Of a stretch of 64,000 bases of DNA, positions 1 through 64,000 are shown piece after piece; position 1 is the first letter of the stretch; each line of letters begins with the position of its first letter. The stretch is from Polaromonas sp. (lineage in GTDB: Bacteria > Pseudomonadota > Gammaproteobacteria > Burkholderiales > Burkholderiaceae_C), in NCBI RefSeq assembly GCF_010365105.1, contig NZ_JAAFGZ010000002.1, forward strand, positions 62,001 to 126,000, read 5' to 3'. The position numbers and the translations under genes are program-made. The notes under the pieces were generated by a model, which saw only the letters and a program-made list of their open reading frames with translations, made no database searches and was not told the origin of the DNA.

Positions 1-87
1 GGCTGAAGCACGGCAAGGCGAAACCGCGACATCCCGCATCAATCCAGAACTGCAATAAGGTGTACCGGCGCACCCGGAACAAGACAC

Positions 88-120
88 AAAAAAAGCGGCG
101 TTCCGGTTACAGAACGCCGC
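88..120 (-). terminator. Rho-independent terminator of the glycine-rich protein gene
   Basis: A 9-bp perfect stem (GCGGCGTTC / GAACGCCGC) with an 8-nt loop is flanked on its left by seven A residues, which is a T-run on the minus strand. It lies about 55 nt past the stop of the leftward gene at 174-752, so it reads as that gene's intrinsic terminator. Confidence 0.8.
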
Positions 121-173
121 CTTGCCAGCCTTTGCACAAGCCCTTGAAAAGGGCTTGAAGCTGTCGCCAATGC

Positions 174-752
174 TTAACGGTAGATATGCTGGCCGCCGTT
201 TTGCTTCCACTCGTTTTCAAAGTGCAGCGCATCTTCGTCATTGCGGGTCTTCACACCCATCAGGATGCCGCCGTTCTTGACGCCTTCCTCGTATTCCTTG
301 ACGCGCTCTTCTGGAATGTTCCAGCCGATCAGGGCGCCGATCAGGCCACCGCTGGCAGCGCCAGCGCCGGCACCGGCCGCTGCCGCCGCCAGGGGGCCTG
401 CAATCACCAGGCCCAGGCCGGGCAGGGCGATGCTGGTGCCCACGGCGGCAATGCCCGCCAGGATGGCGCCAATGGTGCCGCCGATGGCGCCGCCAATGCC
501 GGCGCCTTCAGCGGCCTTGTTGCCCAGTTCGGTTTCCTTGCCCATCACGCTGTCGTCTGCAAAGTGGCGCTTGCGCGTGTCGTCCGACATCACCAGGTTG
601 ACATCGTCCTTTGAATAGCCGCGTGTATGGGCAGCGTTGTAGGCAGCTTCAGCGCTGGCGCGGTCGGGGAACAGGCCGGTCACCATGTTGCTGGAGCCTG
701 TGGTGGACGGGGTGGTGCCGGTGTAAGGGGTGGCGTTGGTGTTCATGTTCAT
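174..752 (-). CDS. Glycine-zipper membrane protein with general-stress-protein-like N-terminus
   Basis: A 192-residue protein. After a Thr/Asn-rich leader the segment around residues 24-60 (GLFPDRASAEAAYNAAHTRGY) resembles the N-terminal domain of YflT/GSP17M-type stress proteins. Residues about 80-140 are an Ala/Gly-rich hydrophobic stretch with GxxxG spacing, typical of glycine-zipper membrane segments, and the C-terminus is hydrophilic. The start is fixed by AAGGAG 7 nt upstream. A terminator follows. The next gene upstream is a small exported protein on the same strand about 45 nt away, so the two may be co-expressed. Biochemical function is unknown; a role in envelope or osmotic stress is inference only. 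Confidence 0.75.
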   Translation of the reverse strand: MNMNTNATPYTGTTPSTTGSSNMVTGLFPDRASAEAAYNAAHTRGYSKDDVNLVMSDDTRKRHFADDSVMGKETELGNKAAEGAGIGGAIGGTIGAILAGIAAVGTSIALPGLGLVIAGPLAAAAAGAGAGAASGGLIGALIGWNIPEERVKEYEEGVKNGGILMGVKTRNDEDALHFENEWKQNGGQHIYR

Positions 753-796
753 GACAATCTCCTTTTAAACTTAAGAAACAAAAAGAATTGCGGCAA

Positions 797-1150
797 TCAG
801 TTGCGGTCGGCGCGGGCTGCGCGGGTCGTTCCCATGGCGCCGTTACGTGCGGTGCCGCTCATGGGCGCCGTGCTGGCGGTATTGCTGGTCGTGGCAGCCG
901 GGGCTGCAGTGTTGTTGCTGCCCATGGCATCGCTGGCCCGCTGGGCGGGTGAGGGCGCGGTTCTAACAACCGTGGCGGTATCGCTGCGCGGCACAGCCTG
1001 TTTGAGGGCGGTTGACGCTTCCTGGGGTGTCACGCCCAACGTGGCAGGTGCCGATGCACCTGCTGCCGGCATGGGGGTCTGTGCGGATGCGCTGACCACT
1101 GCCAGTGCCATCAAGGCTCCGAGGGAAATCGATTTGATATGACTTTTCAT
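797..1150 (-). CDS. Small exported protein of unknown function
   Basis: A 117-residue protein that opens with a classic signal peptide (MKSHIKSISLGALMALAVVSASA) with likely cleavage after AxA near residue 23. The mature part is low-complexity, rich in Ala, Thr and Ser, and has no cysteine pair or recognisable domain. AGAAGGA lies upstream of the ATG. It precedes the glycine-zipper gene on the same strand and may share its transcript. I do not recognise a family. Confidence 0.65.
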   Translation of the reverse strand: MKSHIKSISLGALMALAVVSASAQTPMPAAGASAPATLGVTPQEASTALKQAVPRSDTATVVRTAPSPAQRASDAMGSNNTAAPAATTSNTASTAPMSGTARNGAMGTTRAARADRN

Positions 1151-1346
1151 GATCTTGTCCTTCTGAAAAAATTTGCGGTCAACACGCTTGACGTGTCTTC
1201 GATCAGCTTCCGTTTCAAGCTGTATTGACTATAGGGAGTGCATTTTTCGTTGCGTTTCAGAGGCGACCTTATGGCGCCGTAGGAGAGAGCCGCATTTTGT
1301 TCCTGCAGATTTCCGACATTCCGGCAATGATTTACCATTTCCTTCC

Positions 1347-2096
1347 ATGAACACCTGCCTTGTTGCCTCGTCGTTGAAAACGCGTTTTTTCCGCTGTCCG
1401 CGCACCCTGTCGGAGGCGCTGCTTTGCGCAAGCCTGGCGGCTTTGCTCGGCATGCCGCAGCCATCGCTGGCGGCCTCTCCAGCGGCTTCGACTGCCGCAG
1501 GCAGGGCGCCCCAGCCGTCTTCCGCAGGACCGGACGTGTCCCGCATGACCGCGTGGATTCGCGCCACCGGCAATCACCAGGGGTTGCCTTTTGCCATCAT
1601 CGACAAAAAGGCCGCCATGCTGCACGTCTTTGACGCGTCCGGCAGACCGCTCGATTCCTCACCGGTGCTGCTCGGTCTGGCGGTGGGGGACGACTCGGCG
1701 CCCGACATCGGCACGCGCAAGATGTCGGACATCCGGCCTGACGAACGCACCACGCCGGCAGGCCGCTTCATGTCCGAGCCGGGCCGCAACCTGCAGGGCG
1801 AGGACATTGTCTGGATCGACTACGACGCCGCCGTCTCGATGCACCGCGTTCGCGCCAGCAACAAGGCCGACCGGCGGCTGGAACGCCTGGCCACGCCAAC
1901 GGCGGCCGACAACCGTATCTCCTACGGTTGCGTCAACGTGCCTGCCGCGTTCTATGACGCGCGGATCAAGCCGGTGTTCGGACGGCAGCCGGCCCTTGTC
2001 TACGTCCTGCCGGAAACCCGCTCCATGGGCACTGTGTTCGGTCTGTCCGATGGCAGGCTTCTGGAGCCACGCCGGATTTCTGCCGCAATCAACTGA
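1347..2096 (+). CDS. L,D-transpeptidase (YkuD)-like exported protein
   Basis: From the ATG at 1347 the product is 249 residues and begins with a long signal-like segment ending in AALLGMPQPSLAA. The C-terminal half resembles the YkuD catalytic domain: a His in VSMHRVRAS is followed about 25 residues later by ISYGCVNVP, the position of the family's S-H-G-C nucleophile motif. The usual His before Gly is Tyr here. Proteins of this family cross-link peptidoglycan or attach proteins to it. The ORF-track start at 1173 adds 58 residues that would bury the signal peptide, so I reject it. Whether the SYGC variant is active cannot be told from sequence. Confidence 0.75.
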   Translation: MNTCLVASSLKTRFFRCPRTLSEALLCASLAALLGMPQPSLAASPAASTAAGRAPQPSSAGPDVSRMTAWIRATGNHQGLPFAIIDKKAAMLHVFDASGRPLDSSPVLLGLAVGDDSAPDIGTRKMSDIRPDERTTPAGRFMSEPGRNLQGEDIVWIDYDAAVSMHRVRASNKADRRLERLATPTAADNRISYGCVNVPAAFYDARIKPVFGRQPALVYVLPETRSMGTVFGLSDGRLLEPRRISAAIN

Positions 2097-2232
2097 TCGG
2101 TGCATCGGCCCGCTGATGCGCGATCGAGTCATCCTGCCAGCGTACCTGGCACCGCTGGACGTCTAACAGAAACAGCCCCGCTTGACGGGCAACTGCGGTG
2201 TACAGACGACACAGGCAACACAGGCCACATAG

Positions 2233-2316
2233 CATTTTTGCTACTGTATCAATAGCTGTCAATACATGCGCAGTCTGCGGAAAAAGCATTTTTGATGCTG
2301 AAAATCCGGTTTGTGG
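2233..2316 (+). repeat. Dispersed ~65-85 bp repeat, copy A
   Basis: This copy reads TTTTTGCTACTGTATCAATAG at its left and ends with GATGCTGAAAATCC. It aligns over its whole length with the copy at 22896-22980 (shared TATCAATAGCTG and CAGTCTGCG). It sits between two convergent genes, only 17 nt from the hybrid kinase stop. Confidence 0.8.
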
Positions 2317-2332
2317 CCAGGGCGGTTGCGTT

Positions 2333-5014
2333 TCAGGCAGCAGCCAGCAGAATTTTCTCGATCTCGCTGAAATCGGCGGGCTTGACCAGGTGGTGGTCAA
2401 AGCCTGCATCCTGCGAGCGCTGACGGTCGGAATCCTGGCCATAGCCGGTCAGCGCCACCAGCACCACGTGTTTGAGCCCGGCCTGCTGGCGAATCCGCTG
2501 CGCCACCTTGTAGCCGTCGAGTCCCGGCAAGCCGATGTCGAGCAGGATCACGTCAGGCTGGTAGTCCATTGCCGCCTGAACGGCCGCCGGGCCGTCGTGC
2601 GCCAGCCGGCTGTCATGGCCGGTCATCTCGAGCAGCGTGGCCAGGCCCTGGGCAGCGTCGATGTTGTCATCGACCACCAGGACGCGCTGTGCTGCCTTTG
2701 CAGGCAGCGGGGCGTTGTTGTCCAGGGCGGGTGCTGCGGGTGCAAGCACGGCCTGCATGACCGGCAGCCGAACGACAAACTCGCTGCCCTGGCCAAGGAT
2801 GCTCGACACCGTGACCGTGCCGCCATGCAGTTCCACCAGCTGCTTCACCATGCTCAGGCCAATGCCCAGCCCGCCTTGCGAGCGGTCCAGCGAACGGTCT
2901 GCCTGCGTGAACAGATCAAAGATGTGCGGCAGCAGCTCAGGCGCCATGCCAAGGCCGGTATCGCGCACCCGGATCGCCACCTGGAGCTGGGTCGCCTGCA
3001 CGCCGCTGGCCCTCGGGTCATTCGCCGGCTCGTTTTCAACGCTCAGCCAAAGGTTTCCGCCATTGGGGGTGTATTTGGCCGCATTGACGAGCAGGTTCAC
3101 CAGCACCTGCTCCAGCCGCGCAGCATCGGCCTGCACAAACACGGGTGCCTGCGGCATTGACACTGTGAGCGCATGCTGGTGTCTCGCGATGAGGGGGCTG
3201 GCCGACTCCACGGCGTTTTCCACGATGCTGTTCAGGCTGGCCTGCTCCAGGCGAAGCCGGACGTTGCCGGTGGTGATGCGCGAGACTTCCAGCAGGTCGT
3301 CCACCAGATGCTTGAGGTGCTTGAGCTGGCGCTCCATGATGCCGCGGCTTTGCTGCTGAAGCGGGTCGGCGTCCGCAGGCTGGCGCAGCAGTTGCACCGC
3401 ATTGGAAAGCGCTGCCAGCGGGTTGCGCAACTCATGGCTGAGCATCGCCAGGAACTCGTCCTTGCGCCGGTGCAGGTCCATCAGGGCGTGCGCCTGTTCG
3501 GCGGTCTCGTGCTGCAGGCGGGCGCGCTCGGTCACGTCATAGCAGCAGGTGAGGGCGCCGGTGATCTCGCCTGCCTTGCCAAGCAGTGGCACGACATGCG
3601 CGACGACCGTCATGTCCGGGGCGGCAGGCCGCTCAACCACAAATGCCTCGTCATAAACCCCGGGGATGTTGCCTTTGAGCACCTCGGCCGTGCGCGACTG
3701 CAGGGTGGGCGCCAGCCCACCGTCAGACAGACGGATGCCCAGCGTCTTGAAAAATGTGCTGTCGCCCTCGCCGACTGCGGGTTCGGCACCCCAGAGTTCC
3801 AGCGCGGCGCGGTTGCATTCCTCCAGCCGCCCTGCAGCGTCGGATGAAAAAATGGCAACCGGCCCCCAGTCAAACAGCGCACGAAAACGTGACTCGCTCT
3901 GGCGCATGGCTTCTTCGGTTTTCACCCGGTCAGAAATATCCCGGAAAAGAATCGCCACACGCCCGCTTTCAGGCCCACCCAGCCGGAAGGCATAGGCATC
4001 GAACCAGCGGCCGTCCATGGCCCTGGCTTCGTTGACGAAGCGGTGCGGCTCGCCTGTCAAGGCGACCTTGCCATAGATTTCAAACCACTGCGCCTCCATG
4101 TCGGGAACCAGTTCCAGCATTCGCCTGCCGGTGGCGCCCGACATGCCGGTCTGCTTTCCGAAGGCCGGGTTGACCTCCAGAAAGCGGTAGTCGACGGGCA
4201 CCTTGCCGTCGTCAAAAATGAGTTCGACGATGCAAAAGGCTTCGTCAATCGAGTTGAACAGCATCTGGTACTGCGAGGCGATATGCCGCAGTTCCTTTTC
4301 GGCCTGATGGCGGGTGGCCAGTTCCCGGCGCAGGCAGACAAACAGCAGCAGCAGCGCCAGCGCGCCCAGCGTGCCGCCAAGCAACACCGCTTGAAGCGTG
4401 CGGCGACTGTCCGCGCCGCTTTGTGTTGCATGGATTTCCAGGTTGTCGGCTTCTTCGTTCCTGGCTTCTCCTGCCAGCGCGCGAAGCTGGTCCATGCTCT
4501 TCTTGCCAGCAAGCGCCGTGACCGCCTGGCTGGCGGCCAGCAGGCCCTGGGTCTGGCGCACGGCGATGATTTCCTTGAGAATCGCCATTCTTTCCCCCAG
4601 CATCTGCGTGAGCGCGGCAATCCGCTGCTGCTGGCGGGCGTTGCCCGCGTTCAGCAGGCGCAAGCTTTCCAGCTGGGCCGGGAGCACGCCCACGCTGGCG
4701 TGGTAAGGCGCCAGGTACTCCGGCAACCCGGTGATGATGAAGCCGCGCTGCCCGGTCTCTGCATCCTTGAGGCTGGACAAGAATGTATCGAACTGCGACA
4801 TGACCGCGCGGCTGTGCGTTTCGCGCTGTTCCGAATCGGCGGCAGCCAGCATGCTTCGACAAGCCAGTCCGCCAACGCCAACCAGGCAGGCCAGCACCAG
4901 CATCAGCAAGCCATTGACCAGCCTGCGCTTGACGACCTCTGGCGGTACGTCGGCCCTGGCGCTGTCATGGAATTGCTGTGCCGTGATGCCGGCGGCCAGT
5001 TCAGCCGTGGTCAT
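2333..5014 (-). CDS. CHASE3-PAS-PAS hybrid sensor histidine kinase
   Basis: An 893-residue membrane sensor kinase with its own receiver. A transmembrane helix near residues 32-52 is followed by a CHASE3-type periplasmic domain (LKDAETGQRGFIITG) and a second helix near 208-228. Two PAS domains span roughly 240-500. The dimerisation helix carries the H-box FLAMLSHELRNPLAAL. The ATPase shows the N-box (LLVNAAKYTPNGG), G1 (VRDTGLGMAPE) and G2 (GGLGIGLSMVKQL). The C-terminal receiver has VVDDN and the phospho-acceptor in VILLDIGLPGLDGY. No response-regulator gene is adjacent, so output probably passes through another protein by phosphorelay. The stimulus is unknown. Confidence 0.92.
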   Translation of the reverse strand: MTTAELAAGITAQQFHDSARADVPPEVVKRRLVNGLLMLVLACLVGVGGLACRSMLAAADSEQRETHSRAVMSQFDTFLSSLKDAETGQRGFIITGLPEYLAPYHASVGVLPAQLESLRLLNAGNARQQQRIAALTQMLGERMAILKEIIAVRQTQGLLAASQAVTALAGKKSMDQLRALAGEARNEEADNLEIHATQSGADSRRTLQAVLLGGTLGALALLLLFVCLRRELATRHQAEKELRHIASQYQMLFNSIDEAFCIVELIFDDGKVPVDYRFLEVNPAFGKQTGMSGATGRRMLELVPDMEAQWFEIYGKVALTGEPHRFVNEARAMDGRWFDAYAFRLGGPESGRVAILFRDISDRVKTEEAMRQSESRFRALFDWGPVAIFSSDAAGRLEECNRAALELWGAEPAVGEGDSTFFKTLGIRLSDGGLAPTLQSRTAEVLKGNIPGVYDEAFVVERPAAPDMTVVAHVVPLLGKAGEITGALTCCYDVTERARLQHETAEQAHALMDLHRRKDEFLAMLSHELRNPLAALSNAVQLLRQPADADPLQQQSRGIMERQLKHLKHLVDDLLEVSRITTGNVRLRLEQASLNSIVENAVESASPLIARHQHALTVSMPQAPVFVQADAARLEQVLVNLLVNAAKYTPNGGNLWLSVENEPANDPRASGVQATQLQVAIRVRDTGLGMAPELLPHIFDLFTQADRSLDRSQGGLGIGLSMVKQLVELHGGTVTVSSILGQGSEFVVRLPVMQAVLAPAAPALDNNAPLPAKAAQRVLVVDDNIDAAQGLATLLEMTGHDSRLAHDGPAAVQAAMDYQPDVILLDIGLPGLDGYKVAQRIRQQAGLKHVVLVALTGYGQDSDRQRSQDAGFDHHLVKPADFSEIEKILLAAA

Positions 5015-5433
5015 GACCGTGTCCGGTCAGGGAACATAAGCACTTGCGCACGCAGCGGCAGCGCGCCCCAGGCGGGCTGTTCGCCAAAGTGAAAGTGAAG
5101 GGGTGTCATCAGCAGTGAAGGAAGTCAAGCGTTCAGGAACGGAAGGCATCTTGACAGGGATTCACGCTTCCCACGCAACGCCGTGTGCTGACGGAAATCC
5201 AGCAGGATTTCCTGAAAATGCGGCCGGATCAGGTTTTATTGCTATGTTTTAAATAGCGTACTGCGATACGCAGTCTGTACCCCAGCGGGTAAACGATCCG
5301 TCGCGCCAAGGTCAGGATTTAGAGCCGGGCGGTGGGGAAAGTCTATTTTTCTTGTCTTGGAAAAAGACAAAATGCAACATTTAAACTGATAAAAACGATA
5401 AATAAACCAAAAAACAAACAAATTGGCTTGGTT
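5015..5433. other. Gene-free intergenic region upstream of the CHASE3 kinase
   Basis: This 419-nt gap separates two leftward genes. It should hold the kinase promoter. It contains a divergent copy of the dispersed repeat (5241-5300) with an ACTGCG-ATA-CGCAGT hairpin, and an AT-rich stretch at about 5340-5420. I see no credible ORF in it. Confidence 0.6.
5241..5300 (+). repeat. Dispersed repeat, divergent copy
   Basis: It begins GCTATGTTTTAAATAGC and shares the GCAGTCTG block with the copies at 2233 and 22896, but is less conserved at the right end. The small internal inverted repeat ACTGCG/CGCAGT could form a hairpin. Confidence 0.5.
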
Positions 5434-6858
5434 TCACAGCGAAAAAATCTTGCCCGGATTCATGATGTTCTTCGGGTCCAGCGCACGCTTGAGGCTGCGC
5501 ATCATGTCCACTGCGCCGTCCCCGGTCTCGCTCAGCAAAAAGTCCATCTTGCCCAGGCCAATGCCATGCTCGCCGGTGCAGGTGCCTTCCAGCCGCAGGG
5601 CGCGTGCCACCAGCTGGTGGTTCAGGATTTCGGCGGTTTCGCGTTCCTCGGGTTTGGTGGGGTCGATCAGGTAGCCGAAGTGAAAATTGCCGTCGCCGAC
5701 ATGGCCCACCAGAAAGTAGGGAATGCCGCTGGCATCGGCCTCGGCCACCGACTCCAGCAGGCAGTCGGCCAGGCGCGAAATCGGTACGCAGGTGTCGGTC
5801 GAAATCGCCCGGCAGCCGGGTTTGCTCTGGATGGCGGCAAAGTAGGCGTTGTGCCGCGCGGTCCACAGCCGGGTGCGCTCCTCGGGCGTGCTGGCCCATT
5901 CAAAGGCATTACCGCCCTGGCCGCTGGCGAGTTCCTGCACCAGCTCGGCCTGCTCCTTCACGCTGTTCGGCGTGCCGTGGAACTCCATCAGCAGCATGGC
6001 TTCCTCGCGCAGGCCGAGCTTGCTGTGGGCGTTCACCATGCGCACGGTGTTGGCGTCGATCAGCTCGACGCGCGCAATCGGCACGCCCAGCTGGATGATC
6101 TCGATGGTGGTGCGCACCGCCGCCTCGATGCTCGGAAACGAGCAGATCGCCGCTGAAATCGCCTCGGGCAGCGGGTACAGCCTGACGGTGACTTCGGTGA
6201 TCACGCCCAGCGTGCCTTCGCTGCCGACCATCAGGCGCGTCAGGTCGTAGCCGGCGGCTGACTTCTTGGCGCGGGTGCCGGTGCGAATAACGCGGCCGCT
6301 GGCCGTCACCACTTCCAGCGCCAGCACGTTCTCGCGCATGGTGCCGTAGCGCACGGCGTTGGTGCCGCTGGCGCGCGTAGCGCTCATGCCGCCCAGCGTG
6401 GCGTCGGCGCCGGGGTCGATGGGAAAGAACAGGCCGGTGCTCTTGATTTCTTCATTCAGCTGCTTGCGCGTCACGCCCGGCTGCACGGTGACCGTCAGGT
6501 CTTCGGCGTGGATTGCCAGCACCCGGTTCATGCGGCTCACGTCGATGCTGATGCCGCCCTGCACGGCCAGCAGGTGGCCTTCAAGCGAGGTGCCGACGCC
6601 AAACGGAATCACCGGCACGCTGTACTCGCTGGCCAGCGTCACCGCGTCGGCCACGTCCTGCGTGCTTTCGGCAAACACCACGGCAGCGGGCGGCTGCGCG
6701 TTAAACGACGATTCATCGCGGCCGTGCTGCTCGCGCACCACCAGGGCGGTCGAGCAGCGTTCGGCAAAGCGGGTTTTGAGGGCGTCGATCAATGCCTGCG
6801 GCGTCTCGCGCTGGAGGATGTCAGGCACAAGATGAGACAGGGCGGTGTGGGCGTTCAT
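5434..6858 (-). CDS. FAD-binding oxidase, D-lactate/glycolate dehydrogenase (GlcD/Dld) type
   Basis: A 474-residue protein of the PCMH-type FAD-linked oxidase family, which oxidises 2-hydroxy acids such as D-lactate to 2-oxo acids and passes electrons to cytochrome c or quinone. The FAD-binding part shows PVIPFGVGTSLEGH and PIDPGADATLGGM; the C-terminus has the family signature GTCTGEHGIGLGKM. The start at 6858 is chosen because AGGAG lies just upstream; the track ORF to 7044 runs into non-homologous sequence. A 2-hydroxyglutarate or other hydroxy-acid substrate is equally possible. Confidence 0.88.
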   Translation of the reverse strand: MNAHTALSHLVPDILQRETPQALIDALKTRFAERCSTALVVREQHGRDESSFNAQPPAAVVFAESTQDVADAVTLASEYSVPVIPFGVGTSLEGHLLAVQGGISIDVSRMNRVLAIHAEDLTVTVQPGVTRKQLNEEIKSTGLFFPIDPGADATLGGMSATRASGTNAVRYGTMRENVLALEVVTASGRVIRTGTRAKKSAAGYDLTRLMVGSEGTLGVITEVTVRLYPLPEAISAAICSFPSIEAAVRTTIEIIQLGVPIARVELIDANTVRMVNAHSKLGLREEAMLLMEFHGTPNSVKEQAELVQELASGQGGNAFEWASTPEERTRLWTARHNAYFAAIQSKPGCRAISTDTCVPISRLADCLLESVAEADASGIPYFLVGHVGDGNFHFGYLIDPTKPEERETAEILNHQLVARALRLEGTCTGEHGIGLGKMDFLLSETGDGAVDMMRSLKRALDPKNIMNPGKIFSL

Positions 6859-6952
6859 TGGGTATCTCCTTGTTCGTTTGCCCATTATCCTTATCTGCTC
6901 GGTATTTGGATGATGGCTGTTGTGACAGCAGTTTGTTGCCGTCTGGCCGGAC

Positions 6953-7660
6953 TCAGGTTCCCGCGTAACGGAATAGCTGGTCGCCGCCCGGTGAGCGAAT
7001 TTGTGCATTGAACGAGACGATGATGCGGTCCCGCTCCCCGACATACGGCATGGCCTTGTGCGGCATGAACGACGGGAACAGCACCAGTTCCCCCTCGGCT
7101 GGCGTCACATCCAGTGTGGCCTGTTGCAGCCAGGCGTTGCCCATGTCCATGTACGCTCCACCGAGCAAGGGGAACAGCGGGCTGTAAAAACGCGTAGCGC
7201 CGTTCAGTAGGCCGAACTCGGGGTGGGTGTGGCGCTGCTCGGGTGGATCGATCTGCACGTAATACACCCCGGACCAGGAACAATTGCCATGGGTGTGAAT
7301 GTCGTGAAAAGTGGCGCCATTCTGGATCTGAAACCAGACCCCCACCAAATCCAGTTGCAGGCCGTGACGACCCTTTGGCCAGACACCGGCGTTTGCCTGT
7401 TGGGCCGTGGCTTGCAACGAGGCGGCAATGAACTGCAGCAAGGCACTGAACTCGGGGAGGTCCACGCGTTTCAGTAAATCATCGGCACTGGCATAAAAGC
7501 TGCCCGGCGCCGCCATGACGTCGGTCGCGCGCAGCGCGTTGAACACCCGGCCCAACACGGGATTGACCTCGGACGCTTCTTTAAAACGGTGCACCGCCAG
7601 CGGCACTGGCCAGTGTTGCTGCAGAACGCCCGCAGCAGGCACCGGCATCATCGTCGTCAC
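6953..7660 (-). CDS. Putative 2-oxoglutarate/Fe(II)-dependent oxygenase (TIGR02466-like), last gene of the cox operon
   Basis: A 235-residue protein resembling the TIGR02466 group of the cupin-like 2OG-Fe(II) oxygenase fold. Likely metal ligands are the His residues in FHDIHTHGNCSWSGVYY and in the distal PHKAMPYVGERDRIIVSFN block, whose Arg would bind 2-oxoglutarate. Its GTG start overlaps the stop of the mocA-like gene (GTGA), so translation is coupled and it belongs to the cox transcript. No role for such a protein in CO dehydrogenase biogenesis is known to me. A modification enzyme for a Cox protein or a cofactor-related role are both guesses. Confidence 0.75.
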   Translation of the reverse strand: MTTMMPVPAAGVLQQHWPVPLAVHRFKEASEVNPVLGRVFNALRATDVMAAPGSFYASADDLLKRVDLPEFSALLQFIAASLQATAQQANAGVWPKGRHGLQLDLVGVWFQIQNGATFHDIHTHGNCSWSGVYYVQIDPPEQRHTHPEFGLLNGATRFYSPLFPLLGGAYMDMGNAWLQQATLDVTPAEGELVLFPSFMPHKAMPYVGERDRIIVSFNAQIRSPGGDQLFRYAGT

Positions 7661-8376
7661 GCGATCGTCTCGGTGGCGGGCAGTTCCAGCTTCCAGCCGG
7701 TACGCTGCGCCAGTTGCTGCACATCCTCCAGCGTGTCGAGATCGGTGACAAAGCGAAGGTTGGCGGTCTCGTGCACATGCACCAGTTCCGGCTGGCGCTC
7801 GATCAGGTGACGACAGCCCAAATGGGTGTCACTGGCCAGAATTTGCGCGCGGGCTACCTCGTCAAGCAGGATCGGGTTGCCGCGCTGGCCATTGACCACC
7901 GGCACCACCACGTTGCCGCTGGGCCGCTTCTTGAAGGCAGCGATCAGTTCGGTCAGGTCCCCGGTCCCGATCAGGGGCTGGTCGGCCAGCACGACAAATA
8001 CCGCGTCAAAGTTGCCATGGAGGGCTGCCAGGCCGATGCGCACCGAACCTTGCTGGCCCGCACGGTAGGCCGGGTTGTAGGCCAGTGTGATGGGAAAACT
8101 CTGCACCTGGGCTTCAACCGCTTCACGCGCATGCCCGGTGACCACCACCACTTCATCGACTCCTGCGCCGCTGAGCGCAATCAGTTGGCGGCTGATCAGG
8201 GGCACACCCTGCAGGCGGATCAGCGACTTGGTCACGCCGCCCATGCGCGCACCTTCGCCGGCCGCCAATACGACCGCCCCAATTCGCAGGCGGGGGTAGA
8301 GTCCACCACCCTGTTTAAGCAAGCATCCCATAGTCGAATTTCCAGAAGTTGTAGGTGTGTTTGAAATCATGTTCAC
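7657..8376 (-). CDS. MocA/MobA-like molybdenum cofactor nucleotidyltransferase
   Basis: A 239-residue NTP-transferase. The nucleotide-binding motif AVVLAAGEGARMGG near residue 34 and the FVVLADQPLIGTGDL block are typical of the MobA/MocA superfamily. In cox and xanthine dehydrogenase clusters such enzymes convert Mo-molybdopterin to the cytosine dinucleotide form (MCD) used by CO dehydrogenase. The GTG start overlaps the coxE stop as GTGA, and its own stop overlaps the next gene in the same way, so three genes are translationally chained. MCD synthesis is inferred from context. Confidence 0.85.
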   Translation of the reverse strand: MNMISNTPTTSGNSTMGCLLKQGGGLYPRLRIGAVVLAAGEGARMGGVTKSLIRLQGVPLISRQLIALSGAGVDEVVVVTGHAREAVEAQVQSFPITLAYNPAYRAGQQGSVRIGLAALHGNFDAVFVVLADQPLIGTGDLTELIAAFKKRPSGNVVVPVVNGQRGNPILLDEVARAQILASDTHLGCRHLIERQPELVHVHETANLRFVTDLDTLEDVQQLAQRTGWKLELPATETIA

Positions 8377-9533
8377 ATCAGCAGCTCTGGCAGCCTGGAC
8401 AGGCTGGCCAGATTGTGCGCAGGCATGAAACGGGTGACATGTTGCGCCGCCAGGGCCATCGCCGCCGACTGGGGTACCTCTACTGTGGGGTGCAGCCAGC
8501 AGACGCGGGCACCGCGCGCCCGGACCTGCGCCAGCACCTCGGCCAAGGCTTCAGGCTCGTCGGTGTCGTAGCCGTCACTGAACACCATGAACAGGTCGCC
8601 TCGTGACAAGGAGCGTGCCAGATGCTGGTGCAGCGCCTCGTGCAGGCAACTGGCAATGCGGGTGCCGCCGCCAAAGCCGAAGGTGACCGCATTGACCTTT
8701 TCCTGCACCCGTTCGCTGCGCCGCTTCAGCAGCGGAGTGACTTCGGCCAGCCGGGTGTGGAACACAAAAGCCCGCGCATCCATGACCTCGACCAGGGCCC
8801 GGCTCAGGCGCAGAAAAAATTGCGCATGCACTTCCATCGACCGACTCACGTCCACCAGCACCACCACGCGTGGCTGCCGCCGTTTGCGGCGCACATGGTG
8901 CAGTTTGACCAGTTCGCCGCCAGTGGCCAGCGCCGCCCGCAGGGAACGTCGCACGTGAATGACGCCACTGGTGCGGTGGCTTTGCAGCCGGCGCAGCAAC
9001 TGTTGGCGCAGCCGGCGCTTGAGGGCTTCCACCAGTGGCTCGAAGCGGTCCATGTCACCGGGCATCCAGTCGGCAAAATCGCGCTGATCCAGCGGTGCCG
9101 TTCGGGCCGCACCGCCCTGTGCGTGCGGCGGGGCATCGCTGGCTTCGGCATCACCCGAGCCCTCTTGCTCGGCCATGCCTTCAGTCGGCTTGACCTGACC
9201 GGGTGGTGTGTTGCCCTGCTCGCCGTGCATCTGCTGCACCAACTCGGGCAGCGTGCGCCCGCGCCGTGTCAGCCCCGAGCTACGGGTCGAGGCCCTGACC
9301 TTGTGCGGAAACCAGAACGCCTGGTGCAGTTCCGGGTATTTAAGCCACTGCTTGTGGCTGCCCGAGGCGATGCTGCGCCACAGCGCCTCGACCCGCCCCC
9401 ACTGCGACAGTGGCAGGGCAGCGGCAGCGCGCACCATCAGCTCAAGCTCGGCGTAGCCCAGTGCAAAACCGTGGTCGCGCAAGTAGTGGGCGAACTCGCC
9501 CAGACGTTCGCGCGGATCGGTGGCCTTCATCAT
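8373..9533 (-). CDS. coxE: CoxE-like VWA-domain maturation protein
   Basis: A 386-residue protein with a von Willebrand A domain. The MIDAS-type metal site is visible as VVLVDVSRSME (DxSxS), followed by the FGGGTRIASCL Thr site and VFSDGYDTDEPE. CoxE acts with the AAA+ ATPase CoxD in assembling the copper-sulfur-molybdenum active site of CO dehydrogenase. It follows coxD by 10 nt and overlaps the mocA-like gene. A charged, low-complexity linker precedes the VWA domain. Confidence 0.9.
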   Translation of the reverse strand: MMKATDPRERLGEFAHYLRDHGFALGYAELELMVRAAAALPLSQWGRVEALWRSIASGSHKQWLKYPELHQAFWFPHKVRASTRSSGLTRRGRTLPELVQQMHGEQGNTPPGQVKPTEGMAEQEGSGDAEASDAPPHAQGGAARTAPLDQRDFADWMPGDMDRFEPLVEALKRRLRQQLLRRLQSHRTSGVIHVRRSLRAALATGGELVKLHHVRRKRRQPRVVVLVDVSRSMEVHAQFFLRLSRALVEVMDARAFVFHTRLAEVTPLLKRRSERVQEKVNAVTFGFGGGTRIASCLHEALHQHLARSLSRGDLFMVFSDGYDTDEPEALAEVLAQVRARGARVCWLHPTVEVPQSAAMALAAQHVTRFMPAHNLASLSRLPELLM

Positions 9534-9543
9534 CCATAACCCT

Positions 9544-10479
9544 TCACTTCATGGCACCGGCCACGCCCACATCCTGCGCAATGCGCGGGCCGTCAACCAG
9601 CTTGCCCACACGCTCCGCCGTCACCTGCCAGCGGTCGTTGCGAGTCTTGAGCAGCGCCGCCAGCGTCGGCACCAGCACCATGTGGTCAACCGGGAGCTCG
9701 CCGTGGCCCAAGTGAAACAGCACGCGCACCCAGTCCAGGGTTTCTGCAATGCCCGGCACCTTGTCCAGGTCTTCCCGGCGCAAGCGCTGCACGAACGCCA
9801 CCGCTTCCTCGACGAGCCGGCTAGCGGCCTCGGGCACCAGCGTACGAACAATCTGCGTTTCGCGCGCCAGTGATGGGTAATCCAGGTAATGAAACAGACA
9901 ACGCCGACGCAGCGCATCCGACAGGTCGCGAGTGCCATTGCTGGTCAGAATCACCAGCGGTTTGCTCAAGGCCTTGAGCGTGCCGATCTCTGGGATGCTC
10001 ACCTGGTGTTCCGACAGCACCTCCAGCAGGAATGCTTCAAAGGCCTCATCCGCGCGGTCGATTTCATCGATCAGCAAGACACAGGGCGTTGGCGAACGAA
10101 TCGCCTGGAGCAGGGGGCGCTGCAGCAAGAAGTCTTCGGAAAAAAGGTTGTCGCGCAGCGCAGCCCGGTCGGCCTGCCCGGCTTCTGCAAGGCGAATCTC
10201 CAGCAGCTGGCGGCTGTAGTTCCACTCATAGACGGCCTGGCTCAGGTCCAGCCCTTCGTAGCACTGCAAGCGCAGCAGCGGGCGACCCAGCGCCCGCGCA
10301 CAGGCGCCGGCCACGGCCGTCTTGCCGACGCCGGCTGCGCCCTCCAGCAACAGGGGCCGCTCCAGCGTCAGCCCCATCCAGATCAGGCTGGCCAGGTCCT
10401 CGTCAGCAATGTAGCCAGCCTTGAACAGGCGCTCTCGCAAGCCGTTCGGCGTGGGCGGCGTATCAGCGGTTGGCGACAT
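9544..10479 (-). CDS. coxD: CoxD-like MoxR-type AAA+ ATPase
   Basis: A 311-residue AAA+ protein. Walker A is GAAGVGKTAVA, Walker B is CVLLIDEIDRADEAFEAF, and sensor 1 is VILTSNGTRDLSDALRRR, where the family expects N-x-T-R. CoxD is a membrane-associated chaperone needed to insert sulfur and copper into the MoCD site. I take the ATG at 10479, 14 nt past the coxG stop; the track start at 10545 would overlap coxG by about 50 nt and adds an unrelated leader. Confidence 0.92.
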   Translation of the reverse strand: MSPTADTPPTPNGLRERLFKAGYIADEDLASLIWMGLTLERPLLLEGAAGVGKTAVAGACARALGRPLLRLQCYEGLDLSQAVYEWNYSRQLLEIRLAEAGQADRAALRDNLFSEDFLLQRPLLQAIRSPTPCVLLIDEIDRADEAFEAFLLEVLSEHQVSIPEIGTLKALSKPLVILTSNGTRDLSDALRRRCLFHYLDYPSLARETQIVRTLVPEAASRLVEEAVAFVQRLRREDLDKVPGIAETLDWVRVLFHLGHGELPVDHMVLVPTLAALLKTRNDRWQVTAERVGKLVDGPRIAQDVGVAGAMK

Positions 10480-10493
10480 GGTGCGAAGCCAGC

Positions 10494-11108
10494 TCAGGCT
10501 TTGCGGCCGAACAGGTCCGCAAAGAACTTCTTGATCATGACCCACACAAAGGCCAGCGCGTTGAATTCCTTGGCCACGACCGGAGCCGCCGGTGCCGCCA
10601 CCGGCGCGGCATCTTCTGCACCCGCTGCGGCAGGAGCGACTGGGGCAGGCCCTTGCAGCGCTTGCGCTTTTTGCGAAAAGACCTCGGCAAACTGCAACAG
10701 AATCATGTCGGACACGGAGGTCATCATGCGTCCGCCAAACTGGGCAAACTTGCCATTGACAATCACCTCGGCATGGCCCTCCAGCGTGCTGTGGCCATTC
10801 TCGGCGGGTACCAGGACGGCGGTCAGCGCCATCGATGCAGAAGACCCGCTCTTGTCGGCCCCTTTTCCCAGCATCTTCAGGGTGCGTGTCACCGGGTCCA
10901 GCGTCAAAATTTCAATGGTGCCGGCAAAGGCGGCCACTGCAGGCCCGACCTTGACCCGGACACTGCCCTTGTAGTGGGTGGCATCCACGTCTTCGGTGAT
11001 CTGTGCGCCCGGCATGCAGGTCGCGAGTTCATGCATGTTGGACAGCACGGCCCAGCTGGACTCCAGGCCAGCGGCCACGGGGTATTTTTTATCGAGAACG
11101 ACTTCCAT
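10494..11108 (-). CDS. coxG: CoxG, CO dehydrogenase subunit G (START-like fold)
   Basis: A 204-residue SRPBCC/START-like protein. The N-terminal block ends with ELATCMPGAQITEDVD and continues YKGSVRVKVGPAVAAFAGTIEI, both typical of CoxG. An Ala/Pro-rich linker (about residues 145-180) leads to an amphipathic tail (FVWVMIKKFFADLFGRKA) that likely binds the membrane. CoxG links CO dehydrogenase to the membrane and its quinone pool. AAGGAA precedes the ATG; it lies 15 nt after coxL. Confidence 0.92.
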   Translation of the reverse strand: MEVVLDKKYPVAAGLESSWAVLSNMHELATCMPGAQITEDVDATHYKGSVRVKVGPAVAAFAGTIEILTLDPVTRTLKMLGKGADKSGSSASMALTAVLVPAENGHSTLEGHAEVIVNGKFAQFGGRMMTSVSDMILLQFAEVFSQKAQALQGPAPVAPAAAGAEDAAPVAAPAAPVVAKEFNALAFVWVMIKKFFADLFGRKA

Positions 11109-11123
11109 GAATTCCTTTGCGGG

Positions 11124-13526
11124 TCAGCTGGCAAGGCCAACGGCTTTGAGTTGTTGCCAGACGCGGTAAGAGGTGTGCGGCATGTTGAAGTGGGTCACAC
11201 CCAGGTGTGCAAATGCATCCACCATGGCGCTGGTAAACGTCGGGATGCTGCCCACGTGGGGCGATTCGGCGACACCCTTGGCACCCAGCGGGTGGTGCGG
11301 TGACGGGGTGACGGTGTAGTCGGTTTCCCATTTGGGTGTTTCAACCGCAGTAGGCAGGAAGTAGTCCATCAGCGTGTTGCCCTGGATATTGCCTTGCTTG
11401 TCAAATGACAGCAATTGCCCCATTGCAACGGCAAAACCTTCCGTCAAGCCACCATGAATCTGGCCTTCGATGATCATCGGGTTGATGCGGGTTCCGCAGT
11501 CATCAAGCGCATAAAAGCGGCGAATCTTGGTTTCACCCGTGCCCTTGTCGATGTCCACCACGCACAGGTAAGCGCCAAACGGGAACGTGAAATTGGGCGG
11601 GTCGTAGTAATGCACGGCCTCCAGTCCCGGTTCCAGTCCCTCGGGCGGCTGGTTGTAGGCGGCCCAGGCGATGTCCTTCATGGTTTTGAATTTGTCGTCG
11701 TTGCCGCGCAGCTTGAAACGGTCAATTTCCCATTCAAGATCGGCTTCGCTCACCTCCAGCAGGTGGGCCGCAATTTTCTTGGCTTTCGCGTGAATCTTGC
11801 GCGCTGCCATGGCAATGGCTGCACCCGCTACCGGTGTCGAGCGGGACCCGTAGGTGCCCAAACCATAAGGGGCCGTGTGGGTGTCGCCCTCTTCGACCTG
11901 GATCACTTCGGAGGAAATGCCCAACTCGGTGGCAATGATCTGCGCATAGGTGGTCTGGTGACCTTGGCCCTGCGAGATGGTGCCCATGCGCGCGATGGCG
12001 CTGCCGGTTGGGTGCACGCGAATCTCGCACGAGTCGAACATGCCGACCCCCAGAATGTCGCAAATCTTGCTGGGGCCGGCACCCACCACCTCGGTGAAGG
12101 TGACCAGGCCAATGCCCATCAAGGTGGGGCAGTCCGGGTCCGCGCGCTTGATCGCCTGCTCGGCGCGCAAACCCTTGTAGTCCACGGCGTTCAGCACCTT
12201 GTCCATGGCGGTCTGGTAGTCCCCGGAGTCGTACTCAAAGCCGAACGCCGAGGTGTAGGGGAATTGTTCACGCTTGATGAAGTTCTTGGACCGGATCTCG
12301 GCCTTGTCCATGCCCAGCTTTTGCGCCAGCACGTCGACCATGCGCTCCACCAGATAAACCGCCTCGGTGACGCGGAAGGAGCAGCGGTAAGACACGCCAC
12401 CCGGCGCCTTGTTGGTGTAGACCCCATCGACCCGGCAGTAGGCGCTGGGAATGTCATAGCTGCCGGACACGATATGGAACATGCCGGCGGGGAACTTGGT
12501 CGGGTCGGCACAGGCGTCAAAAGCGCCGTGGTCGGCGATCACATTGGTGCGCAGCGCCAGAATCTTGCCGTCGGCGGTGGCGGCCAGCTCCCCGGTCATG
12601 TGGTAGTCCCGGGCAAACGCCGTGCTGGAGAGGTTCTCGATCCGGTCCTCAATCCACTTGACCGGTTTGCCCAGCACGATGCTGGCGACGATGGCGCACA
12701 CATAGCCGGGGTAGATGCCCACTTTGTTGCCAAAACCGCCGCCAATATCGGGCGAAATGATGCGAACCTTGGACTCCGGAATACCCGACAGCATCGACAC
12801 CACGGTACGCACCACGTGCGGCGCCTGGCTGGTGATGTAGGTGGTGAGTTCACCGCGAATCGGATCGAACGAGGCCACGCAGCCGCAGGTCTCCAGCGGG
12901 CACGGGTGCACGCGCGGGTAATGCATGTCCTGCTTGACCGTGATGGGTGCGCTGGCAAAGGCAGCGTCGGTCGCTTCCTTGTCGCCGGCATCCCAGGTAA
13001 AGATATGGTTGTGGTGGTAGCGCTTGCCATGCGCGCCTTCGGTTTTGCCCACCAGGTCTTCCCGGATCACCGGGGCATCGGGTTTCAGGGCCTCGAACGG
13101 GTCAATCACCACCGGCAGTTCTTCGTACTCAACTTCTACCGCCTCCACGCCATCGGCGGCGGCGTAGCGGTCAGTGGCGATCACCACGGCCACTTCCTGC
13201 ATTTGAAAGTGAACTTTACCGTCTGCCAGCACGGCTGCCACGTCACCGGCCAGTGTGGGCATCCAGTGCAGTTTGAGGGGTTTGAGGTCTTCCGCAGTCA
13301 GCACGGCAATGACGCCGGGGACCTTCAGCGCCTCTTCCTTGTTGATGCGAAGAATGCGGGCGTGGGCCACCGGCGAGCGCACGATGTCCATGTGCAGCAT
13401 CTCGGGTAGCTTGATGTCATCCACATAGTTGCCCTTGCCCTGGATGAAGCGCGCATCCTCCTTGCGCAGGCGGGACTCGCCCATGCCCATCAGGGCCTTT
13501 TCACGATCACTCATTGGTGCGTTCAT
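11124..13526 (-). CDS. coxL: Aerobic CO dehydrogenase large (molybdenum-copper) subunit, form I
   Basis: An 800-residue catalytic subunit that oxidises CO with water to CO2. The active-site loop reads GGVSYRCSFR, with the Cu-ligating cysteine at about residue 382; this is the form I pattern AYXCSFR with Ala replaced by Ser, and not the form II AYRGAGR. IGGGFGNK (about 261) and GAKGVAES, with the catalytic Glu near 754, bind and serve the molybdopterin cytosine dinucleotide. AAGGAG precedes the ATG. It partners with coxM and coxS directly upstream. Confidence 0.96.
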   Translation of the reverse strand: MNAPMSDREKALMGMGESRLRKEDARFIQGKGNYVDDIKLPEMLHMDIVRSPVAHARILRINKEEALKVPGVIAVLTAEDLKPLKLHWMPTLAGDVAAVLADGKVHFQMQEVAVVIATDRYAAADGVEAVEVEYEELPVVIDPFEALKPDAPVIREDLVGKTEGAHGKRYHHNHIFTWDAGDKEATDAAFASAPITVKQDMHYPRVHPCPLETCGCVASFDPIRGELTTYITSQAPHVVRTVVSMLSGIPESKVRIISPDIGGGFGNKVGIYPGYVCAIVASIVLGKPVKWIEDRIENLSSTAFARDYHMTGELAATADGKILALRTNVIADHGAFDACADPTKFPAGMFHIVSGSYDIPSAYCRVDGVYTNKAPGGVSYRCSFRVTEAVYLVERMVDVLAQKLGMDKAEIRSKNFIKREQFPYTSAFGFEYDSGDYQTAMDKVLNAVDYKGLRAEQAIKRADPDCPTLMGIGLVTFTEVVGAGPSKICDILGVGMFDSCEIRVHPTGSAIARMGTISQGQGHQTTYAQIIATELGISSEVIQVEEGDTHTAPYGLGTYGSRSTPVAGAAIAMAARKIHAKAKKIAAHLLEVSEADLEWEIDRFKLRGNDDKFKTMKDIAWAAYNQPPEGLEPGLEAVHYYDPPNFTFPFGAYLCVVDIDKGTGETKIRRFYALDDCGTRINPMIIEGQIHGGLTEGFAVAMGQLLSFDKQGNIQGNTLMDYFLPTAVETPKWETDYTVTPSPHHPLGAKGVAESPHVGSIPTFTSAMVDAFAHLGVTHFNMPHTSYRVWQQLKAVGLAS

Positions 13527-13551
13527 GCATGTCTCCTTATGGGGCTGCCGC

Positions 13552-14040
13552 TTAAGCGGCGACGGTATTTTTCTGCAAGGTGTTGGCTGCGTGCAGCACG
13601 GCCTTGACGATGTTCTGGTAACCGGTGCAGCGGCACAGATTGCCCGCCATTCCGATGCGCACTTCTTCTTCCGTGGGCGTCGGGTTGTCTTGCAGAAAAC
13701 GGTAGGCGCGCATCAGCATGCCGGGCGTACAGAAGCCGCACTGCAAACCGTGTTCCTTGTAGAAGCCCTCCTGCACCGCATGCAGCACGCCGGCATGGGC
13801 CAGGCCTTCGACGGTCTTGACGTCGCTGCCATCGCACTGGACGGCCAGGTGGGTGCAGGACTTGACCGATTGCCCGTCAATATCCACCGTGCAAGCGCCG
13901 CAGTGGCTGGTCTCGCAGCCGATGTGGGCGCCGGTCAGATTCATCTTTTCGCGCAGAAAGTGCACCAGCAGGGTACGCGGCTCGACCGCCTCTTCCACCT
14001 GGCGGCCGTTGAGGGTCATTGAAACCAGTGTCTTGCTCAT
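13552..14040 (-). CDS. coxS: CO dehydrogenase small [2Fe-2S] subunit
   Basis: A 162-residue protein carrying two [2Fe-2S] clusters. The plant-ferredoxin-type cluster uses C42, C47, C50 and C62 ([10 protein letters not shown]). The second uses C101, C104, C136 and C138 (CGFCTPGM and [10 protein letters not shown]). It passes electrons from the Mo-Cu site to FAD in CoxM. AAGGAG precedes the ATG. Gene order coxM-coxS-coxL matches known form I clusters. Confidence 0.96.
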
Positions 14041-14070
14041 CGAATGTCTCCTTCTTTGTTTTGTTTCAGC

Positions 14071-14934
14071 TCAGGCGCAGCGGCTGGCCGCCGTGCGGAT
14101 CGCCCGTTTGACCATCTCGGAGGCCATGGCGGTCTTGTACTCAATGTCGCCGCGCAGGTCTTCGGCGGGGTCGCACACGTCGCGCACCGCTTGCGCCGCA
14201 GCCGCCAGCGTGGTGTCATTCACGGGTTGGCCCATCAGTGCTGACTCTGCCGCGCTAGCCCGCAGCGCGGTCGGTGCCACATTGGTCAGGCCGATGCTGA
14301 TGTGCGTCACCACGCCCCCGTCCATGCGCAGCATTACCGCCGCACCGGCAGTGGCCCAGTCGCCGGTCTTGCGTTTGAGTTTTTGGTAGGCATAACCGGT
14401 GCCCGGATGAAACGGCGCCACCAGAATGGCCGTGAGGATTTCGTTCTCGGCGAGCGCGGTCATGTAGGTGCCATGGAAGAAGTCCACCGCCAGCACCTGG
14501 CGTTCGCCGGAGGGGCCTTGCAAGACAAATGTGGCATCCAGCGCCATCGCGATGGCCGGATGGTCGTTGCCCGGATCGCCGTGCGCAATATCGCCGCCAA
14601 TGGTGCCGCGGTTGCGCACCTGTGGGTCGGCAATCAGCAGCGCCGCTTCGGGCAGCAAAGGCAGCCGTTCCTGCAGCAACTTCGAGGTGATCAGTTCGCT
14701 CTCGGTGGTCATCGCGCCGATGCGGATCAGGCCGCCTTCTTCGCGGATGCCGCGCAGTTCGGGAATCCGGTTGATGTCGATCAGCGTGCCGGGCTGCGCA
14801 AAGCGCAGTTTCATCATCGGCAGCAGGCTGTGTCCGCCAGCCAGCAGCTTGGCGTCGTCGCCCAGTTCGGTCAGCAGTGAAAGTGCCTCGCCAATGGAGC
14901 GGGGCGCGTGGTACGCAAATGAAGGTGGAATCAC
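14071..14934 (-). CDS. coxM: CO dehydrogenase medium (FAD) subunit
   Basis: A 287-residue flavoprotein. The two FAD motifs are LLAGGHSLLPMMKLR (about 31-45) and TIGGDIAHGDPGND (about 106-119), both diagnostic of CoxM. It takes electrons from CoxS and delivers them to the respiratory chain. It begins with GTG, 8 nt after AGGAG. The 171-nt gap to the rcoM stop should hold the operon promoter. Confidence 0.95.
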   Translation of the reverse strand: MIPPSFAYHAPRSIGEALSLLTELGDDAKLLAGGHSLLPMMKLRFAQPGTLIDINRIPELRGIREEGGLIRIGAMTTESELITSKLLQERLPLLPEAALLIADPQVRNRGTIGGDIAHGDPGNDHPAIAMALDATFVLQGPSGERQVLAVDFFHGTYMTALAENEILTAILVAPFHPGTGYAYQKLKRKTGDWATAGAAVMLRMDGGVVTHISIGLTNVAPTALRASAAESALMGQPVNDTTLAAAAQAVRDVCDPAEDLRGDIEYKTAMASEMVKRAIRTAASRCA

Positions 14935-15105
14935 TTTGTCTCCTGTACGGCCTGATTGACCTTTAGGAGTGTGACTCTAGTGCCGGCCGATTCGGATGGG
15001 GAAGCTAAACAACCAACCGTCGCTCAGGCTGCACGAATGGCAGCCGCACTGCACGGAGGATCAGAAAAAGCATGTTCACTCATCAGCCAGCGTCAGCCCG
15101 ATCCG
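14935..15105 (-). promoter_or_regulatory. Probable cox operon promoter region
   Basis: This is the only sizeable gap upstream of coxM and lies between rcoM and the operon. It carries the AGGAG ribosome site for coxM and a locally AT-rich stretch (TTGGTTGTTTAGCTTCC on the minus strand). I could not place a convincing -35/-10 pair or a clear RcoM operator. Confidence 0.5.
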
Positions 15106-15918
15106 TCAGCTTTTGGCGTAGGCGGAGGCCGTGTCCGTCAGCCCGAGCTGCTCCATCAGCAGGGGCGCGCTAGCTCGCGACACTGGAATCTCGACCGGGA
15201 TGGATCCGATCATGTGCAGCGTCATGCGACCGTCGCTGCGCACAATTTCATCAATATGGGACAGGTTGACGATGTAGCTGCGGTGCACCCGCATGAACAG
15301 GTGCGGATCGAGCCGGCTCTCCAGATCCCCAATATTGAGGTTGCAGAACTGACTGCCCTGCGCGGTATGGACCCAGGTGTAGTGCCCCTCGGAGCGGATG
15401 TACGAGACGCTTGGCACATCTACCAGCAACACCCGGTTTTGCTTGATGGTGGGTATCTTGCGCAGTTGCCGCTTGTCGCCGCCCTCACGCGTGCCGGGCG
15501 AACCGGGCGCAGTGCCGGCTTTCGCCTCCTGGCTGACGACCTCGGTAATGTCATAGAAAACCAGGGTGTAGCCTTTGGTCGCGCCCTGTACATCGCCGAT
15601 TTTGGACACCTTGATCAGCAGCATCCGATCCGGAATGTTGATCATCATGGCCATGGGCGGGGCATTGTTCACCGGGCACTCGGCCTGTCCCAGCAGGAAT
15701 CTGACTTTGTGCTGCGCCGACTCGGGATGGAACGACGTCACGATCTTGCCAAAGGGCATCTTGTCCTGCACGGGCAGGCAGCGCCGCGCATAGTCGTTCA
15801 TCCCCATCACGCGCAATTCCAGGTCGAGATTTACCACACCGACGTCAAATCGCTCCAGCAAATAGAGCCATGAACTCGAAGGTGGTGCAGAAAGGGAATC
15901 CATGGGGCAGGTTTTCAT
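15106..15918 (-). CDS. rcoM: RcoM-type CO-sensing heme PAS-LytTR transcriptional regulator
   Basis: A 270-residue one-component regulator. The N-terminal PAS domain keeps all residues known from Burkholderia xenovorans RcoM: a proximal His (His64 in SFHPESAQHKVRFLL), a Cys (Cys81 in AECPV) and a distal Met (Met91 in MAMMINIPDR), corresponding to His74, Cys94 and Met104 there. The C-terminal LytTR domain (residues about 165-262) has FMRVHRSYIVNLSHIDEIVR. RcoM activates cox transcription when CO displaces Met from ferrous heme. The start at 15918 gives the usual family length; 15903 and 16014 are alternatives. It is oriented with the cox operon and divergent from the CoxI-like operon. Confidence 0.93.
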   Translation of the reverse strand: MKTCPMDSLSAPPSSSWLYLLERFDVGVVNLDLELRVMGMNDYARRCLPVQDKMPFGKIVTSFHPESAQHKVRFLLGQAECPVNNAPPMAMMINIPDRMLLIKVSKIGDVQGATKGYTLVFYDITEVVSQEAKAGTAPGSPGTREGGDKRQLRKIPTIKQNRVLLVDVPSVSYIRSEGHYTWVHTAQGSQFCNLNIGDLESRLDPHLFMRVHRSYIVNLSHIDEIVRSDGRMTLHMIGSIPVEIPVSRASAPLLMEQLGLTDTASAYAKS

Positions 15919-16199
15919 CTGATTTGCTAAGTAGTAAGGTTGCAGGCAAATTGTGAGAAGGCAGTTTCGTGCCGGAAAACGGACGCTCATGCAGGTCAGA
16001 CGCGTTTCGTTCATGGGCCCGGCGGTCGCGTGAAACGGCAGTTAGAGTCACTTTCCTGAGCGGCCTTGTTCATGAAAATGACATTCTTCCCAACCTTTGC
16101 AGATTTGACTGAATATTTTGAGGTGACAAGGTCCAGGTTGGCATGGGGTTTCCCCTAGCGCATCATTTTTCATTTGTTGTTGTGAACCGAACGATTGCC
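15919..16199. promoter_or_regulatory. Divergent regulatory region between rcoM and the membrane protein/coxI operon
   Basis: About 280 nt separate two divergent gene starts. It is AT-richer than its surroundings, especially at 16075-16190. Both promoters must lie here. I could not define operators with confidence. Confidence 0.5.
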
Positions 16200-16892
16200 A
16201 TGAACTCACCTTCCCACTGGCTGGCCCGCAGCATCGGCTCCGCCGTCCTGACCCCTTTCGTGCTGGTTGTGCTGGTCGGCGCGACGCTGTGGCTGGCCGG
16301 GCAGACCAGTGCCATTGACGCCGGCAGTCACCCGTCTGCCGTCACCTTCCTCGCGCTCGCCGCCGTCGCTGCGGGCTGCGCCGCTCTGGCTTGGATACGT
16401 CCGCAACGCGCTGGTCTGTCTCCACCGCACGTCATGCTCTCGCTGGGGTTTGGCGGCATGTTGCTGGGCCTGCTCTACGACTATTACAACGCGGGCCCCG
16501 CCCGGCTGGACAGCCTGTGCACCCAGTCCGCGTCGCTGGATTTCGTGGAAAGCATGCAGCTGCACCTTGAGTTTTTGCCCGGCATGCATGCCGGCATGCT
16601 GGCTGGCGGGCTGCTGGCGATCCCCAGCCTGCGGTTGATGCGGGCCGATTGCGGGCGCTACCTGTGCTCGCTCTTCGCCCAGAACCTGATGTGCTCCAGC
16701 TGGATGCTGATCGGCATGACCGTTGGCGCCTTGTGGCTGTCGCGCTGGCAGGTGGCGGCGGGCATCAGCACTTTGCCAGGGATGTTGGGCGGTATGTTCG
16801 TCGGCATGACTTGGGGCATGGTGGTGAGCGTGGCGCTGTACCGTGGTTTCTTTGTCGTGCGCAACCGCGTCCAGATTAAAAAGGTGGCCTGA
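16200..16892 (+). CDS. Integral membrane protein of the CO locus, family unknown
   Basis: About 230 residues with roughly five hydrophobic segments (for example FVLVVLVGATLWLAG, VTFLALAAVAAGCAALAW and MLSLGFGGMLLGLLYDYY). No catalytic or metal motif stands out. An ATG at 16143 is an alternative start with 19 more residues. Its stop overlaps the ATG of the XdhC-like gene (TGATG), so the two are coupled. CoxK and CoxC/CoxH membrane proteins occur in other cox clusters, but I cannot assign it to any of them. Confidence 0.7.
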   Translation: MNSPSHWLARSIGSAVLTPFVLVVLVGATLWLAGQTSAIDAGSHPSAVTFLALAAVAAGCAALAWIRPQRAGLSPPHVMLSLGFGGMLLGLLYDYYNAGPARLDSLCTQSASLDFVESMQLHLEFLPGMHAGMLAGGLLAIPSLRLMRADCGRYLCSLFAQNLMCSSWMLIGMTVGALWLSRWQVAAGISTLPGMLGGMFVGMTWGMVVSVALYRGFFVVRNRVQIKKVA

Positions 16893-17917
16893 TGGAAAGT
16901 CTTGATCTCAGAGTTTTGGGTGACGCGCTGGCCTGGCGAACGGCCGGTCATGCCGTCACGCTCGTCACCGTGGTGCAAACCTGGGGCAGCGCACCGCGAC
17001 CACCGGGCGCCTTGCTGGCGGTGCGGGATGACGGGGTGGTAAGCGGTTCAGTGTCGGGCGGCTGTGTTGAAGACGACCTGATTGCCCGGACCAAGACCAG
17101 TTTAGCCCCCGGGGGCGTGAGCACACCGGCCTTGGCGAAGCCCGCCCTGATCGCCTACGGTGTGACCAAGGAAGAAGCAACCCGTTTCGGTTTGCCGTGT
17201 GGCGGCACCTTGCGGCTGGTGCAGGAACCCCTGCTCGACACGGCCTGGATCACGGAGCTGCTGGCGCGCACGGCCGCGCACGAGTTGGTGGCGCGCAACC
17301 TGACGCTGGCCACCGGCGCCGTTGTGCTCGCAGACGCGGTGCGCGGCCAACCACTGCAGTTCGATGGCACGACGCTGACCACGGTGTTTGGCCCCCAATG
17401 GCGCCTGCTGCTGATTGGCGCTGGTCAGCTGTCGCAGGCGGTGGCGCAAATAGCCCTGATGCTTGACTTCGAGGTGCTCGTGTGCGACCCGCGTGAAGAA
17501 TATGCCGCCATGCTGGTCGCAGGTGTCAAAGGTATCCGGCGCGTGGAGGGCATGCCTGACGATGTGGTGCGCGAACTGCTACCGGATGCGCACACCGCCA
17601 TCGTCGCCCTCACGCACGACCCCAAACTCGACGACATGGCCCTGCTTGAAGCCCTCAAATCAAGCGCTTTCTATGTGGGCGCGCTGGGTTCGCGGCGCAA
17701 TCAGGAGGTCCGCAAGCAGCGACTGGCCGAGCACTTTGACTTGAGCGCGGAAGAGTTGTCGCGCCTGCATGGCCCGGTTGGCTTGGCGCTCGGTGCCAAG
17801 ACGCCGGCCGAGATCGCCGTCTCCATCGTGGCCGAGATCGTGCAGGTCAAAAATGCCGTGGTGGTTGCAGCGGCAGCGCTCACCACCGCAGGCGGCGGCA
17901 GCCTCGCCCTATTTTGA
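16892..17917 (+). CDS. XdhC/CoxI-family maturation factor for the molybdenum enzyme
   Basis: A 341-residue protein of the XdhC/CoxI/CoxF family. The N-terminal block VQTWGSAPRPPGA followed by GSVSGGCVEDDL is the family hallmark; the C-terminal Rossmann domain has LLIGAGQLSQAVAQIA. A late conserved segment reads GLALGAKTPAEIAVSI. Such proteins bind molybdenum cofactor, help its sulfuration and hand it to the apoenzyme. Its start overlaps the stop of the preceding membrane protein gene. In numbered cox clusters it would be CoxI or CoxF; I leave the symbol open. Confidence 0.88.
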   Translation: MESLDLRVLGDALAWRTAGHAVTLVTVVQTWGSAPRPPGALLAVRDDGVVSGSVSGGCVEDDLIARTKTSLAPGGVSTPALAKPALIAYGVTKEEATRFGLPCGGTLRLVQEPLLDTAWITELLARTAAHELVARNLTLATGAVVLADAVRGQPLQFDGTTLTTVFGPQWRLLLIGAGQLSQAVAQIALMLDFEVLVCDPREEYAAMLVAGVKGIRRVEGMPDDVVRELLPDAHTAIVALTHDPKLDDMALLEALKSSAFYVGALGSRRNQEVRKQRLAEHFDLSAEELSRLHGPVGLALGAKTPAEIAVSIVAEIVQVKNAVVVAAAALTTAGGGSLALF

Positions 17918-17953
17918 TTGGCATGACAATAGGTTCCTAAAAGGAGCTTCATC

Positions 17954-18547
17954 ATGGGACAACGACTGACACAAATTGCCACCCGCACCGGGGATAACGG
18001 CACCACCGGACTGGGCGACAACACCCGCGTTTCCAAGGACAGCCGGCGGGTTCACGCCATGGGCGATGTCGATGAGCTGAACTCGAACATCGGCGTGCTG
18101 CTGTGCGAAGACATGCCCGCTGACGTGCGCGACGTGCTGGTCGAGGTGCAGCACCAGTTGTTCAACCTGGGCGGCGAGCTGTCGATTCCAGGCTTCGAGC
18201 TGCTCAAGCCAGACGCGCTGCTGGAGCTGGACGAGGCGCTGGAAACCTACAACGCCCAGTTGCCGCGCCTGGCCGAATTCATTTTGCCCGCCGGTTCCCG
18301 TGCGGCTTCATTGGCGCATGTCTGCCGCACCGTCGCCCGCCGCGCCGAGCGCGCCGTGGTCGCCCTGGGCCAGCAGGACGCGCTGAAAGACACGCCGCGC
18401 CAGTACCTGAACCGCCTGAGCGACCTGTTGTTCGTGCTGTCGCGTGTGCTCAACCGCATGAACGGCGGCGACGATGTGTACTGGAAAAGCGAACGCATGA
18501 CGCGCATGGCGCAGGATGACGCGGCAGAGGCGAAAACCGGGTCCTGA
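17954..18547 (+). CDS. PduO-type cob(I)alamin adenosyltransferase
   Basis: A 197-residue enzyme that transfers the adenosyl group of ATP to cob(I)alamin. The N-terminal ATP-binding motif TRTGDNGTTGLGDNTRVSKDSRR and the late RTVARRAERAVV and RVLNRMNG blocks are diagnostic. A strong site (AAAGGAG) precedes the ATG, 36 nt after the XdhC-like gene, so read-through from the CO locus is possible although no functional link is known. Confidence 0.93.
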   Translation: MGQRLTQIATRTGDNGTTGLGDNTRVSKDSRRVHAMGDVDELNSNIGVLLCEDMPADVRDVLVEVQHQLFNLGGELSIPGFELLKPDALLELDEALETYNAQLPRLAEFILPAGSRAASLAHVCRTVARRAERAVVALGQQDALKDTPRQYLNRLSDLLFVLSRVLNRMNGGDDVYWKSERMTRMAQDDAAEAKTGS

Positions 18548-18571
18548 GCCAGACCGCCGCTGCGCTCGTTT

Positions 18572-18636
18572 GCTATCGAAAAGATAGCTGGTAACGCTTG
18601 TGTGGTAAGTGCAAACGGCTAAAAATGCTTGAAAAC
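18572..18636 (+). repeat. Dispersed repeat between convergent genes
   Basis: It reads GCTATCGAAAAGATAGCTGG and ends GGCTAAAAATGCTTGAAAAC. It matches the left and right blocks of the other copies. It lies between the convergent adenosyltransferase and CoA-transferase genes. Confidence 0.75.
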
Positions 18637-18671
18637 CCGTGCCTGGGCCTGGCCCACACTGTCCGGCGCCG

Positions 18672-20222
18672 TCACACCAGATGCAGCGGCTCCTGCAGGG
18701 CGCTGACCGGTAGCATCTCGCCGGATTCAAGGTAGCGCGAATGCCACGACAGCGCCTCTTCCAGCAGGTGCGGCGTGTGCTTGCCGGAGGCGCCCGTGAG
18801 CGAGCGCTCGAAGTAGTCGCGCAGCGCCGGGCGGAAATCGGGATGCGCGCATTTTTCGATGATCAGCCGCGCCCGTTGCGTCGGCGACAGGCCGCGCAGG
18901 TCGGCCAGGCCCTGCTCGGTGACGATGATTTCCACGTCGTGCTCGGTGTGGTCCACATGCGAGGCCATGGGCACGATGCAGGAAATGGCGCCGTGCCTGG
19001 CGACCGACGGCGTCATGAAGAACGACAGGTACGCATTGCGCGCAAAGTCGCCCGAGCCGCCAATGCCGTTCATGATGCTTGACCCCATGATGTGCGTCGA
19101 GTTGACATTGCCGTAAATGTCGGCCTCGATCATGGCGTTCATGGCGATCACGCCCAGGCGGCGCACCACCTCGGGGTGGTTGCTGATTTCCTGCGGCCGC
19201 AACACGATGCGCTTGCGGTAGAAGTCGATGTTCTGGTTGAAGTCGGCCAGCGCGTCGGGGCTGAACGACAGCGCCGTGGCCGACGCCATCGCCAGCGTGC
19301 CCGAGCGCAGCATGTCGAGCATGCCGTCCTGCAGCACCTCGGTGTAGGCCGTCAGGTTCTTGAACGGGCCCTTGTCCAGGCCGGCCAGCACGGCGTTGGC
19401 GATGTTGCCCACGCCCGACTGCAAGGGCAGCAGCTCGGCCGGCAGGCGGCCGAGTGTGACCTCCTGCTGCAGGAATTCGATGATGTGCGCGGCAATGCGC
19501 TGCGAGTTTTCGTCGGGTGCGGCAAAGGCCGAATTGCGGTCGGGCTGGCTGGTCGGCACCACGGCAATCACCTTGCTCAGGTCGCACGTCAGGTAAGCCT
19601 CGCCGATACGCTCGCCCGGCTGGGTCAGCGGAATCGGCTGGCGGTGCGGCGGCAGGCGGGTGCCGTAGTAGATGTCGTGCATGCCTTCCAGGCCGGCATT
19701 CTGCAGCGTGTTGACTTCCAGGATGATCTTGTCGGCCTGGTCGAGCCAGGTCTTGTTGTTGCCGACCGACGACGACGGAATCAAGCGGCCATCGGGCAGG
19801 ATGCCGACGACTTCCACCACCGCCACGTCAAGCTTGCCCAGGAAGCCGAACCAGACAAACTGCGCCACGTTGGACAGGTGCATGTCGGTGTACTGCATGT
19901 CGCCGGCGTTGATCTGGCGGCGGCAGGTCGGGTCCGACTGGTAGGGCAGGCGCATGTCGATGCCGTGGACCTTGGCCAGCGCGCCGTCGAGTTCGGGCGC
20001 GGTCGAGGCGCCGGTCCACAGGCCGATGCGGAAATCCTCGCCGGCCGCATGCAGCTTTTCAATCCGCCGGGCCAGCGCCTGCGGCACCGACTTGGGGTAA
20101 CCCGCGCCGGTGAAACCGCTCATGCCGACATGGGCGCCCGCCGGAATCAGCGCGGCGGCCTCGTCGGCCGACATGATTTTGGTTCTCAGGGCAGGGTTCT
20201 GTACGCGATCGGCGAAAGACAT
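18672..20222 (-). CDS. Acetyl-CoA hydrolase/transferase, succinate-CoA transferase type
   Basis: A 516-residue class I-like CoA transferase moving CoA between acetyl-, propionyl- or succinyl-CoA and a free carboxylic acid. The likely catalytic Glu is in AYTEVLQDGMLD (about residue 296). Further signatures are GVGNIANAVLAGL, GIGGSGDFARNA and the C-terminal EIIVTEQGLADLRGLSPTQRA. It is a single-gene unit convergent with the adenosyltransferase gene. The natural acyl donor cannot be read from sequence. Confidence 0.9.
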   Translation of the reverse strand: MSFADRVQNPALRTKIMSADEAAALIPAGAHVGMSGFTGAGYPKSVPQALARRIEKLHAAGEDFRIGLWTGASTAPELDGALAKVHGIDMRLPYQSDPTCRRQINAGDMQYTDMHLSNVAQFVWFGFLGKLDVAVVEVVGILPDGRLIPSSSVGNNKTWLDQADKIILEVNTLQNAGLEGMHDIYYGTRLPPHRQPIPLTQPGERIGEAYLTCDLSKVIAVVPTSQPDRNSAFAAPDENSQRIAAHIIEFLQQEVTLGRLPAELLPLQSGVGNIANAVLAGLDKGPFKNLTAYTEVLQDGMLDMLRSGTLAMASATALSFSPDALADFNQNIDFYRKRIVLRPQEISNHPEVVRRLGVIAMNAMIEADIYGNVNSTHIMGSSIMNGIGGSGDFARNAYLSFFMTPSVARHGAISCIVPMASHVDHTEHDVEIIVTEQGLADLRGLSPTQRARLIIEKCAHPDFRPALRDYFERSLTGASGKHTPHLLEEALSWHSRYLESGEMLPVSALQEPLHLV

Positions 20223-20458
20223 CTGGAAAAACTCCGGGTTGGGGCATGGCGCGGAACCGCGCAGGCAAGTGCCCGGATTTTATCAGTCGATGTGGTTTTG
20301 ATTAGGGTAAACCCTTAAATTTGGCGCTGCGCCAGGCGCTCCGGCCACTGCCACCCTTCCGGCACAACGCCTTGGCCGGCGCCGGGCAAGCCAGGAAAGA
20401 CTCATTTATTCATAGCTAAGAATACACGTCCCACCTGCGCAAGAGCCGGTTTTAACCC

Positions 20459-20881
20459 TTATTTTGGCGCCAGCACCGCCATCGTGATGCGTGACACGCA
20501 GGTCAGTTCGCCGGCATCGTTGGTGAGCTCTATTGCCCAGACCTGGGTGCTGCGGCCAATGTGCACCGGCCGGGTGATGCCGGTGACCCAGCCGCTGGTC
20601 GTGCCCTTGAGGTGGTTGGCGTTGATGTCCAGACCGACCACGCGATGGCCTGGCAGCGCGCAATAGGCCGCGCCGCAGGAGCCCAGGGTTTCGGCCAGCA
20701 CCACCGATACGCCGCCATGCAGCAGGCCGTAGGGCTGGATGGTGCGGCTGTCCACCGGCACGCGGGCGCGGATGAAATCGTCGCCGACTTCGAGGAACTC
20801 GATGCCCAGGTGGTGGACGGCGGTGTCGGCGTTCGAGGCGGTGAGCAGTTCGACAGAGATGGCTTGCTTCCAGATTCGCAT
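20459..20881 (-). CDS. Hotdog-fold acyl-CoA thioesterase (PaaI/YdiI type)
   Basis: A 140-residue single hotdog domain. The motif GLLHGGVSVVLAETLGS contains the catalytic Glu of YdiI/MenI-type thioesterases, and the ATG at 20881 gives the usual family length. The track start at 21061 adds 60 residues of unrelated sequence. The substrate is open. Confidence 0.88.
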   Translation of the reverse strand: MRIWKQAISVELLTASNADTAVHHLGIEFLEVGDDFIRARVPVDSRTIQPYGLLHGGVSVVLAETLGSCGAAYCALPGHRVVGLDINANHLKGTTSGWVTGITRPVHIGRSTQVWAIELTNDAGELTCVSRITMAVLAPK

Positions 20882-21009
20882 GACGGGTCCATAAAGATAA
20901 ATGGCCTTCACTATAAGGTGGACACCTACAGCGAATGAGTCCCTTGTCGCGCCCGCGTCTGCTGTGTGCGGCTTAAGCTGCAGCCTATGGCAATGAAACC
21001 GGAAATGGC

Positions 21010-22344
21010 ATGACGCGCACCCGCAAATGGCTGCTTGGAGCAGGCATCGCCCTGGGCGCACTGGGCTTGCTTGCCATTGTGCTGGTCCGCCTGGTTCCTT
21101 CGGACGAGGAACTCAGGCGGCGCGCTGCGGCCGAACTGGAAGCTGCGCTGGGAGTTCCGGTCAGCGTGGGCGCGCTTCACTGGCAGCTGCTGCCGTCGCT
21201 CCGCGTGACAATTGAAAACGTCGTGACAACGCAGAGCCAGCCGATTGAAGTGAAAAAACTCACGGCCTACCCCAACATGGCGGCACTCTGGCAGCGCCGC
21301 CTGAAGCTGGACCGCGCCGACCTGGAGGGTGCGGTTCTGCCGCAGCTTTCATTGCGCCAACTGGGTGACAAGACGCCTTCGGAGACGACACAAAAAACGC
21401 AAGAACCGCCAGCACCGGGTCAAGCGCAAAAGTCGGGCAAATTGACAGTGGATGACCTGCCGCTGGCGCATGTTGCTTTTCGCGATGTGACCTGGATTTC
21501 CCGAACCAACGTCCGGATTGGTTTTGACGGAGAAGCCGATTTTGACGCGGGCTGGCGGCCGCGCACGGCGCAGATTCGCCGCCCGGATGTCACGCCCCCG
21601 GCCGATCTGGCCCTGACCCGCCTGGGGCAGGAGGACCGCTGGGAAGCGCGCATCAACCTGGGGGGCGGCACGGCCAACGGCGAGCTTCAGCTGCAATCCG
21701 GGGACAGGGGCGGACTGCGCCTGAGCGGAAAATTCCAGCCGCAAGGCATCGAAGTCGACAGTGCGCTGCAGGCGATCAACCAGCCCTCCGTCGTTGCAGG
21801 CAAGGCTTCAGGCGAAACCACCTTGTCCGCCAGCGGCGTCACGGCAGGCGAGTTGGCCCGGTCGCTGCACACCACCACGTCCTTCACCATGGGCCGCTCG
21901 ACCTTGCTGCGTTTTGACCTGGACAAGGCCATTCGCAGCCTGGGGAAAGAGCATGCCGGAAAAACCCCGCTCGATGCCATCACGGGCCAGCTGGACACGC
22001 AAAACACCTCGCAAGGCATGGTGGTGAGTCTGAGCCGGCTTAAGACCAGCTCGGGCGCCCTGAGCGCATCGGGCAAGGCGCACATCGCCAACCGGAAGAT
22101 CGACGCCGAGTTTTCGGTCGATCTGGTCGATGGCGTGATCGGTGTTCCGCTCATGCTCAGCGGTCCTCTGGACAAGGTCCAGGTGTCGGTGCCGGCCAGC
22201 GCCCTGGCGGGGGCCGCCGCAGGAACCGCCGTGCTGCCAGGCATCGGCACGGCCATCGGGGCACGCATCGGAGCGGCCATCGGCCGGATACTGGGAGCGG
22301 AGCCGGCGGGCGGGCCGCGTCGCCTGGCGCCTGTCGAAAAGTAG
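21010..22344 (+). CDS. AsmA-family protein
   Basis: A 444-residue protein with an N-terminal signal anchor (KWLLGAGIALGALGLLAIVLVRL) and an extended beta-rich periplasmic body. The segment after the anchor (ELEAALGVPVSVGALHWQLLPSLRVTIENV) is typical of AsmA. A C-terminal Gly/Ala block (ALAGAAAGTAVLPGIGTAIG) ends the protein. AsmA-like proteins act in inner-to-outer membrane lipid transfer or envelope homeostasis. The role here is inferred. Confidence 0.78.
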   Translation: MTRTRKWLLGAGIALGALGLLAIVLVRLVPSDEELRRRAAAELEAALGVPVSVGALHWQLLPSLRVTIENVVTTQSQPIEVKKLTAYPNMAALWQRRLKLDRADLEGAVLPQLSLRQLGDKTPSETTQKTQEPPAPGQAQKSGKLTVDDLPLAHVAFRDVTWISRTNVRIGFDGEADFDAGWRPRTAQIRRPDVTPPADLALTRLGQEDRWEARINLGGGTANGELQLQSGDRGGLRLSGKFQPQGIEVDSALQAINQPSVVAGKASGETTLSASGVTAGELARSLHTTTSFTMGRSTLLRFDLDKAIRSLGKEHAGKTPLDAITGQLDTQNTSQGMVVSLSRLKTSSGALSASGKAHIANRKIDAEFSVDLVDGVIGVPLMLSGPLDKVQVSVPASALAGAAAGTAVLPGIGTAIGARIGAAIGRILGAEPAGGPRRLAPVEK

Positions 22345-22478
22345 TTCGGGCACCACCGGCAGCCCTGCGGCAATGCAGCGGCGCCGCTGGCCCTGCAAGG
22401 CCGGCAACCGACGCTTTCGGGCGTGTTTCTGCTAAGCTTCACAGCTTCTTTCGCTCCCATCCATTGCCCGCGACCACC

Positions 22479-22850
22479 ATGCCACAAGCCCAGAACGACT
22501 CCAACCCCACCGCGCTGGAGCACGCGCTTGACAAGAACGAAGCCATTCAGGAAGCGGTCGAACAGTCGGCCGCCGAACTGTGCGTGGTCAATGCAGTGCT
22601 GACGCAGGAAGTCCCGGCGCACCTGCAAACCGGCGAAGTCGCCCAGGCCATCGAGCGCACCGAGCAACTTGAAAGCCGCATCCAGAATTCGGCCGACGAA
22701 CTGGCGCAGGTCAACCTGGCATTGAAGGAAGAAATCAGCCTGCGTGCCGACCTGGAGCGCCAACTGGCCTCTGCCCAGGCAGCGCTTGACCAGACGCACG
22801 GCCATTCCAAGGCAAAAGACCGTACGGTCCAGGGCTCGGCTGCCCGCTAG
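22479..22850 (+). CDS. Small coiled-coil protein of unknown function
   Basis: A 123-residue, strongly helical and acidic protein with heptad-like stretches (EAIQEAVEQSAAELCVVNAVL and LESRIQNSADELAQVNLAL). No signal or membrane segment. I use the ATG at 22479; the track start is a TTG five codons earlier. It is close downstream of the AsmA gene (134 nt). The family is not recognised. Confidence 0.65.
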   Translation: MPQAQNDSNPTALEHALDKNEAIQEAVEQSAAELCVVNAVLTQEVPAHLQTGEVAQAIERTEQLESRIQNSADELAQVNLALKEEISLRADLERQLASAQAALDQTHGHSKAKDRTVQGSAAR

Positions 22851-22895
22851 CGCACAAGCCGTCTGGCCGGCAACGGCGGCATGCCGCAACCACCG

Positions 22896-22980
22896 CATTT
22901 TTTGCTAGGGTATCAATAGCTGCCGGCGCATACACAGTCTGCGCAGAGTGCCTTTTTGACACTGAAAAATCCGTTTTTGA
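22896..22980 (+). repeat. Dispersed ~65-85 bp repeat, copy B
   Basis: It aligns end to end with copy A at 2233-2316: TTTTTTGCTAGGGTATCAAT at the left, CACAGTCTGCGC in the middle and GACACTGAAAAATCC at the right. Like copy A it lies between convergent genes, 32 nt from the permease stop. Confidence 0.8.
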
Positions 22981-23011
22981 ATCAGCCCGACTGCGCGCTA
23001 GCCTGCCCTGG

Positions 23012-24298
23012 CTATTTCCTGCGGTCCAGCAGCGCGTAAAGCAGGATCGCGCCAAAGGTTGCGGTGCCAATGCCGCCCAGCGCAAACTGGCCGAACTTCA
23101 GCGTGAAGTCGCCGGTGCCCAGCACCAGCGTGATGGCGGCAACCAGCAGGTTCTTGTTGTCCGAGAAATCGACCTTGTTGACGACCCAGATCCGGGCGCC
23201 GGCCACGGCAATCAGACCGAACACGACGATGCTCACGCCGCCCATTACCGGCAGCGGAATCGCCTGGATCAGCGCACCGAACTTGGGGCTGAAGCCCAGC
23301 AGCAGCGCAATCAGCGCCGCAAAGACAAACACTGCCGTCGAATAAATGCGGGTGGCCGCCATCACGCCGATGTTTTCGGCATAGGTGGTCACGCCGGTGC
23401 CGCCGGCGCTGCCCGACACCATGGTGGCAATGCCGTCGCCGATGAAGGCGCGGCCCATGTACACGTCCAGGTTCTTGCCGGTCATGGCCGTCACCGCCTT
23501 GATGTGGCCCAGGTTTTCCGCCACCAGAATCACCACCACCGGAACGATCAGCAGCATGGCATTGGCGCTGAACACCGGCGCGGCAAAGCCCGGCAGGCCA
23601 AACCAGTCGGCATTCGCCATGCCGCTCAGGGCGATGGGCTTGCCCAGGCCCAGGCCGTTGGTCAGCAGCGCATAGATCAGCGACGAGACGATCAGACCGA
23701 TCAGGATCAGCAGGCGCTGCAGCATGCCGCGCGTCATCACCGCCACCAGCGCCACGCTGACGAAGGTGACCACCTGCATCCACGAATCGAAGTTGCTGGC
23801 CGCCATGTTCTTGATCGGAATGCTGGCCAGGTTCAGGCCAATCACGGCAACCACCGCGCCGGTGACCACCGGCGGCATGAGCCGCTCGATCCAGCGCGTG
23901 CCCACCAGCTGCACCAGGGCGCCAATGGCCGCATACACCGCGCCGCAGGCGATGATGCCGCCCAGCGCCAGGCCGATGTTGGCATTCGGCCCCTTGCCGG
24001 CATAACCCGTGGCGGCGATCACCACGCCGATGAAGGCAAAGCTCGACCCGAGGTAGCTCGGCACCTTGCCGTTGGTGATGACAAAAAAGATCAGCGTGCC
24101 GATGCCGCTCATCAGGATGGCGATGTTCGGGTCGAACCCCATCAGCAACGGCGCCAGCACGGTCGAGCCGAACATGGCAATCACGTGCTGCACGCCCATC
24201 AGCGCCGTCTGCGGCCAGGGCAGCCGCTCGTCCGGCCCGATGACGCCGCCTTGCCCCAGCACCGCGCTGCTTTTTTCCGTCCAGTCCAGCATGCCCAT
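23012..24298 (-). CDS. Uracil/xanthine permease (NCS2 family)
   Basis: A 428-residue transporter with 12-14 hydrophobic segments. The N-terminal GVQHVIAMFGSTVLAPLLMG and the family block VVVILVAENLGHIKAV identify NCS2 uracil-type symporters; FGLIAVAGARIWVVNK supports this. It imports uracil or a related base with protons. It stands alone, and no pyrimidine genes adjoin it. Confidence 0.92.
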   Translation of the reverse strand: MGMLDWTEKSSAVLGQGGVIGPDERLPWPQTALMGVQHVIAMFGSTVLAPLLMGFDPNIAILMSGIGTLIFFVITNGKVPSYLGSSFAFIGVVIAATGYAGKGPNANIGLALGGIIACGAVYAAIGALVQLVGTRWIERLMPPVVTGAVVAVIGLNLASIPIKNMAASNFDSWMQVVTFVSVALVAVMTRGMLQRLLILIGLIVSSLIYALLTNGLGLGKPIALSGMANADWFGLPGFAAPVFSANAMLLIVPVVVILVAENLGHIKAVTAMTGKNLDVYMGRAFIGDGIATMVSGSAGGTGVTTYAENIGVMAATRIYSTAVFVFAALIALLLGFSPKFGALIQAIPLPVMGGVSIVVFGLIAVAGARIWVVNKVDFSDNKNLLVAAITLVLGTGDFTLKFGQFALGGIGTATFGAILLYALLDRRK

Positions 24299-24424
24299 TG
24301 ATCGCTCCAGTTTGTAAGTGGGGCAATGCTAAAGGCAATTGGCCGTGCCTGGAATTTTCAGACCAGCGCGGCGCGAAGAAACCGGCTGGCGCCAACCTGC
24401 ATGCTGGCTGGCAGGACGCCAGCT

Positions 24425-25762
24425 TCAGCCAGTCGATTGCATGAAGCGGCGGGTGGCGTACAGGCCTGCCGGCGTCCAGTGCAGATCGGACGACATGGCC
24501 CGGACCAGCAGTTGCCGTTGCTGTTCAGCATCAAGGCATGCCGCCAGTTCGGCTTTCGGGGCTTGAAGGTCGTGGTCAGGCGCTTCCTCGTGCGAGGTTT
24601 CCAGCACCTTCAGCAGGCCCGGATTTGTAACGCCCGCTTGATGCTGCACCAGCCGGGAATGTGCGCGGAAACTGGGGCGACGCCGGCCGGACAGCAACGC
24701 GGGTTCGTCATGCGCCTGGCCATCGGCGCTCGCGTCGCCGCGAATCCAGTCATGGATGACCTGCAGTTCATAGGGACTGAACACGCCAAACATTTCGGCC
24801 TTGTCGCCCTGCAGCAGTTTCCAGAAACGGCTTTCACCCACCGGCGCATGGCGCTTGATCCATCCGGCCTGCTCCAGCGCCGCCAGAAAAGCCGGAATGC
24901 CGTCAGGCTGCGCAAGCCAGTCGTTGACGCTGCGGCCTGCCACCCGGCAGTAGTCGGAATGCGCGCTCTGGCCGGTCAGGCGCTTGCGCGAGAAAATCGC
25001 TTCCACCTCACGCTGCATGTCAAAGCCGGCAATCACTTCGGTGGTGCCGACGCCCGCGTTGCTGAGTCGGCTGCCATCGTGTACCCGTTGCCAGAAACCG
25101 GCGCTGTCGCCAAAGCGCGGCAGCGTGTCCAGTACCGCCTGCACCGCCCGCTGCGCATGGCCGCTGTCGGCGTTGTCCATGGTGATGTGCAGCGTGAAAT
25201 AGTACGGGTCGATGCCCGGTTCGTTCAACTCACAGGCCGTGATCAACAGGTGCAGCTGCAGTTGCTCGTAAGCCAGGTTGAAGCCGATGATTTCAGGCAA
25301 AAATTCGCTGGCGTTCCATCCCGGGGCGAGCTGCAGCACGCCCTGCGTGTAAAAAGCATCCGGCAGGCCGTGCAGCGGGTTCAGGCCATGGCCTCCAGCA
25401 GCTTGCGGTAGAGCAGCACATGGTTTTTCTCGGCGCGGCCTTCACCGGGTTCTTTGACATAGGTGGCGATCAAAACGGTAGGTGTCCGGCTCAAAGAACA
25501 CCGCACCCGGCTGCGCAGCAAGTTGCAGGTTTCATCCAACAACCCCGCGTCGCGCAGCCATTCCAGTGCATTGCCCGGCAGCAGGCCGGGGGCAAACGGC
25601 CGGCTTCAGCCGAACACATCACGCAGGTTGCGCGCGGCAGGGTTGCCGTACCGGACATTCACCCGGTCATGGCTTGCCGGGGGGGATGACTGTGAACCGG
25701 TAGCCGGTTTGCTGGAGCCAGCGGCCCGGCAGGACCAGCACGTCGGGAACTGAAAGGGCCAT
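24425..25762 (-). pseudogene. Decayed iron-containing redox enzyme (heme-oxygenase-like fold)
   Basis: The intact C-terminal part (24425-25339, 304 residues) includes GFNLAYEQLQLHLLITACEL and a downstream HITMDNADSGHAQRAVQA, resembling heme-oxygenase-like di-iron proteins. In-frame homology continues upstream as NPLHGLPDAFYTQG, then jumps frame: YRKLLEAM, GAVFFEPDTYRFD, ALEWLRDAGLLDET, an in-frame TGA after LRDVFG, VNVRYGNPAARNL, and a further shift at a run of seven Cs before ALSVPDVLVLPGRWL. At least four frame changes and one stop are needed to join about 446 residues. The family match is tentative; the frameshifted state is read directly. Confidence 0.75.
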
Positions 25763-25917
25763 GTGAACCACCACGCCTTGCAGAAAAATCAAACAGTCAA
25801 TCCACGCCACGCAGGCCCACAGCTGTGTCGGCCGTCCTGCCTGAGCACCGTAGGAAGTTGGCAAGCCTTGACCTCGCACAGCGTTGTGGGGCTGTTGAAC
25901 TGCTACGCTTGCCGGCT

Positions 25918-27162
25918 ATGAAACCTCTTGTCAAATGGGGCCTGGCTGCCTTGCTGGTAGTGGCCGTGGCTGGCGCGGCGCTGCTGGCCAGCCGGCGCGG
26001 CACGCCTGTGCAACTGGTGCCTGTGGCGCGTACCGGCATCGTGCAGTCGGTGGTTGCCACCGGGCGGCTGAATGCGCCGGCGCGCATGGACATTGGCGCT
26101 GAAGTCACCGCCACGGTGCTGGAAGTCCGGGTGCGCGAAGGCGACCTCGTCAAGGCCGGCGACGTGCTGCTGCGCCTGTCGGATGCCGAAGCCCGGGCGG
26201 CCCTGCAGCAGGCCAGGGCCGCACTGCTGGAAGCGCGCGGCCGCGCCACCCAGCAGGCGACGGTGGCTGCGCCGGTCGCCAGCCAGGCGGTGGTGCAGGC
26301 CGAAGCCGCGTTCACCGCCGCCGAGCGCGAACACCAGCGCGCCCGGGACCTGGTGGCGCAGGGTTTCTTTTCGCAGCAAAAGCTCGATGACGCCCGGCGC
26401 GCGCTGGACACGGCCAGAAGCGCGCTGCAATCGGCCCGGGTGCAGGCGCAGGCCAACCAGCCCAGCGGCATCGAGCACACATTGGCCGCGTCGCGCATCG
26501 ACCAGGCGCTGGCGGCGGTCGGCGTGGCCGAGGCGCGGCTGGCCCGGCTGAGCATCACCAGCCCGGTCGATGCCATGGTGCTGACGCGCAGCGTCGAGCC
26601 CGGCTCCATGGCCCAGCCCGGCCATGTATTGCTCACGCTGGCCGCGCAGGGCGGCACCCGGATCGACGCCAATGTCGATGAAAAAAACCTCCGCCTGCTG
26701 AAGGCCGGCATGCCCGCCAGGGCGGTGGCCGATGCCTATCCCGGCCAGTCCTTCGATGCTCAGCTCAACTACATTGCCCCGGCCATTGACCCGCAGCGCG
26801 GCACGGTCGAGGTGCGGCTGGCCGTGCCCCAGCCGCCTGCTTTCCTGCGGCCCGACATGACGGTGTCGGTCGAGCTGGTGGGCGGCCTGAAAAAGGATGC
26901 GCTGGTGCTGCCCTCTGGCGCCGTGCGCGATGCCGACCGCGAAGCGCCATGGGTGCTGGCGCTGCAGGACGGTGTGGCGGTGCGCGTGCCTGTCAAGCTG
27001 GGCCTGCGGGGTATCGGTTCGGTGGAAATCACCCAAGGATTGAACGAAGGCGACGCGGTGATTCCGCAGACCGAAAAAGCCGTGGCCGGCGACCGCGTGC
27101 GGCCCGGCCCGGTGCTCGCGCCCGTCAAGGGCATGGAAACGTCGTCCTTCATTTCTCGCTGA
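25918..27162 (+). CDS. Periplasmic adaptor (HlyD/MFP family) of a tripartite ABC exporter
   Basis: A 414-residue membrane fusion protein. An N-terminal anchor (VKWGLAALLVVAVAGAALLAS) leads to a lipoyl/barrel-sandwich half (TATVLEVRVREGDLVKAGDVLLRLS), a long alpha-hairpin rich in Ala and Gln (about 95-215), the second half motif and a C-terminal beta-barrel. It is followed 16 nt later by the permease, so this is a MacA-type adaptor. The ATG at 25918 was preferred to the track start at 25825, whose leader is unrelated. Confidence 0.9.
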   Translation: MKPLVKWGLAALLVVAVAGAALLASRRGTPVQLVPVARTGIVQSVVATGRLNAPARMDIGAEVTATVLEVRVREGDLVKAGDVLLRLSDAEARAALQQARAALLEARGRATQQATVAAPVASQAVVQAEAAFTAAEREHQRARDLVAQGFFSQQKLDDARRALDTARSALQSARVQAQANQPSGIEHTLAASRIDQALAAVGVAEARLARLSITSPVDAMVLTRSVEPGSMAQPGHVLLTLAAQGGTRIDANVDEKNLRLLKAGMPARAVADAYPGQSFDAQLNYIAPAIDPQRGTVEVRLAVPQPPAFLRPDMTVSVELVGGLKKDALVLPSGAVRDADREAPWVLALQDGVAVRVPVKLGLRGIGSVEITQGLNEGDAVIPQTEKAVAGDRVRPGPVLAPVKGMETSSFISR

Positions 27163-27178
27163 ACCGCAAACGTCCACC

Positions 27179-28444
27179 ATGGCCACTTCCCGCCACCGCC
27201 CCGCCCTGAGTTCCTGGACCCGCTGGATGCCGTTCGAGTTGCTGGTGGCACTGCGCTTTTTGCGCGAAGGCCGCATGCAAAGCGTGCTGATTCTGGCCGG
27301 CGTGACCGGCGGCGTCGCGGTCATCATCTTCCTGACGCAGCTGATCAACCAGCTGCAATCGACCATCATCGACCGCGTGCTGGGCTCGCAGGCGCATGTG
27401 GTGATCCGCCCGCTTGAAGAAGTCACCCAGCGCGTCATCACGCCCAGCGAAGGCCGCGCCGTGGCTGCCGTGGTGCAGCCGCGCGACCAGCGCTTGCGCT
27501 CGGTCGATCAGTGGGAGCGCATGGCTGGCCTGGCCGCCGCCACGCCCGGCGTGCTGGCGGTGTCGCCGGTGGTCAGCGGCCCGGCCTTCGCATCGCGCGG
27601 CAACAGCAACAAGAGCGTCGCGCTGCTCGGCGTGCAGCCCGACGCCTACCGGCGCGTGGTGAAGATGGACGACTACATGACGCGCGGCCGCTTCGACGTG
27701 ACCGGCAGCAACACGCTCATCGGCGTAGACCTGGCCAGCGACCTGGGTGTGACCGTCGGCGACAAGCTGCGCGTGACCAGCGCCGGCGGCCGCAGCGAAA
27801 CGCTGGACATCACCGGCCTGTTCGACATGGGTAACCGCGACCTGAACCGGCGCTGGGTCTTCGTCACGCTCAAGCTGGCGCAGACGCTGCTGGATCTGCC
27901 CGGCGGCGTGTCGAACATCGACGTCACGGTCAAGGACCTGTTCGGCGCCAACCAGGTCGCCGACGCGTTGCGCGCCCAGACCGGCCTGACGGTGGACAGC
28001 TGGATGCAGACCAATTCGGGCCTGCTCAACGCGCTGAGCAACCAGACCGTGTCGAACAACCTGATCCGCAGCTTTGTCATCATCATCGTGGCGCTCGGCA
28101 TTTCCAGCGTGCTGGTGGTCAGCGTGGTGCAAAAGCAGCGCGAAATCGGCATCTTGCGGGCCATGGGCACGGGGCGGCGACGCATCATGACGGTGTTTTT
28201 GCTGCAGGGCGGGCTGGTCGGGCTGGCCGGCTCGGTGCTGGGCTCGGCGCTGGCCTTCGGCCTGCTGGTGGTGTTTTCGCACGTCTTCAAGAGCCCCGAC
28301 GGCGGCTCGCTGTTTTCCGCGCAGCTCGACCCGATGCTGGTGCTGCTGGCGTCGGTGGTGGCCTGCGGCGTGGGGCTGGCGGCAGCGGCGATACCGGCGC
28401 GCAGCGCGGCGCGCATGGACCCGGTGCAGGCGATTCGGGCGTGA
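27179..28444 (+). CDS. FtsX/MacB-type ABC exporter permease
   Basis: A 421-residue permease: one N-terminal helix (VLILAGVTGGVAVIIFLTQL), a large periplasmic domain (about 60-275), then three helices ending with IPARSAARMDPVQAIRA, which is the family's typical tail. It pairs with the upstream adaptor. The expected ATPase is missing here and appears at 36557. Confidence 0.9.
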   Translation: MATSRHRPALSSWTRWMPFELLVALRFLREGRMQSVLILAGVTGGVAVIIFLTQLINQLQSTIIDRVLGSQAHVVIRPLEEVTQRVITPSEGRAVAAVVQPRDQRLRSVDQWERMAGLAAATPGVLAVSPVVSGPAFASRGNSNKSVALLGVQPDAYRRVVKMDDYMTRGRFDVTGSNTLIGVDLASDLGVTVGDKLRVTSAGGRSETLDITGLFDMGNRDLNRRWVFVTLKLAQTLLDLPGGVSNIDVTVKDLFGANQVADALRAQTGLTVDSWMQTNSGLLNALSNQTVSNNLIRSFVIIIVALGISSVLVVSVVQKQREIGILRAMGTGRRRIMTVFLLQGGLVGLAGSVLGSALAFGLLVVFSHVFKSPDGGSLFSAQLDPMLVLLASVVACGVGLAAAAIPARSAARMDPVQAIRA

Positions 28445-28887
28445 GGGTTTGGTGTCGGGTAGGGTGGCCTTGATCGGTTCCAGTTATCCCGTCCGGTGCT
28501 TGAGCGAAGGCAATGCAGCGATCGCTGACGGTGGCGAAGCGCACCAATGTCGTGGCGCTATCCATGTTACGGTCAGCCAGAGCAGGGGAATGTCACGGAT
28601 TGAAAGTCAAATTTTGGGGGTGTTGCAGACTTGCTGCGTGTGCTCACGTGTAGCGCAAACAATGATTTAGCTGGTAATCGATGGGGCTCAACGAACCGTT
28701 TGAGCCTTTGACAAAGCTGCAAGCTGCTCGACGATTGGTCGAGTTTGAGCTCCAAGTGCAACGCTCGATACAAGCGGGCGGGGGTGTGGTGGTCGCCTTG
28801 GCTGTCGAACTGTTCGGCACTGACAGACAGAGTTCCACCAGGTGGGGTATTGTCAAACTCTTTTTTCCTGACCACAGAGAGCTCACC
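28445..28887. other. Gene-free region upstream of the osmoprotectant operon
   Basis: About 440 nt with no ORF I trust. Minus-strand ORF 28573-28902 and plus-strand leaders run through it without recognisable domains. It lies at the boundary between the split exporter and the osmoprotectant operon and may contain decayed mobile DNA, which I cannot identify. The operon promoter should be near 28830-28880. Confidence 0.5.
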
Positions 28888-29823
28888 ATGACACTCATCC
28901 AACGTAGAACAGCGCTGCTGCTGGCTGGTTCACTGGCCGTGGGCGGCGTCCTGGCGCAGGCGGGCGCACCGGTGCGCGTGGGTTCCAAAATCGACACCGA
29001 AGGCAAGTTGCTGGGCAACATGATCGTGCTGGCGCTGGAGGCCAATGGCATCAAGACCGAGAACAAGAGTGGCTTGGGCAACACCAAGGTGATGCGCGGC
29101 GCCCTGACCGCCGGTGAGATTGACCTGTACCCCGAGTACACCGGCAACGGCGCCTTCATCTTTGGGGAAGAGTCCAACCCGGCCTGGAAGGACGCCAAGG
29201 CGGGCTACGAGCGCGTGAAGGCGCTGGACTTTGAGAAGAACAACATTGTCTGGCTGGCGCCCTCGCCTGCCAACAACACCTGGGCGATTGCTATTCGCAA
29301 AGATGTCGCCGCCCCAAACAAGCTGAAAACACTGGACGACCTCGGCCAGTGGCTGGGCAAGGGCGGTCAGTTCAAGCTCGCAGCCTCGGCCGAGTTTGTG
29401 GAGCGATCGGACGCACTGCCTGCGTTCCAGACCGCCTACAACTTCAAACTCAAGCCAGACCAGTTGTTGACGCTGGCCGGCGGCGACACGGCAGTGACGA
29501 TTCGCGCAGCGGGTGAAAAAACCTCGGGCGTGAACGCCGCCATGGCTTACGGCACCGACGGCGCCGTAGCCGCGCTGGGTCTGGTGATTCTGGACGACCC
29601 CAAAGGCGTGCAACCCATTTACGCCCCGGCGCCGATTGTTCGCGAAGCCGTCCTCAAACAAAACCCCAAGATCGCAGACGCCCTTGCTCCGGTATTCAAG
29701 CTGCTGGACGGCCCCACGCTGCAAAGCCTGAACGCCAAGATTCAGCTTGAAGGCCAGGACGCCCGAAAAGTGGCCTCAGACTTCCTGAAGTCCAAAGGGC
29801 TGTTGAAGCAAGCCCAGCGTTAA
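28888..29823 (+). CDS. Osmoprotectant ABC transporter substrate-binding protein (OsmF/ProX type)
   Basis: A 311-residue periplasmic binding protein with a signal peptide (RTALLLAGSLAVGGVLAQA). The mature start PVRVGSKIDTEGKLLGNMI and ALTAGEIDLYPEYTGNGAF are characteristic of quaternary-amine binding proteins. It would bind glycine betaine, choline or carnitine. The ATG at 28888 is taken because the signal peptide begins there; the track start at 28681 is much longer. First gene of a four-gene operon. Confidence 0.9.
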   Translation: MTLIQRRTALLLAGSLAVGGVLAQAGAPVRVGSKIDTEGKLLGNMIVLALEANGIKTENKSGLGNTKVMRGALTAGEIDLYPEYTGNGAFIFGEESNPAWKDAKAGYERVKALDFEKNNIVWLAPSPANNTWAIAIRKDVAAPNKLKTLDDLGQWLGKGGQFKLAASAEFVERSDALPAFQTAYNFKLKPDQLLTLAGGDTAVTIRAAGEKTSGVNAAMAYGTDGAVAALGLVILDDPKGVQPIYAPAPIVREAVLKQNPKIADALAPVFKLLDGPTLQSLNAKIQLEGQDARKVASDFLKSKGLLKQAQR

Positions 29824-29841
29824 CGCCTCGCTGAGGCCAGC

Positions 29842-31047
29842 ATGACCGTGGATAGCTCCCTGAACTCAGGCGTCCCGCTCGGCTGGCGCCCAGCTCAAGC
29901 AGCGCTCTCACTGACGGCGGTGGGCGCTTTGCTGGGTCTGCCCTTGGTGCGGGTGGCCCCGAACCGGCTGGTGACGGGTGAGTCGGTCTCGTTTTTTTCG
30001 CTTGTTCAAGGCCCGGCCTGGGCATTGGCAGCCCTGTTAACGAGCCTCATATTGTTCTCCATGGTGCCCGCAAAGCGGGTCAGCCTTTGGCTCACCGTAG
30101 CAACGGCCACCGCGCTGGTGGTGGGCCTGGGGGCATTGGCCGCCAGCCATGCGAGCCAAGTGGTGTCGGCGGACACGCCGTTTGGCCGCACCTCGCTGGG
30201 CAGCGGCCTGTGGCTGGCCTGGCTGCTGTTGGGCTTGGTGCTGGCCGACGCCATGCAAGCGCTGCGCGCGGGCACGCTGACCCGCCTGGGCGTGGCCGCC
30301 GCCAGCTTGCTGCCGCTGGCATTTTTGCTGGCCAGCGGCGCCGCAGATGATTTGTCCATCATGAAGGAGTACGCCAACCGCGATGACGCCTTCTGGGAAG
30401 CCATTGCGCGCCATGGGCAGATCGTGGCGCTGGCGCTTTTTTTCACCCTGGTCATTGGCTTGCCGCTGGGTTGGGCCACGCACCGCTACGCAGCCGCTGC
30501 ACCGGCCCTGTTTCCGGTACTCAACATCATTCAAACCATTCCGTCCATTGCGCTGTTTGGCCTGTTGATGGCGCCGCTGGCCTGGTTGGCTGCAAGCTGG
30601 CCAGCGCTGGGCCGCGCAGGTATCAGTGGAGTGGGTTTGGCACCCGGAGTCGTGGCGCTCACGCTGTACAGCCTGCTGCCGGTGGTGCGCGGCACGCTGG
30701 CCGGGCTGGCGCAGGTACCTTCGGCGGTCACGCAGGCGGCGCAGGGCATGGGTTTTTCCGATAGCCAGCTTTTTTGGCAGGTGCAGGTGCCTCTGGCGCT
30801 GCCCGTGGTGCTGAGCGGTGTGCGCACGGCCAGCATTCAGGCTGTGGGCCTGGCTGGCGTGACGGCATTGATTGGCGCAGGCGGCCTGGGCAGCCTGATG
30901 TTTGAAGGCTTGTTCAGCAGCGCCCAAGACCTGGTGTTGCTGGGCGTGGTGCCCATCGTCGTGCTGGGCGCGCTGGTGGACGGTGTGTTCAAAGGGCTGA
31001 TCACGCTGACCCGCCCGGCCACAACTTCCGGGGAGTCCGCGCATTGA
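29842..31047 (+). CDS. Osmoprotectant ABC transporter permease, long form (YehY type)
   Basis: A 401-residue permease with about eight hydrophobic segments. The first half is an extra membrane domain; the second half has the transport domain, with FPVLNIIQTIPSIALFGL and an EAA-like loop (QAAQGMGFSDSQLFWQVQVPLALPVVLSG). It precedes the ATPase, whose TTG start overlaps its stop as TTGA. The long N-terminal part matches the YehY subgroup. Confidence 0.88.
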   Translation: MTVDSSLNSGVPLGWRPAQAALSLTAVGALLGLPLVRVAPNRLVTGESVSFFSLVQGPAWALAALLTSLILFSMVPAKRVSLWLTVATATALVVGLGALAASHASQVVSADTPFGRTSLGSGLWLAWLLLGLVLADAMQALRAGTLTRLGVAAASLLPLAFLLASGAADDLSIMKEYANRDDAFWEAIARHGQIVALALFFTLVIGLPLGWATHRYAAAAPALFPVLNIIQTIPSIALFGLLMAPLAWLAASWPALGRAGISGVGLAPGVVALTLYSLLPVVRGTLAGLAQVPSAVTQAAQGMGFSDSQLFWQVQVPLALPVVLSGVRTASIQAVGLAGVTALIGAGGLGSLMFEGLFSSAQDLVLLGVVPIVVLGALVDGVFKGLITLTRPATTSGESAH

Positions 31048-32030
31048 TCGACATTAAAAACGTGTCAAAAACTTATGCCCATGCGGCTGACGCCCCCAGG
31101 GCGCTGGACGATGTGAGCCTGCAGATCGGACGCGGTGAGCTGGTGGTGTTGATTGGCGCCTCAGGCTCGGGCAAATCGACCCTGCTTAAAATGATCAACC
31201 GCATGGAGCAACCCGATACCGGCACCGTGACGATGGACGGCCAGAACATTGCGGAGCAGCCGGTGCGCGACTTGCGCCTGCGCATGGGCTACGTGATTCA
31301 GTCGGTGGGGCTGTTCCCGCACTGGACGGTGGCGCGAAATATCGGCGTGGTGCCAGCCATGCTGGGCTGGCCGCCCGAGCGCATTGCCACCCGCGTAAGC
31401 GAGTTGTTGACCCTGTTTGACCTGGACCCGGCCACCTACGGCCCCCGTTACCCGCACCAGTTGTCTGGCGGCCAGCAACAGCGCGTGGGGGTAGCGCGCG
31501 CGCTGGCCGGCGACCCAGAGGTGCTGCTGATGGACGAGCCCTTTGGCGCGCTCGACCCGCTCATTCGCGCGGCATTGCAAGACGAGGTGAAGCGGATTCA
31601 CCAAGCGTCTGGCAAGACCATCGTCATGGTGACACACGACATTGACGAGGCACTGCGACTGGGCACCCGGATTGTGCTGCTGGAGCAGGGCCGCATCGCG
31701 CAGGTGGGCACGCCGCTGGCGCTGCTGAGCCAGCCCGCCAACGCCCGGGTGGCCGACTTTGTAGGACGCAGCGACGTCGGCATCAAACTGCTGTCGCTGC
31801 AAAGCGCGGGCAGTCTGGCGCGCGCCGGGTCGGCGCAGACCGGCCCCAGCCTGGCAGCCAGCGCAACGCTGCGCGAAGCCGTCTCCTTGCTGGCCTTGCA
31901 CGGCTGCTCTGCGCTCAACCTGCTGGACGACGCGGGCGCCCACGCCGGGGTTCTGCACGCGGCCGACCTGTTTAATCGATCCGCCACAGCAGCCCACGTA
32001 CGGGCAGATGGCAAGGCGACCCATGCTTAA
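31044..32030 (+). CDS. Osmoprotectant ABC transporter ATPase (YehX/OpuCA type)
   Basis: A 328-residue ATPase. Walker A is GASGSGKST, the signature is [15 protein letters not shown] and Walker B is [12 protein letters not shown]. About 80 C-terminal residues form a CBS-like regulatory tail ([25 protein letters not shown]). Initiation at TTG overlaps the permease stop. The second permease starts before this gene's stop, so the three are tightly coupled. Confidence 0.9.
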
Positions 32031-32766
32031 GCCGCGCCATGCCTGGTGGCGTGACAGGCTGCTTTGGGCCGTGCTGTTATTGGCGTTGCTGGTGGTGGGC
32101 CTGCCGCACAGCGAGCCGCTGTTTGCCAGCCTGTTTCCCCAACTGGAGCGCCCGGTGTACCGCCAGGAGCCGTTCACGCAACTGCTGTGGCAGCACTTGC
32201 TGCTGGTGGGTGTGTCAGGCGCGGCGTCGGTGCTGGTGGGCACGCTGGCCGGGGTCTGGGTGACCCGGCCCGGAGGCAAAGCCTTTCGGCCGGTGGTGGA
32301 AACGCTGGTGTCCATGGGGCAAACGCTGCCGCCGGTGGCGGTGCTGGCGCTGGCCGTGCCAGCGTTGGGGTTCGGCGAACTGCCCGCCTTGATGGCCCTG
32401 GCGTTGTATGGCTTGCTGCCGGTGGTGCAGGCCACGATCACAGGCCTGGAAGCCGTGCCAGCCCCGGTGCAACAAGCAGCCAACGGCATGGGGTTCACGC
32501 CGTGGCAGCGCCTGAGTCAGGTGGAAGGGCCGCTGGCCTTGCCGGTGTGGCTGTCTGGCGTGCGCACCTCGGTCATCATCAACATTGGTACGGCAACCAT
32601 TGCCTCCACCGTGGGGGCCAAAACGCTGGGCTCACCGATCATCGTGGGCTTGAGCGGTTTCAACACCGCCTATGTGCTGCAAGGCGCCATCGTGGTCGGC
32701 ATGCTGGCCGTGGTGGTGGACATGGGGTTTGAGCGCTTGGCACGGCGCGTGGAATGGGCGCACTGA
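32008..32766 (+). CDS. Osmoprotectant ABC transporter permease, short form (YehW type)
   Basis: A 252-residue permease with about six hydrophobic segments. The EAA-like loop is [22 protein letters not shown], followed by [16 protein letters not shown]-like sequence ([20 protein letters not shown]). Overlaps the ATPase by 23 nt. An ATG at 32023 (five codons later) is an alternative. Two unequal permeases with one ATPase and one binding protein match the OsmF-YehYXW system. Confidence 0.9.
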
Positions 32767-33097
32767 GCATCAATCAACCGGCGCCCGAATGCGGGCCACG
32801 GGAACTGCGGCGACTTACCTTCTGCCGCGGCGCATAGAGGTGACGGAAACCATGTGTGACTGGGCGCTGGGCCGCAGCCCAGCTAGAACACTGATCAGTC
32901 GCGATTGCTTCTTTTCCTGCGGCTTGAAAAGCATGTCGCCGACCGAGACGCCGAGATGCGCGAAGAACACTGTCATCTCTTGCCAGGATGGTCCTCAAAT
33001 AGAAACGCGAGAAGGTTTGATCGCCAAGGCTGTGTTGCGTTTTCATATCCCGGACCTGTTCCAGGTGATTCTTCAGCCCTTATGAAGGAGTCGCTTT

Positions 33098-33193
33098 ATG
33101 TTGAATCATTCGATCACAAATTTGGCCAGATTCGCTACCTGCAATTCACCGCACATGCCAAATCCACTTTCGTCCATCGCGCTGGCAGATTAA
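33098..33193 (+). CDS. Possible 31-residue small ORF with strong ribosome site
   Basis: The ATG at 33098 follows AAGGAG with a 7-nt spacer, the best ribosome site in this gene-poor stretch. The 31-residue product (MLNHSITNLARFATC...) resembles nothing I know. It could be a translated small protein, the head of a truncated gene, or chance. Confidence 0.3.
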   Translation: MLNHSITNLARFATCNSPHMPNPLSSIALAD

Positions 33194-33512
33194 GGTATCG
33201 AGCTGCTCGCATTTGGGTTGGTTCATGGCATGGCCAGTCGAGTTCGTTGGATGTGCTTGCCCGTTAGGCATCGAGTGACTGCTCTGCGGTTCAGGACCGA
33301 TAGCCAGCTTCGGGTCGAGAGCACCAGCTCAACTTGAATCCATCTGGTCGTTCGCCGCCGGTCCGCTGTTAACGGTGGCCGAGCACCCGGTCTTGATCGT
33401 GAAGCGGTCATGCGCAAGGCCTACGGTCGGATGACTATTGACGGCCTCTGCTGTTGTCCAGGCGCTCAACCTCGAGTGACTCCGTTCAGCCTTTGGCAGC
33501 CCTTCAACCCAC

Positions 33513-33566
33513 AAAGCCGAAAAGCCGAAAAGCCGAAAAGCCGAAAAGCCGAAAAGCCGAAAAGCC
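33513..33566 (+). repeat. Octamer tandem repeat (AAAGCCGA)n
   Basis: Six perfect copies of AAAGCCGA plus six bases of a seventh stand in a row. The 8-nt period would shift frame with each copy gained or lost. It lies in gene-poor DNA with no clear gene for it to switch. Confidence 0.95.
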
Positions 33567-33790
33567 AGATTCTGACCAGTTCAACGCCTGTACAGCGGCG
33601 GGCTTCAGACACCACATGCCAGGACCCGGCCATCAAAACGCATGCGTTCGCAATCGATAGCGTACGAACACCCCTCTGCCCCCAATCCTGCGCCTGGCCA
33701 GAGCCGGTATCGAAATCGAAATCCGGGGTGCAATACGGCAGCTTGTCGCGAGGCGGGTCGCCATGGATTCGCCGCCGTCATCCGGCCGGA

Positions 33791-34201
33791 TTACTCGTTT
33801 TCGAACAGACTTCCTATGTTGAGTAACGCATACGCAATTTCAGGCCGCTGCTCCAGGCTGCGCTTGAGGGCTGCCGGGATGGCCTGGCGCGTTTTTCGGC
33901 ACAGACCGGGCTGTTCATGCACCAGGACCGTGATGCCGCGAAGGTTGCGGACTTCTTTGTGGCTGGCCTGGATGCTCAGCCGGATGCCGAGTTGATGTTC
34001 CATCCGCGTCTGGATATGCCGCAGATCGCTGAGGCTGCCTAAATTTTCCAGCCGGTGCAAAAGCCGCTTCTCGTCCTCTCGGGTCAGGCGTAACACGCGC
34101 AGGTCGCCACCTGGGTTTGCCAGCAGGGCATCGCGCCCGCAGTTGCAGGTGCCGGGCGGGCATTCGGTGCGCAAGGGGAAAAGGGACTGGTCAGTGGTCA
34201 T
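33791..34201 (-). CDS. Conserved-looking hypothetical protein with CPPGTCNCG motif
   Basis: From the ATG at 34201 the product is 136 residues. An N-terminal Cys cluster (CPPGTCNCGRDALL) is followed by a helical, basic region (LTREDEKRLLHRLENLGSLSDLRHIQTRMEHQLGI). The Cys spacing could bind a metal. The family is not recognised. The track start at 34345 adds 48 residues overlapping the divergent neighbour's leader, so the shorter start fits better. Divergent from the 34320 gene. Confidence 0.65.
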   Translation of the reverse strand: MTTDQSLFPLRTECPPGTCNCGRDALLANPGGDLRVLRLTREDEKRLLHRLENLGSLSDLRHIQTRMEHQLGIRLSIQASHKEVRNLRGITVLVHEQPGLCRKTRQAIPAALKRSLEQRPEIAYALLNIGSLFENE

Positions 34202-34319
34202 GGCATCAGGGAAATTGCCCTCCATTTTCACCGCTGGCGATGTTCTGGCTGGCCGCGTGGAGGGTGCAAGCACAATAGGCCGGTCGCATGACCCCTCCAC
34301 CCGTCCCATCCTGCGCCCA

Positions 34320-34973
34320 ATGAAACCAATCGTCACCGTTCTCATCGCTGCCAGCCTCGGGCTGAACTCCTTCTTCGCCTACCGTTTGTGGTTCCCGCCG
34401 GTTGCAGTACAAACCACCCATGACACGCAGGATGTGGTGGTCATGCGAACGCCCGGAGGACTGCTGGAGGTGAGCATGATCAGCGCAGAGGAGCGATTCG
34501 ATTCGACCACCGGACATACCGTTCTTGGCGTGCCAGTTGGTAACACCGTGGCCCAAATCAAGGTGCCAACCGTCTATCGCTATCACATCCCGCTGGCCAA
34601 GGACTGGGACTTCCGGATTTCAGGTCGTACGCTCATCGTCGTCGCACCCCCAGTGCGGCCCTCACTGCCGGTGGCAATCGATACGGGAAAGCTTGCGTCC
34701 TTTTCGAGCGGCATTTGGTCGCCAATCACCGGAACGGATGCCGTTGGCGCGCTCCAGAAGTCCATCACCCTCAAACTCGCGGAGAAAGCGGCTTCGCCGC
34801 AGCTGCTCCTGCTGCAGCGCGAAGCAGCCCGGCAGACTGTCAGTGAATTTGTGCAGAAGTGGGTCGTCGACCAGCCGCGTTGGAAAGGTGTCAAGCCGCC
34901 CACGGTGTTTGTCTTTTTCGAAGACGAGCCGCTGGGCCGAAAGGCCATCCCGCTTCTCTCCGAGGCACCCTGA
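34320..34973 (+). CDS. Membrane-anchored hypothetical protein (DUF4230-like)
   Basis: A 217-residue protein with an N-terminal anchor (VTVLIAASLGLNSFFAYRLWF) and a mixed alpha/beta body. The body (RTPGGLLEVSMISAEERFD, then VPVGNTVAQIKVPTVYRYHIPL) resembles DUF4230-type proteins, a tentative match. No catalytic motif is seen. Divergent from the CPPGTCNCG gene, with about 120 nt between starts. Confidence 0.6.
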   Translation: MKPIVTVLIAASLGLNSFFAYRLWFPPVAVQTTHDTQDVVVMRTPGGLLEVSMISAEERFDSTTGHTVLGVPVGNTVAQIKVPTVYRYHIPLAKDWDFRISGRTLIVVAPPVRPSLPVAIDTGKLASFSSGIWSPITGTDAVGALQKSITLKLAEKAASPQLLLLQREAARQTVSEFVQKWVVDQPRWKGVKPPTVFVFFEDEPLGRKAIPLLSEAP

Positions 34974-35425
34974 CGACCGACGGGACGCTTCTGCAGGGAC
35001 TTTCCACAAGCGCAAGAAACCGATCGATTCGGTGATCTTCTTGCCTGACTGGATCGCTGCCTGCGCGATATGGCGTTCGGCTGGGCTGACTGGCAAAATT
35101 TGTACATGCTGGTAACAGACAAAGATGATGGATCCGGGCCACATCACCGGGGTCAACCGGGATGACGGCAGCGCCCGCAAGAACGAAAAGCAGGGTGTCT
35201 TCATGGCCGAAGCCGAAGAAGGTTTCGCTGCCAAACTTAAAACCCGCAACCAAGACGATTTCCCGGCGCTTGCCCCACCATTTGCTGGACTCGATCAAGG
35301 TGGCGGCCAATGTGCGGGACGTGCCCTGTCCGTCGGTCATCGAGGTGTGGCTGCATGAAAAGTTGCACAGCGAACGGCAGGTTTCAAACATCAAGCGCCA
35401 CCATCGGCAGAAAAGCCTTTAAAAA
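34974..35425. other. Gene-free stretch before the ABC exporter scar
   Basis: About 450 nt with ORFs on both strands (for example minus-strand 34891-35394), none with a domain I recognise and all overlapping one another. Treated as non-coding or decayed. Confidence 0.5.
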
Positions 35426-35663
35426 GTGACGACCTCACCCACCCCATCCCCCGCATGACCGACATCCGCCGCCGCTATAACGTCGGCACCGAAGTCGAAA
35501 CCGGGGTGCTGCACGGTATTTCCCTCGCCCTCAACGGACTGTCAGTTCAGGACAAAAGCACGCTGCTCAACAGTCCGCCGTGGCCTGCGGTGTCAGGCTG
35601 GCGGCAGCAATTCCGGCCCGCAGCGCCGCGCGCATGGACCCGGTACAGGCGATCAAGGCGTGA
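35426..35663 (+). pseudogene. Fusion scar: start of an ABC ATPase gene joined to the end of an FtsX-type permease gene
   Basis: The left part encodes [22 protein letters not shown], which matches the start of the intact ATPase at 36557 ([22 protein letters not shown]), and ends at a Walker-A remnant (KSTLLN). From 35580 the frame GTG GCC TGC... encodes VACGVRLAAAIPARSAARMD and so on to QAIKA, matching the intact permease's last residues at 28360-28444. The middle of both genes is gone. A frame change near 35450 also breaks the head. Direct evidence of a deleted second exporter copy. Confidence 0.85.
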
Positions 35664-36345
35664 GGGATGGTTCAGGCCGAGTAAAGGTCAGGCGTTCGAG
35701 ATCGGCACGGCGCATCAGGTCGCTGCGCGTGAACGGCGTCTCGTTTCCGGACAGGGACATGGCCAGGCGTGTGACCAGAAAATGGGTGGGCGAGGCATGC
35801 AATTGAAAAGGCATGACGGCCACCCATGCCAGCAGGACAACCGGCACGATGGGCCGGATGCGCAGGGACGATGTTTTGCAAACAGCCAGCGCCGCCGCGC
35901 TCACGGCACCGCCCACGGCCCACCCGGCCAGCACTTCGGACCAGGAATGCGCCCCCACTTCAATGCGGCTCACGCCGACCAATAACGCAAGAGCGCATCC
36001 CAGTGCGGCAGCAAGCCGATGGTGACTGCGCAAGGGGGCCGACAAAAAAGCGACCATCAACATGGGATAAATCGCGGCAGCAAACATGGAATGGCCCGAG
36101 ACGCCCGTGAAGTCGATGGCTGCCCAGCCAATGCCCCATCCCATGAACGCGACCTTGCTGGCGGTGGTGATGAAGGCGGCGGTGGTGATGAACGCCATCC
36201 AGCTCAACGCCAGCCTGCGCGTATGCGCTTGTGCAAACAACACCAGCAGGGTCATCGCTGCGGCTGGCAGGAGGATTTGCGCCTCGCCAAGCCGCGTCAG
36301 CAGCTGCCAGATTTGCAGAGTCGCCGTAGCGTGCGAAGAGATCAT
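35653..36345 (-). CDS. PAP2-family membrane phosphatase
   Basis: A 230-residue protein with about six hydrophobic segments. Two phosphatase signatures are visible: TGVSGHSMFAAAIYP (motif 2) and SRIEVGAHSWSEVLAGWAVG (motif 3). The usual first motif KxxxxxxRP is not clear. It likely dephosphorylates a lipid phosphate or pyrophosphate. Its last codons and stop lie inside the exporter scar, so its C-terminus may have been altered by that rearrangement. Confidence 0.8.
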   Translation of the reverse strand: MISSHATATLQIWQLLTRLGEAQILLPAAAMTLLVLFAQAHTRRLALSWMAFITTAAFITTASKVAFMGWGIGWAAIDFTGVSGHSMFAAAIYPMLMVAFLSAPLRSHHRLAAALGCALALLVGVSRIEVGAHSWSEVLAGWAVGGAVSAAALAVCKTSSLRIRPIVPVVLLAWVAVMPFQLHASPTHFLVTRLAMSLSGNETPFTRSDLMRRADLERLTFTRPEPSLTP

Positions 36346-36556
36346 CTGCCGATTTTAGGGGGATACCCTATCCCCGTGGCAAGCGCTGGAGATCGGACAA
36401 GCGGCATGGAAGTTTGAAAACTGGCGGCCCGCCTGCAGCGACGCGCCGTTTCACAATGGCTTGCAACCCCCCATTTCCTGGTCGCAGCGACGCCCTTCAG
36501 AGGCCGCCAGCCCAGCCGCCACCCGCACCAATCCCTGCGTTCACAATACGAGGCGC

Positions 36557-37252
36557 ATGACCACACCCCCCACCCCCATCCTGCGCCTGACCGACATCCA
36601 CCGCAGCTACAACGTCGGCACGGACGTTGAAACCGAGGTGCTGCACGGCATCAGCCTGGCCCTGCAACCCGCCGAGTTCGTCGCTCTCAAGGGGCCGTCG
36701 GGTTCGGGCAAAAGCACGCTGCTCAACATCATCGGCCTGCTGGAGCGGCCGACCTCGGGCCTGCTCGAAATCGCCGGCCAGCCGACCCAGTCGCTTGACG
36801 ATGCAGGCTTGACGAAGCTGCGCGGCGCGACCATCGGCTTCGTCTTCCAGTTCCACCATTTGCTGCCCGCCTTCACGGCGCTGGAAAACGTGCTGCTGCC
36901 GTCCATCATTGCCCACGGCACCGCCACGGCTGCGGCCGAAGCCAATGCGCGCGAACTGCTGGCGCGCGTCGGCCTGAAAGGCGCCGAATACAAGCGGCCT
37001 GGCGAACTGTCGGGTGGCATGCAGCAGCGCGTGGCGATTGCGCGGGCGCTGTCGCTGCGGCCGCGCCTGATCCTAGCCGACGAGCCGACCGGCAACCTCG
37101 ACACGGTGTCGGCCGACGAGGTGTTCGGCTTGCTGCGCGAGTTCAACCGCGACCACGGCAGCGCCTGCCTGATCGTCACCCACGACCCGCGCCTGGCGGC
37201 CGGCTGCGACCGGCTGGTCGAACTGGTGGACGGGCGGGTGGTGTCTGACTGA
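36557..37252 (+). CDS. LolD/MacB-type ABC exporter ATPase
   Basis: A 231-residue ATPase: Walker [11 protein letters not shown]-loop [15 protein letters not shown], signature [15 protein letters not shown] and Walker [13 protein letters not shown]. This is the LolD/MacB group that serves FtsX-type permeases. The best partner is the adaptor-permease pair at 25918-28444, 8 kb upstream on the same strand. The ATG at 36557 matches the head of the scar; the track TTG at 36461 is rejected. Confidence 0.9.
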
Positions 37253-37678
37253 TGCCATGAAAAAAAATAGTTGCAGGCGTCTATTGAGACGTGCGCCAGT
37301 GCACTGAAAGATGCTGAAAACGGCCGGGTGGTGCTGCCTTTTCGGCGTTCCTGAGCTGTGCGGTCCAGCCCCCGCCTTCTGAGCGTCGCGGTTTGATGCA
37401 AATTTCAAGAAAAATAAGCAGTTTGCGCATGACAGCCGTGCACCATTAGCTATCATTTTTGATATTTTTGCAGCGTGGGCAGGTACGCTACTGGATGGCT
37501 TGCCAGGGACGCCTTCACGGCATTTGATCCGTGCGCAAAAGCCGCTGCCTACGCCGTTTTCGCAGGACTTGTAAATCTTCAGCCTACAGGAGAAGGGTAT
37601 GCCGACCCACACGCAGGCCGGGGCAACGATAGTCCAATGGTGACTGGCGCTGTTGCCAACAAGATTCAAAGGACCGCC
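37253..37678. other. Gene-free region between the LolD-type and DUF883-like genes
   Basis: About 425 nt with a repeat copy at its left edge and a likely promoter for the 37679 gene at its right. The plus-strand leader from 37475 is in frame with that gene but has no homology and is treated as untranslated. Confidence 0.55.
37257..37321 (+). repeat. Dispersed repeat, copy after the LolD-type gene
   Basis: It reads AAAAATAGTTGCAGGCGTCT and ends AAAGATGCTGAAAAC, matching the right block (GATGCTGAAAA) of copy A and the general spacing of the family. It lies immediately 3' of the ATPase gene. Confidence 0.6.
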
Positions 37679-38116
37679 ATGAGTGAAGATTTCAAAACCC
37701 CCTCGCAGATTGCTGACGAGGCACGGAAAACCGGCCACAACGCTGCCGATGCGGCAGGCCAGCTGGCCGGCGAGGCCAAGGCCAATGCGGCCAACACCGT
37801 GCAGGCCTTGCGTCCCGCGCTCGACGACGCCAAGGCCACGGGCCGTGACGCCCTGAATACCGCGAAGGCTTTGGCGAGCGATGCCAAGGCAGTTGCCGGC
37901 GACGCCTGGAACACGGCCCGTGGCTACGCCAAGTCGGCAAGCGGCGTGGCAGGCGAAAAGCTCGGCGACTTCAAGGCCAAGGCGTCCGATTTCCAGGAAA
38001 CCGCCGCCCGACGCATTGCAGATGAGCCCCTCAAGGCGGTGGCCATTGGCGCTGCCGCTGGCGCGTTGCTGGCCGCGCTGCTCATGCGCCGTGGGCGCAA
38101 CCGAAGGGACGACTGA
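37679..38116 (+). CDS. DUF883/ElaB-YqjD-like inner-membrane protein
   Basis: A 145-residue, Ala/Lys/Asp-rich helical protein with a single C-terminal hydrophobic segment (VAIGAAAGALLAALLMRRGRNRRDD). This tail-anchored pattern matches the ElaB/YqjD/DUF883 group, some of which bind ribosomes at the membrane under stress. The ATG at 37679 is chosen because the coding style begins there. The next gene starts 3 nt after its stop. Confidence 0.8.
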   Translation: MSEDFKTPSQIADEARKTGHNAADAAGQLAGEAKANAANTVQALRPALDDAKATGRDALNTAKALASDAKAVAGDAWNTARGYAKSASGVAGEKLGDFKAKASDFQETAARRIADEPLKAVAIGAAAGALLAALLMRRGRNRRDD

Positions 38117-38118
38117 GC

Positions 38119-38424
38119 ATGGATGCGATGAAGCCCATGGAACCCATGAAGCCGATAAAGCCGATGGACGGGCCTGACTCGAGCTGGTGGCCCCAGGGGC
38201 TGTCCAATCCCTCCAGCAGCGGAAGCCAGAACGGCGTGCGCTACGCCTTCTTTCCCGACCAGCACCGGCTGGCGGTGGAGCAGGACGGGAAAGCCAAACA
38301 ATACGACACCGGCGAGCACCGCATTTCCGGCGTGAGCCAGGCGCAAGGCAGCCATGGCGGCAGCCTGCGCTTCACCAGCCAGAACGGTGATGTGGACCTG
38401 GAATTGCTCAAGGAAGTGCACTGA
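38119..38424 (+). CDS. Small hypothetical protein with a Met-Lys-Pro N-terminal repeat
   Basis: A 101-residue protein. It opens with a short repeat (MKPMEPMKPIKPM) and continues with a Gly/Ser/Gln-rich, probably beta-strand region (GVRYAFFPDQHRLAVEQDGK). It starts 3 nt after the preceding gene and is likely co-translated. A clear terminator follows. The family is not recognised. Confidence 0.65.
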   Translation: MDAMKPMEPMKPIKPMDGPDSSWWPQGLSNPSSSGSQNGVRYAFFPDQHRLAVEQDGKAKQYDTGEHRISGVSQAQGSHGGSLRFTSQNGDVDLELLKEVH

Positions 38425-38456
38425 CGCGCCGCCGCCTGAGCAACTTCACGGCTTCG

Positions 38457-38494
38457 AAAGCGTCATACCCGCCCGGCGGGTGTGACGCTTTTTT
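38457..38494 (+). terminator. Rho-independent terminator
   Basis: AAAGCGTCATACCCGCC pairs with GGCGGGTGTGACGCTTT across a CCGG-type tight loop (one mismatch) and is followed by TTTT. It ends the DUF883-like operon and, because the left arm begins with A residues, may also serve the convergent copper-storage gene. Confidence 0.85.
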
Positions 38495-38566
38495 GTTGGG
38501 CGGCATCTCGCTGCGCGACCAGCGCGTCGACTGATACCGTCCGGATTTCGGCACGCGCTACGCTGC

Positions 38567-38899
38567 TCAAGCGCTGCTGGCCAGGCTTCGGCATTCTTCG
38601 GCGCAATTGAAGCAGACGGTGGCGCATTGCTGGCAGTGCTGCATTTCATGCTGGATGCATTCCTCCCCGCACGACTGGCCGATGTCGGCGCAGAGCGCGC
38701 ATATGTCGGCGGCATGCACGCTGTTGCGGGCCATGGCCGCCGCTGCAAAGGCGCAGGCCTGGGCGCAATCGATGTCCAGCGCAATGCAGTCCACCATCAT
38801 CTCCACGTTGTCTTCCTGCAGGCATGCGGCGGCGCAGTGGTTGCATTCTGCGGCGCAGTCGTTGCAGGCCTGCAGGCAATCGGCAAATTGTTCTTGCAT
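38567..38899 (-). CDS. Cys-rich four-helix copper-storage (Csp-like) protein
   Basis: A 110-residue protein with 18 cysteines, many in CxxxC spacing facing one side of predicted helices (CLQACNDCAAECNHCAAACL and CQQCATVCFNCAEEC). This is the pattern of four-helix-bundle copper-storage proteins that load many Cu(I) ions. No signal peptide is seen, suggesting the cytosolic Csp3-like class. AAAGGA precedes the ATG at 38899; the track start at 39121 is rejected because the extension lacks cysteine pattern. Confidence 0.88.
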   Translation of the reverse strand: MQEQFADCLQACNDCAAECNHCAAACLQEDNVEMMVDCIALDIDCAQACAFAAAAMARNSVHAADICALCADIGQSCGEECIQHEMQHCQQCATVCFNCAEECRSLASSA

Positions 38900-39483
38900 G
38901 TGAAATCCTTTGGTCAGGAGCGGGTAGGGGATGAAAAGCTGCGGCAAAAGCGGGCATTGAGAAATAACGATGGGTCCTTGATTTTTCAGGAAAAGACCGG
39001 CCTGTGTGTAAGTGGTTTTCGTCTGGCTGCGTCGGTCATTCCGGGCAATCAGCTGCTGCACGCCATGAGCCCCCCAAAACTGGAGGCAGGCGCGCTTTGC
39101 GAAAACATCGGAAAAAAACAAAAACTCCCCGGGGCTGGTCCATCAGTGGTTGCTGGCCGCTCAAATGGCAAGGCTTGCCAGGCGCAGGATCGGCGCGCAA
39201 ACAAGCACATGCATGCCGCCAACATCGTGCAGCCTGGCAAGCGCATCTGGACTCGGCTTGCATGCAGCTGTTTTTCTGGACGATGGCAAACAGAAAGGCT
39301 TGATTGGATTACCTCGAATTAAATAATAAAACTTACATTCCGAATTAACGTTAAAACCCTAAAAAAATAGGTTCATAGTTGTCAATGTTCGTAAAACACC
39401 TCCAATGATGAGTTCAGTCCGGAAACCCTGAGTGAAGCAAATTTGAAATTGCTGTTTCATTTATATTTTTATACAGATATCAA
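38900..39483. other. Gene-free region between csp-like and GMC genes
   Basis: About 580 nt. The right half (39300-39480) is conspicuously AT-rich and probably carries the GMC gene's promoter. No ORF in it shows coding character. Confidence 0.55.
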
Positions 39484-41196
39484 ATGCTAATTGACGCCAG
39501 ATATTTTCATTCAGAGACAATTGAAACAGATATATGCATTATTGGGGCAGGTCCTGCAGGCATTGGTCTGGCGCGTGAATTTATCGGTCACAAGCTTGAG
39601 GTGGCACTGCTGGAAAGCGGCGGTTTTGATTTTGATCCGGAAATCCAGTCATTGGCCGGCGGCGTGGTCCGTGGCGATGTCAAGGCGCCCATTGATGTGA
39701 ATCGCCGCCAGTTTGGCGGCAACGCCAATGTCTGGCATGTCCAGGTGGGGAATGGCAACGTGGGCCTGCGCCATGCGGTGTTTGATGCAATCGATTTTGT
39801 CAAGCGGGACTGGATTACCAACAGCGGCTGGCCTTTTGACCGCGACCATCTGATGCCCTATTACCTGCGGGCACAGTCCACATGCCAGGCGGGAAATTTT
39901 TCCTATTCGCCAGACGGCTTTGAAGATTCCGAGGTTCAGCGCATGACGCTGCCAGATTCCGATCTGGAAACCGGTATTTTCCGGTTCAGCGCCGGCAATG
40001 TTTTTTACCAGCACTATCGGGACGAACTGGCTGCGAGCCGCAATGTCACGGTTTATACCTATGCCAGCGTCGTCGAGCTGCTGGCCGGCGACAGCGGCAA
40101 GGCTGTGACCCGTGCCCGAATTGCCCGACCCGGCAAAAGTGACCTCTGGATTTCAGCCAAGGCCTTCATTATCTCGGCCGGTGGTTTCGAGAACGCCCGG
40201 CTGCTGTTGATGTCCAACCAGCAGCAGTCAGCAGGTATGGGAAACCAGCATGATGTGGTCGGAAGGTATTACCACGACCATCTCCAGGGCCGCAGTGGCT
40301 ATTTCACGCCAACCGATTCCCGGCTGCTTGGGCGCAGCGCCCTTTATGACCTGCGCCAGGTCAACGGAAGTTCGGTCATGGGCTACCTGAAGTTGTCCCA
40401 AGCCATCATGGAAAAGCACAAGTTGCTCAACATCAACTGCTTTCTTTATCCCAAGCCCAATCCGCGCCAGAACAAGGCCATCGATTCCTTCAACAGGCTC
40501 AGGGAAGTTGGCCTGTTTACAAGGCAGCAAGGCGAATATGCTGCAATTTTTCCCAAGGAGGGCCGGGCAAAACTTTTGCTCAATACCTTGTTTGGCTCGG
40601 ATTATGTGGCCCGAATGGCTTACCTGGCCCATACCGGCCGGCAGGCAACGGCTTACGGCCTGGGCAATGGCGGTTGGTCGGCATTGCCTGATGTGCCTGG
40701 AAAATTCAAGCGGTTTGAAGTCTGGCACAGCATTGAACAATCTCCCCATCCGGACAACCGTGTCACCTTGAGCTCGCAACGTGACATGTACGGCTGTCCC
40801 AAACTGGAAGTGCGCTGGCATTGGCCGCAAGAGGACATCGCGCAGACGCTGCGCGCCCAGACCGCGATTGCCGATGCGCTTGAGCGCTCCGGTCTGGGCA
40901 AGCTGCAGCTTGTCCACGACCCCGACGGACTGCCCAATGTCGTCAGGCCTGTCGGTTCTCACCACCTCATGGGCACTACCCGGATGCATGACGATCCCAA
41001 GCTTGGCGTCGTCAATGCCGATTGCCGGGTTCACGGCATCGCCAATCTTTTCGTGGCGGGCAGTTCCACCTTCCCCACCGGCGGCTATGCCAATCCCACC
41101 CTCACGATCGTGGCGATGGCGCTGCGTCTGGCCGATTTGCTGAAGCAGGAATTTGAGTCAGGCGCCCTGGGGGCTTTATCGCGGTTTATCTTGTAG
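39484..41196 (+). CDS. GMC-family FAD oxidoreductase
   Basis: A 570-residue flavoenzyme. The N-terminal FAD motif is CIIGAGPAGIGLAREF; the C-terminal block has GSHHLMGTTRMHDD, with the likely catalytic His, and ANLFVAGSSTFPTGGYANPT. GMC enzymes oxidise alcohols, sugars or related compounds. The early codons and upstream DNA are AT-rich compared with the neighbourhood, which may mark transfer. No partner gene is adjacent. Confidence 0.88.
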   Translation: MLIDARYFHSETIETDICIIGAGPAGIGLAREFIGHKLEVALLESGGFDFDPEIQSLAGGVVRGDVKAPIDVNRRQFGGNANVWHVQVGNGNVGLRHAVFDAIDFVKRDWITNSGWPFDRDHLMPYYLRAQSTCQAGNFSYSPDGFEDSEVQRMTLPDSDLETGIFRFSAGNVFYQHYRDELAASRNVTVYTYASVVELLAGDSGKAVTRARIARPGKSDLWISAKAFIISAGGFENARLLLMSNQQQSAGMGNQHDVVGRYYHDHLQGRSGYFTPTDSRLLGRSALYDLRQVNGSSVMGYLKLSQAIMEKHKLLNINCFLYPKPNPRQNKAIDSFNRLREVGLFTRQQGEYAAIFPKEGRAKLLLNTLFGSDYVARMAYLAHTGRQATAYGLGNGGWSALPDVPGKFKRFEVWHSIEQSPHPDNRVTLSSQRDMYGCPKLEVRWHWPQEDIAQTLRAQTAIADALERSGLGKLQLVHDPDGLPNVVRPVGSHHLMGTTRMHDDPKLGVVNADCRVHGIANLFVAGSSTFPTGGYANPTLTIVAMALRLADLLKQEFESGALGALSRFIL

Positions 41197-41349
41197 TTGC
41201 CCGGGTCTGACCGTCCTGCGCAAAAAGCCCCCTGCAGCCTGAAAGTGCGATTCCAGCCGTTTGACCTGTTCCCGGGTACGGCTGGCGACAGCAAGGCCCG
41301 TCCGACGCTGCTACGCTGGCCGTTCATCACCCGCACGGAGACAACAGGC

Positions 41350-43425
41350 ATGAACAAGACAACTACAGCCGCGCCCGGCATTGCGCAAATCCGCCTCTAC
41401 CAGGACTGGCTGCGTGACCGGCATGGCCTGGTGTTTGGCAGCTACGACGCGCTCTGGCGCTGGTCCACCACTGAACTGGACGCGTTCTGGCAAAGCATCT
41501 GGGACTATTTTGACCTGCAGTCGCCCACGCCGCACGGCGCGGCACTGGCCAAAAACGTCATGCCCGGCGCCTGCTGGTTTCCCGGCGCGCAGGTCAACTA
41601 TGCGCGGCAGGTGCTGCGCCATGTCGATGCGGCGCATGCCGCCGGTATGCCCGCCATCGTCAGCAGCAACGAAAAGGGCCGGCAGCGCGACTTGAGCTGG
41701 CCCGAACTGCGCCGCCAGGTGGCGTCGCTGGCGCTGCACCTGCAGGCTCAGGGCGTGCAGCCTGGCGACCGGGTGGCGGCGTATCTGCCGAACATTCCCG
41801 AGACGATGGTGGCGTTCCTGGCGACGGTCAGCATCGGCGGCGTGTGGAGCCTGTGCGCCCCCGACATGGGAACGCACGCGGTGCTTGACCGCTTCCGGCA
41901 GATCGCTCCCACGGTGCTGATCGCCTGCGACGGCGTGACCCACGGCGGGCGCGACCACGACCGCCTGGGCGTGCTGGCCGAGCTGCGCCAGGCGCTGCCC
42001 AGCGTTCGGCACACATTGCTGCTGGGCAACCTGGATGCTATGGTTTCAGTAGCTGGTTGTGCAGACTGGACAAGCGTAACAGCCCGAAATGATGCTCAAA
42101 CCAGCGCTTTCGAGCCGCTCTGGCTGGCGTTCGACCATCCGCTGTGGATCGTCTATTCGAGCGGCACCACCGGCCTGCCCAAGCCCATCGTGCACGGGCA
42201 CGGCGGCATGCTGCTGGTGCAGATGCAGCTCGGCACGCTGCACAACGACGTCGGCTGCAGCTACCAGCCCAATTCCTTCGGCGAGCGCTACCACTGGTAC
42301 AGCTCGACCGGCTGGGTGATGTGGAATGCGCAGCTGGCCGGCCTGCTGGGCGGCACGACCTGCGTGATCTTCGACGGCAACCCCGGCGGCTCCAAGGACC
42401 AGCCCGACTGGACCACGCTCTGGCGCTTTGCCGCCGATACCGGCGTGACCTTTTTTGGCGCGGGTGCGGCGTTTTATGCCAGCTGCATGAAGGCCGGCAT
42501 CACGCCCGCAGCCTGCGGCGACCTGAGCCGCATCCGCGCGCTGGGCTCGACCGGATCGCCCTTGAGCGCCGAGGTGCAGCAATGGGGCTCCGCCTTCATG
42601 GCCAGTGCCGGCGTTGACGACGTCTGGTGGTGCAACATCTCGGGCGGCACCGACTTTGCCGGCGCCTTTATCGGCGGCAACCGCGAACTGCCGCAGACGC
42701 CCGGAAAAATGCAGTGCCGCCTGCTCGGCGCGGCGGTCGAGGCCTGGGACGACAGCGGCCGGCCGGTCATCGGCGAGGTCGGGGAGCTGGTCTGCACCCA
42801 GCCGATTCCGTCGATGCCGCTGTACCTCTGGGGCGACGACAGCGGCGCGCGCCTGCTGGCCAGCTATTTCGACATGTACCCGCCCGGCCACGGCCGCAGG
42901 CCCGGCGGCGGCGATGCCGGGCCGGAACTGGGCGCGGTCTGGCGCCATGGCGACTGGCTGAAGATTGACCCGGGTACAGAAGGCGGCTGCGTGATCTATG
43001 GCCGCTCGGACGCGACCATCAACCGCCACGGCCTGCGCATGGGCACCAGCGAGCTGTACAGCGCCATCGAGGCGCTGCCCGAAGTGCTCGACTCGCTGGT
43101 GGTCGACCTGGAATACCTGGGCCGCGCCAGTTACATGCCGCTGTTCGTGGTGCTCAAGAGTGGCGTGGTGCTCGACGACGCGATGAGGGCGCGGCTCAAC
43201 CACGCTGTCAAAACCGCGCTGAGCCCGCGTTTCGTGCCGGACGACATCCTTCAGGTGGCGGAAATCCCGCGCACCCTGTCGGGCAAGAAGCAGGAACTGC
43301 CGATCAAGAAGCTGCTGCTCGGCCAGCCACTGGAAAAAGTCCTCAACCGCGACGCGATGGCCAACCCGCACTGCCTGGACTGGTACGTCGGTTTTGCGCA
43401 GCAGCGGCTGGCGCGGCCGGGCTGA
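41350..43425 (+). CDS. acsA: Acetoacetyl-CoA synthetase
   Basis: A 691-residue ANL-superfamily ligase that activates acetoacetate with ATP and CoA. Motifs: YSSGTTGLPKPIVHGHGG (P-loop), GRSDATINRHGLRMGTSELY, and PRTLSGKKQELPIKK with the catalytic Lys. The length and the early block SYDALWRWSTTELDAFWQSIWDYF match acetoacetyl-CoA synthetases. The ATG at 41350 replaces the track start. A 63-nt copy of the dispersed repeat lies in frame inside it (42037-42099). Confidence 0.93.
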   Translation: MNKTTTAAPGIAQIRLYQDWLRDRHGLVFGSYDALWRWSTTELDAFWQSIWDYFDLQSPTPHGAALAKNVMPGACWFPGAQVNYARQVLRHVDAAHAAGMPAIVSSNEKGRQRDLSWPELRRQVASLALHLQAQGVQPGDRVAAYLPNIPETMVAFLATVSIGGVWSLCAPDMGTHAVLDRFRQIAPTVLIACDGVTHGGRDHDRLGVLAELRQALPSVRHTLLLGNLDAMVSVAGCADWTSVTARNDAQTSAFEPLWLAFDHPLWIVYSSGTTGLPKPIVHGHGGMLLVQMQLGTLHNDVGCSYQPNSFGERYHWYSSTGWVMWNAQLAGLLGGTTCVIFDGNPGGSKDQPDWTTLWRFAADTGVTFFGAGAAFYASCMKAGITPAACGDLSRIRALGSTGSPLSAEVQQWGSAFMASAGVDDVWWCNISGGTDFAGAFIGGNRELPQTPGKMQCRLLGAAVEAWDDSGRPVIGEVGELVCTQPIPSMPLYLWGDDSGARLLASYFDMYPPGHGRRPGGGDAGPELGAVWRHGDWLKIDPGTEGGCVIYGRSDATINRHGLRMGTSELYSAIEALPEVLDSLVVDLEYLGRASYMPLFVVLKSGVVLDDAMRARLNHAVKTALSPRFVPDDILQVAEIPRTLSGKKQELPIKKLLLGQPLEKVLNRDAMANPHCLDWYVGFAQQRLARPG
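42037..42099 (+). repeat. In-frame dispersed repeat inside the acetoacetyl-CoA synthetase gene
   Basis: Twenty-one codons (AMVSVAGCADWTSVTAR and so on to NDAQ) carry the repeat pattern: GCTATGGTTTCAGTAGCTGG at the left and ACAAGCGTAACAGCCC then GATGCTCAAA at the right. The copy in dadA encodes a peptide of equal length in the same frame. Confidence 0.8.
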
Positions 43426-43437
43426 AGCCAGGCAGGC

Positions 43438-44946
43438 TCAGCGCGGCACTGCCTGCCCGGCGGCGACACCGCGCAGGAATTCGGCCAGCCCGGGGTCGAT
43501 CTCCAGCCGGGCCGCCAGCACGCTGGCCTGCTGCAGATCGCGTGCGCTGCCAATGTCGGCCTGAAGCTGGACCGCCTGCAGCAGCCAGCGTTTCGTCTGC
43601 CGCCTGGACAGCAGGGGCTGAAGCGCTTCGATGGCGTAACGCAGCCGCTTGGCCAGGATGCGGGCGCGGTGCAGGCTTTGCGGGTGCGCGCTGTCGTCCA
43701 GGGCGCGCTGCAGTTTACGGTGCAGCCGCCCGATGCGCTGCCGGGCCCAGCGGCGCAGGGGCCGCCTGGACGCGTCAGCCTTGTGGTCGGCCGGCCCTTT
43801 CTGCCTGGGCAGGTTTTCCAGCCACTCTGTGATGGTCAGCAGCGTGGCGCCCACGGCCGGCACTTCGAGCGCATGCCCAATCGATTTGCGCTGCAGCCGG
43901 GCGGCGTCCGACAGTGCCAGCAGCATGGCCTGCCATTTTTCAGCGCGCTGCGCGTTGCCCGCACGGTAGGCGTCGGCCAGCAAAGGCAGGGTGTCGGTCC
44001 GGGCCACGTCAATGTCGCGCAGCTCGCCGATGAAGGCCAGCAGCGGCGCCAGCGGCTGCCAGTCGGGCAGCTGGTCGGCCGCCAGTCCGGGTTTGAAAAG
44101 CCGCATGGCGCTCCTGAAGCGCCGCCAGCCGACGCGCGCCTGGTGCAGCACTTCGGGATCGTCCGTCTGGTTCAGCAGCTTGAGGTTGCTGGTGAACTGG
44201 CAGAACATTTCACGCAGCACGCTCTGCGCCGCCAGCGGCAGCGTCATGCCCTCGGCCAGCGCTGGCGGCCGGGCGTGCAGCGGCTGGTTCAGGCGGTCCT
44301 GCAGCAGCGCATAGCCGCGCTCGGCCTTGCTGACGTTGAGCGGCAGCACCGCCACGCTGCGGGCAATCTCCTGGGCGACCTCGAACAGCGCCGCCGGCTC
44401 TCCGGACACGAGTTCGAGTTCCAGCTCGCACAGTGGCGCACATTGGTCGCCCGCCACGACCTGGCCGATGTCCAGCGACACCTCGACCACGCTGCCGCCG
44501 CGCCGGCGCACCGACCACGACGTGCGTTCAAAGGCGGTGACCAGGCAGGGCACCAGCGCCTCAAACAGGCTGCCGTCCGGGTCGAACTCGGGCCAGGGCG
44601 TGGCTTCCAGCGCCTCGCGCGACAGTTCGGCCCCGGCCAGCGGTACTTCCCACTCGCCGCGATGGCTCAGGGCCGAGTCGCTGCGGCCGCCCATCTTCAG
44701 CGTTTGCCGCCACTGCGGATCGGTGCTGCTGCCCATGCGGCGCAGGCGCAATGCCACGCGCTCCTCGTACAGGTCCTGCCCGGGCGTGTCGTAGTAGATG
44801 TTGTGCAGCGGCTGCTGCGTGGGCTTGCGGCGCGCCAGCAGCGGCGTTCGCGCGAGCCGCCGGGCCAGGCCCAGCGGGTCGGCGGTAGGCAAGGCCAGCT
44901 TGAGTTCGATTTCTTCCGGGCGCGGAACGGGGGCAGGTGATTTCAT
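43438..44946 (-). CDS. CYTH-CHAD domain protein, probable inorganic triphosphatase
   Basis: A 502-residue protein with an N-terminal CYTH domain whose ExExK signature is EEIELKLALP (near residue 12), followed by strands with paired Arg/Lys (RVALRLRRMG). The second half is a helical CHAD domain (for example LHQARVGWRRFRSAMRLF and LHRARILAKRLRYAIEAL). E. coli YgiF of this build cleaves inorganic triphosphate. The ATG at 44946 places ExExK correctly. Confidence 0.9.
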   Translation of the reverse strand: MKSPAPVPRPEEIELKLALPTADPLGLARRLARTPLLARRKPTQQPLHNIYYDTPGQDLYEERVALRLRRMGSSTDPQWRQTLKMGGRSDSALSHRGEWEVPLAGAELSREALEATPWPEFDPDGSLFEALVPCLVTAFERTSWSVRRRGGSVVEVSLDIGQVVAGDQCAPLCELELELVSGEPAALFEVAQEIARSVAVLPLNVSKAERGYALLQDRLNQPLHARPPALAEGMTLPLAAQSVLREMFCQFTSNLKLLNQTDDPEVLHQARVGWRRFRSAMRLFKPGLAADQLPDWQPLAPLLAFIGELRDIDVARTDTLPLLADAYRAGNAQRAEKWQAMLLALSDAARLQRKSIGHALEVPAVGATLLTITEWLENLPRQKGPADHKADASRRPLRRWARQRIGRLHRKLQRALDDSAHPQSLHRARILAKRLRYAIEALQPLLSRRQTKRWLLQAVQLQADIGSARDLQQASVLAARLEIDPGLAEFLRGVAAGQAVPR

Positions 44947-45220
44947 GGGGTTCCGGCTGCCAGTGCGGCGGATGCAGGTTTCGCTGATTCTGCAAAAAAT
45001 CGCACTGGACGGGTTGGCGTGCTGTGGCTGGGTTTGCGTGGCAAAGGCGAGCCTCACGGTAGCAAAAAAAAACCTGCACAGACGTAAGGAATTGACACCG
45101 CCCAACGGGACGGTTTTTCATGGGAAAAGCGCTTGACCTTCCCCCGGTGGGAAGCTTCATGCTGACGCCAGCATGCACCGGCATGGAACCGATTTGATCC
45201 ACCTTTCAGGAGCTTTCCCC

Positions 45221-45628
45221 ATGAAGAATTTCCGTTTTTCCCAAACCCTGGCCTGTGCGCTCGGCGCCATGGCCTTGTCCGCTGCCGCCTTCACCGCCCA
45301 GGCGCAGCCTGCCGCGGCCATGCCGGCGGAGCATGCGGGCATGAACCACGCCGCCGATGCCGGAGCCTCTGACGCGACCCGGGCCTTTCAGCAAGGCGAG
45401 GAAAAGATGATGAAGGACATGGGCCGACCCTACACCGGCAATGCCGACAAGGATTTCGTGGCGCACATGATTCCGCACCACGAGGGCGCGGTGGACATGG
45501 CCAATGTCCAGCTGAAGTACGGCAAGGACCCCGAGCTGCGCAAGATGGCCCGGGACATCATCAAGGCGCAGAAGCAGGAAATCGCCTTCATGAAAAAGTG
45601 GCAGGCCCGGCACGGCGTGAAGCCATAA
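45221..45628 (+). CDS. DUF305-family exported protein
   Basis: A 135-residue protein with a signal peptide (LACALGAMALSAAAFTAQAQ). The mature part has the DUF305 signature DFVAHMIPHHEGAVDMANV, a His/Met-rich helical face suited to copper or other metals. AGGAG precedes the ATG at 45221. With the Cys-rich protein at 38567 it suggests metal handling nearby, but they are not an operon. Confidence 0.88.
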   Translation: MKNFRFSQTLACALGAMALSAAAFTAQAQPAAAMPAEHAGMNHAADAGASDATRAFQQGEEKMMKDMGRPYTGNADKDFVAHMIPHHEGAVDMANVQLKYGKDPELRKMARDIIKAQKQEIAFMKKWQARHGVKP

Positions 45629-45665
45629 AGCCTTCAGCCGGCGCCCCGCGCGCCGCTTCAGGGCG

Positions 45666-46724
45666 TCAATGCGGATGGCGGTGGTGAATGTCCGGGTAAT
45701 GCGCATGCGTGTGCGCCAGCGGCGCATGCCGGTGCGGATGCACATGCGGCGACGTGCCATCCCACGCAAAGTCATGCGCATGCTGGTGGTGCGCGTCGTG
45801 CCGGTGCGGGTGGCTGTGCTGCAACACCTCGTGCGTGTGTGGATGCGCATGCCGCTCGCTCAGGTGCAGCCAGACGCCCAGCCCCATCAGCGCGGCCGCC
45901 GCCCAGAACAGCCCGCCCGGCATGTCCGGCCAGAGGACCAGCGAAATCATCACGCCGAACAGGGGCGCCACCGAAAAGTAGGCACCGGTGCGCGCCGTTC
46001 CCAGCGTCCTGAGCGCCACCACGAACAGGCTCAGGCTGAGCCCGTAACCCAGGAAGCCCACCAGGCCGGCATAGCCCAGTTGCGTTGCACCCGGCAGTGA
46101 AGCGCCGGCATACAGCGCGATGGCGGTGTTGGTCACGCCGGCGAGCAGGCCTTTCAGGCAGGCCACCAGCAGGGCATCGTTGCCGGACACCCTGCGCGTC
46201 AGGTTGTTGTCCACGGCCCAGCCCAGGCAGGCGCCTGCGATCAACAGGGCGCCGGGCGAGAAGCTGGCGCCGCCCGGTTGCCACGACAGCAGCACGCCAC
46301 CCAGCGCGATGGCCGCCATGCCCAGGACGACGCGGCGGTCGGCGTTTTCGCGGAAGGCCAGCCAGGCCACGACCGCCGTCAGCACGCCTTCCAGGTTCAG
46401 CAGCAGCGATGCCGACGCGGCGCTGGTCTGCGCCAGGCCGAGCATGAACAGCGCAGGCGCCAGCATGCCGCCAGCCACGATGGCGCCCAGCAGCCAGGGC
46501 CGCTCGGCTCGTGGAATATGCAGCAGGGTCAGCGGCTGGCCGCCACGGCGCTCGCGCAGGCGCCGCACCAGCAGCAACGCGCCCAGCCCCAAGCCGCTGC
46601 CCAGGTAGAGCAGGCCGGCCAGCAGCAGCGGCGGCATGTTCCCTGCCAGCAGCTTGGCCAGCGGCGTGCTGGCACCGAACAGCAGCGCGGCGAGAAGTGC
46701 GGGAAGGGCAGAGCGGAGCGGCAT
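45666..46724 (-). CDS. EamA/DMT-family transporter with a His-rich C-terminal tail
   Basis: A 352-residue permease with ten hydrophobic segments typical of two EamA repeats (for example FGASTPLAKLLAG and SASLLLNLEGVLTAVVAWLAF). The last ~60 residues are a tail in which about 40% are His (HAHPHTHEVLQHSHPHRHD and so on to HHRHPH). Such tails bind Zn, Ni or Co. Whether it exports a metal complex, or only senses or stores metal, cannot be told. The start at 46724 is chosen by the membrane segment. Confidence 0.85.
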   Translation of the reverse strand: MPLRSALPALLAALLFGASTPLAKLLAGNMPPLLLAGLLYLGSGLGLGALLLVRRLRERRGGQPLTLLHIPRAERPWLLGAIVAGGMLAPALFMLGLAQTSAASASLLLNLEGVLTAVVAWLAFRENADRRVVLGMAAIALGGVLLSWQPGGASFSPGALLIAGACLGWAVDNNLTRRVSGNDALLVACLKGLLAGVTNTAIALYAGASLPGATQLGYAGLVGFLGYGLSLSLFVVALRTLGTARTGAYFSVAPLFGVMISLVLWPDMPGGLFWAAAALMGLGVWLHLSERHAHPHTHEVLQHSHPHRHDAHHQHAHDFAWDGTSPHVHPHRHAPLAHTHAHYPDIHHRHPH

Positions 46725-46884
46725 GGCGAAGATCCTGGAAAAGGTGTCAAGTCGATTGGAACGCAACTCGCCGCAAGTTACGCAGGCCGGCAAGCCATCC
46801 CTGCGCTTTTTTCAACCGGCGCATTGGGTTTGTCTGGGGGCATTGTCAAAGATCGCGCATGGCCGACAGAATTTCCCTCAGGAT

Positions 46885-47320
46885 TTACCGGGCCGGAAAG
46901 CCCCGCCGTCCACGGCGCTCGGCCAGCCGATGACCTGCCAGGGCATGCTCAAAGACACCCCGGGCGCCGGCCTGCACCAGCGGCGCGCCGCCAGACCCTC
47001 ATGATGCCGGCCAGCACATCGCCAGAGCCCGACGTGCCCAGGCCTGCATTGCCCGGCACATGGCATCACGCTTCACCTTGGGGCGAAATGACGAAGGTGC
47101 TCGCGCCTTTCAGCGCCACCACCGCGTTGTGCTTTGCCGCCATGGCCCGCGCCAGTGCCGGCGCATCGGCCTTGACATCATCCTTGCGCTGGCCGCTCAG
47201 GTGCGCCATTTCACCCGCATGCGGCGTCAGCAGCGCCGGCTGGTCAAAGCGCGGCACCTGCAGCAAGACGTCCATGGCCAGCGTATCGAGGATCCCCGGA
47301 ACCCCGGCCAGTCGCGCAGT
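46885..47320 (-). pseudogene. Truncated, frameshifted NAD(P)HX dehydratase (YjeF C-terminal) remnant
   Basis: One frame holds RFDQPALLTPHAGEMAHLSG and VVALKGASTFVISPQGEA, typical of the kinase-like YjeF C-domain. The next frame holds GNAGLGTSGSGDVLAGI, the family's ATP/ADP-site motif, and a third holds ARGVFEHALAGHRLAERRG. At least two frameshifts are needed, and the N-terminal third is missing. This repair enzyme normally dehydrates hydrated NAD(P)H using ADP or ATP; this copy cannot make a complete protein. Confidence 0.85.
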
Positions 47321-47358
47321 GACAGTCGGTCAAAGGTCTGCATGGCAGGCAACCAGGT

Positions 47359-48129
47359 TCAGGGGCTGGGTGCCACCGGCATATCGGGCTCGTAAGTCAC
47401 CGGCGTGCCTTCTTCCAGCAGCGGCGCCAGAAAGTTCACCAGGTCGAGTACATGCCGGGGCTGGTCATTGCCGTCGTCGTCGCCCACGGTCCGGTATGAG
47501 GTGACGCTGCAGTTGGGAACATCGCCGAGCCGGTCGATGCCCAGGATGGTGGCCTCGTCCATCTGCTCGACCAGGTAGCGCATGCAGTTCACGATCACCT
47601 GGTGGGCCACCACCAGCACCCGCTGGCCGGCATATTCGCGCGTCACCATTTCCAGCAGGCTGCGCAGCCGCAGGATCACGTCGCACCAGCTTTCGCCGCC
47701 CGGCGGGCGAAAGTAGAACTTGCCGACATGACCACGCTGCTCGCTCAGTTCCGGGTATTTCCGGGTGATGCCCAGGTGCGTCAGGCGGTCCAGGATGCCG
47801 AACTCCTTTTCCCGCAGGCGTTCGTCCATGCGCAGCCTGACGGCCTGCGTGATGCCGCCGCTGTCCAGCAGCAACTGCGCCGTTTGCCGCGCCCTGACAT
47901 ACGGCGAGCACAGCAGCACCTGGGGCCGTTCCTGCAGCGGCAGGCTGCCAAACCAGTGGCCCAGGCTTTGCGACTGGCGCCGGCCCAGGTCCGACAGTGG
48001 CACGTCGATGTCGCGCGTGGGAATGTCGATGACATGCAGGCCATTGGCTTCGGCCGCATCGCGCGCCACATTGCCGGCGCTCTGGCCGTGGCGCACCACC
48101 CACAGCATCTGCGGCAGCGTGGGCGTCAT
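47359..48129 (-). CDS. Histidine phosphatase (phosphoglycerate-mutase-like) protein
   Basis: A 256-residue protein with the catalytic motif VVRHGQSAGN near the start and VLVVAHQVIVNCMRY carrying the second His. It dephosphorylates a small molecule or protein. It lies directly upstream of the NAD(P)HX dehydratase remnant on the same strand and may once have been in one transcript. The substrate is open. Confidence 0.88.
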   Translation of the reverse strand: MTPTLPQMLWVVRHGQSAGNVARDAAEANGLHVIDIPTRDIDVPLSDLGRRQSQSLGHWFGSLPLQERPQVLLCSPYVRARQTAQLLLDSGGITQAVRLRMDERLREKEFGILDRLTHLGITRKYPELSEQRGHVGKFYFRPPGGESWCDVILRLRSLLEMVTREYAGQRVLVVAHQVIVNCMRYLVEQMDEATILGIDRLGDVPNCSVTSYRTVGDDDGNDQPRHVLDLVNFLAPLLEEGTPVTYEPDMPVAPSP

Positions 48130-48498
48130 GGTGCCTGCCTTTCAGTGCCGCTCGCCATGCCCGTGGTGTGAATGCGCAATGAACTCATGCGTGCAAGATA
48201 ACCAGCTTTTCTTTTGCTGCCTGTCAGACGGTGGACCGTTTGATGCAGGAGCGCACTGAAGCGCCGGCACCGCCACCGTCCCGCTACCTCGACAATACCG
48301 GTTCATCCCTAGAATCCTGAAGACGAGAATTGTTCAGGTGTTTCGCGGCATCCGGATCACTGACGGGTCGGGTATGGCGGAAGTCACAAAAGCGGCTTTT
48401 TTAAAGCAATTCAAATGGCGCCAGCCGTACCGATACGGCCATGTTCGATTAGCATACGTTCTATGTAACGTTATCAACTTGGTTGAAAAAATCAAATT
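48130..48498. promoter_or_regulatory. AT-rich divergent region upstream of the PAS hybrid kinase
   Basis: About 370 nt between divergent genes. The right end (48440-48498) is AT-rich and includes two copies of ACGTT-type sequence (ATACGTTCTATGTAACGTTAT). It is likely a promoter zone; no certain -35/-10 pair was placed. Confidence 0.5.
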
Positions 48499-50910
48499 TT
48501 GACTCAAGAATTAAAAATATCTCCCGGCTTTTTGAGGGACGGTGGCACAGCGGGGGCGGTGATGCGCAGCCATGACTGGGCAAACTCGCGGCTTGGTCAC
48601 CCGCAAGACTGGCCGCAAGCGCTCCAGACCGTTGTCGCCCTCATGCTGCGTTCCAGAACGCCGGTATTTGTCGCCTGGGGTCCCGAGCTGTGCCTGCTGT
48701 GCAACGACGCTTGCCTGAACCTCCTGGGTCAAAAGCATACGGCGGCGCTGGGCCGGCCCCTTTACGAGGTGTGGCCCGACATGGAGCGGCTGGTCAAGCC
48801 GGCCCTTTCCGGGCAGGCGGTTGATCTGGAGTGCACGCCATTGCTGCTGCGCCGCAACGGCGCGGACGAAACGGCCTGCTTCAGTTTTTCGTCGGCGCCC
48901 GTCGATGGTCCCGACGGCACGGTGGCCGGGCTGTATTGCGCGCTGGCGCAAGCCACTGCCAAGGCGCCGCCGGAAAAACCCCGCCGGAGCGAAACGCAGT
49001 GGCTCTACAGCATGTTTGAGCAGGCGCCCAGCTTCATGGCCGTGGTGCGCGAGCCCGGCCACGTGTATGAACTGGCCAACAGCGCTTACCTGCGGCTGGT
49101 CGGACGCGACGAGGTGGTCGGCAAGACTTTTCGGGAGATTGGCCGCAAGGTCGAGGGCCAGGACTATGGCGCGCTGCTCGATGAGGTCTATGCCACCGGC
49201 AAGCCCTTCATCGGGACCCGGATGCCGGTGATTTTTTTGCGGCATGCCAAGGGCCAGCCCGAGCGGCGCCTCATCGATTTCATTTTTCAGCCCATTACCA
49301 GTCCCGAAGGAGTCGTCAGCGGCGTCTTCATCGAGGGCAATGACATCACCGAACACGCCCGCGCCGACGACCAGTTGCGTCAGACTGTCTTCAAGTACCA
49401 CACGATCGCCAATGCCATACCGCAGATCGTCTGGGGCACGCAGCCTGACGGATTCCTGGACTACTGCAACCAGCAGTGGTATGACTACACCGGCGTTGCG
49501 CACGGCACCATCGACGGCAGGGCGTGGACGGCGCTGTTTCATCCCGAGGACCGGGCGCAGGTGATGAAAAAATGGCGCCACTGCCTGGCCACCGGCGAGT
49601 CCTACGAGATCGAACACCGCCTGCGCCACCACTCCGGCCAGTACCGCTGGGTCCTGGGCCGCGCCCGGACGGTGCGCGACGCGCAGGGCGTGATCGTTCG
49701 CTGGATCGGGACCTGCACCGACATTCATGAGCAAAAGCTGGCGCAGCAGGGTCTGCAGCATGCGGACCGGCTCAAGGACGAGTTCCTGGCCATGCTGGCC
49801 CATGAGCTCAGGAACCCGCTGGCGCCGATTGCAACCGCCGCCGACCTGCTGTCCAGGGGCACGCTGGATCAAGCCGGCGTGTGGCAGCTGAGCGAAGTGA
49901 TTTCTCGCCAGGCCAGGCACATGACCCGCCTGATCGACGACCTGCTGGACGTGTCCCGCGTCACCCGGGGCCAGGTGAAGCTGGATCGGCAGCCGGTCGA
50001 CCTGAAAAGCATTGCCACCGAGGCACTGGAGCAGATTCGCCCCCTGCTGGAGGCCAAGGCGCACCATCTGGACATCCAGCTGTCGCCGGAACCCACCCAG
50101 GTGATGGGCGACAGGCTGCGGCTGGTCCAGGTGCTGGTCAATGTGCTCGGCAACGCCATCCGGTACACCCCCAACGGCGGCCGGATCGACCTGCGGATGC
50201 TGGCGGACGACGGCCACCTGACGCTTCGCGTGCGTGACAACGGCATTGGCATGTCCAGCGAACTGCTGGACGTCGCCTTCGAACTGTTCACCCAGGGCGA
50301 AAGAAGCTCCGACCGTTCACAGGGCGGGCTGGGCATCGGCCTGGCGCTGGTCCGCAGTCTGGTGCAGCTGCATGGCGGAACCGTCAAGATGCAAAGCGAC
50401 GGAATGGGCATGGGCAGCGAAGTGACGGTGGTTCTGCCGCGCCTGCCGCAAGAGGCACAACAACGCTGCGTCGATGCTGGCGATGCGTCTTCCCGCCCCG
50501 CACGCCATTCACTGCGCATCCTGGTGGTCGATGACAACGTCGATGCGGCGCGCCTGCTGGGCATGCTCGTCGAACTGCTCGGGCATGAAGTGTTCGTGCA
50601 ATTTCATCCCGCTGATGCGATTGAATGCGCCCGCCAGGTGTTGCCGCACCTGTGCCTGCTCGACATCGGCCTGCCCGACATGGATGGCTACACGCTGGCG
50701 CGCCAGTTGCGCCTGATCCCCGGCATGCAGACCGCAGTCTTGGCGGCGGTGACTGGCTACAGCCAGCCCAAGGACAAGCAGGCCGCCTTTGCGGCGGGCT
50801 TCAACTTTCACTTTGCCAAGCCCATCGACTCAAGCCAGCTGGAGGCCTGGCTGGCGCAAGTGACCGAGCAGGCCAGTCGCCAGAGCCAGCCGGCCATTGC
50901 GCATGCATGA
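48499..50910 (+). CDS. PAS-PAS-PAS hybrid sensor histidine kinase
   Basis: An 803-residue soluble-looking hybrid kinase. Three PAS-type segments occupy about residues 15-140, 170-290 and 300-425; the first has the RLGHPQDWPQALQTVVALML opening seen in many light- or redox-related kinases. H-box: FLAMLAHELRNPLAPIATAA. ATPase: VLGNAIRYTPNGG and GGLGIGLALVRSL. Receiver: ILVVDDNVDAARLL and LCLLDIGLPDMDG. It starts at TTG 48499, without a clear ribosome site. No signal or partner regulator is adjacent. Confidence 0.9.
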   Translation: MTQELKISPGFLRDGGTAGAVMRSHDWANSRLGHPQDWPQALQTVVALMLRSRTPVFVAWGPELCLLCNDACLNLLGQKHTAALGRPLYEVWPDMERLVKPALSGQAVDLECTPLLLRRNGADETACFSFSSAPVDGPDGTVAGLYCALAQATAKAPPEKPRRSETQWLYSMFEQAPSFMAVVREPGHVYELANSAYLRLVGRDEVVGKTFREIGRKVEGQDYGALLDEVYATGKPFIGTRMPVIFLRHAKGQPERRLIDFIFQPITSPEGVVSGVFIEGNDITEHARADDQLRQTVFKYHTIANAIPQIVWGTQPDGFLDYCNQQWYDYTGVAHGTIDGRAWTALFHPEDRAQVMKKWRHCLATGESYEIEHRLRHHSGQYRWVLGRARTVRDAQGVIVRWIGTCTDIHEQKLAQQGLQHADRLKDEFLAMLAHELRNPLAPIATAADLLSRGTLDQAGVWQLSEVISRQARHMTRLIDDLLDVSRVTRGQVKLDRQPVDLKSIATEALEQIRPLLEAKAHHLDIQLSPEPTQVMGDRLRLVQVLVNVLGNAIRYTPNGGRIDLRMLADDGHLTLRVRDNGIGMSSELLDVAFELFTQGERSSDRSQGGLGIGLALVRSLVQLHGGTVKMQSDGMGMGSEVTVVLPRLPQEAQQRCVDAGDASSRPARHSLRILVVDDNVDAARLLGMLVELLGHEVFVQFHPADAIECARQVLPHLCLLDIGLPDMDGYTLARQLRLIPGMQTAVLAAVTGYSQPKDKQAAFAAGFNFHFAKPIDSSQLEAWLAQVTEQASRQSQPAIAHA

Positions 50911-50951
50911 CCAGGCTTTGCCTGCGGCTTCGCGTCCCGGCGCCCCGTCGC

Positions 50952-51854
50952 TCAGGCTGCGGCGCGCGGCCTGCGGTTGACCAGCATGATGCCTGCCGCC
51001 ACCGTGGCCAGCGCTGCCAGCAGGCTGGGCGTGACTGCCTCGCCCAGCCACAGCGCGCCAAACAGCAGCGCGAAAAGCGGCGTGAAAAACACAAAGGTTG
51101 AAATCTGCGTGGCCGGGTAGCGGCCCAGCATCCACATCCACGCCAGGTAGCTGGCAAACGCGCCAATCACCGTCTGCACGCCCAGCGAGGCCAGCGCAAA
51201 CGGGCTGAAGTGCCAGACCCAGGCCTCGCCCAGCCCCAGTGACACCGCCGGGAAAGTGGCGGCGCTGACGGCCAGCTGGTAGAACAGCAGCTTTTCCGCC
51301 GAAATCTTCACCAGCCGGGAGGCGCGGATCACCACCGTCGTCAGGCCCCACAGCATGCCTGCCGCCAGCGCCAGCAGGTCGCCGCGAACGGTCGATGCCG
51401 CGCCGCCGGAAAAGCCTTCGCGCAGGGCAAAAACCACCGCCACGAAGGCGCACAGCAGCCCGACCCACTGCAGGCCGCGCAGCTTTTCGGAATGCGCCCA
51501 GAACGGCACCAGCACCGCCACCCAGAACGGCGAGGTGTACAAAAACACCGTCAGCCGCGACGCGGTGGTGTATTGCAGGCCCAGGTAGATGCAGGCAAAT
51601 TCACCGCCAAACAGCGCACCTGCCAGCAGCCCCGCCGCCAGCGAGCCGTCGCGGCTGAACAGCGGAATGCGGCGCCAGGCGCACCAGCCCCAGAGCAGCA
51701 GGGTGGCGCCCACCAGCCGCAGTGAGGCCTGGAACATCGGCGGTATTTCGGCCAGCGTGGCCTTGATCAACACCTGCTGCAGGCCCCAGAACAGGCAGCA
51801 GCCGAGCAGCAGCGAAACCGCCAGGGTGTCGAGGTGGGTTTTTCGTTCAATCAT
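50952..51854 (-). CDS. EamA/DMT-family transporter
   Basis: A 300-residue permease with ten hydrophobic segments in two repeats (for example LLLGCCLFWGLQQVLIKATLAEIPP and SAATFPAVSLGLGEAW). Unlike the other DMT gene it has no His tail. It is a likely amino-acid or metabolite exporter. Convergent with the hybrid kinase gene; the substrate is unknown. Confidence 0.88.
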   Translation of the reverse strand: MIERKTHLDTLAVSLLLGCCLFWGLQQVLIKATLAEIPPMFQASLRLVGATLLLWGWCAWRRIPLFSRDGSLAAGLLAGALFGGEFACIYLGLQYTTASRLTVFLYTSPFWVAVLVPFWAHSEKLRGLQWVGLLCAFVAVVFALREGFSGGAASTVRGDLLALAAGMLWGLTTVVIRASRLVKISAEKLLFYQLAVSAATFPAVSLGLGEAWVWHFSPFALASLGVQTVIGAFASYLAWMWMLGRYPATQISTFVFFTPLFALLFGALWLGEAVTPSLLAALATVAAGIMLVNRRPRAAA

Positions 51855-51938
51855 GAAGAATCCGGGGCATTGGAAAACGCAAAAAACGCGGGCGGAATCC
51901 GTCTGCCGGCCAGGCCAGCCGACAGGCCGGAGGCCCGG

Positions 51939-52457
51939 TTAGAGGGGGTGTTCGGTGTAGAACCTGCCGCCGTGGTACAGCAACGGCGCTGCGCCGGCCT
52001 GGTGGCTGCAGCGCTCGACCTCGCCGACAAAGATCACATGGTCGCCTTCCTCGTAACGGCTGCGGTTGAAGCATTCGAAGGTGGCGGCCGATCCGGTCAG
52101 CAAGGGCGCGCCGCTGGCGCCTTCGGTGAAGGCCACATCCGTCCAGCGGTCCTCATACCGGCTGGCAAAACGTTCGGCAAGCTCTTTCTGGCTGGCCGAC
52201 AGGATGTTGATGGCGTAGTGTGAGCCGGTGCTGAGCGCTGCCATCGAGCTGGCGCTTTGCGACAGGCTCCAGAGCACCAGCGGCGGGTTGAGCGACACCG
52301 AATTGAAGGAATTGGCGGTCAGGCCGACCAGCACGCCGGCCGGCGTGCGTGCCGTGACGATGGTCACGCCGGTGGCAAACATCGCCAGCGAGGCGCGGAA
52401 TTCCCGGGGCGAAAAGCTCGGGCTGCTCGCTTTGCGAAGGGGGGAGAGGGGCAACAT
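51939..52457 (-). CDS. Flavin reductase-like FMN-binding protein
   Basis: A 172-residue protein. FRASLAMFATGVTIVTAR and GVLVGLTANSFNSVSLNPPLVL are the family's flavin-binding motifs. Such enzymes supply reduced flavin to a partner monooxygenase; none is adjacent. A Ser/Arg-rich leader precedes the domain. Confidence 0.88.
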   Translation of the reverse strand: MLPLSPLRKASSPSFSPREFRASLAMFATGVTIVTARTPAGVLVGLTANSFNSVSLNPPLVLWSLSQSASSMAALSTGSHYAINILSASQKELAERFASRYEDRWTDVAFTEGASGAPLLTGSAATFECFNRSRYEEGDHVIFVGEVERCSHQAGAAPLLYHGGRFYTEHPL

Positions 52458-52597
52458 AGGGGACTAATTTAACTGATGCCGGTGGCAGGCGCAGGCTTCG
52501 GGGTTTGCGCCGGAGGCGGGCACGCGCAAGCCGGCCCGCCCTGACATCGCAAAAAGTCCGGCCAGCAGCGGAAAAAGACGGGTTAAAAATCCATGGC

Positions 52598-52665
52598 GCT
52601 ACCTTTTAAATAGCTGACGAGCTATACAGAAACAGCGTAAAACGATGATTTGATCAGAAAAATTT
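52598..52665 (+). repeat. Dispersed repeat, copy after the flavin reductase gene
   Basis: It begins GCTACCTTTTAAATAGCTG and continues AACAGCGTAAAACGATGATT, with spacing like the other copies. The right end is diverged. Confidence 0.65.
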
Positions 52666-52713
52666 AATTTTCAGGCAATGCCTGATGGTGCAGAGCGCTT
52701 GACACAAAACCAG

Positions 52714-52803
52714 CCGTCCTCCCCGCGAAGGCGGGTATCCAGGGCCGCGCGCATGACCTTTGCAAATGTCGTTACCGGATTTCCGCCTTCGCGGGAATGA
52801 CGG
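52714..52803. repeat. REP-like paired palindromic element
   Basis: The left arm CCGTCCTCCCCGCGAAGGCGG and the right arm CCGCCTTCGCGGGAATGACGG are near-perfect inverted copies, each followed or preceded by ATCC/GGAT, 30 nt apart. This CGCGAAGGCGG pattern is common in beta-proteobacterial intergenic repeats, usually mobilised or maintained as REP/BIME-type elements. Confidence 0.85.
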
Positions 52804-52908
52804 ACGGGAAGTTATTGACTGCTCAATCCCAAGCGACCCAAGGCCTGCGCGCCACCGGCCAGGCTTGGGGCGGCAGTGCTTGCGCTTCGTCCCCGGCTGC
52901 GTGTTGCG

Positions 52909-53211
52909 TCAGGGCTTTTGCTTTTTGTAGGCTGCGTCCATTTCAGGCGCCTTGCTGGTGTCCTTCTTGCCATCCTTCAGATCCTTGGCGGCCTGCTCGA
53001 TGTGCGGGCTGGACTGGCTGCTGGTCATGTCCTGCGCCTGGTCGCGGTCGCTGGGCAACTCCAGCTGGTCCGAAGCCGAGGCGTCCTTCAGGTCGGGCTG
53101 CTTGCCGACCATGGACGCTTGCGCTTGCGGGTCCTTGGCCGGCATGCCCTTGCCGGCGGCCGGCTGGTCAGGGGTGTTGGCAGGTGAGGTGTGGGATTTT
53201 TGGGTGGTCAT
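52909..53211 (-). CDS. Small acidic, Lys/Gln-rich hypothetical protein
   Basis: A 100-residue disordered-looking protein rich in Ala, Asp, Gln, Lys, Pro and Ser (MTTQKSHTSPANTPDQPAAG at the start, AYKKQKP at the end). No signal or membrane segment. The track ORF from 53748 is longer, but the part upstream of 53211 overlaps dadA and has no coding style. The family is not recognised. Confidence 0.55.
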   Translation of the reverse strand: MTTQKSHTSPANTPDQPAAGKGMPAKDPQAQASMVGKQPDLKDASASDQLELPSDRDQAQDMTSSQSSPHIEQAAKDLKDGKKDTSKAPEMDAAYKKQKP

Positions 53212-53336
53212 GTTCCCACTGTCGCTGAATTGTGGCGTACCGGCTGTCAGCCTGAAAAAGCAGCAGCTGTAGGAAAAGATGACCCTGCGGACGCTGCCGA
53301 AGCAAACCGTCAGCGTGCGCAGCGCAAGCAAAAGCC

Positions 53337-54695
53337 TCAGGCAGCGGAAAACCCGGGCTGGCGGCGGCCGTGCTCGTAGCCGTAAAAGCCGAAAGCCATG
53401 GCCGGCTCCTCGCCGCTGATCAACTCGGCCATGGCCTTGCCCGAGCCCGCGCCGTGCGTCCAGCCCAGCGTGCCGTGGCCGGCGTTGACCCACAGCCGGC
53501 CGACTTTGGTCTTGCCGATGTAGGGAATGTTGGTCGGCGTGGCCGGGCGCAGGCCGGTCCAGAAGTTCGGCTGTCCGCCTTCTTCTTCCAGCCGCGTGTC
53601 GCACACGCCGGGAAGCACCTGCTCGATGCGCTGGGCCAGCATGCGGCACCTGGCCCTGGCCAGCGGCGTGTCCAATGACAGGTCGTAGCCGCCGACCTCG
53701 ATGGTTCCGGCCACCCGCAACTCGTTGCCGAGCCGGCTGATGGCGCACTTGACCTCGTCGTCGATGGTGCTGACAAACGGCGCCAGCTCGGGCTTGAGAA
53801 GCCTGAAGGTGGCGCTGTAGCCCTTGCCCGGGTAGATCGGCAGGTCCACGCCGACGCTGCGCAGCAGCGGCGCGCTGTAGGAGCCGCAGGCCACCACCAC
53901 CGCATCGGCCTTCAAGTGCGTCAATTGCGCATCTTTTATGCCGTTTGCGCTTGATGGACGGGCGCGTACAGCTACGGATTCAATAGCATTGCCAGCTTTT
54001 TCCAGCCGCAGCACGTCGTGGTTGTACAAGAACTGAGCACCGCGTTCGGCGCAGCGCCGGGCCAGCGACTGGGTAAAAACGCGGGCGTCGCCACTTTCGT
54101 CGCTGGCGGTGTAGGTGCCCCCGACGATGCGGTCGGCAAACTGGCTCAGGGCCGGCTCGATCTTCAGCAATTCGGCGGTGGACACCACCCGGCGCGCCAC
54201 GCCGTACTTGCGCATCAGCGCGGCGGCGTCGCCTGCGGTGTCGAACGATTTCTGCTCGGTGTAGTAGTGGGCAATGCCGCGCTCCAGCCGGTGGTAGTCG
54301 ATGCCGGTGGACTGCACCACGTCCTTGAGCGCGGCATGGCTGTAGGCGCCCAGGGCGACGAGCTGCTGCACATTGCGCTCGAAGGCGGCATCGTTGCACT
54401 GCGCCAGGAACTGCAGTCCCCAGCGCCATTGCTGCCAGCCTTCGCCAAACGGCATGCGGGGCCGGAACAGCAGCGGCGCATCGTCGCGGAACATCCATTT
54501 CAGCGCCTTCAGCGGCGCGTCGCGGTTGGCCCAGGGCTCGCAGTAGCTGACGGAAATCTGCGCGGCATTGGCAAAGCTGGTTTCCAGCGCGGCGTCGGGC
54601 TGCCGGTCGACCACCGTGACCTCGTGCCCGCGCTGCAGCAAATGCCAGGCGGTGCTCACGCCAATGATGCCTGCGCCCAAAACCACAACCTTCAT
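53337..54695 (-). CDS. dadA: D-amino acid dehydrogenase
   Basis: A 452-residue FAD enzyme that oxidises D-amino acids to 2-oxo acids, passing electrons to the respiratory chain. The N-terminal FAD motif is VVVLGAGIIGVSTAWHLLQRGHEVTVVDR; the C-terminal GHGTLGWTHGAGSGKAM is diagnostic of DadA. A 63-nt dispersed repeat lies in frame at 53925-53987. ATG at 54695. It is divergent from an argP-like LysR gene with a 109-nt gap. Confidence 0.93.
   Translation of the reverse strand: MKVVVLGAGIIGVSTAWHLLQRGHEVTVVDRQPDAALETSFANAAQISVSYCEPWANRDAPLKALKWMFRDDAPLLFRPRMPFGEGWQQWRWGLQFLAQCNDAAFERNVQQLVALGAYSHAALKDVVQSTGIDYHRLERGIAHYYTEQKSFDTAGDAAALMRKYGVARRVVSTAELLKIEPALSQFADRIVGGTYTASDESGDARVFTQSLARRCAERGAQFLYNHDVLRLEKAGNAIESVAVRARPSSANGIKDAQLTHLKADAVVVACGSYSAPLLRSVGVDLPIYPGKGYSATFRLLKPELAPFVSTIDDEVKCAISRLGNELRVAGTIEVGGYDLSLDTPLARARCRMLAQRIEQVLPGVCDTRLEEEGGQPNFWTGLRPATPTNIPYIGKTKVGRLWVNAGHGTLGWTHGAGSGKAMAELISGEEPAMAFGFYGYEHGRRQPGFSAA
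53925..53987 (-). repeat. In-frame dispersed repeat inside dadA
   Basis: On the coding strand it reads GCTATTGAATCCGTAGCTG, then CATCAAGCGCAAACGGC and AAAGATGCGCAA. It encodes AIESVAVRARPSSANGIK and so on to DAQ, 21 codons. This has the same length, frame and key positions (S-V-A near the start, D-A-Q at the end) as the copy in the acetoacetyl-CoA synthetase gene. Confidence 0.85.
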
Positions 54696-54804
54696 GCCGT
54701 TCCCCTTGTGCAAAGCGCAAGTGTGCAGGAGCTTGGCGGCTTATAACAGTCAAATTAAACTGTCAGCTAAATCATCAGGCCCACTAATACTGAAAGCCCT
54801 CCCC

Positions 54805-55719
54805 ATGAGCACTTTTGACCCGGACGCGCTGGAATGCCTGGCGGCCATCGTGGAGGAGGGCGGCTTTGAGCGCGCCGCGCGGCGTCTGTCGATCACCCAG
54901 TCGGCGGTGTCGCAGCGGCTGCGTGCGCTCGAAGCCCAGGTGGGCACGGTGCTTATCGTACGCAGCCGGCCGCTCAAGGCCACCTCGGCCGGGCAGTTGC
55001 TGCTCAAGCACACGCGCATGCTGCGCCTGCTGCGCGCCGACCTGGAGCGCGACCTGAAGGAACTCGCGCCCAGTTCGCTGCGCGGCGCGCGCGAGGAAGA
55101 GCGCATTTCCATTGCCATCAATGCCGACAGCATCGCCACCTGGGCGCTGCCGGCGCTGACCGGGCTGGCGCAGTCGGGCCTGCCGATGGAAATCGTCACC
55201 GACGACCAGGACTTCACGCAGGAATGGCTGCGCCAGGGCCAGGTGCTGGGCTGCGTCACCACGCTCAAACAGGCGTTGCGCGGCTGCAAGGTGGTGCCGC
55301 TCGGCGCGATGGAATATGTCGCCGTCGCCACGCCCGCGCTGGCGCAGGAGCGGCTCGGCGGCAAGGCGCTGACGGCGCACAACTTTCGCGAGATTGCCTT
55401 CGTCGCCTTCAACCGCAAGGACGACATGCAGAGCGAGTTTGTCGGCCAGGCCTTTGGCTTGAAGCGCGTCATGCTGAACCAGCTGTTCGTGCCTTCGTCC
55501 GAAGGCCAGGTGCGCGCCGTGCTGGCCGGCTGGGGCGTGAGCGTGCTGCCGCGCCTGCTGGCGCAGCCGCTTCTGGATCAGGGTCTGCTGGTCAACCTGG
55601 CGCCTTCCTGCGTACTGCCCATCCAGCTCTACTGGCATTGCTGGAACCTGGAGTCCGAAGTGCTCGATGCCCTGACCTGCGCACTGACCCGGTCGGCTGA
55701 AGTGGCGCTGTCCGCCTGA
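54805..55719 (+). CDS. ArgP/IciA-type LysR transcriptional regulator
   Basis: A 304-residue LysR protein. The HTH reads GGFERAARRLSITQSAVSQRLRALE. The effector domain includes AINADSIATWALPAL and VGQAFGLKRVMLNQLFVPSSEGQ, which match the ArgP subgroup that responds to lysine or arginine. It is divergent from dadA, so it may control it, although ArgP usually controls an amino-acid exporter. ATG at 54805. Confidence 0.85.
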   Translation: MSTFDPDALECLAAIVEEGGFERAARRLSITQSAVSQRLRALEAQVGTVLIVRSRPLKATSAGQLLLKHTRMLRLLRADLERDLKELAPSSLRGAREEERISIAINADSIATWALPALTGLAQSGLPMEIVTDDQDFTQEWLRQGQVLGCVTTLKQALRGCKVVPLGAMEYVAVATPALAQERLGGKALTAHNFREIAFVAFNRKDDMQSEFVGQAFGLKRVMLNQLFVPSSEGQVRAVLAGWGVSVLPRLLAQPLLDQGLLVNLAPSCVLPIQLYWHCWNLESEVLDALTCALTRSAEVALSA

Positions 55720-55873
55720 ATACGGGTGTTGCATCATGCACCGCGAGAGGGTCTGATCCGCTACAGGCTGTACCCGACGATGACCTTGACAAGCTGCTGG
55801 TTTCTTGGCGGTTCGAAACCCGGGGGTTCCATACATGTTGTTTCATATACTCGGGTACCTCAGGAGAAATTCA

Positions 55874-57127
55874 ATGCTTTTTTTGCGCTCTACCGGCCTG
55901 CGTGCCGTGACCGGAATTGCAGCGGCCCTTGTGGCCGCGTTGACGATTTCAATGCCTGCCCGTGGGCAGACTGTTCCGGTGACAGGCGCGCAGGGCGCAC
56001 CCGCCAATACCCTGAAGATTGGCGTCATCGGTCCGTTCACCGGCGGGTCGGCGGACTTCGGCGTGCCGATGCTCAACGGCATCTTGCAGGCGGTCGATGA
56101 AATCAATGCCGTCGGCGGCTACCTGGGCCGCAAGATCGAGATCGTGCGCAAGGACGACCAGGCCAATCCCGACACCGGCCTGAAACTGTCGCAGGAACTG
56201 GTTGCTGAAAAGGTCGTGGCCACCATCGGCTTTTGCAACACCGGCGTGGCCGCCAAGTCGCTGGAGGTGTACCAGACGAGTCAGTTGCCGCTGATCATTC
56301 CGTGCGCCACCGGAAAGCCGCTCACCGCCAAATACCCCGCAGCCGAAAGCTACATCTTCCGCACCTCGCCCAGCGACGCCATCCAGGCGCCCTTCGTGGT
56401 CGAGGACATCGTCAAGCGCGGCTGGGACAAGGTGGCCATCTTTGCCGACACCACCGGCTACGGCGAAGCCGGCCTGAAGGATGTCGAAGCCGCGCTGGCG
56501 GCCAGGCAACTCAAGCCGGTGCATGTGGCCCGGTTTGCGCTGGGGGTGAAGGACCTGGGCGAAGAACTCAAGGCGGCCCGGACGGCCGGCGCCAATGTGA
56601 TCTTCAGCTACACCGTCGGCCCGGAAAACGCGGTGATTGCCCGGGGCCGCCAGTCGATGGGCTGGAAGGTGCCGCAGGTCGGCGGCTGGACACTGTCGTT
56701 TCCATTCTTCATCGACGGGGGCAAGGAGGCCGCCGAGGGCGCACTGATGGCGCAGACCTTCATCGCCGAACCCAGCAACGAGCGCCGGGCGTCGTTTTTG
56801 ACCGGCTATGCGCGCAAGTACAAAGTCAAGAAGATTCCGGTCCCGATGGCGGCGGCGCAGGGCTATGACGCGGTGTACGTGCTGGTCTATTCGCTGTTCG
56901 GCATTCGCGACGGCAAGCTCACCGGCCCGGCCATCAAGGCGACGCTGGAAAGCCGTAACCGCACGTACTACGGCGTCACCGCCACCTACGAGCAGCCCTT
57001 CAGCAAGCAGGACAAGGATGCCACCACCCAGAACATGCTGGTGATGGGCATGGTGAAGAATGGCGCGGTGACCTTTGCCTACCCCGAAGACGCCAAGCGC
57101 AACCTGTTTGTGCAGCGCAAGCAGTAA
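55874..57127 (+). CDS. Branched-chain amino acid-type ABC transporter binding protein (LivK family)
   Basis: A 417-residue periplasmic binding protein. A signal peptide (AVTGIAAALVAALTISMPARGQ) leads to KIGVIGPFTGGSADFGVPMLNGI and later DKVAIFADTTGYGEAGLKDVEAAL, the two-lobe LivK/LivJ pattern. AGGAG precedes the ATG at 55874. No ABC permease or ATPase genes are next to it; a giant sensor kinase follows on the same strand 114 nt later. The ligand is unknown. Confidence 0.9.
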   Translation: MLFLRSTGLRAVTGIAAALVAALTISMPARGQTVPVTGAQGAPANTLKIGVIGPFTGGSADFGVPMLNGILQAVDEINAVGGYLGRKIEIVRKDDQANPDTGLKLSQELVAEKVVATIGFCNTGVAAKSLEVYQTSQLPLIIPCATGKPLTAKYPAAESYIFRTSPSDAIQAPFVVEDIVKRGWDKVAIFADTTGYGEAGLKDVEAALAARQLKPVHVARFALGVKDLGEELKAARTAGANVIFSYTVGPENAVIARGRQSMGWKVPQVGGWTLSFPFFIDGGKEAAEGALMAQTFIAEPSNERRASFLTGYARKYKVKKIPVPMAAAQGYDAVYVLVYSLFGIRDGKLTGPAIKATLESRNRTYYGVTATYEQPFSKQDKDATTQNMLVMGMVKNGAVTFAYPEDAKRNLFVQRKQ

Positions 57128-57241
57128 GCCCGGGGCGCCTGTCTGCCGGACCCCGCCACGCGTTGATCACAGGCGTTCGCCCGACCCCATGTCCGCATCC
57201 TGTTTCGCGAATCCTTCACTCACCCCGCACGGAAATTGCCG

Positions 57242-60200
57242 ATGTTGATCCGGCCCGGTCTTCGTTCCAGCCTGGTGCTGCTGATGCTGGCGGCGCTGCT
57301 GCCGGTGTTTGGGCTGTTCGCCTGGTCGGCGGCAAAAAACCAGCAGAACGTGCTGGCGCTGGCCCAGGCCGGTCTGCAGTCCGAGGCGCTGCTGGCGGCG
57401 GCGCAACAGCAGCGCCTGGTGGAACGGGCCGCCCAACTGCTCGGCGACATCGCCAGCGGCCCTTCCATCAAGGACACGCGAAACCGCCTGTGCGTGCAGT
57501 ACCTGAAAAACCTGCAAGCGCAGGACACGGCGTATTCCAACCTCGGCGTTGTGGACCTGAACGGCAAGCTGTCCTGCCATGCAGCCAGTCCCATTGCCGA
57601 TGTTTATATCGGCGACCGGACCTTTTTTACCCAGGCGCTTGAGCAGCGGACTTTTTCAGTCGGCGACTACACCATTTCCCGCTCAAGCGGCCGGCCTGGC
57701 GTGGCGTTCGGCATGCCGGTGTACAGCGACCAGGGCGTCCTCAACGGCGTGGCCTTTGCCGCCGTGGATGTCACGAAGTTTGCCGAAGTCATTGCGACAG
57801 AAAATATCCTGGAAGGCGCGCAACTGCGGGTGATCGACCGCCACGGCATTGTCCTGGCATCCCATCCGGCTGCCGGTCTGGCCGGCAGCCGGGAGCGGGA
57901 TCCGGTGGTGCTGGGCGCGGCCCGGTCGGGGCAGCCGGGCGTGGGCCAGGCGACCGATGGCAGCGGCGTCGAGCAGGTGTATGCGTATGCGCCCGTTGGC
58001 GGATCGGGCGGCGGGCTGTTCGTGGCCATCAGCGTTCCGCGCGCCATCCTGGTCGCCACGCCGCGCACGCTGCTGATGGCTGATCTGGCCGCCCTGCTGG
58101 GCATGGCCGCCCTGGGCATGGCCTGTGCCCTGGCGATGGGCCGGCGCCTGGTGGTCAATCCGGCCAATGCCATCCTGAAGGGAGCCAACGAAATCGCCCG
58201 TGGCAACTTTCTGGCGCGTGTCATCCTGGAAGGATCGCCGCAGAATGAGATGGGCCGGCTGGCGCTTGCCTTTAACCGCATGGCCGCCTCGCTGCAGGCG
58301 CAGCGCAGCGAACTGGATGCTGCACTGCACCAGGCCGATGCCGAGCGCGCCATGCTCGACCTGATCCTCAACAGCATGAGCGAAGGCGTGATCGCCATCG
58401 ACACCCAGGACCGTTTCCTGCAGTTCAACCAGACCGCGCGCACGCTCTTTCCCGCGCCCGGCGAAGACACACTGTTCAGCGAGTGGCGGCACGCCAGCCC
58501 GCTCACCCCGCTCGATGGAAGCAGCCTGCATTCGAACGGGCCGCTGACCCAGACCCTCGCGGGCGCCCGCATCGACAACCGGGATATGCTGCTCTCCCGG
58601 CCGGGCACGCACGACCGCATCCTGCGCATGAGCACCCATCCGTTGCTCGGCGCCGAGCGCCTGCAGGTCGGCGCCCTGGCAGTGTTTGTCGATGTCACCG
58701 AGGTCAAGGCGGCAGAAAGCTTCGCCCTGGCCCAGGAAAAAGTGCTGGTCCTGATCGCCGGCGGCGCGCCGGTGCGCGAGTCGATGGATGCCATCCTCCG
58801 GCTGATCGAAAGCAGCGCACCGGACAGCCTGTGCTCCATGCTGATGACGCAGGGCGAGCAGCTGTGCCAGGCCATTGCGCCCAGTCTGCCGCCAGCCTTC
58901 GTCCAGGCCCTCGACGGCCTGAGAATCGCCGAAGGCACCGGCGCCTGTGGAACCGCAGCCTTTCGCCGCGAAAGCGTCATCGTCGAGGACGTTCGGCACG
59001 ACCCGCTGATGCAGGGTTTCCAGGGGCTGCTGGCCACCCACGGGCTGCTGGCCTGCTGGAGTACGCCGGTTGTGGCAACGGATGGTGAAGTGCTGGCCAC
59101 CTTTGCCATCTACCGCCGCACCCCGGGCCGGCCGCAGCCTGCCGACCAGCTGCTGATCGATGCGGCCACCCGGCTGGCGCGGCTGGCGCTGGAGCGCGCG
59201 CGCGCCGAGGAAGCGCTGGTCGGCAGCGAGGCGCGCTTTCGCGAACTGGCCGAAAACATCGAGGACGTGTTCTACAACGTCGATGCCCGCCAGGGCCGGG
59301 TGCGCTATGTCAGCCCGGGCTATGAAAAAGTCTGGGGCCGGAGCTGTGAGAGCCTGTACGCCACACCGGGCTCCCAGGTCGACGCCGTTCTGCCCGAAGA
59401 CCTGCCGGTGCTGGCACTGGCCAATGCGCTCAATGAAGCCGGAAAAAATTCCAGCGTGGAGTACCGCATTTGTCCGCCGGACGGCCAGATCCGCTGGCTG
59501 CGCGACCGCTCCTACCCAGTGTTCAACGATACAGGCGAACTAGAGCGCGTGGTGGGCACCGTACGCGACATCACCGACAGCAAGCTGGCCGAGATGGCGC
59601 TGGCCGCTACCCACCGGGCACTGGAGATGCTGAGCCGTTCAGGCATAGCCATCAACCGCATTCATGACGAAGCCGCCTTGCTGGCCGAGGTGTGCCGCGT
59701 GGCGGTGGAAGTCGGCGGCTACCGCATGGCCTGGGTGGGCTTTGCCAACGATGACGAGGAAAAAACCATCCAGCCGGCGGCCCATGCGGGCGCCGAGCAA
59801 GGCTACCTGGAAGCCATCAGGCTGTACTGGCGCGACGACCTTCCGGAAGGTCGCGGGCCGGCGGGCCGGGCCATTCGCACCGGGTTGCCGCAGCAAACCG
59901 ACGATGTCAGCCAGCTGGACAGCGGGTTTCACTGGCGTGCGGCGGCGATAAAGCGCGGGTATTGCAGCACCCTCGCGTTGCCTTTGTGCAGCCAACAACA
60001 CAGTTTTGGCGTGCTGTGCCTGTATGCCGGCGAGCTTCAGCGGTTTACCTCCGAAGAGGTCCGGCTTTTGCAGGAGCTGGCCGACAATCTGGCCTTTGGC
60101 ATCGTCAGCCTGCGTACCCGGCTGGAGCAGAAGCGCAGTGAAGAGGCGGAGCGCAAAACAGCGGCGCGACTGCATGAGCAGGCGTCGCTGATCGACCTGG

Positions 60201-61291
60201 CGCCGGGTGCCATTGTGGTGCGCAACCTGGACCTGAGCATCCGCTTCTGGAGCAAAGGCGCGGAGCGCCTCTACGGCTGGCCGGCGGAGCAGGTGCTGGG
60301 CAAGACCCTGCAGACGCTGATGTACCGAGACCCGCAGGTCCTGACCGCCGCCATCGAACAGATCAAGGCGGCCGGGGGCGACTGGACCGGCGAGGTGGAA
60401 CAGGCCGCCTGCGACGGCTCGCCGGTATATGTCGAGATGCGCGGGACCGTCGTGCGCGATGCCAGTGGGCAGGTCAACGGCGTGCTGATCGTCAACACCG
60501 ACATTCGCGAGCGCCGCCAGGCGCGCGAAGAAATCCTGCTGCTCAATGCCAGCCTTGAAGACCGGGTGCAGCAGCGCACGGCGCAGCTGAAGTTTGCCAA
60601 TGAGCAGCTGGAGGCGTTTTCCTATTCGGTCTCGCATGACTTGCGCAGCCCGCTGAGCAGCATCAATGGCTTCAGCAGCTTGCTGGCCAGATCGATCGCC
60701 GGCCAGGGCGCAACGCCGATGACCGAGCGCAGCCAGCATTACCTTGCGCGCATTCGCGCCGGCGTCGGGCAGATGGGCGAGCTGATCGATGCCATGCTGT
60801 CGCTGGCCCACGTGTCGCGCTCGAGCCTGGCCTGGGAAACGGTGGACCTGAGCGCCATGGCCAGGGCGCTGCTGTCTGCCCAGCAGGAGCGCGACCCGGG
60901 CCGGGTGAGCCGCCTGCAGGTGCAGCCCGGCCTCATGGCGCAGGGCGACTCGCGCCTGCTCCGCCAGGTGCTCTACAACCTGCTCGGCAATGCCTGGAAA
61001 TTCAGCGCCCGCAAGGCCTGCACCTGCATCACGCTCGGCCAAATGGTTGACCCCGAGGGCGAGACGGTGTATTTCGTCCGTGACAACGGCGCCGGCTTTG
61101 ACATGGCGTATGCCCCAAAGCTGTTCGGCGCTTTCCAGCGCCTGCATACCACTGCTGAATTTGCCGGCACCGGCATCGGCCTGGCGACAGTGCAACGCAT
61201 CGTGGCGCGCCATGGCGGCAGGGTCTGGGCCGAGTCGGTGCAAGGAGAAGGCGCCACGTTCTATTTCACCCTGGGCGCTGAGGCGGCCTGA
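57242..61291 (+). CDS. Giant dCache-HAMP-PAS-GAF-PAS-GAF-PAS sensor histidine kinase
   Basis: A 1349-residue membrane sensor kinase. An N-terminal helix (LVLLMLAALLPVFGLFAW) is followed by a periplasmic double-Cache-type domain (about 30-270, including DRTFFTQALEQRTFSVGDYTIS), a second helix, HAMP (NAILKGANEIARGNFLARV), then PAS, GAF, PAS, GAF and PAS segments to about 1110. The H-box is FSYSVSHDLRSPLSSINGF and the ATPase has LLGNAWKFSARK, VRDNGAGFDMAYAPKLF and GTGIGLATVQRI. No receiver is present. The start is at ATG 57242; TTG 57236 is an alternative. Confidence 0.9.
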   Translation: MLIRPGLRSSLVLLMLAALLPVFGLFAWSAAKNQQNVLALAQAGLQSEALLAAAQQQRLVERAAQLLGDIASGPSIKDTRNRLCVQYLKNLQAQDTAYSNLGVVDLNGKLSCHAASPIADVYIGDRTFFTQALEQRTFSVGDYTISRSSGRPGVAFGMPVYSDQGVLNGVAFAAVDVTKFAEVIATENILEGAQLRVIDRHGIVLASHPAAGLAGSRERDPVVLGAARSGQPGVGQATDGSGVEQVYAYAPVGGSGGGLFVAISVPRAILVATPRTLLMADLAALLGMAALGMACALAMGRRLVVNPANAILKGANEIARGNFLARVILEGSPQNEMGRLALAFNRMAASLQAQRSELDAALHQADAERAMLDLILNSMSEGVIAIDTQDRFLQFNQTARTLFPAPGEDTLFSEWRHASPLTPLDGSSLHSNGPLTQTLAGARIDNRDMLLSRPGTHDRILRMSTHPLLGAERLQVGALAVFVDVTEVKAAESFALAQEKVLVLIAGGAPVRESMDAILRLIESSAPDSLCSMLMTQGEQLCQAIAPSLPPAFVQALDGLRIAEGTGACGTAAFRRESVIVEDVRHDPLMQGFQGLLATHGLLACWSTPVVATDGEVLATFAIYRRTPGRPQPADQLLIDAATRLARLALERARAEEALVGSEARFRELAENIEDVFYNVDARQGRVRYVSPGYEKVWGRSCESLYATPGSQVDAVLPEDLPVLALANALNEAGKNSSVEYRICPPDGQIRWLRDRSYPVFNDTGELERVVGTVRDITDSKLAEMALAATHRALEMLSRSGIAINRIHDEAALLAEVCRVAVEVGGYRMAWVGFANDDEEKTIQPAAHAGAEQGYLEAIRLYWRDDLPEGRGPAGRAIRTGLPQQTDDVSQLDSGFHWRAAAIKRGYCSTLALPLCSQQHSFGVLCLYAGELQRFTSEEVRLLQELADNLAFGIVSLRTRLEQKRSEEAERKTAARLHEQASLIDLAPGAIVVRNLDLSIRFWSKGAERLYGWPAEQVLGKTLQTLMYRDPQVLTAAIEQIKAAGGDWTGEVEQAACDGSPVYVEMRGTVVRDASGQVNGVLIVNTDIRERRQAREEILLLNASLEDRVQQRTAQLKFANEQLEAFSYSVSHDLRSPLSSINGFSSLLARSIAGQGATPMTERSQHYLARIRAGVGQMGELIDAMLSLAHVSRSSLAWETVDLSAMARALLSAQQERDPGRVSRLQVQPGLMAQGDSRLLRQVLYNLLGNAWKFSARKACTCITLGQMVDPEGETVYFVRDNGAGFDMAYAPKLFGAFQRLHTTAEFAGTGIGLATVQRIVARHGGRVWAESVQGEGATFYFTLGAEAA

Positions 61292-61613
61292 CCTGGGAAA
61301 CCTGTTTCCCGGGCGGAGTCTTCAAGTCTTTCAGGCCCTTGTCGCTTACTGGCAGGGCATGTTCAGCTATGCTATGAATAGCAAAATCGTGTCAGCCGGT
61401 TGGTGGCATTCATGACGATTTCAACCGTCTGCAATCGGTTTGCCGCAGTGCCAGGAGCCTGGGCGGCAGAAGGACGTGCGCTGCAAAGCGGCCGCACCGG
61501 TCCATTTTTCACCGCCTTTTTGTCCAATAGCGCGCTATTGGCCTGCAAATTCGGCGAAAACTGTCCTCGGCGGGGCCACTTTTCGCCATGCACGCCTTCT
61601 GCCGCCCAGACTC
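61292..61613. other. Gene-free region with an 18-bp perfect palindrome
   Basis: About 320 nt between convergent genes. It holds CCAATAGCGCGCTATTGG at 61524-61541 and an 8-bp inverted repeat GGCGAAAA/TTTTCGCC at 61553-61587. No ORF shows coding character. Confidence 0.6.
61524..61541. repeat. Perfect 18-bp palindrome
   Basis: CCAATAGCGCGCTATTGG is its own reverse complement. It lies between the sensor kinase and UspA genes, downstream of both, where operators are uncommon. Confidence 0.9.
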
Positions 61614-62036
61614 CTAGCGAACCAGCAGCACGGGCACCTTGCAGCGCGACAGCACCTGCGTCGCGACCGAGCCCATGACCAGGTTGCCAATCGAGCCATG
61701 GCCGTGCGAACCCATCACCAGCAGGTCGAATTTGCCCTCTTCGGCAAAGCTGGCAATGGTTTCACCCACATGCCCCACCTTCCATTCAGTCTGTGCCGCC
61801 AGGTTGTGGTGCGCCAGGAATTCAGTGATGGGCGCCATCACTTTTTGGGTTTCCTCGGCGTAGTAGCCGTCAACGACTTCCTTGCCCACCGCCGCACGCG
61901 CCCGGGGCGGCAAGGGCGGTTGCACCGTGAGGAGGGTGTATTCATTGCGCGGGCCGAACAACTCGTCGTGCGTGGTCAGGTAGGCCAGCATTTTCTTGGT
62001 GTAGCTGCTGCCGTCAACGGCCAGAAGAATCTTCAT
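61614..62036 (-). CDS. Universal stress protein (UspA family)
   Basis: A 140-residue USP domain. The N-terminus MKILLAVDGSSYTKKML and the ATP-binding motif MGSHGHGSIGNLVMGSVA (G-x2-G-x9-G-S type) near residue 108 are clear. UspA-type proteins bind ATP and act in stress or growth-arrest adaptation. It is a single gene convergent with the sensor kinase. Confidence 0.92.
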   Translation of the reverse strand: MKILLAVDGSSYTKKMLAYLTTHDELFGPRNEYTLLTVQPPLPPRARAAVGKEVVDGYYAEETQKVMAPITEFLAHHNLAAQTEWKVGHVGETIASFAEEGKFDLLVMGSHGHGSIGNLVMGSVATQVLSRCKVPVLLVR

Positions 62037-62114
62037 GGGGTGTGCTCCTTGTTCAAAACCGTAGTTTAGCCACCGGCAGGCTGCTGGCGCGTCAACTCAA
62101 CACGCGGCATCAGG

Positions 62115-62978
62115 CTATGGATGGACCGCTATGCGCAGCGACGGCCGGAAGCCCTCCTGCTCGCCCTTGCGCGCATAACCCAGCGGATTGGCCACCACGC
62201 GGCAGCCCTGCCTGACGTAATCGTTCGGGCAATGCAAGTGGCCGTGCAGCCAGAGCCTGGCCAGTGGCAGCAGCTCGTCCAGCGAATTGCAGAACCCGGC
62301 CGACCCCGGCGTCAGCCCATAGCGCGGGTCGGCGCTGAGCAGGCTGGGCGCAAAGTGCGTCACCACCACCGTGGGGCCGTCAAACGACACCGCCAGCGCC
62401 TGACGCAGCCAGGCCTGGCTTTTCAGGCTCTCCTCGCGCATGGCTTCTGCGAGCATGGGCTGGCCCTGGCACAGTGCATGGTTCTTCTTGAGGTAGAAAT
62501 TGGCCGCGCGAAAGGCTTTTTCACGCATCTTGAGCTGCTCGCCCAGAGTGATGCTGCTCGCTGCCCGGTCCCGGCTGCTGGCAGAGGTGGTCAGCGCATC
62601 AAAATCGGTCCACAAGGTGCAGCCGATGAAGCGCACGCCCTGCAACTGCACGCATTCGCGCTCCAGCCAGATGATGCCCAGGCGCTGGCAGGCTTCGCGC
62701 AGCCGGGCGTCGGCTTCGTTAAATTCCAGTCCGTCGTATTCATGGTTGCCGGGCACGAACAACACCGGCGTCGGCCAGCCCGCGCCACCCTGCGCCACCG
62801 GCAAGGGCGAAAACCGCGCCAGGCCAAAGTCGTCAATCGCCAGGCTGGTCAGCAGCGAGCCCGCCTGGTAGGAGCCGATATCGCCCGCCAGCACCAGCAC
62901 GTCGGCGCCCGGCAGCGGCGTCGCCTTGAAGAAGGGGTTGGACTCAAGATGCAGGTCGGAAAGAAGCTGGATGTTCAC
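62115..62978 (-). CDS. Calcineurin-like metallophosphoesterase
   Basis: A 287-residue phosphoesterase. SDLHLE opens the metal site, LVLAGDIGSY is motif 2, VPGNHEYDGLEF is motif 3 and LWLHGHLHCPNDY carries the last His pair. The GTG at 62978 (VNIQLLSDLHLE) is chosen as start because the catalytic strand begins there; the track M at 63086 is far upstream. The natural substrate is unknown. Confidence 0.88.
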   Translation of the reverse strand: MNIQLLSDLHLESNPFFKATPLPGADVLVLAGDIGSYQAGSLLTSLAIDDFGLARFSPLPVAQGGAGWPTPVLFVPGNHEYDGLEFNEADARLREACQRLGIIWLERECVQLQGVRFIGCTLWTDFDALTTSASSRDRAASSITLGEQLKMREKAFRAANFYLKKNHALCQGQPMLAEAMREESLKSQAWLRQALAVSFDGPTVVVTHFAPSLLSADPRYGLTPGSAGFCNSLDELLPLARLWLHGHLHCPNDYVRQGCRVVANPLGYARKGEQEGFRPSLRIAVHP

Positions 62979-63162
62979 AGGGCCGATTGTGCGGGAAGGT
63001 GCGAAATTTCTCCCTCGCCGGAATTTTTTCTTGGCGCAAAGACTGGCTTGAATGCGGCCATGCCATATCGGCATGGCTTTGTGCATGGCACTGACTATGC
63101 AAACCTAGGGAAAACCCTTACTATCAATACATCACCACTTTCAACACAGAACCGAGCTTCTT

Positions 63163-63339
63163 ATGTTCCGCATTCTTTCCAAAATCGCCGGCTTCATGTC
63201 TTCCCGCAACGCCGTGGCGCCCGCCGGCGGGGTCGCGCACCAGTTGATGGAACGCGCCGACGCCGGTGCAGGACGCGACCCGCGCCAGGCGCTGGAGTTG
63301 CGCCGTGCAGCCCGCGCCTTCCTGAGCGTCATTCGCTGA
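63163..63339 (+). CDS. Possible 58-residue basic small protein (below the ORF-track cutoff)
   Basis: Reading from ATG 63163 gives 58 residues (MFRILSKIAGFMSSRNAVAP...), rich in Arg and Ala with a helical end (ALELRRAARAFLSVIR). No strong ribosome site is visible, but the codon style (GC-rich third positions) fits the chromosome. It lies between divergent and convergent genes. Function unknown. Confidence 0.45.
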   Translation: MFRILSKIAGFMSSRNAVAPAGGVAHQLMERADAGAGRDPRQALELRRAARAFLSVIR

Positions 63340-63375
63340 GCGCCTGCGCCCGCGCAAAAACAAAGGCGGTCTTTC

Positions 63376-64000
63376 TCAGACCGTGAAGGCCTTTTCAGCC
63401 GCCCGCAACACGGCGCGCCGCAGCCAGGCATGTGCGCCGAGCCGGTCCGAGCGCCGGTGCCACAACGCGTCCACATGCACCGGCGAGACGGCAAACGGCA
63501 GGGGCTGCAGCGCCAGTTGCCGGGCAATGCCGGTGACGCGCACGAAATGTCGCGGCAGCACCGTCAGCAGGTTGGAGTGGGCGACCACCCGGCCGGCAGT
63601 AAAGAACTGGTTCACTGTCAGCACCACCCGCCGTTCCCGGCCCAGCGCGGCCAGCGACTCGTCGATAAACCCGTAAGGCCGGCCGGAAAAACTCACCAGC
63701 ATGTGGCGGGCCGCGCAAAAGTCGTCCAGACTCAGCCGCCCGCCGGCCAGCGGATGGTCCTTGCGCATCACGCAGACATATTCGCCGTCATACAGCCGCT
63801 GGAAAAAAAATGGCATCGCCTCGCCGTTTTGTGCCTTGGCCGTCAGGTCGGGCAGCACCGACGGGAAATGCCCCACCGCAAGATCGCAGGCCTGGCTGTC
63901 CAGCAACTGCCGGGGGTCGCGCGTGGTCAGGGGAATGACCCGCAGGCTGACACCCGGCGCTTCCTGCTCCAGGATGTCACTCAGGCCCGGTATCAGTTCG
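63376..64000 (-). CDS. LysR-family transcriptional regulator, 5' part outside the window
   Basis: The reading frame stays open to the window edge, so the track start at 63906 is internal. About 208 residues of the effector-binding domain are seen (for example SQACDLAVGHFPSVLPDL and DEYVCVMRKDHPLAGG-like YVCVMRKDHPLAGG). The N-terminal HTH would lie beyond 64000. The target is unknown. Confidence 0.82.
   Translation of the reverse strand, partial: ELIPGLSDILEQEAPGVSLRVIPLTTRDPRQLLDSQACDLAVGHFPSVLPDLTAKAQNGEAMPFFFQRLYDGEYVCVMRKDHPLAGGRLSLDDFCAARHMLVSFSGRPYGFIDESLAALGRERRVVLTVNQFFTAGRVVAHSNLLTVLPRHFVRVTGIARQLALQPLPFAVSPVHVDALWHRRSDRLGAHAWLRRAVLRAAEKAFTV

Follow-up and report, generated by a model that had tools for sequence, protein, structure and literature searches.

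Does the RcoM-type protein encoded at this locus work as an ordinary CO sensor, or has its redox switch been changed by a His–Cys segment three residues shorter than that of the Burkholderia xenovorans protein? The preliminary description raised the second possibility. In the following, the window is the whole stretch of Polaromonas DNA analysed here (64,000 nucleotides). Background on RcoM was taken from PMC11347149, PMC9670170 and PMC11160397. In our opinion the protein is likely to be an ordinary and intact RcoM, i.e. a heme PAS CO sensor whose CO form would bind two operator triplets and activate both the coxM operon and a second, divergent operon.

The rcoM gene and the adjacent cox operon

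The open reading frame at 15106–15918 was confirmed. It is on the minus strand, a point left unstated before, and reading the same interval on the plus strand gives nothing of interest. The gene and its domains are:

15106..15918, minus strand: rcoM, putative PAS-LytTR CO-sensor regulator of 270 aa (Pfam LytTR and PAS_10; 71–88% identical relatives at the corresponding position next to cox)
15544..15861, minus strand: PAS domain, predicted heme domain, residues 20–125 (PAS_10, E 1e-4; AlphaFold2 model)
15145..15435, minus strand: LytTR DNA-binding domain, residues 162–258 (PF04397, E 3e-23; fold match 3d6w, AgrA)

The architecture with an N-terminal PAS and a C-terminal LytTR domain is given both by Pfam and by the AlphaFold2 model (mean pLDDT 82), and the fold neighbours of the PAS domain in the PDB include heme-PAS Aer2 (6ceq and 4hi4). 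Note that the loop between the Cys and Met ligands is modelled poorly, with pLDDT under 50 at residues 83–87. A solved structure of an RcoM was found neither by sequence nor by fold search. The gene starts with MKTCP at 15918, which is the conserved start. A longer ORF of 302 aa beginning at 16014 was rejected, its frame being unconserved and interrupted by an in-frame stop within the 96-nt extension in 41 of 57 sequences. The same 96 nt upstream of MKTCP hold a conserved operator-like element. There is no second RcoM-type paralogue in the 4.5-Mb genome.

It had been stated that rcoM lies immediately upstream of a form I coxMSL cluster, and this is correct in both respects. The rcoM stop is separated by 171 bp from the start of coxM, which has the same strand, and coxL scores 1528 bits against a TIGR02416 cut-off of 991. 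The genes of the operon are:

14071..14934, minus strand: coxM, FAD subunit (PF00941, PF03450)
13552..14040, minus strand: coxS, [2Fe-2S] subunit (PF01799, PF00111)
11124..13526, minus strand: coxL, form I Mo-Cu CO dehydrogenase large subunit (TIGR02416)
10494..11108, minus strand: coxG (PF06240)
9544..10545, minus strand: coxD-like AAA ATPase (PF07728; relatives in the same place)
8373..9533, minus strand: coxE (PF05762)
7657..8376, minus strand: mocA-like molybdenum cofactor nucleotidyltransferase (PF12804)

All of them, in the order coxM, coxS, coxL, coxG, coxD, coxE and mocA-like, are read in the direction of rcoM. The true start of the coxD-like gene is probably downstream of the listed GTG. 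The gene of a putative 2OG-Fe(II) oxygenase (6953–7660, minus strand, PF13759) is possibly the last of the operon, as its ORF and the end of the mocA-like gene overlap. The active-site loop of CoxL is SYRCSFR, one conservative change away from the canonical AYRCSFR; the same SYRCSFR is present in loci L053 and L075.

The sample of 301 family genomes contains 29 with form I coxL and 26 with RcoM. Every one of the 26 is among the 29, so that the link between RcoM and cox is not due to chance. Since three other genomes of the window's genus are without both RcoM and form I coxL, the enzyme and the regulator appear to come and go together. A scan of plasmids for RcoM gave three distant matches only. 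The form I cox operon is very probably under the control of the window RcoM, as indicated by conserved synteny, by the joint occurrence with coxL and by the operator-like element that precedes coxM (see below).

The partners of RcoM are not always the same. In six Ramlibacter-type and two Curvibacter-type loci (L008, L011, L016, L018, L020, L031, L038 and L039) RcoM is 71–80% identical to that of the window and CoxL only about 70%. More specifically, the CoxL proteins of these eight loci form a separate clade (support 100/100) and have the loop AYRCSLR in place of AYRCSFR. This re-pairing of regulator and enzyme came about either by replacement of the operon under a resident RcoM or by recruitment of RcoM.

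Heme ligands and the length of the His–Cys segment

In RcoM, His74 is the proximal heme ligand and Cys94 is the ligand of the ferric state. Met104 is cited as the CO-replaceable ligand in PMC9670170, and Cys ligation with a redox-mediated ligand switch is ascribed to RcoM-2 by a title cited in PMC4703632. The corresponding codons in the window are:

15727..15729, minus strand: His64, equivalent of RcoM-1 His74 (invariant column)
15676..15678, minus strand: Cys81, equivalent of Cys94 (at least 90% conserved)
15646..15648, minus strand: Met91, equivalent of Met104 (at least 90% conserved; 10 from Cys)

The alignment places His64, Cys81 and Met91 in the columns of His74, Cys94 and Met104 of Paraburkholderia RcoM, so the claim that all three ligand positions are kept holds. 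Reference numbering is that of L067, a Paraburkholderia RcoM with His, Cys and Met exactly at 74, 94 and 104. Among the 35 aligned sequences the His64 column is invariant, and those of Cys81 and Met91 are conserved to at least 90%. The distance from Cys to Met is indeed unchanged, being 10 in both proteins. As for the three-residue deletion reported between His and Cys, the count is right (17 versus 20), but it is no special deletion, as 17–18 is usual in the family. The window protein differs from the B. xenovorans type in one more respect, which was missed earlier: a segment of 8 residues before His is absent.

Spacing was compared in a scan with one genome per species, from which 80 relatives were kept: 55 close ones (L001–L054 and L057, mostly Comamonadaceae, about 69–88% identity), two at 55% identity and the rest at about 40% (Paraburkholderia, Cupriavidus, gammaproteobacterial and other proteins). 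His and Cys are 17 residues apart in 54 of the 55 close relatives, the exception being L053 with 19. Spacing is 17 or 18 in the other Burkholderiales RcoMs and likewise in the gammaproteobacterial ones, and the matching columns span 18 in two RcoM-like proteins linked to coo genes (L127 and L128). A spacing of 20 is found only in a group with Paraburkholderia, Cupriavidus, Sideroxydans and Acidisoma. In the maximum-likelihood tree this group is one clade (support 100/100) with the window RcoM outside it, and it is nested among the short forms with the indel columns in or out when the tree is rooted on the two coo-linked sequences, which as an outgroup sit on long branches. Since the proteins with 20 residues make up a single clade and 17–18 is usual elsewhere, the parsimonious reading is that the longer spacing is derived and that the B. 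xenovorans-type lineage carries an insertion. The spacing counts and the trees rule out the shortened His–Cys loop as a novelty of this protein; judged by these comparisons, the proposed peculiarity is one of the reference protein of the B. xenovorans type and not of the window RcoM. Moreover, dozens of species have retained the short form next to their cox operons, which argues against a broken switch; Cys/Met exchange may nonetheless differ in quantitative terms.

The indel is at the end of helix 66–78 in the AlphaFold2 model, directly ahead of Cys81. It is possible that the indel affects the structure, in which case the reference protein would be the unusual one. If the shorter segment altered the redox switch, Cys81 would not be the ferric ligand that its equivalent is in RcoM-1, and the sensor would differ. 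The position of the indel speaks for this, as the geometry may differ where the helix leads into Cys81, and so does the loss or replacement of Cys in some relatives. On the other hand, a spacing of 17 or 18 is the usual one, and nearly every cox-linked RcoM retains Cys; both points speak for a Cys that is still used in the short form. We therefore consider an altered switch improbable.

Cys is the least conserved of the three ligands among RcoMs. L127 and L128 (loci L127/L130 and L128/L131), which stand beside anaerobic cooF-cooS genes named from their sequences, have kept His and Met, and Cys is absent. Loss of Cys in anaerobes would make sense if Cys serves the ferric state; two cases are too few for a rule, and two additional samples contained no new coo-linked RcoM. 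The cox-linked RcoM of Acidisoma (L075, 5917–6774) has a His exactly at the position of Cys94. In genome G388 an open-frame RcoM-like protein encoded upstream of coxM (L125, identical to L133:7576-8322) has Ala in place of both His and Cys; it would be a ligand-dead or re-purposed sensor.

For an ordinary RcoM, homology predicts the following course of events. The PAS domain would bind heme via His64, the sixth ligand being Cys81 when the heme is ferric and Met91 when it is ferrous. CO would then replace Met91, and DNA binding by the LytTR domain would be switched on.

Predicted operators and the divergent operon

The operator of RcoM-1 consists of three direct repeats TTCNNGCA with spacers of 12–13 bp and is situated upstream of the −35 element for activation (PMC11347149). 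The locus has two triplets of this type. One precedes coxM; the other is on the opposite strand and precedes a divergent operon:

15010..15057, minus strand: predicted coxM operator, TCCGTGC/TTCGTGC/TTGGTTG with steps of 20 and 21 bp (conserved footprint in relatives)
14974..14979, minus strand: TAGAGT, −10-like box of coxM (the third repeat begins 37 bp ahead of it)
15966..16012, plus strand: predicted operator of the divergent operon, TTCGTGC/CTCATGC/TTCGTTC with 20-bp steps (consensus match, conservation)
16043..16048, plus strand: TAGAGT, −10-like box of the divergent operon (the third repeat begins 37 bp ahead of it)
16200..16892, plus strand: uncharacterised membrane protein of about 230 aa (conserved start; 66% mean column identity in 25 loci)
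16892..17917, plus strand: xdhC/coxI-family gene (PF02625, PF13478), its first base overlapping the last of the membrane-protein gene

The triplet at the divergent promoter is clear. It agrees with the published consensus at 15 of 18 positions, a score that is joint best in the 64-kb window (the other joint best is intragenic) and was reached in 1 of 500 dinucleotide shuffles of the surrounding intergenic region. It is also the only exact match to a two-repeat pattern, and in relatives the distance from its third repeat to the −10-like box is 36–38 bp. As a positive control, the same scan found triplets of 18/18 and 17/18 before cox in Paraburkholderia (L079 and L077).

The triplet at coxM is degenerate yet conserved. 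Its score against the strict consensus is 13/18, which 22 of 500 shuffles equalled and which is not significant alone, so the case for this operator rests on conservation. In relatives the arrangement is TTCGTGC, 20 bp, TTCGTGC, 20–21 bp, TTGATTG, 37 bp and a TAGAGT-like box, and the 37-bp distance is identical in all 53 relatives with such a triplet. The first repeat of the window, TCCGTGC, has one substitution compared with the relatives, and the third, TTGGTTG, departs from the RcoM-1 repeat. In the genome the coxM triplet is the sole match to the clade pattern with under 3 mismatches. Concerning a wider regulon, the genome scan gave six further matches with 3 mismatches versus two in a reversed control and so does not point to additional targets; note that its pattern fixes the second step at 21 bp and is hence blind to the divergent operator. 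The predicted coxM operator is inside the fragment 14935–15105 that the preliminary description had suggested for a reporter fusion.

The repeats lie upstream of the predicted −35 region and not over it, which is the arrangement of an activator, and judging from these promoters RcoM probably activates both operons. Could the protein instead be a heme-binding repressor, or a sensor of redox or of another gas, with cox induced by a different signal such as starvation? CoxC, a related LytTR protein, represses cox until CO lifts the repression (PMC11347149), and two rcoM-bearing strains with like clusters regulate CO oxidation differently (PMC11771112). Against this stand the position of the repeats and a sensor domain of the RcoM type, RcoM being a CO-dependent activator. 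We find this explanation very unlikely.

The triplet upstream of rcoM is between the divergent starts, about 50–95 bp upstream of the rcoM start, and it could serve autoregulation of rcoM rather than the divergent operon. Its orientation and the step of 36–38 bp to the TAGAGT-like box point to the divergent operon. Moreover, Ramlibacter loci without the divergent gene lack the second triplet and have kept rcoM and the coxM triplet. We rather doubt that the triplet acts on rcoM in place of the divergent operon, though the two kinds of control could coexist. In L053 the divergent gene is present and no triplet was found close to rcoM.

With both operons under an ordinary RcoM, the CO form would bind the triplet upstream of the coxM −35 region and the equally placed one before the divergent operon. 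Activation of the two operons would make the Mo-Cu CO dehydrogenase and its maturation factors CO-inducible. CO induction of cox is thus a prediction.

The membrane-protein start is best placed at 16200, the listed ORF beginning at 16143. For this protein neither Pfam (E 1) nor a fold search of the PDB (E 0.001) gave a match, despite a confident model (mean pLDDT 84). It contains many invariant Met, His and Cys residues, and from this composition a role with copper may be guessed. It occurs in 5 of the 301 family genomes, all 5 with RcoM, and every genome in which it was found has both RcoM and form I cox. A bolder and rather doubtful proposal is that the RcoM of this clade governs two divergent CO-induced operons, the second providing a membrane protein dedicated to the Mo-Cu CO dehydrogenase, for instance in handling of the active-site copper, and that the residue at the ferric position (Cys, His or none) tracks aerobic versus anaerobic CO oxidation.

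Our results correct the frame of reference, as the RcoM known from biochemical work belongs to the type whose His–Cys segment is unusually long; as far as could be found, the literature holds no study of the common short-spacing RcoM. The two-operator architecture is a useful addition, and the two-promoter regulon is directly testable. The natural series of proteins with spacing from 17 to 20 and with Cys, His or no ligating residue could be used to probe the purpose of the redox ligand switch.

Relation to known CO-responsive regulators

The window protein is like RcoM-1 and RcoM-2 of Paraburkholderia (Burkholderia) xenovorans LB400 in being a single-component PAS-LytTR protein with His, Cys and Met, a Cys–Met spacing of 10, linkage to form I cox and a triplet operator. 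It differs from them in sequence (about 40% identity, measured to close Paraburkholderia relatives). It falls outside the RcoM-1 subtype, having a His–Cys spacing of 17 instead of 20 and lacking the 8-residue segment. In addition, rcoM has the same direction as coxM in the window, whereas in the Paraburkholderia loci it is divergent from coxM. The RcoMs of Rhodoferax, Polaromonas, Curvibacter and other Comamonadaceae (L001–L054), at 71–88% identity and 69–70% for the weakest, have the spacing, the synteny and the two operators in common with the window, and nothing notable differs beyond the first coxM repeat TCCGTGC.

The RcoM-like proteins beside cooF-cooS (L127 and L128) share PAS-LytTR, His and Met with the window protein; unlike it, they are without Cys and adjoin Ni-CODH genes. 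Coo-linked examples in the literature are Geobacter GSU2099 and Rubrivivax gelatinosus CBS (PMC4703632, PMC4257681), the comparison of Cys covering L127 and L128 alone. CoxC of Afipia carboxidovorans OM5 is a CO-responsive LytTR regulator of cox with a three-repeat operator, and its sensor is a membrane MHYT domain that uses copper (PMC11347149). The window protein resembles CoxC in the LytTR domain, the cox target and the three-repeat operator, and differs in its sensor, as Pfam gives no MHYT match and a PAS domain is present instead.
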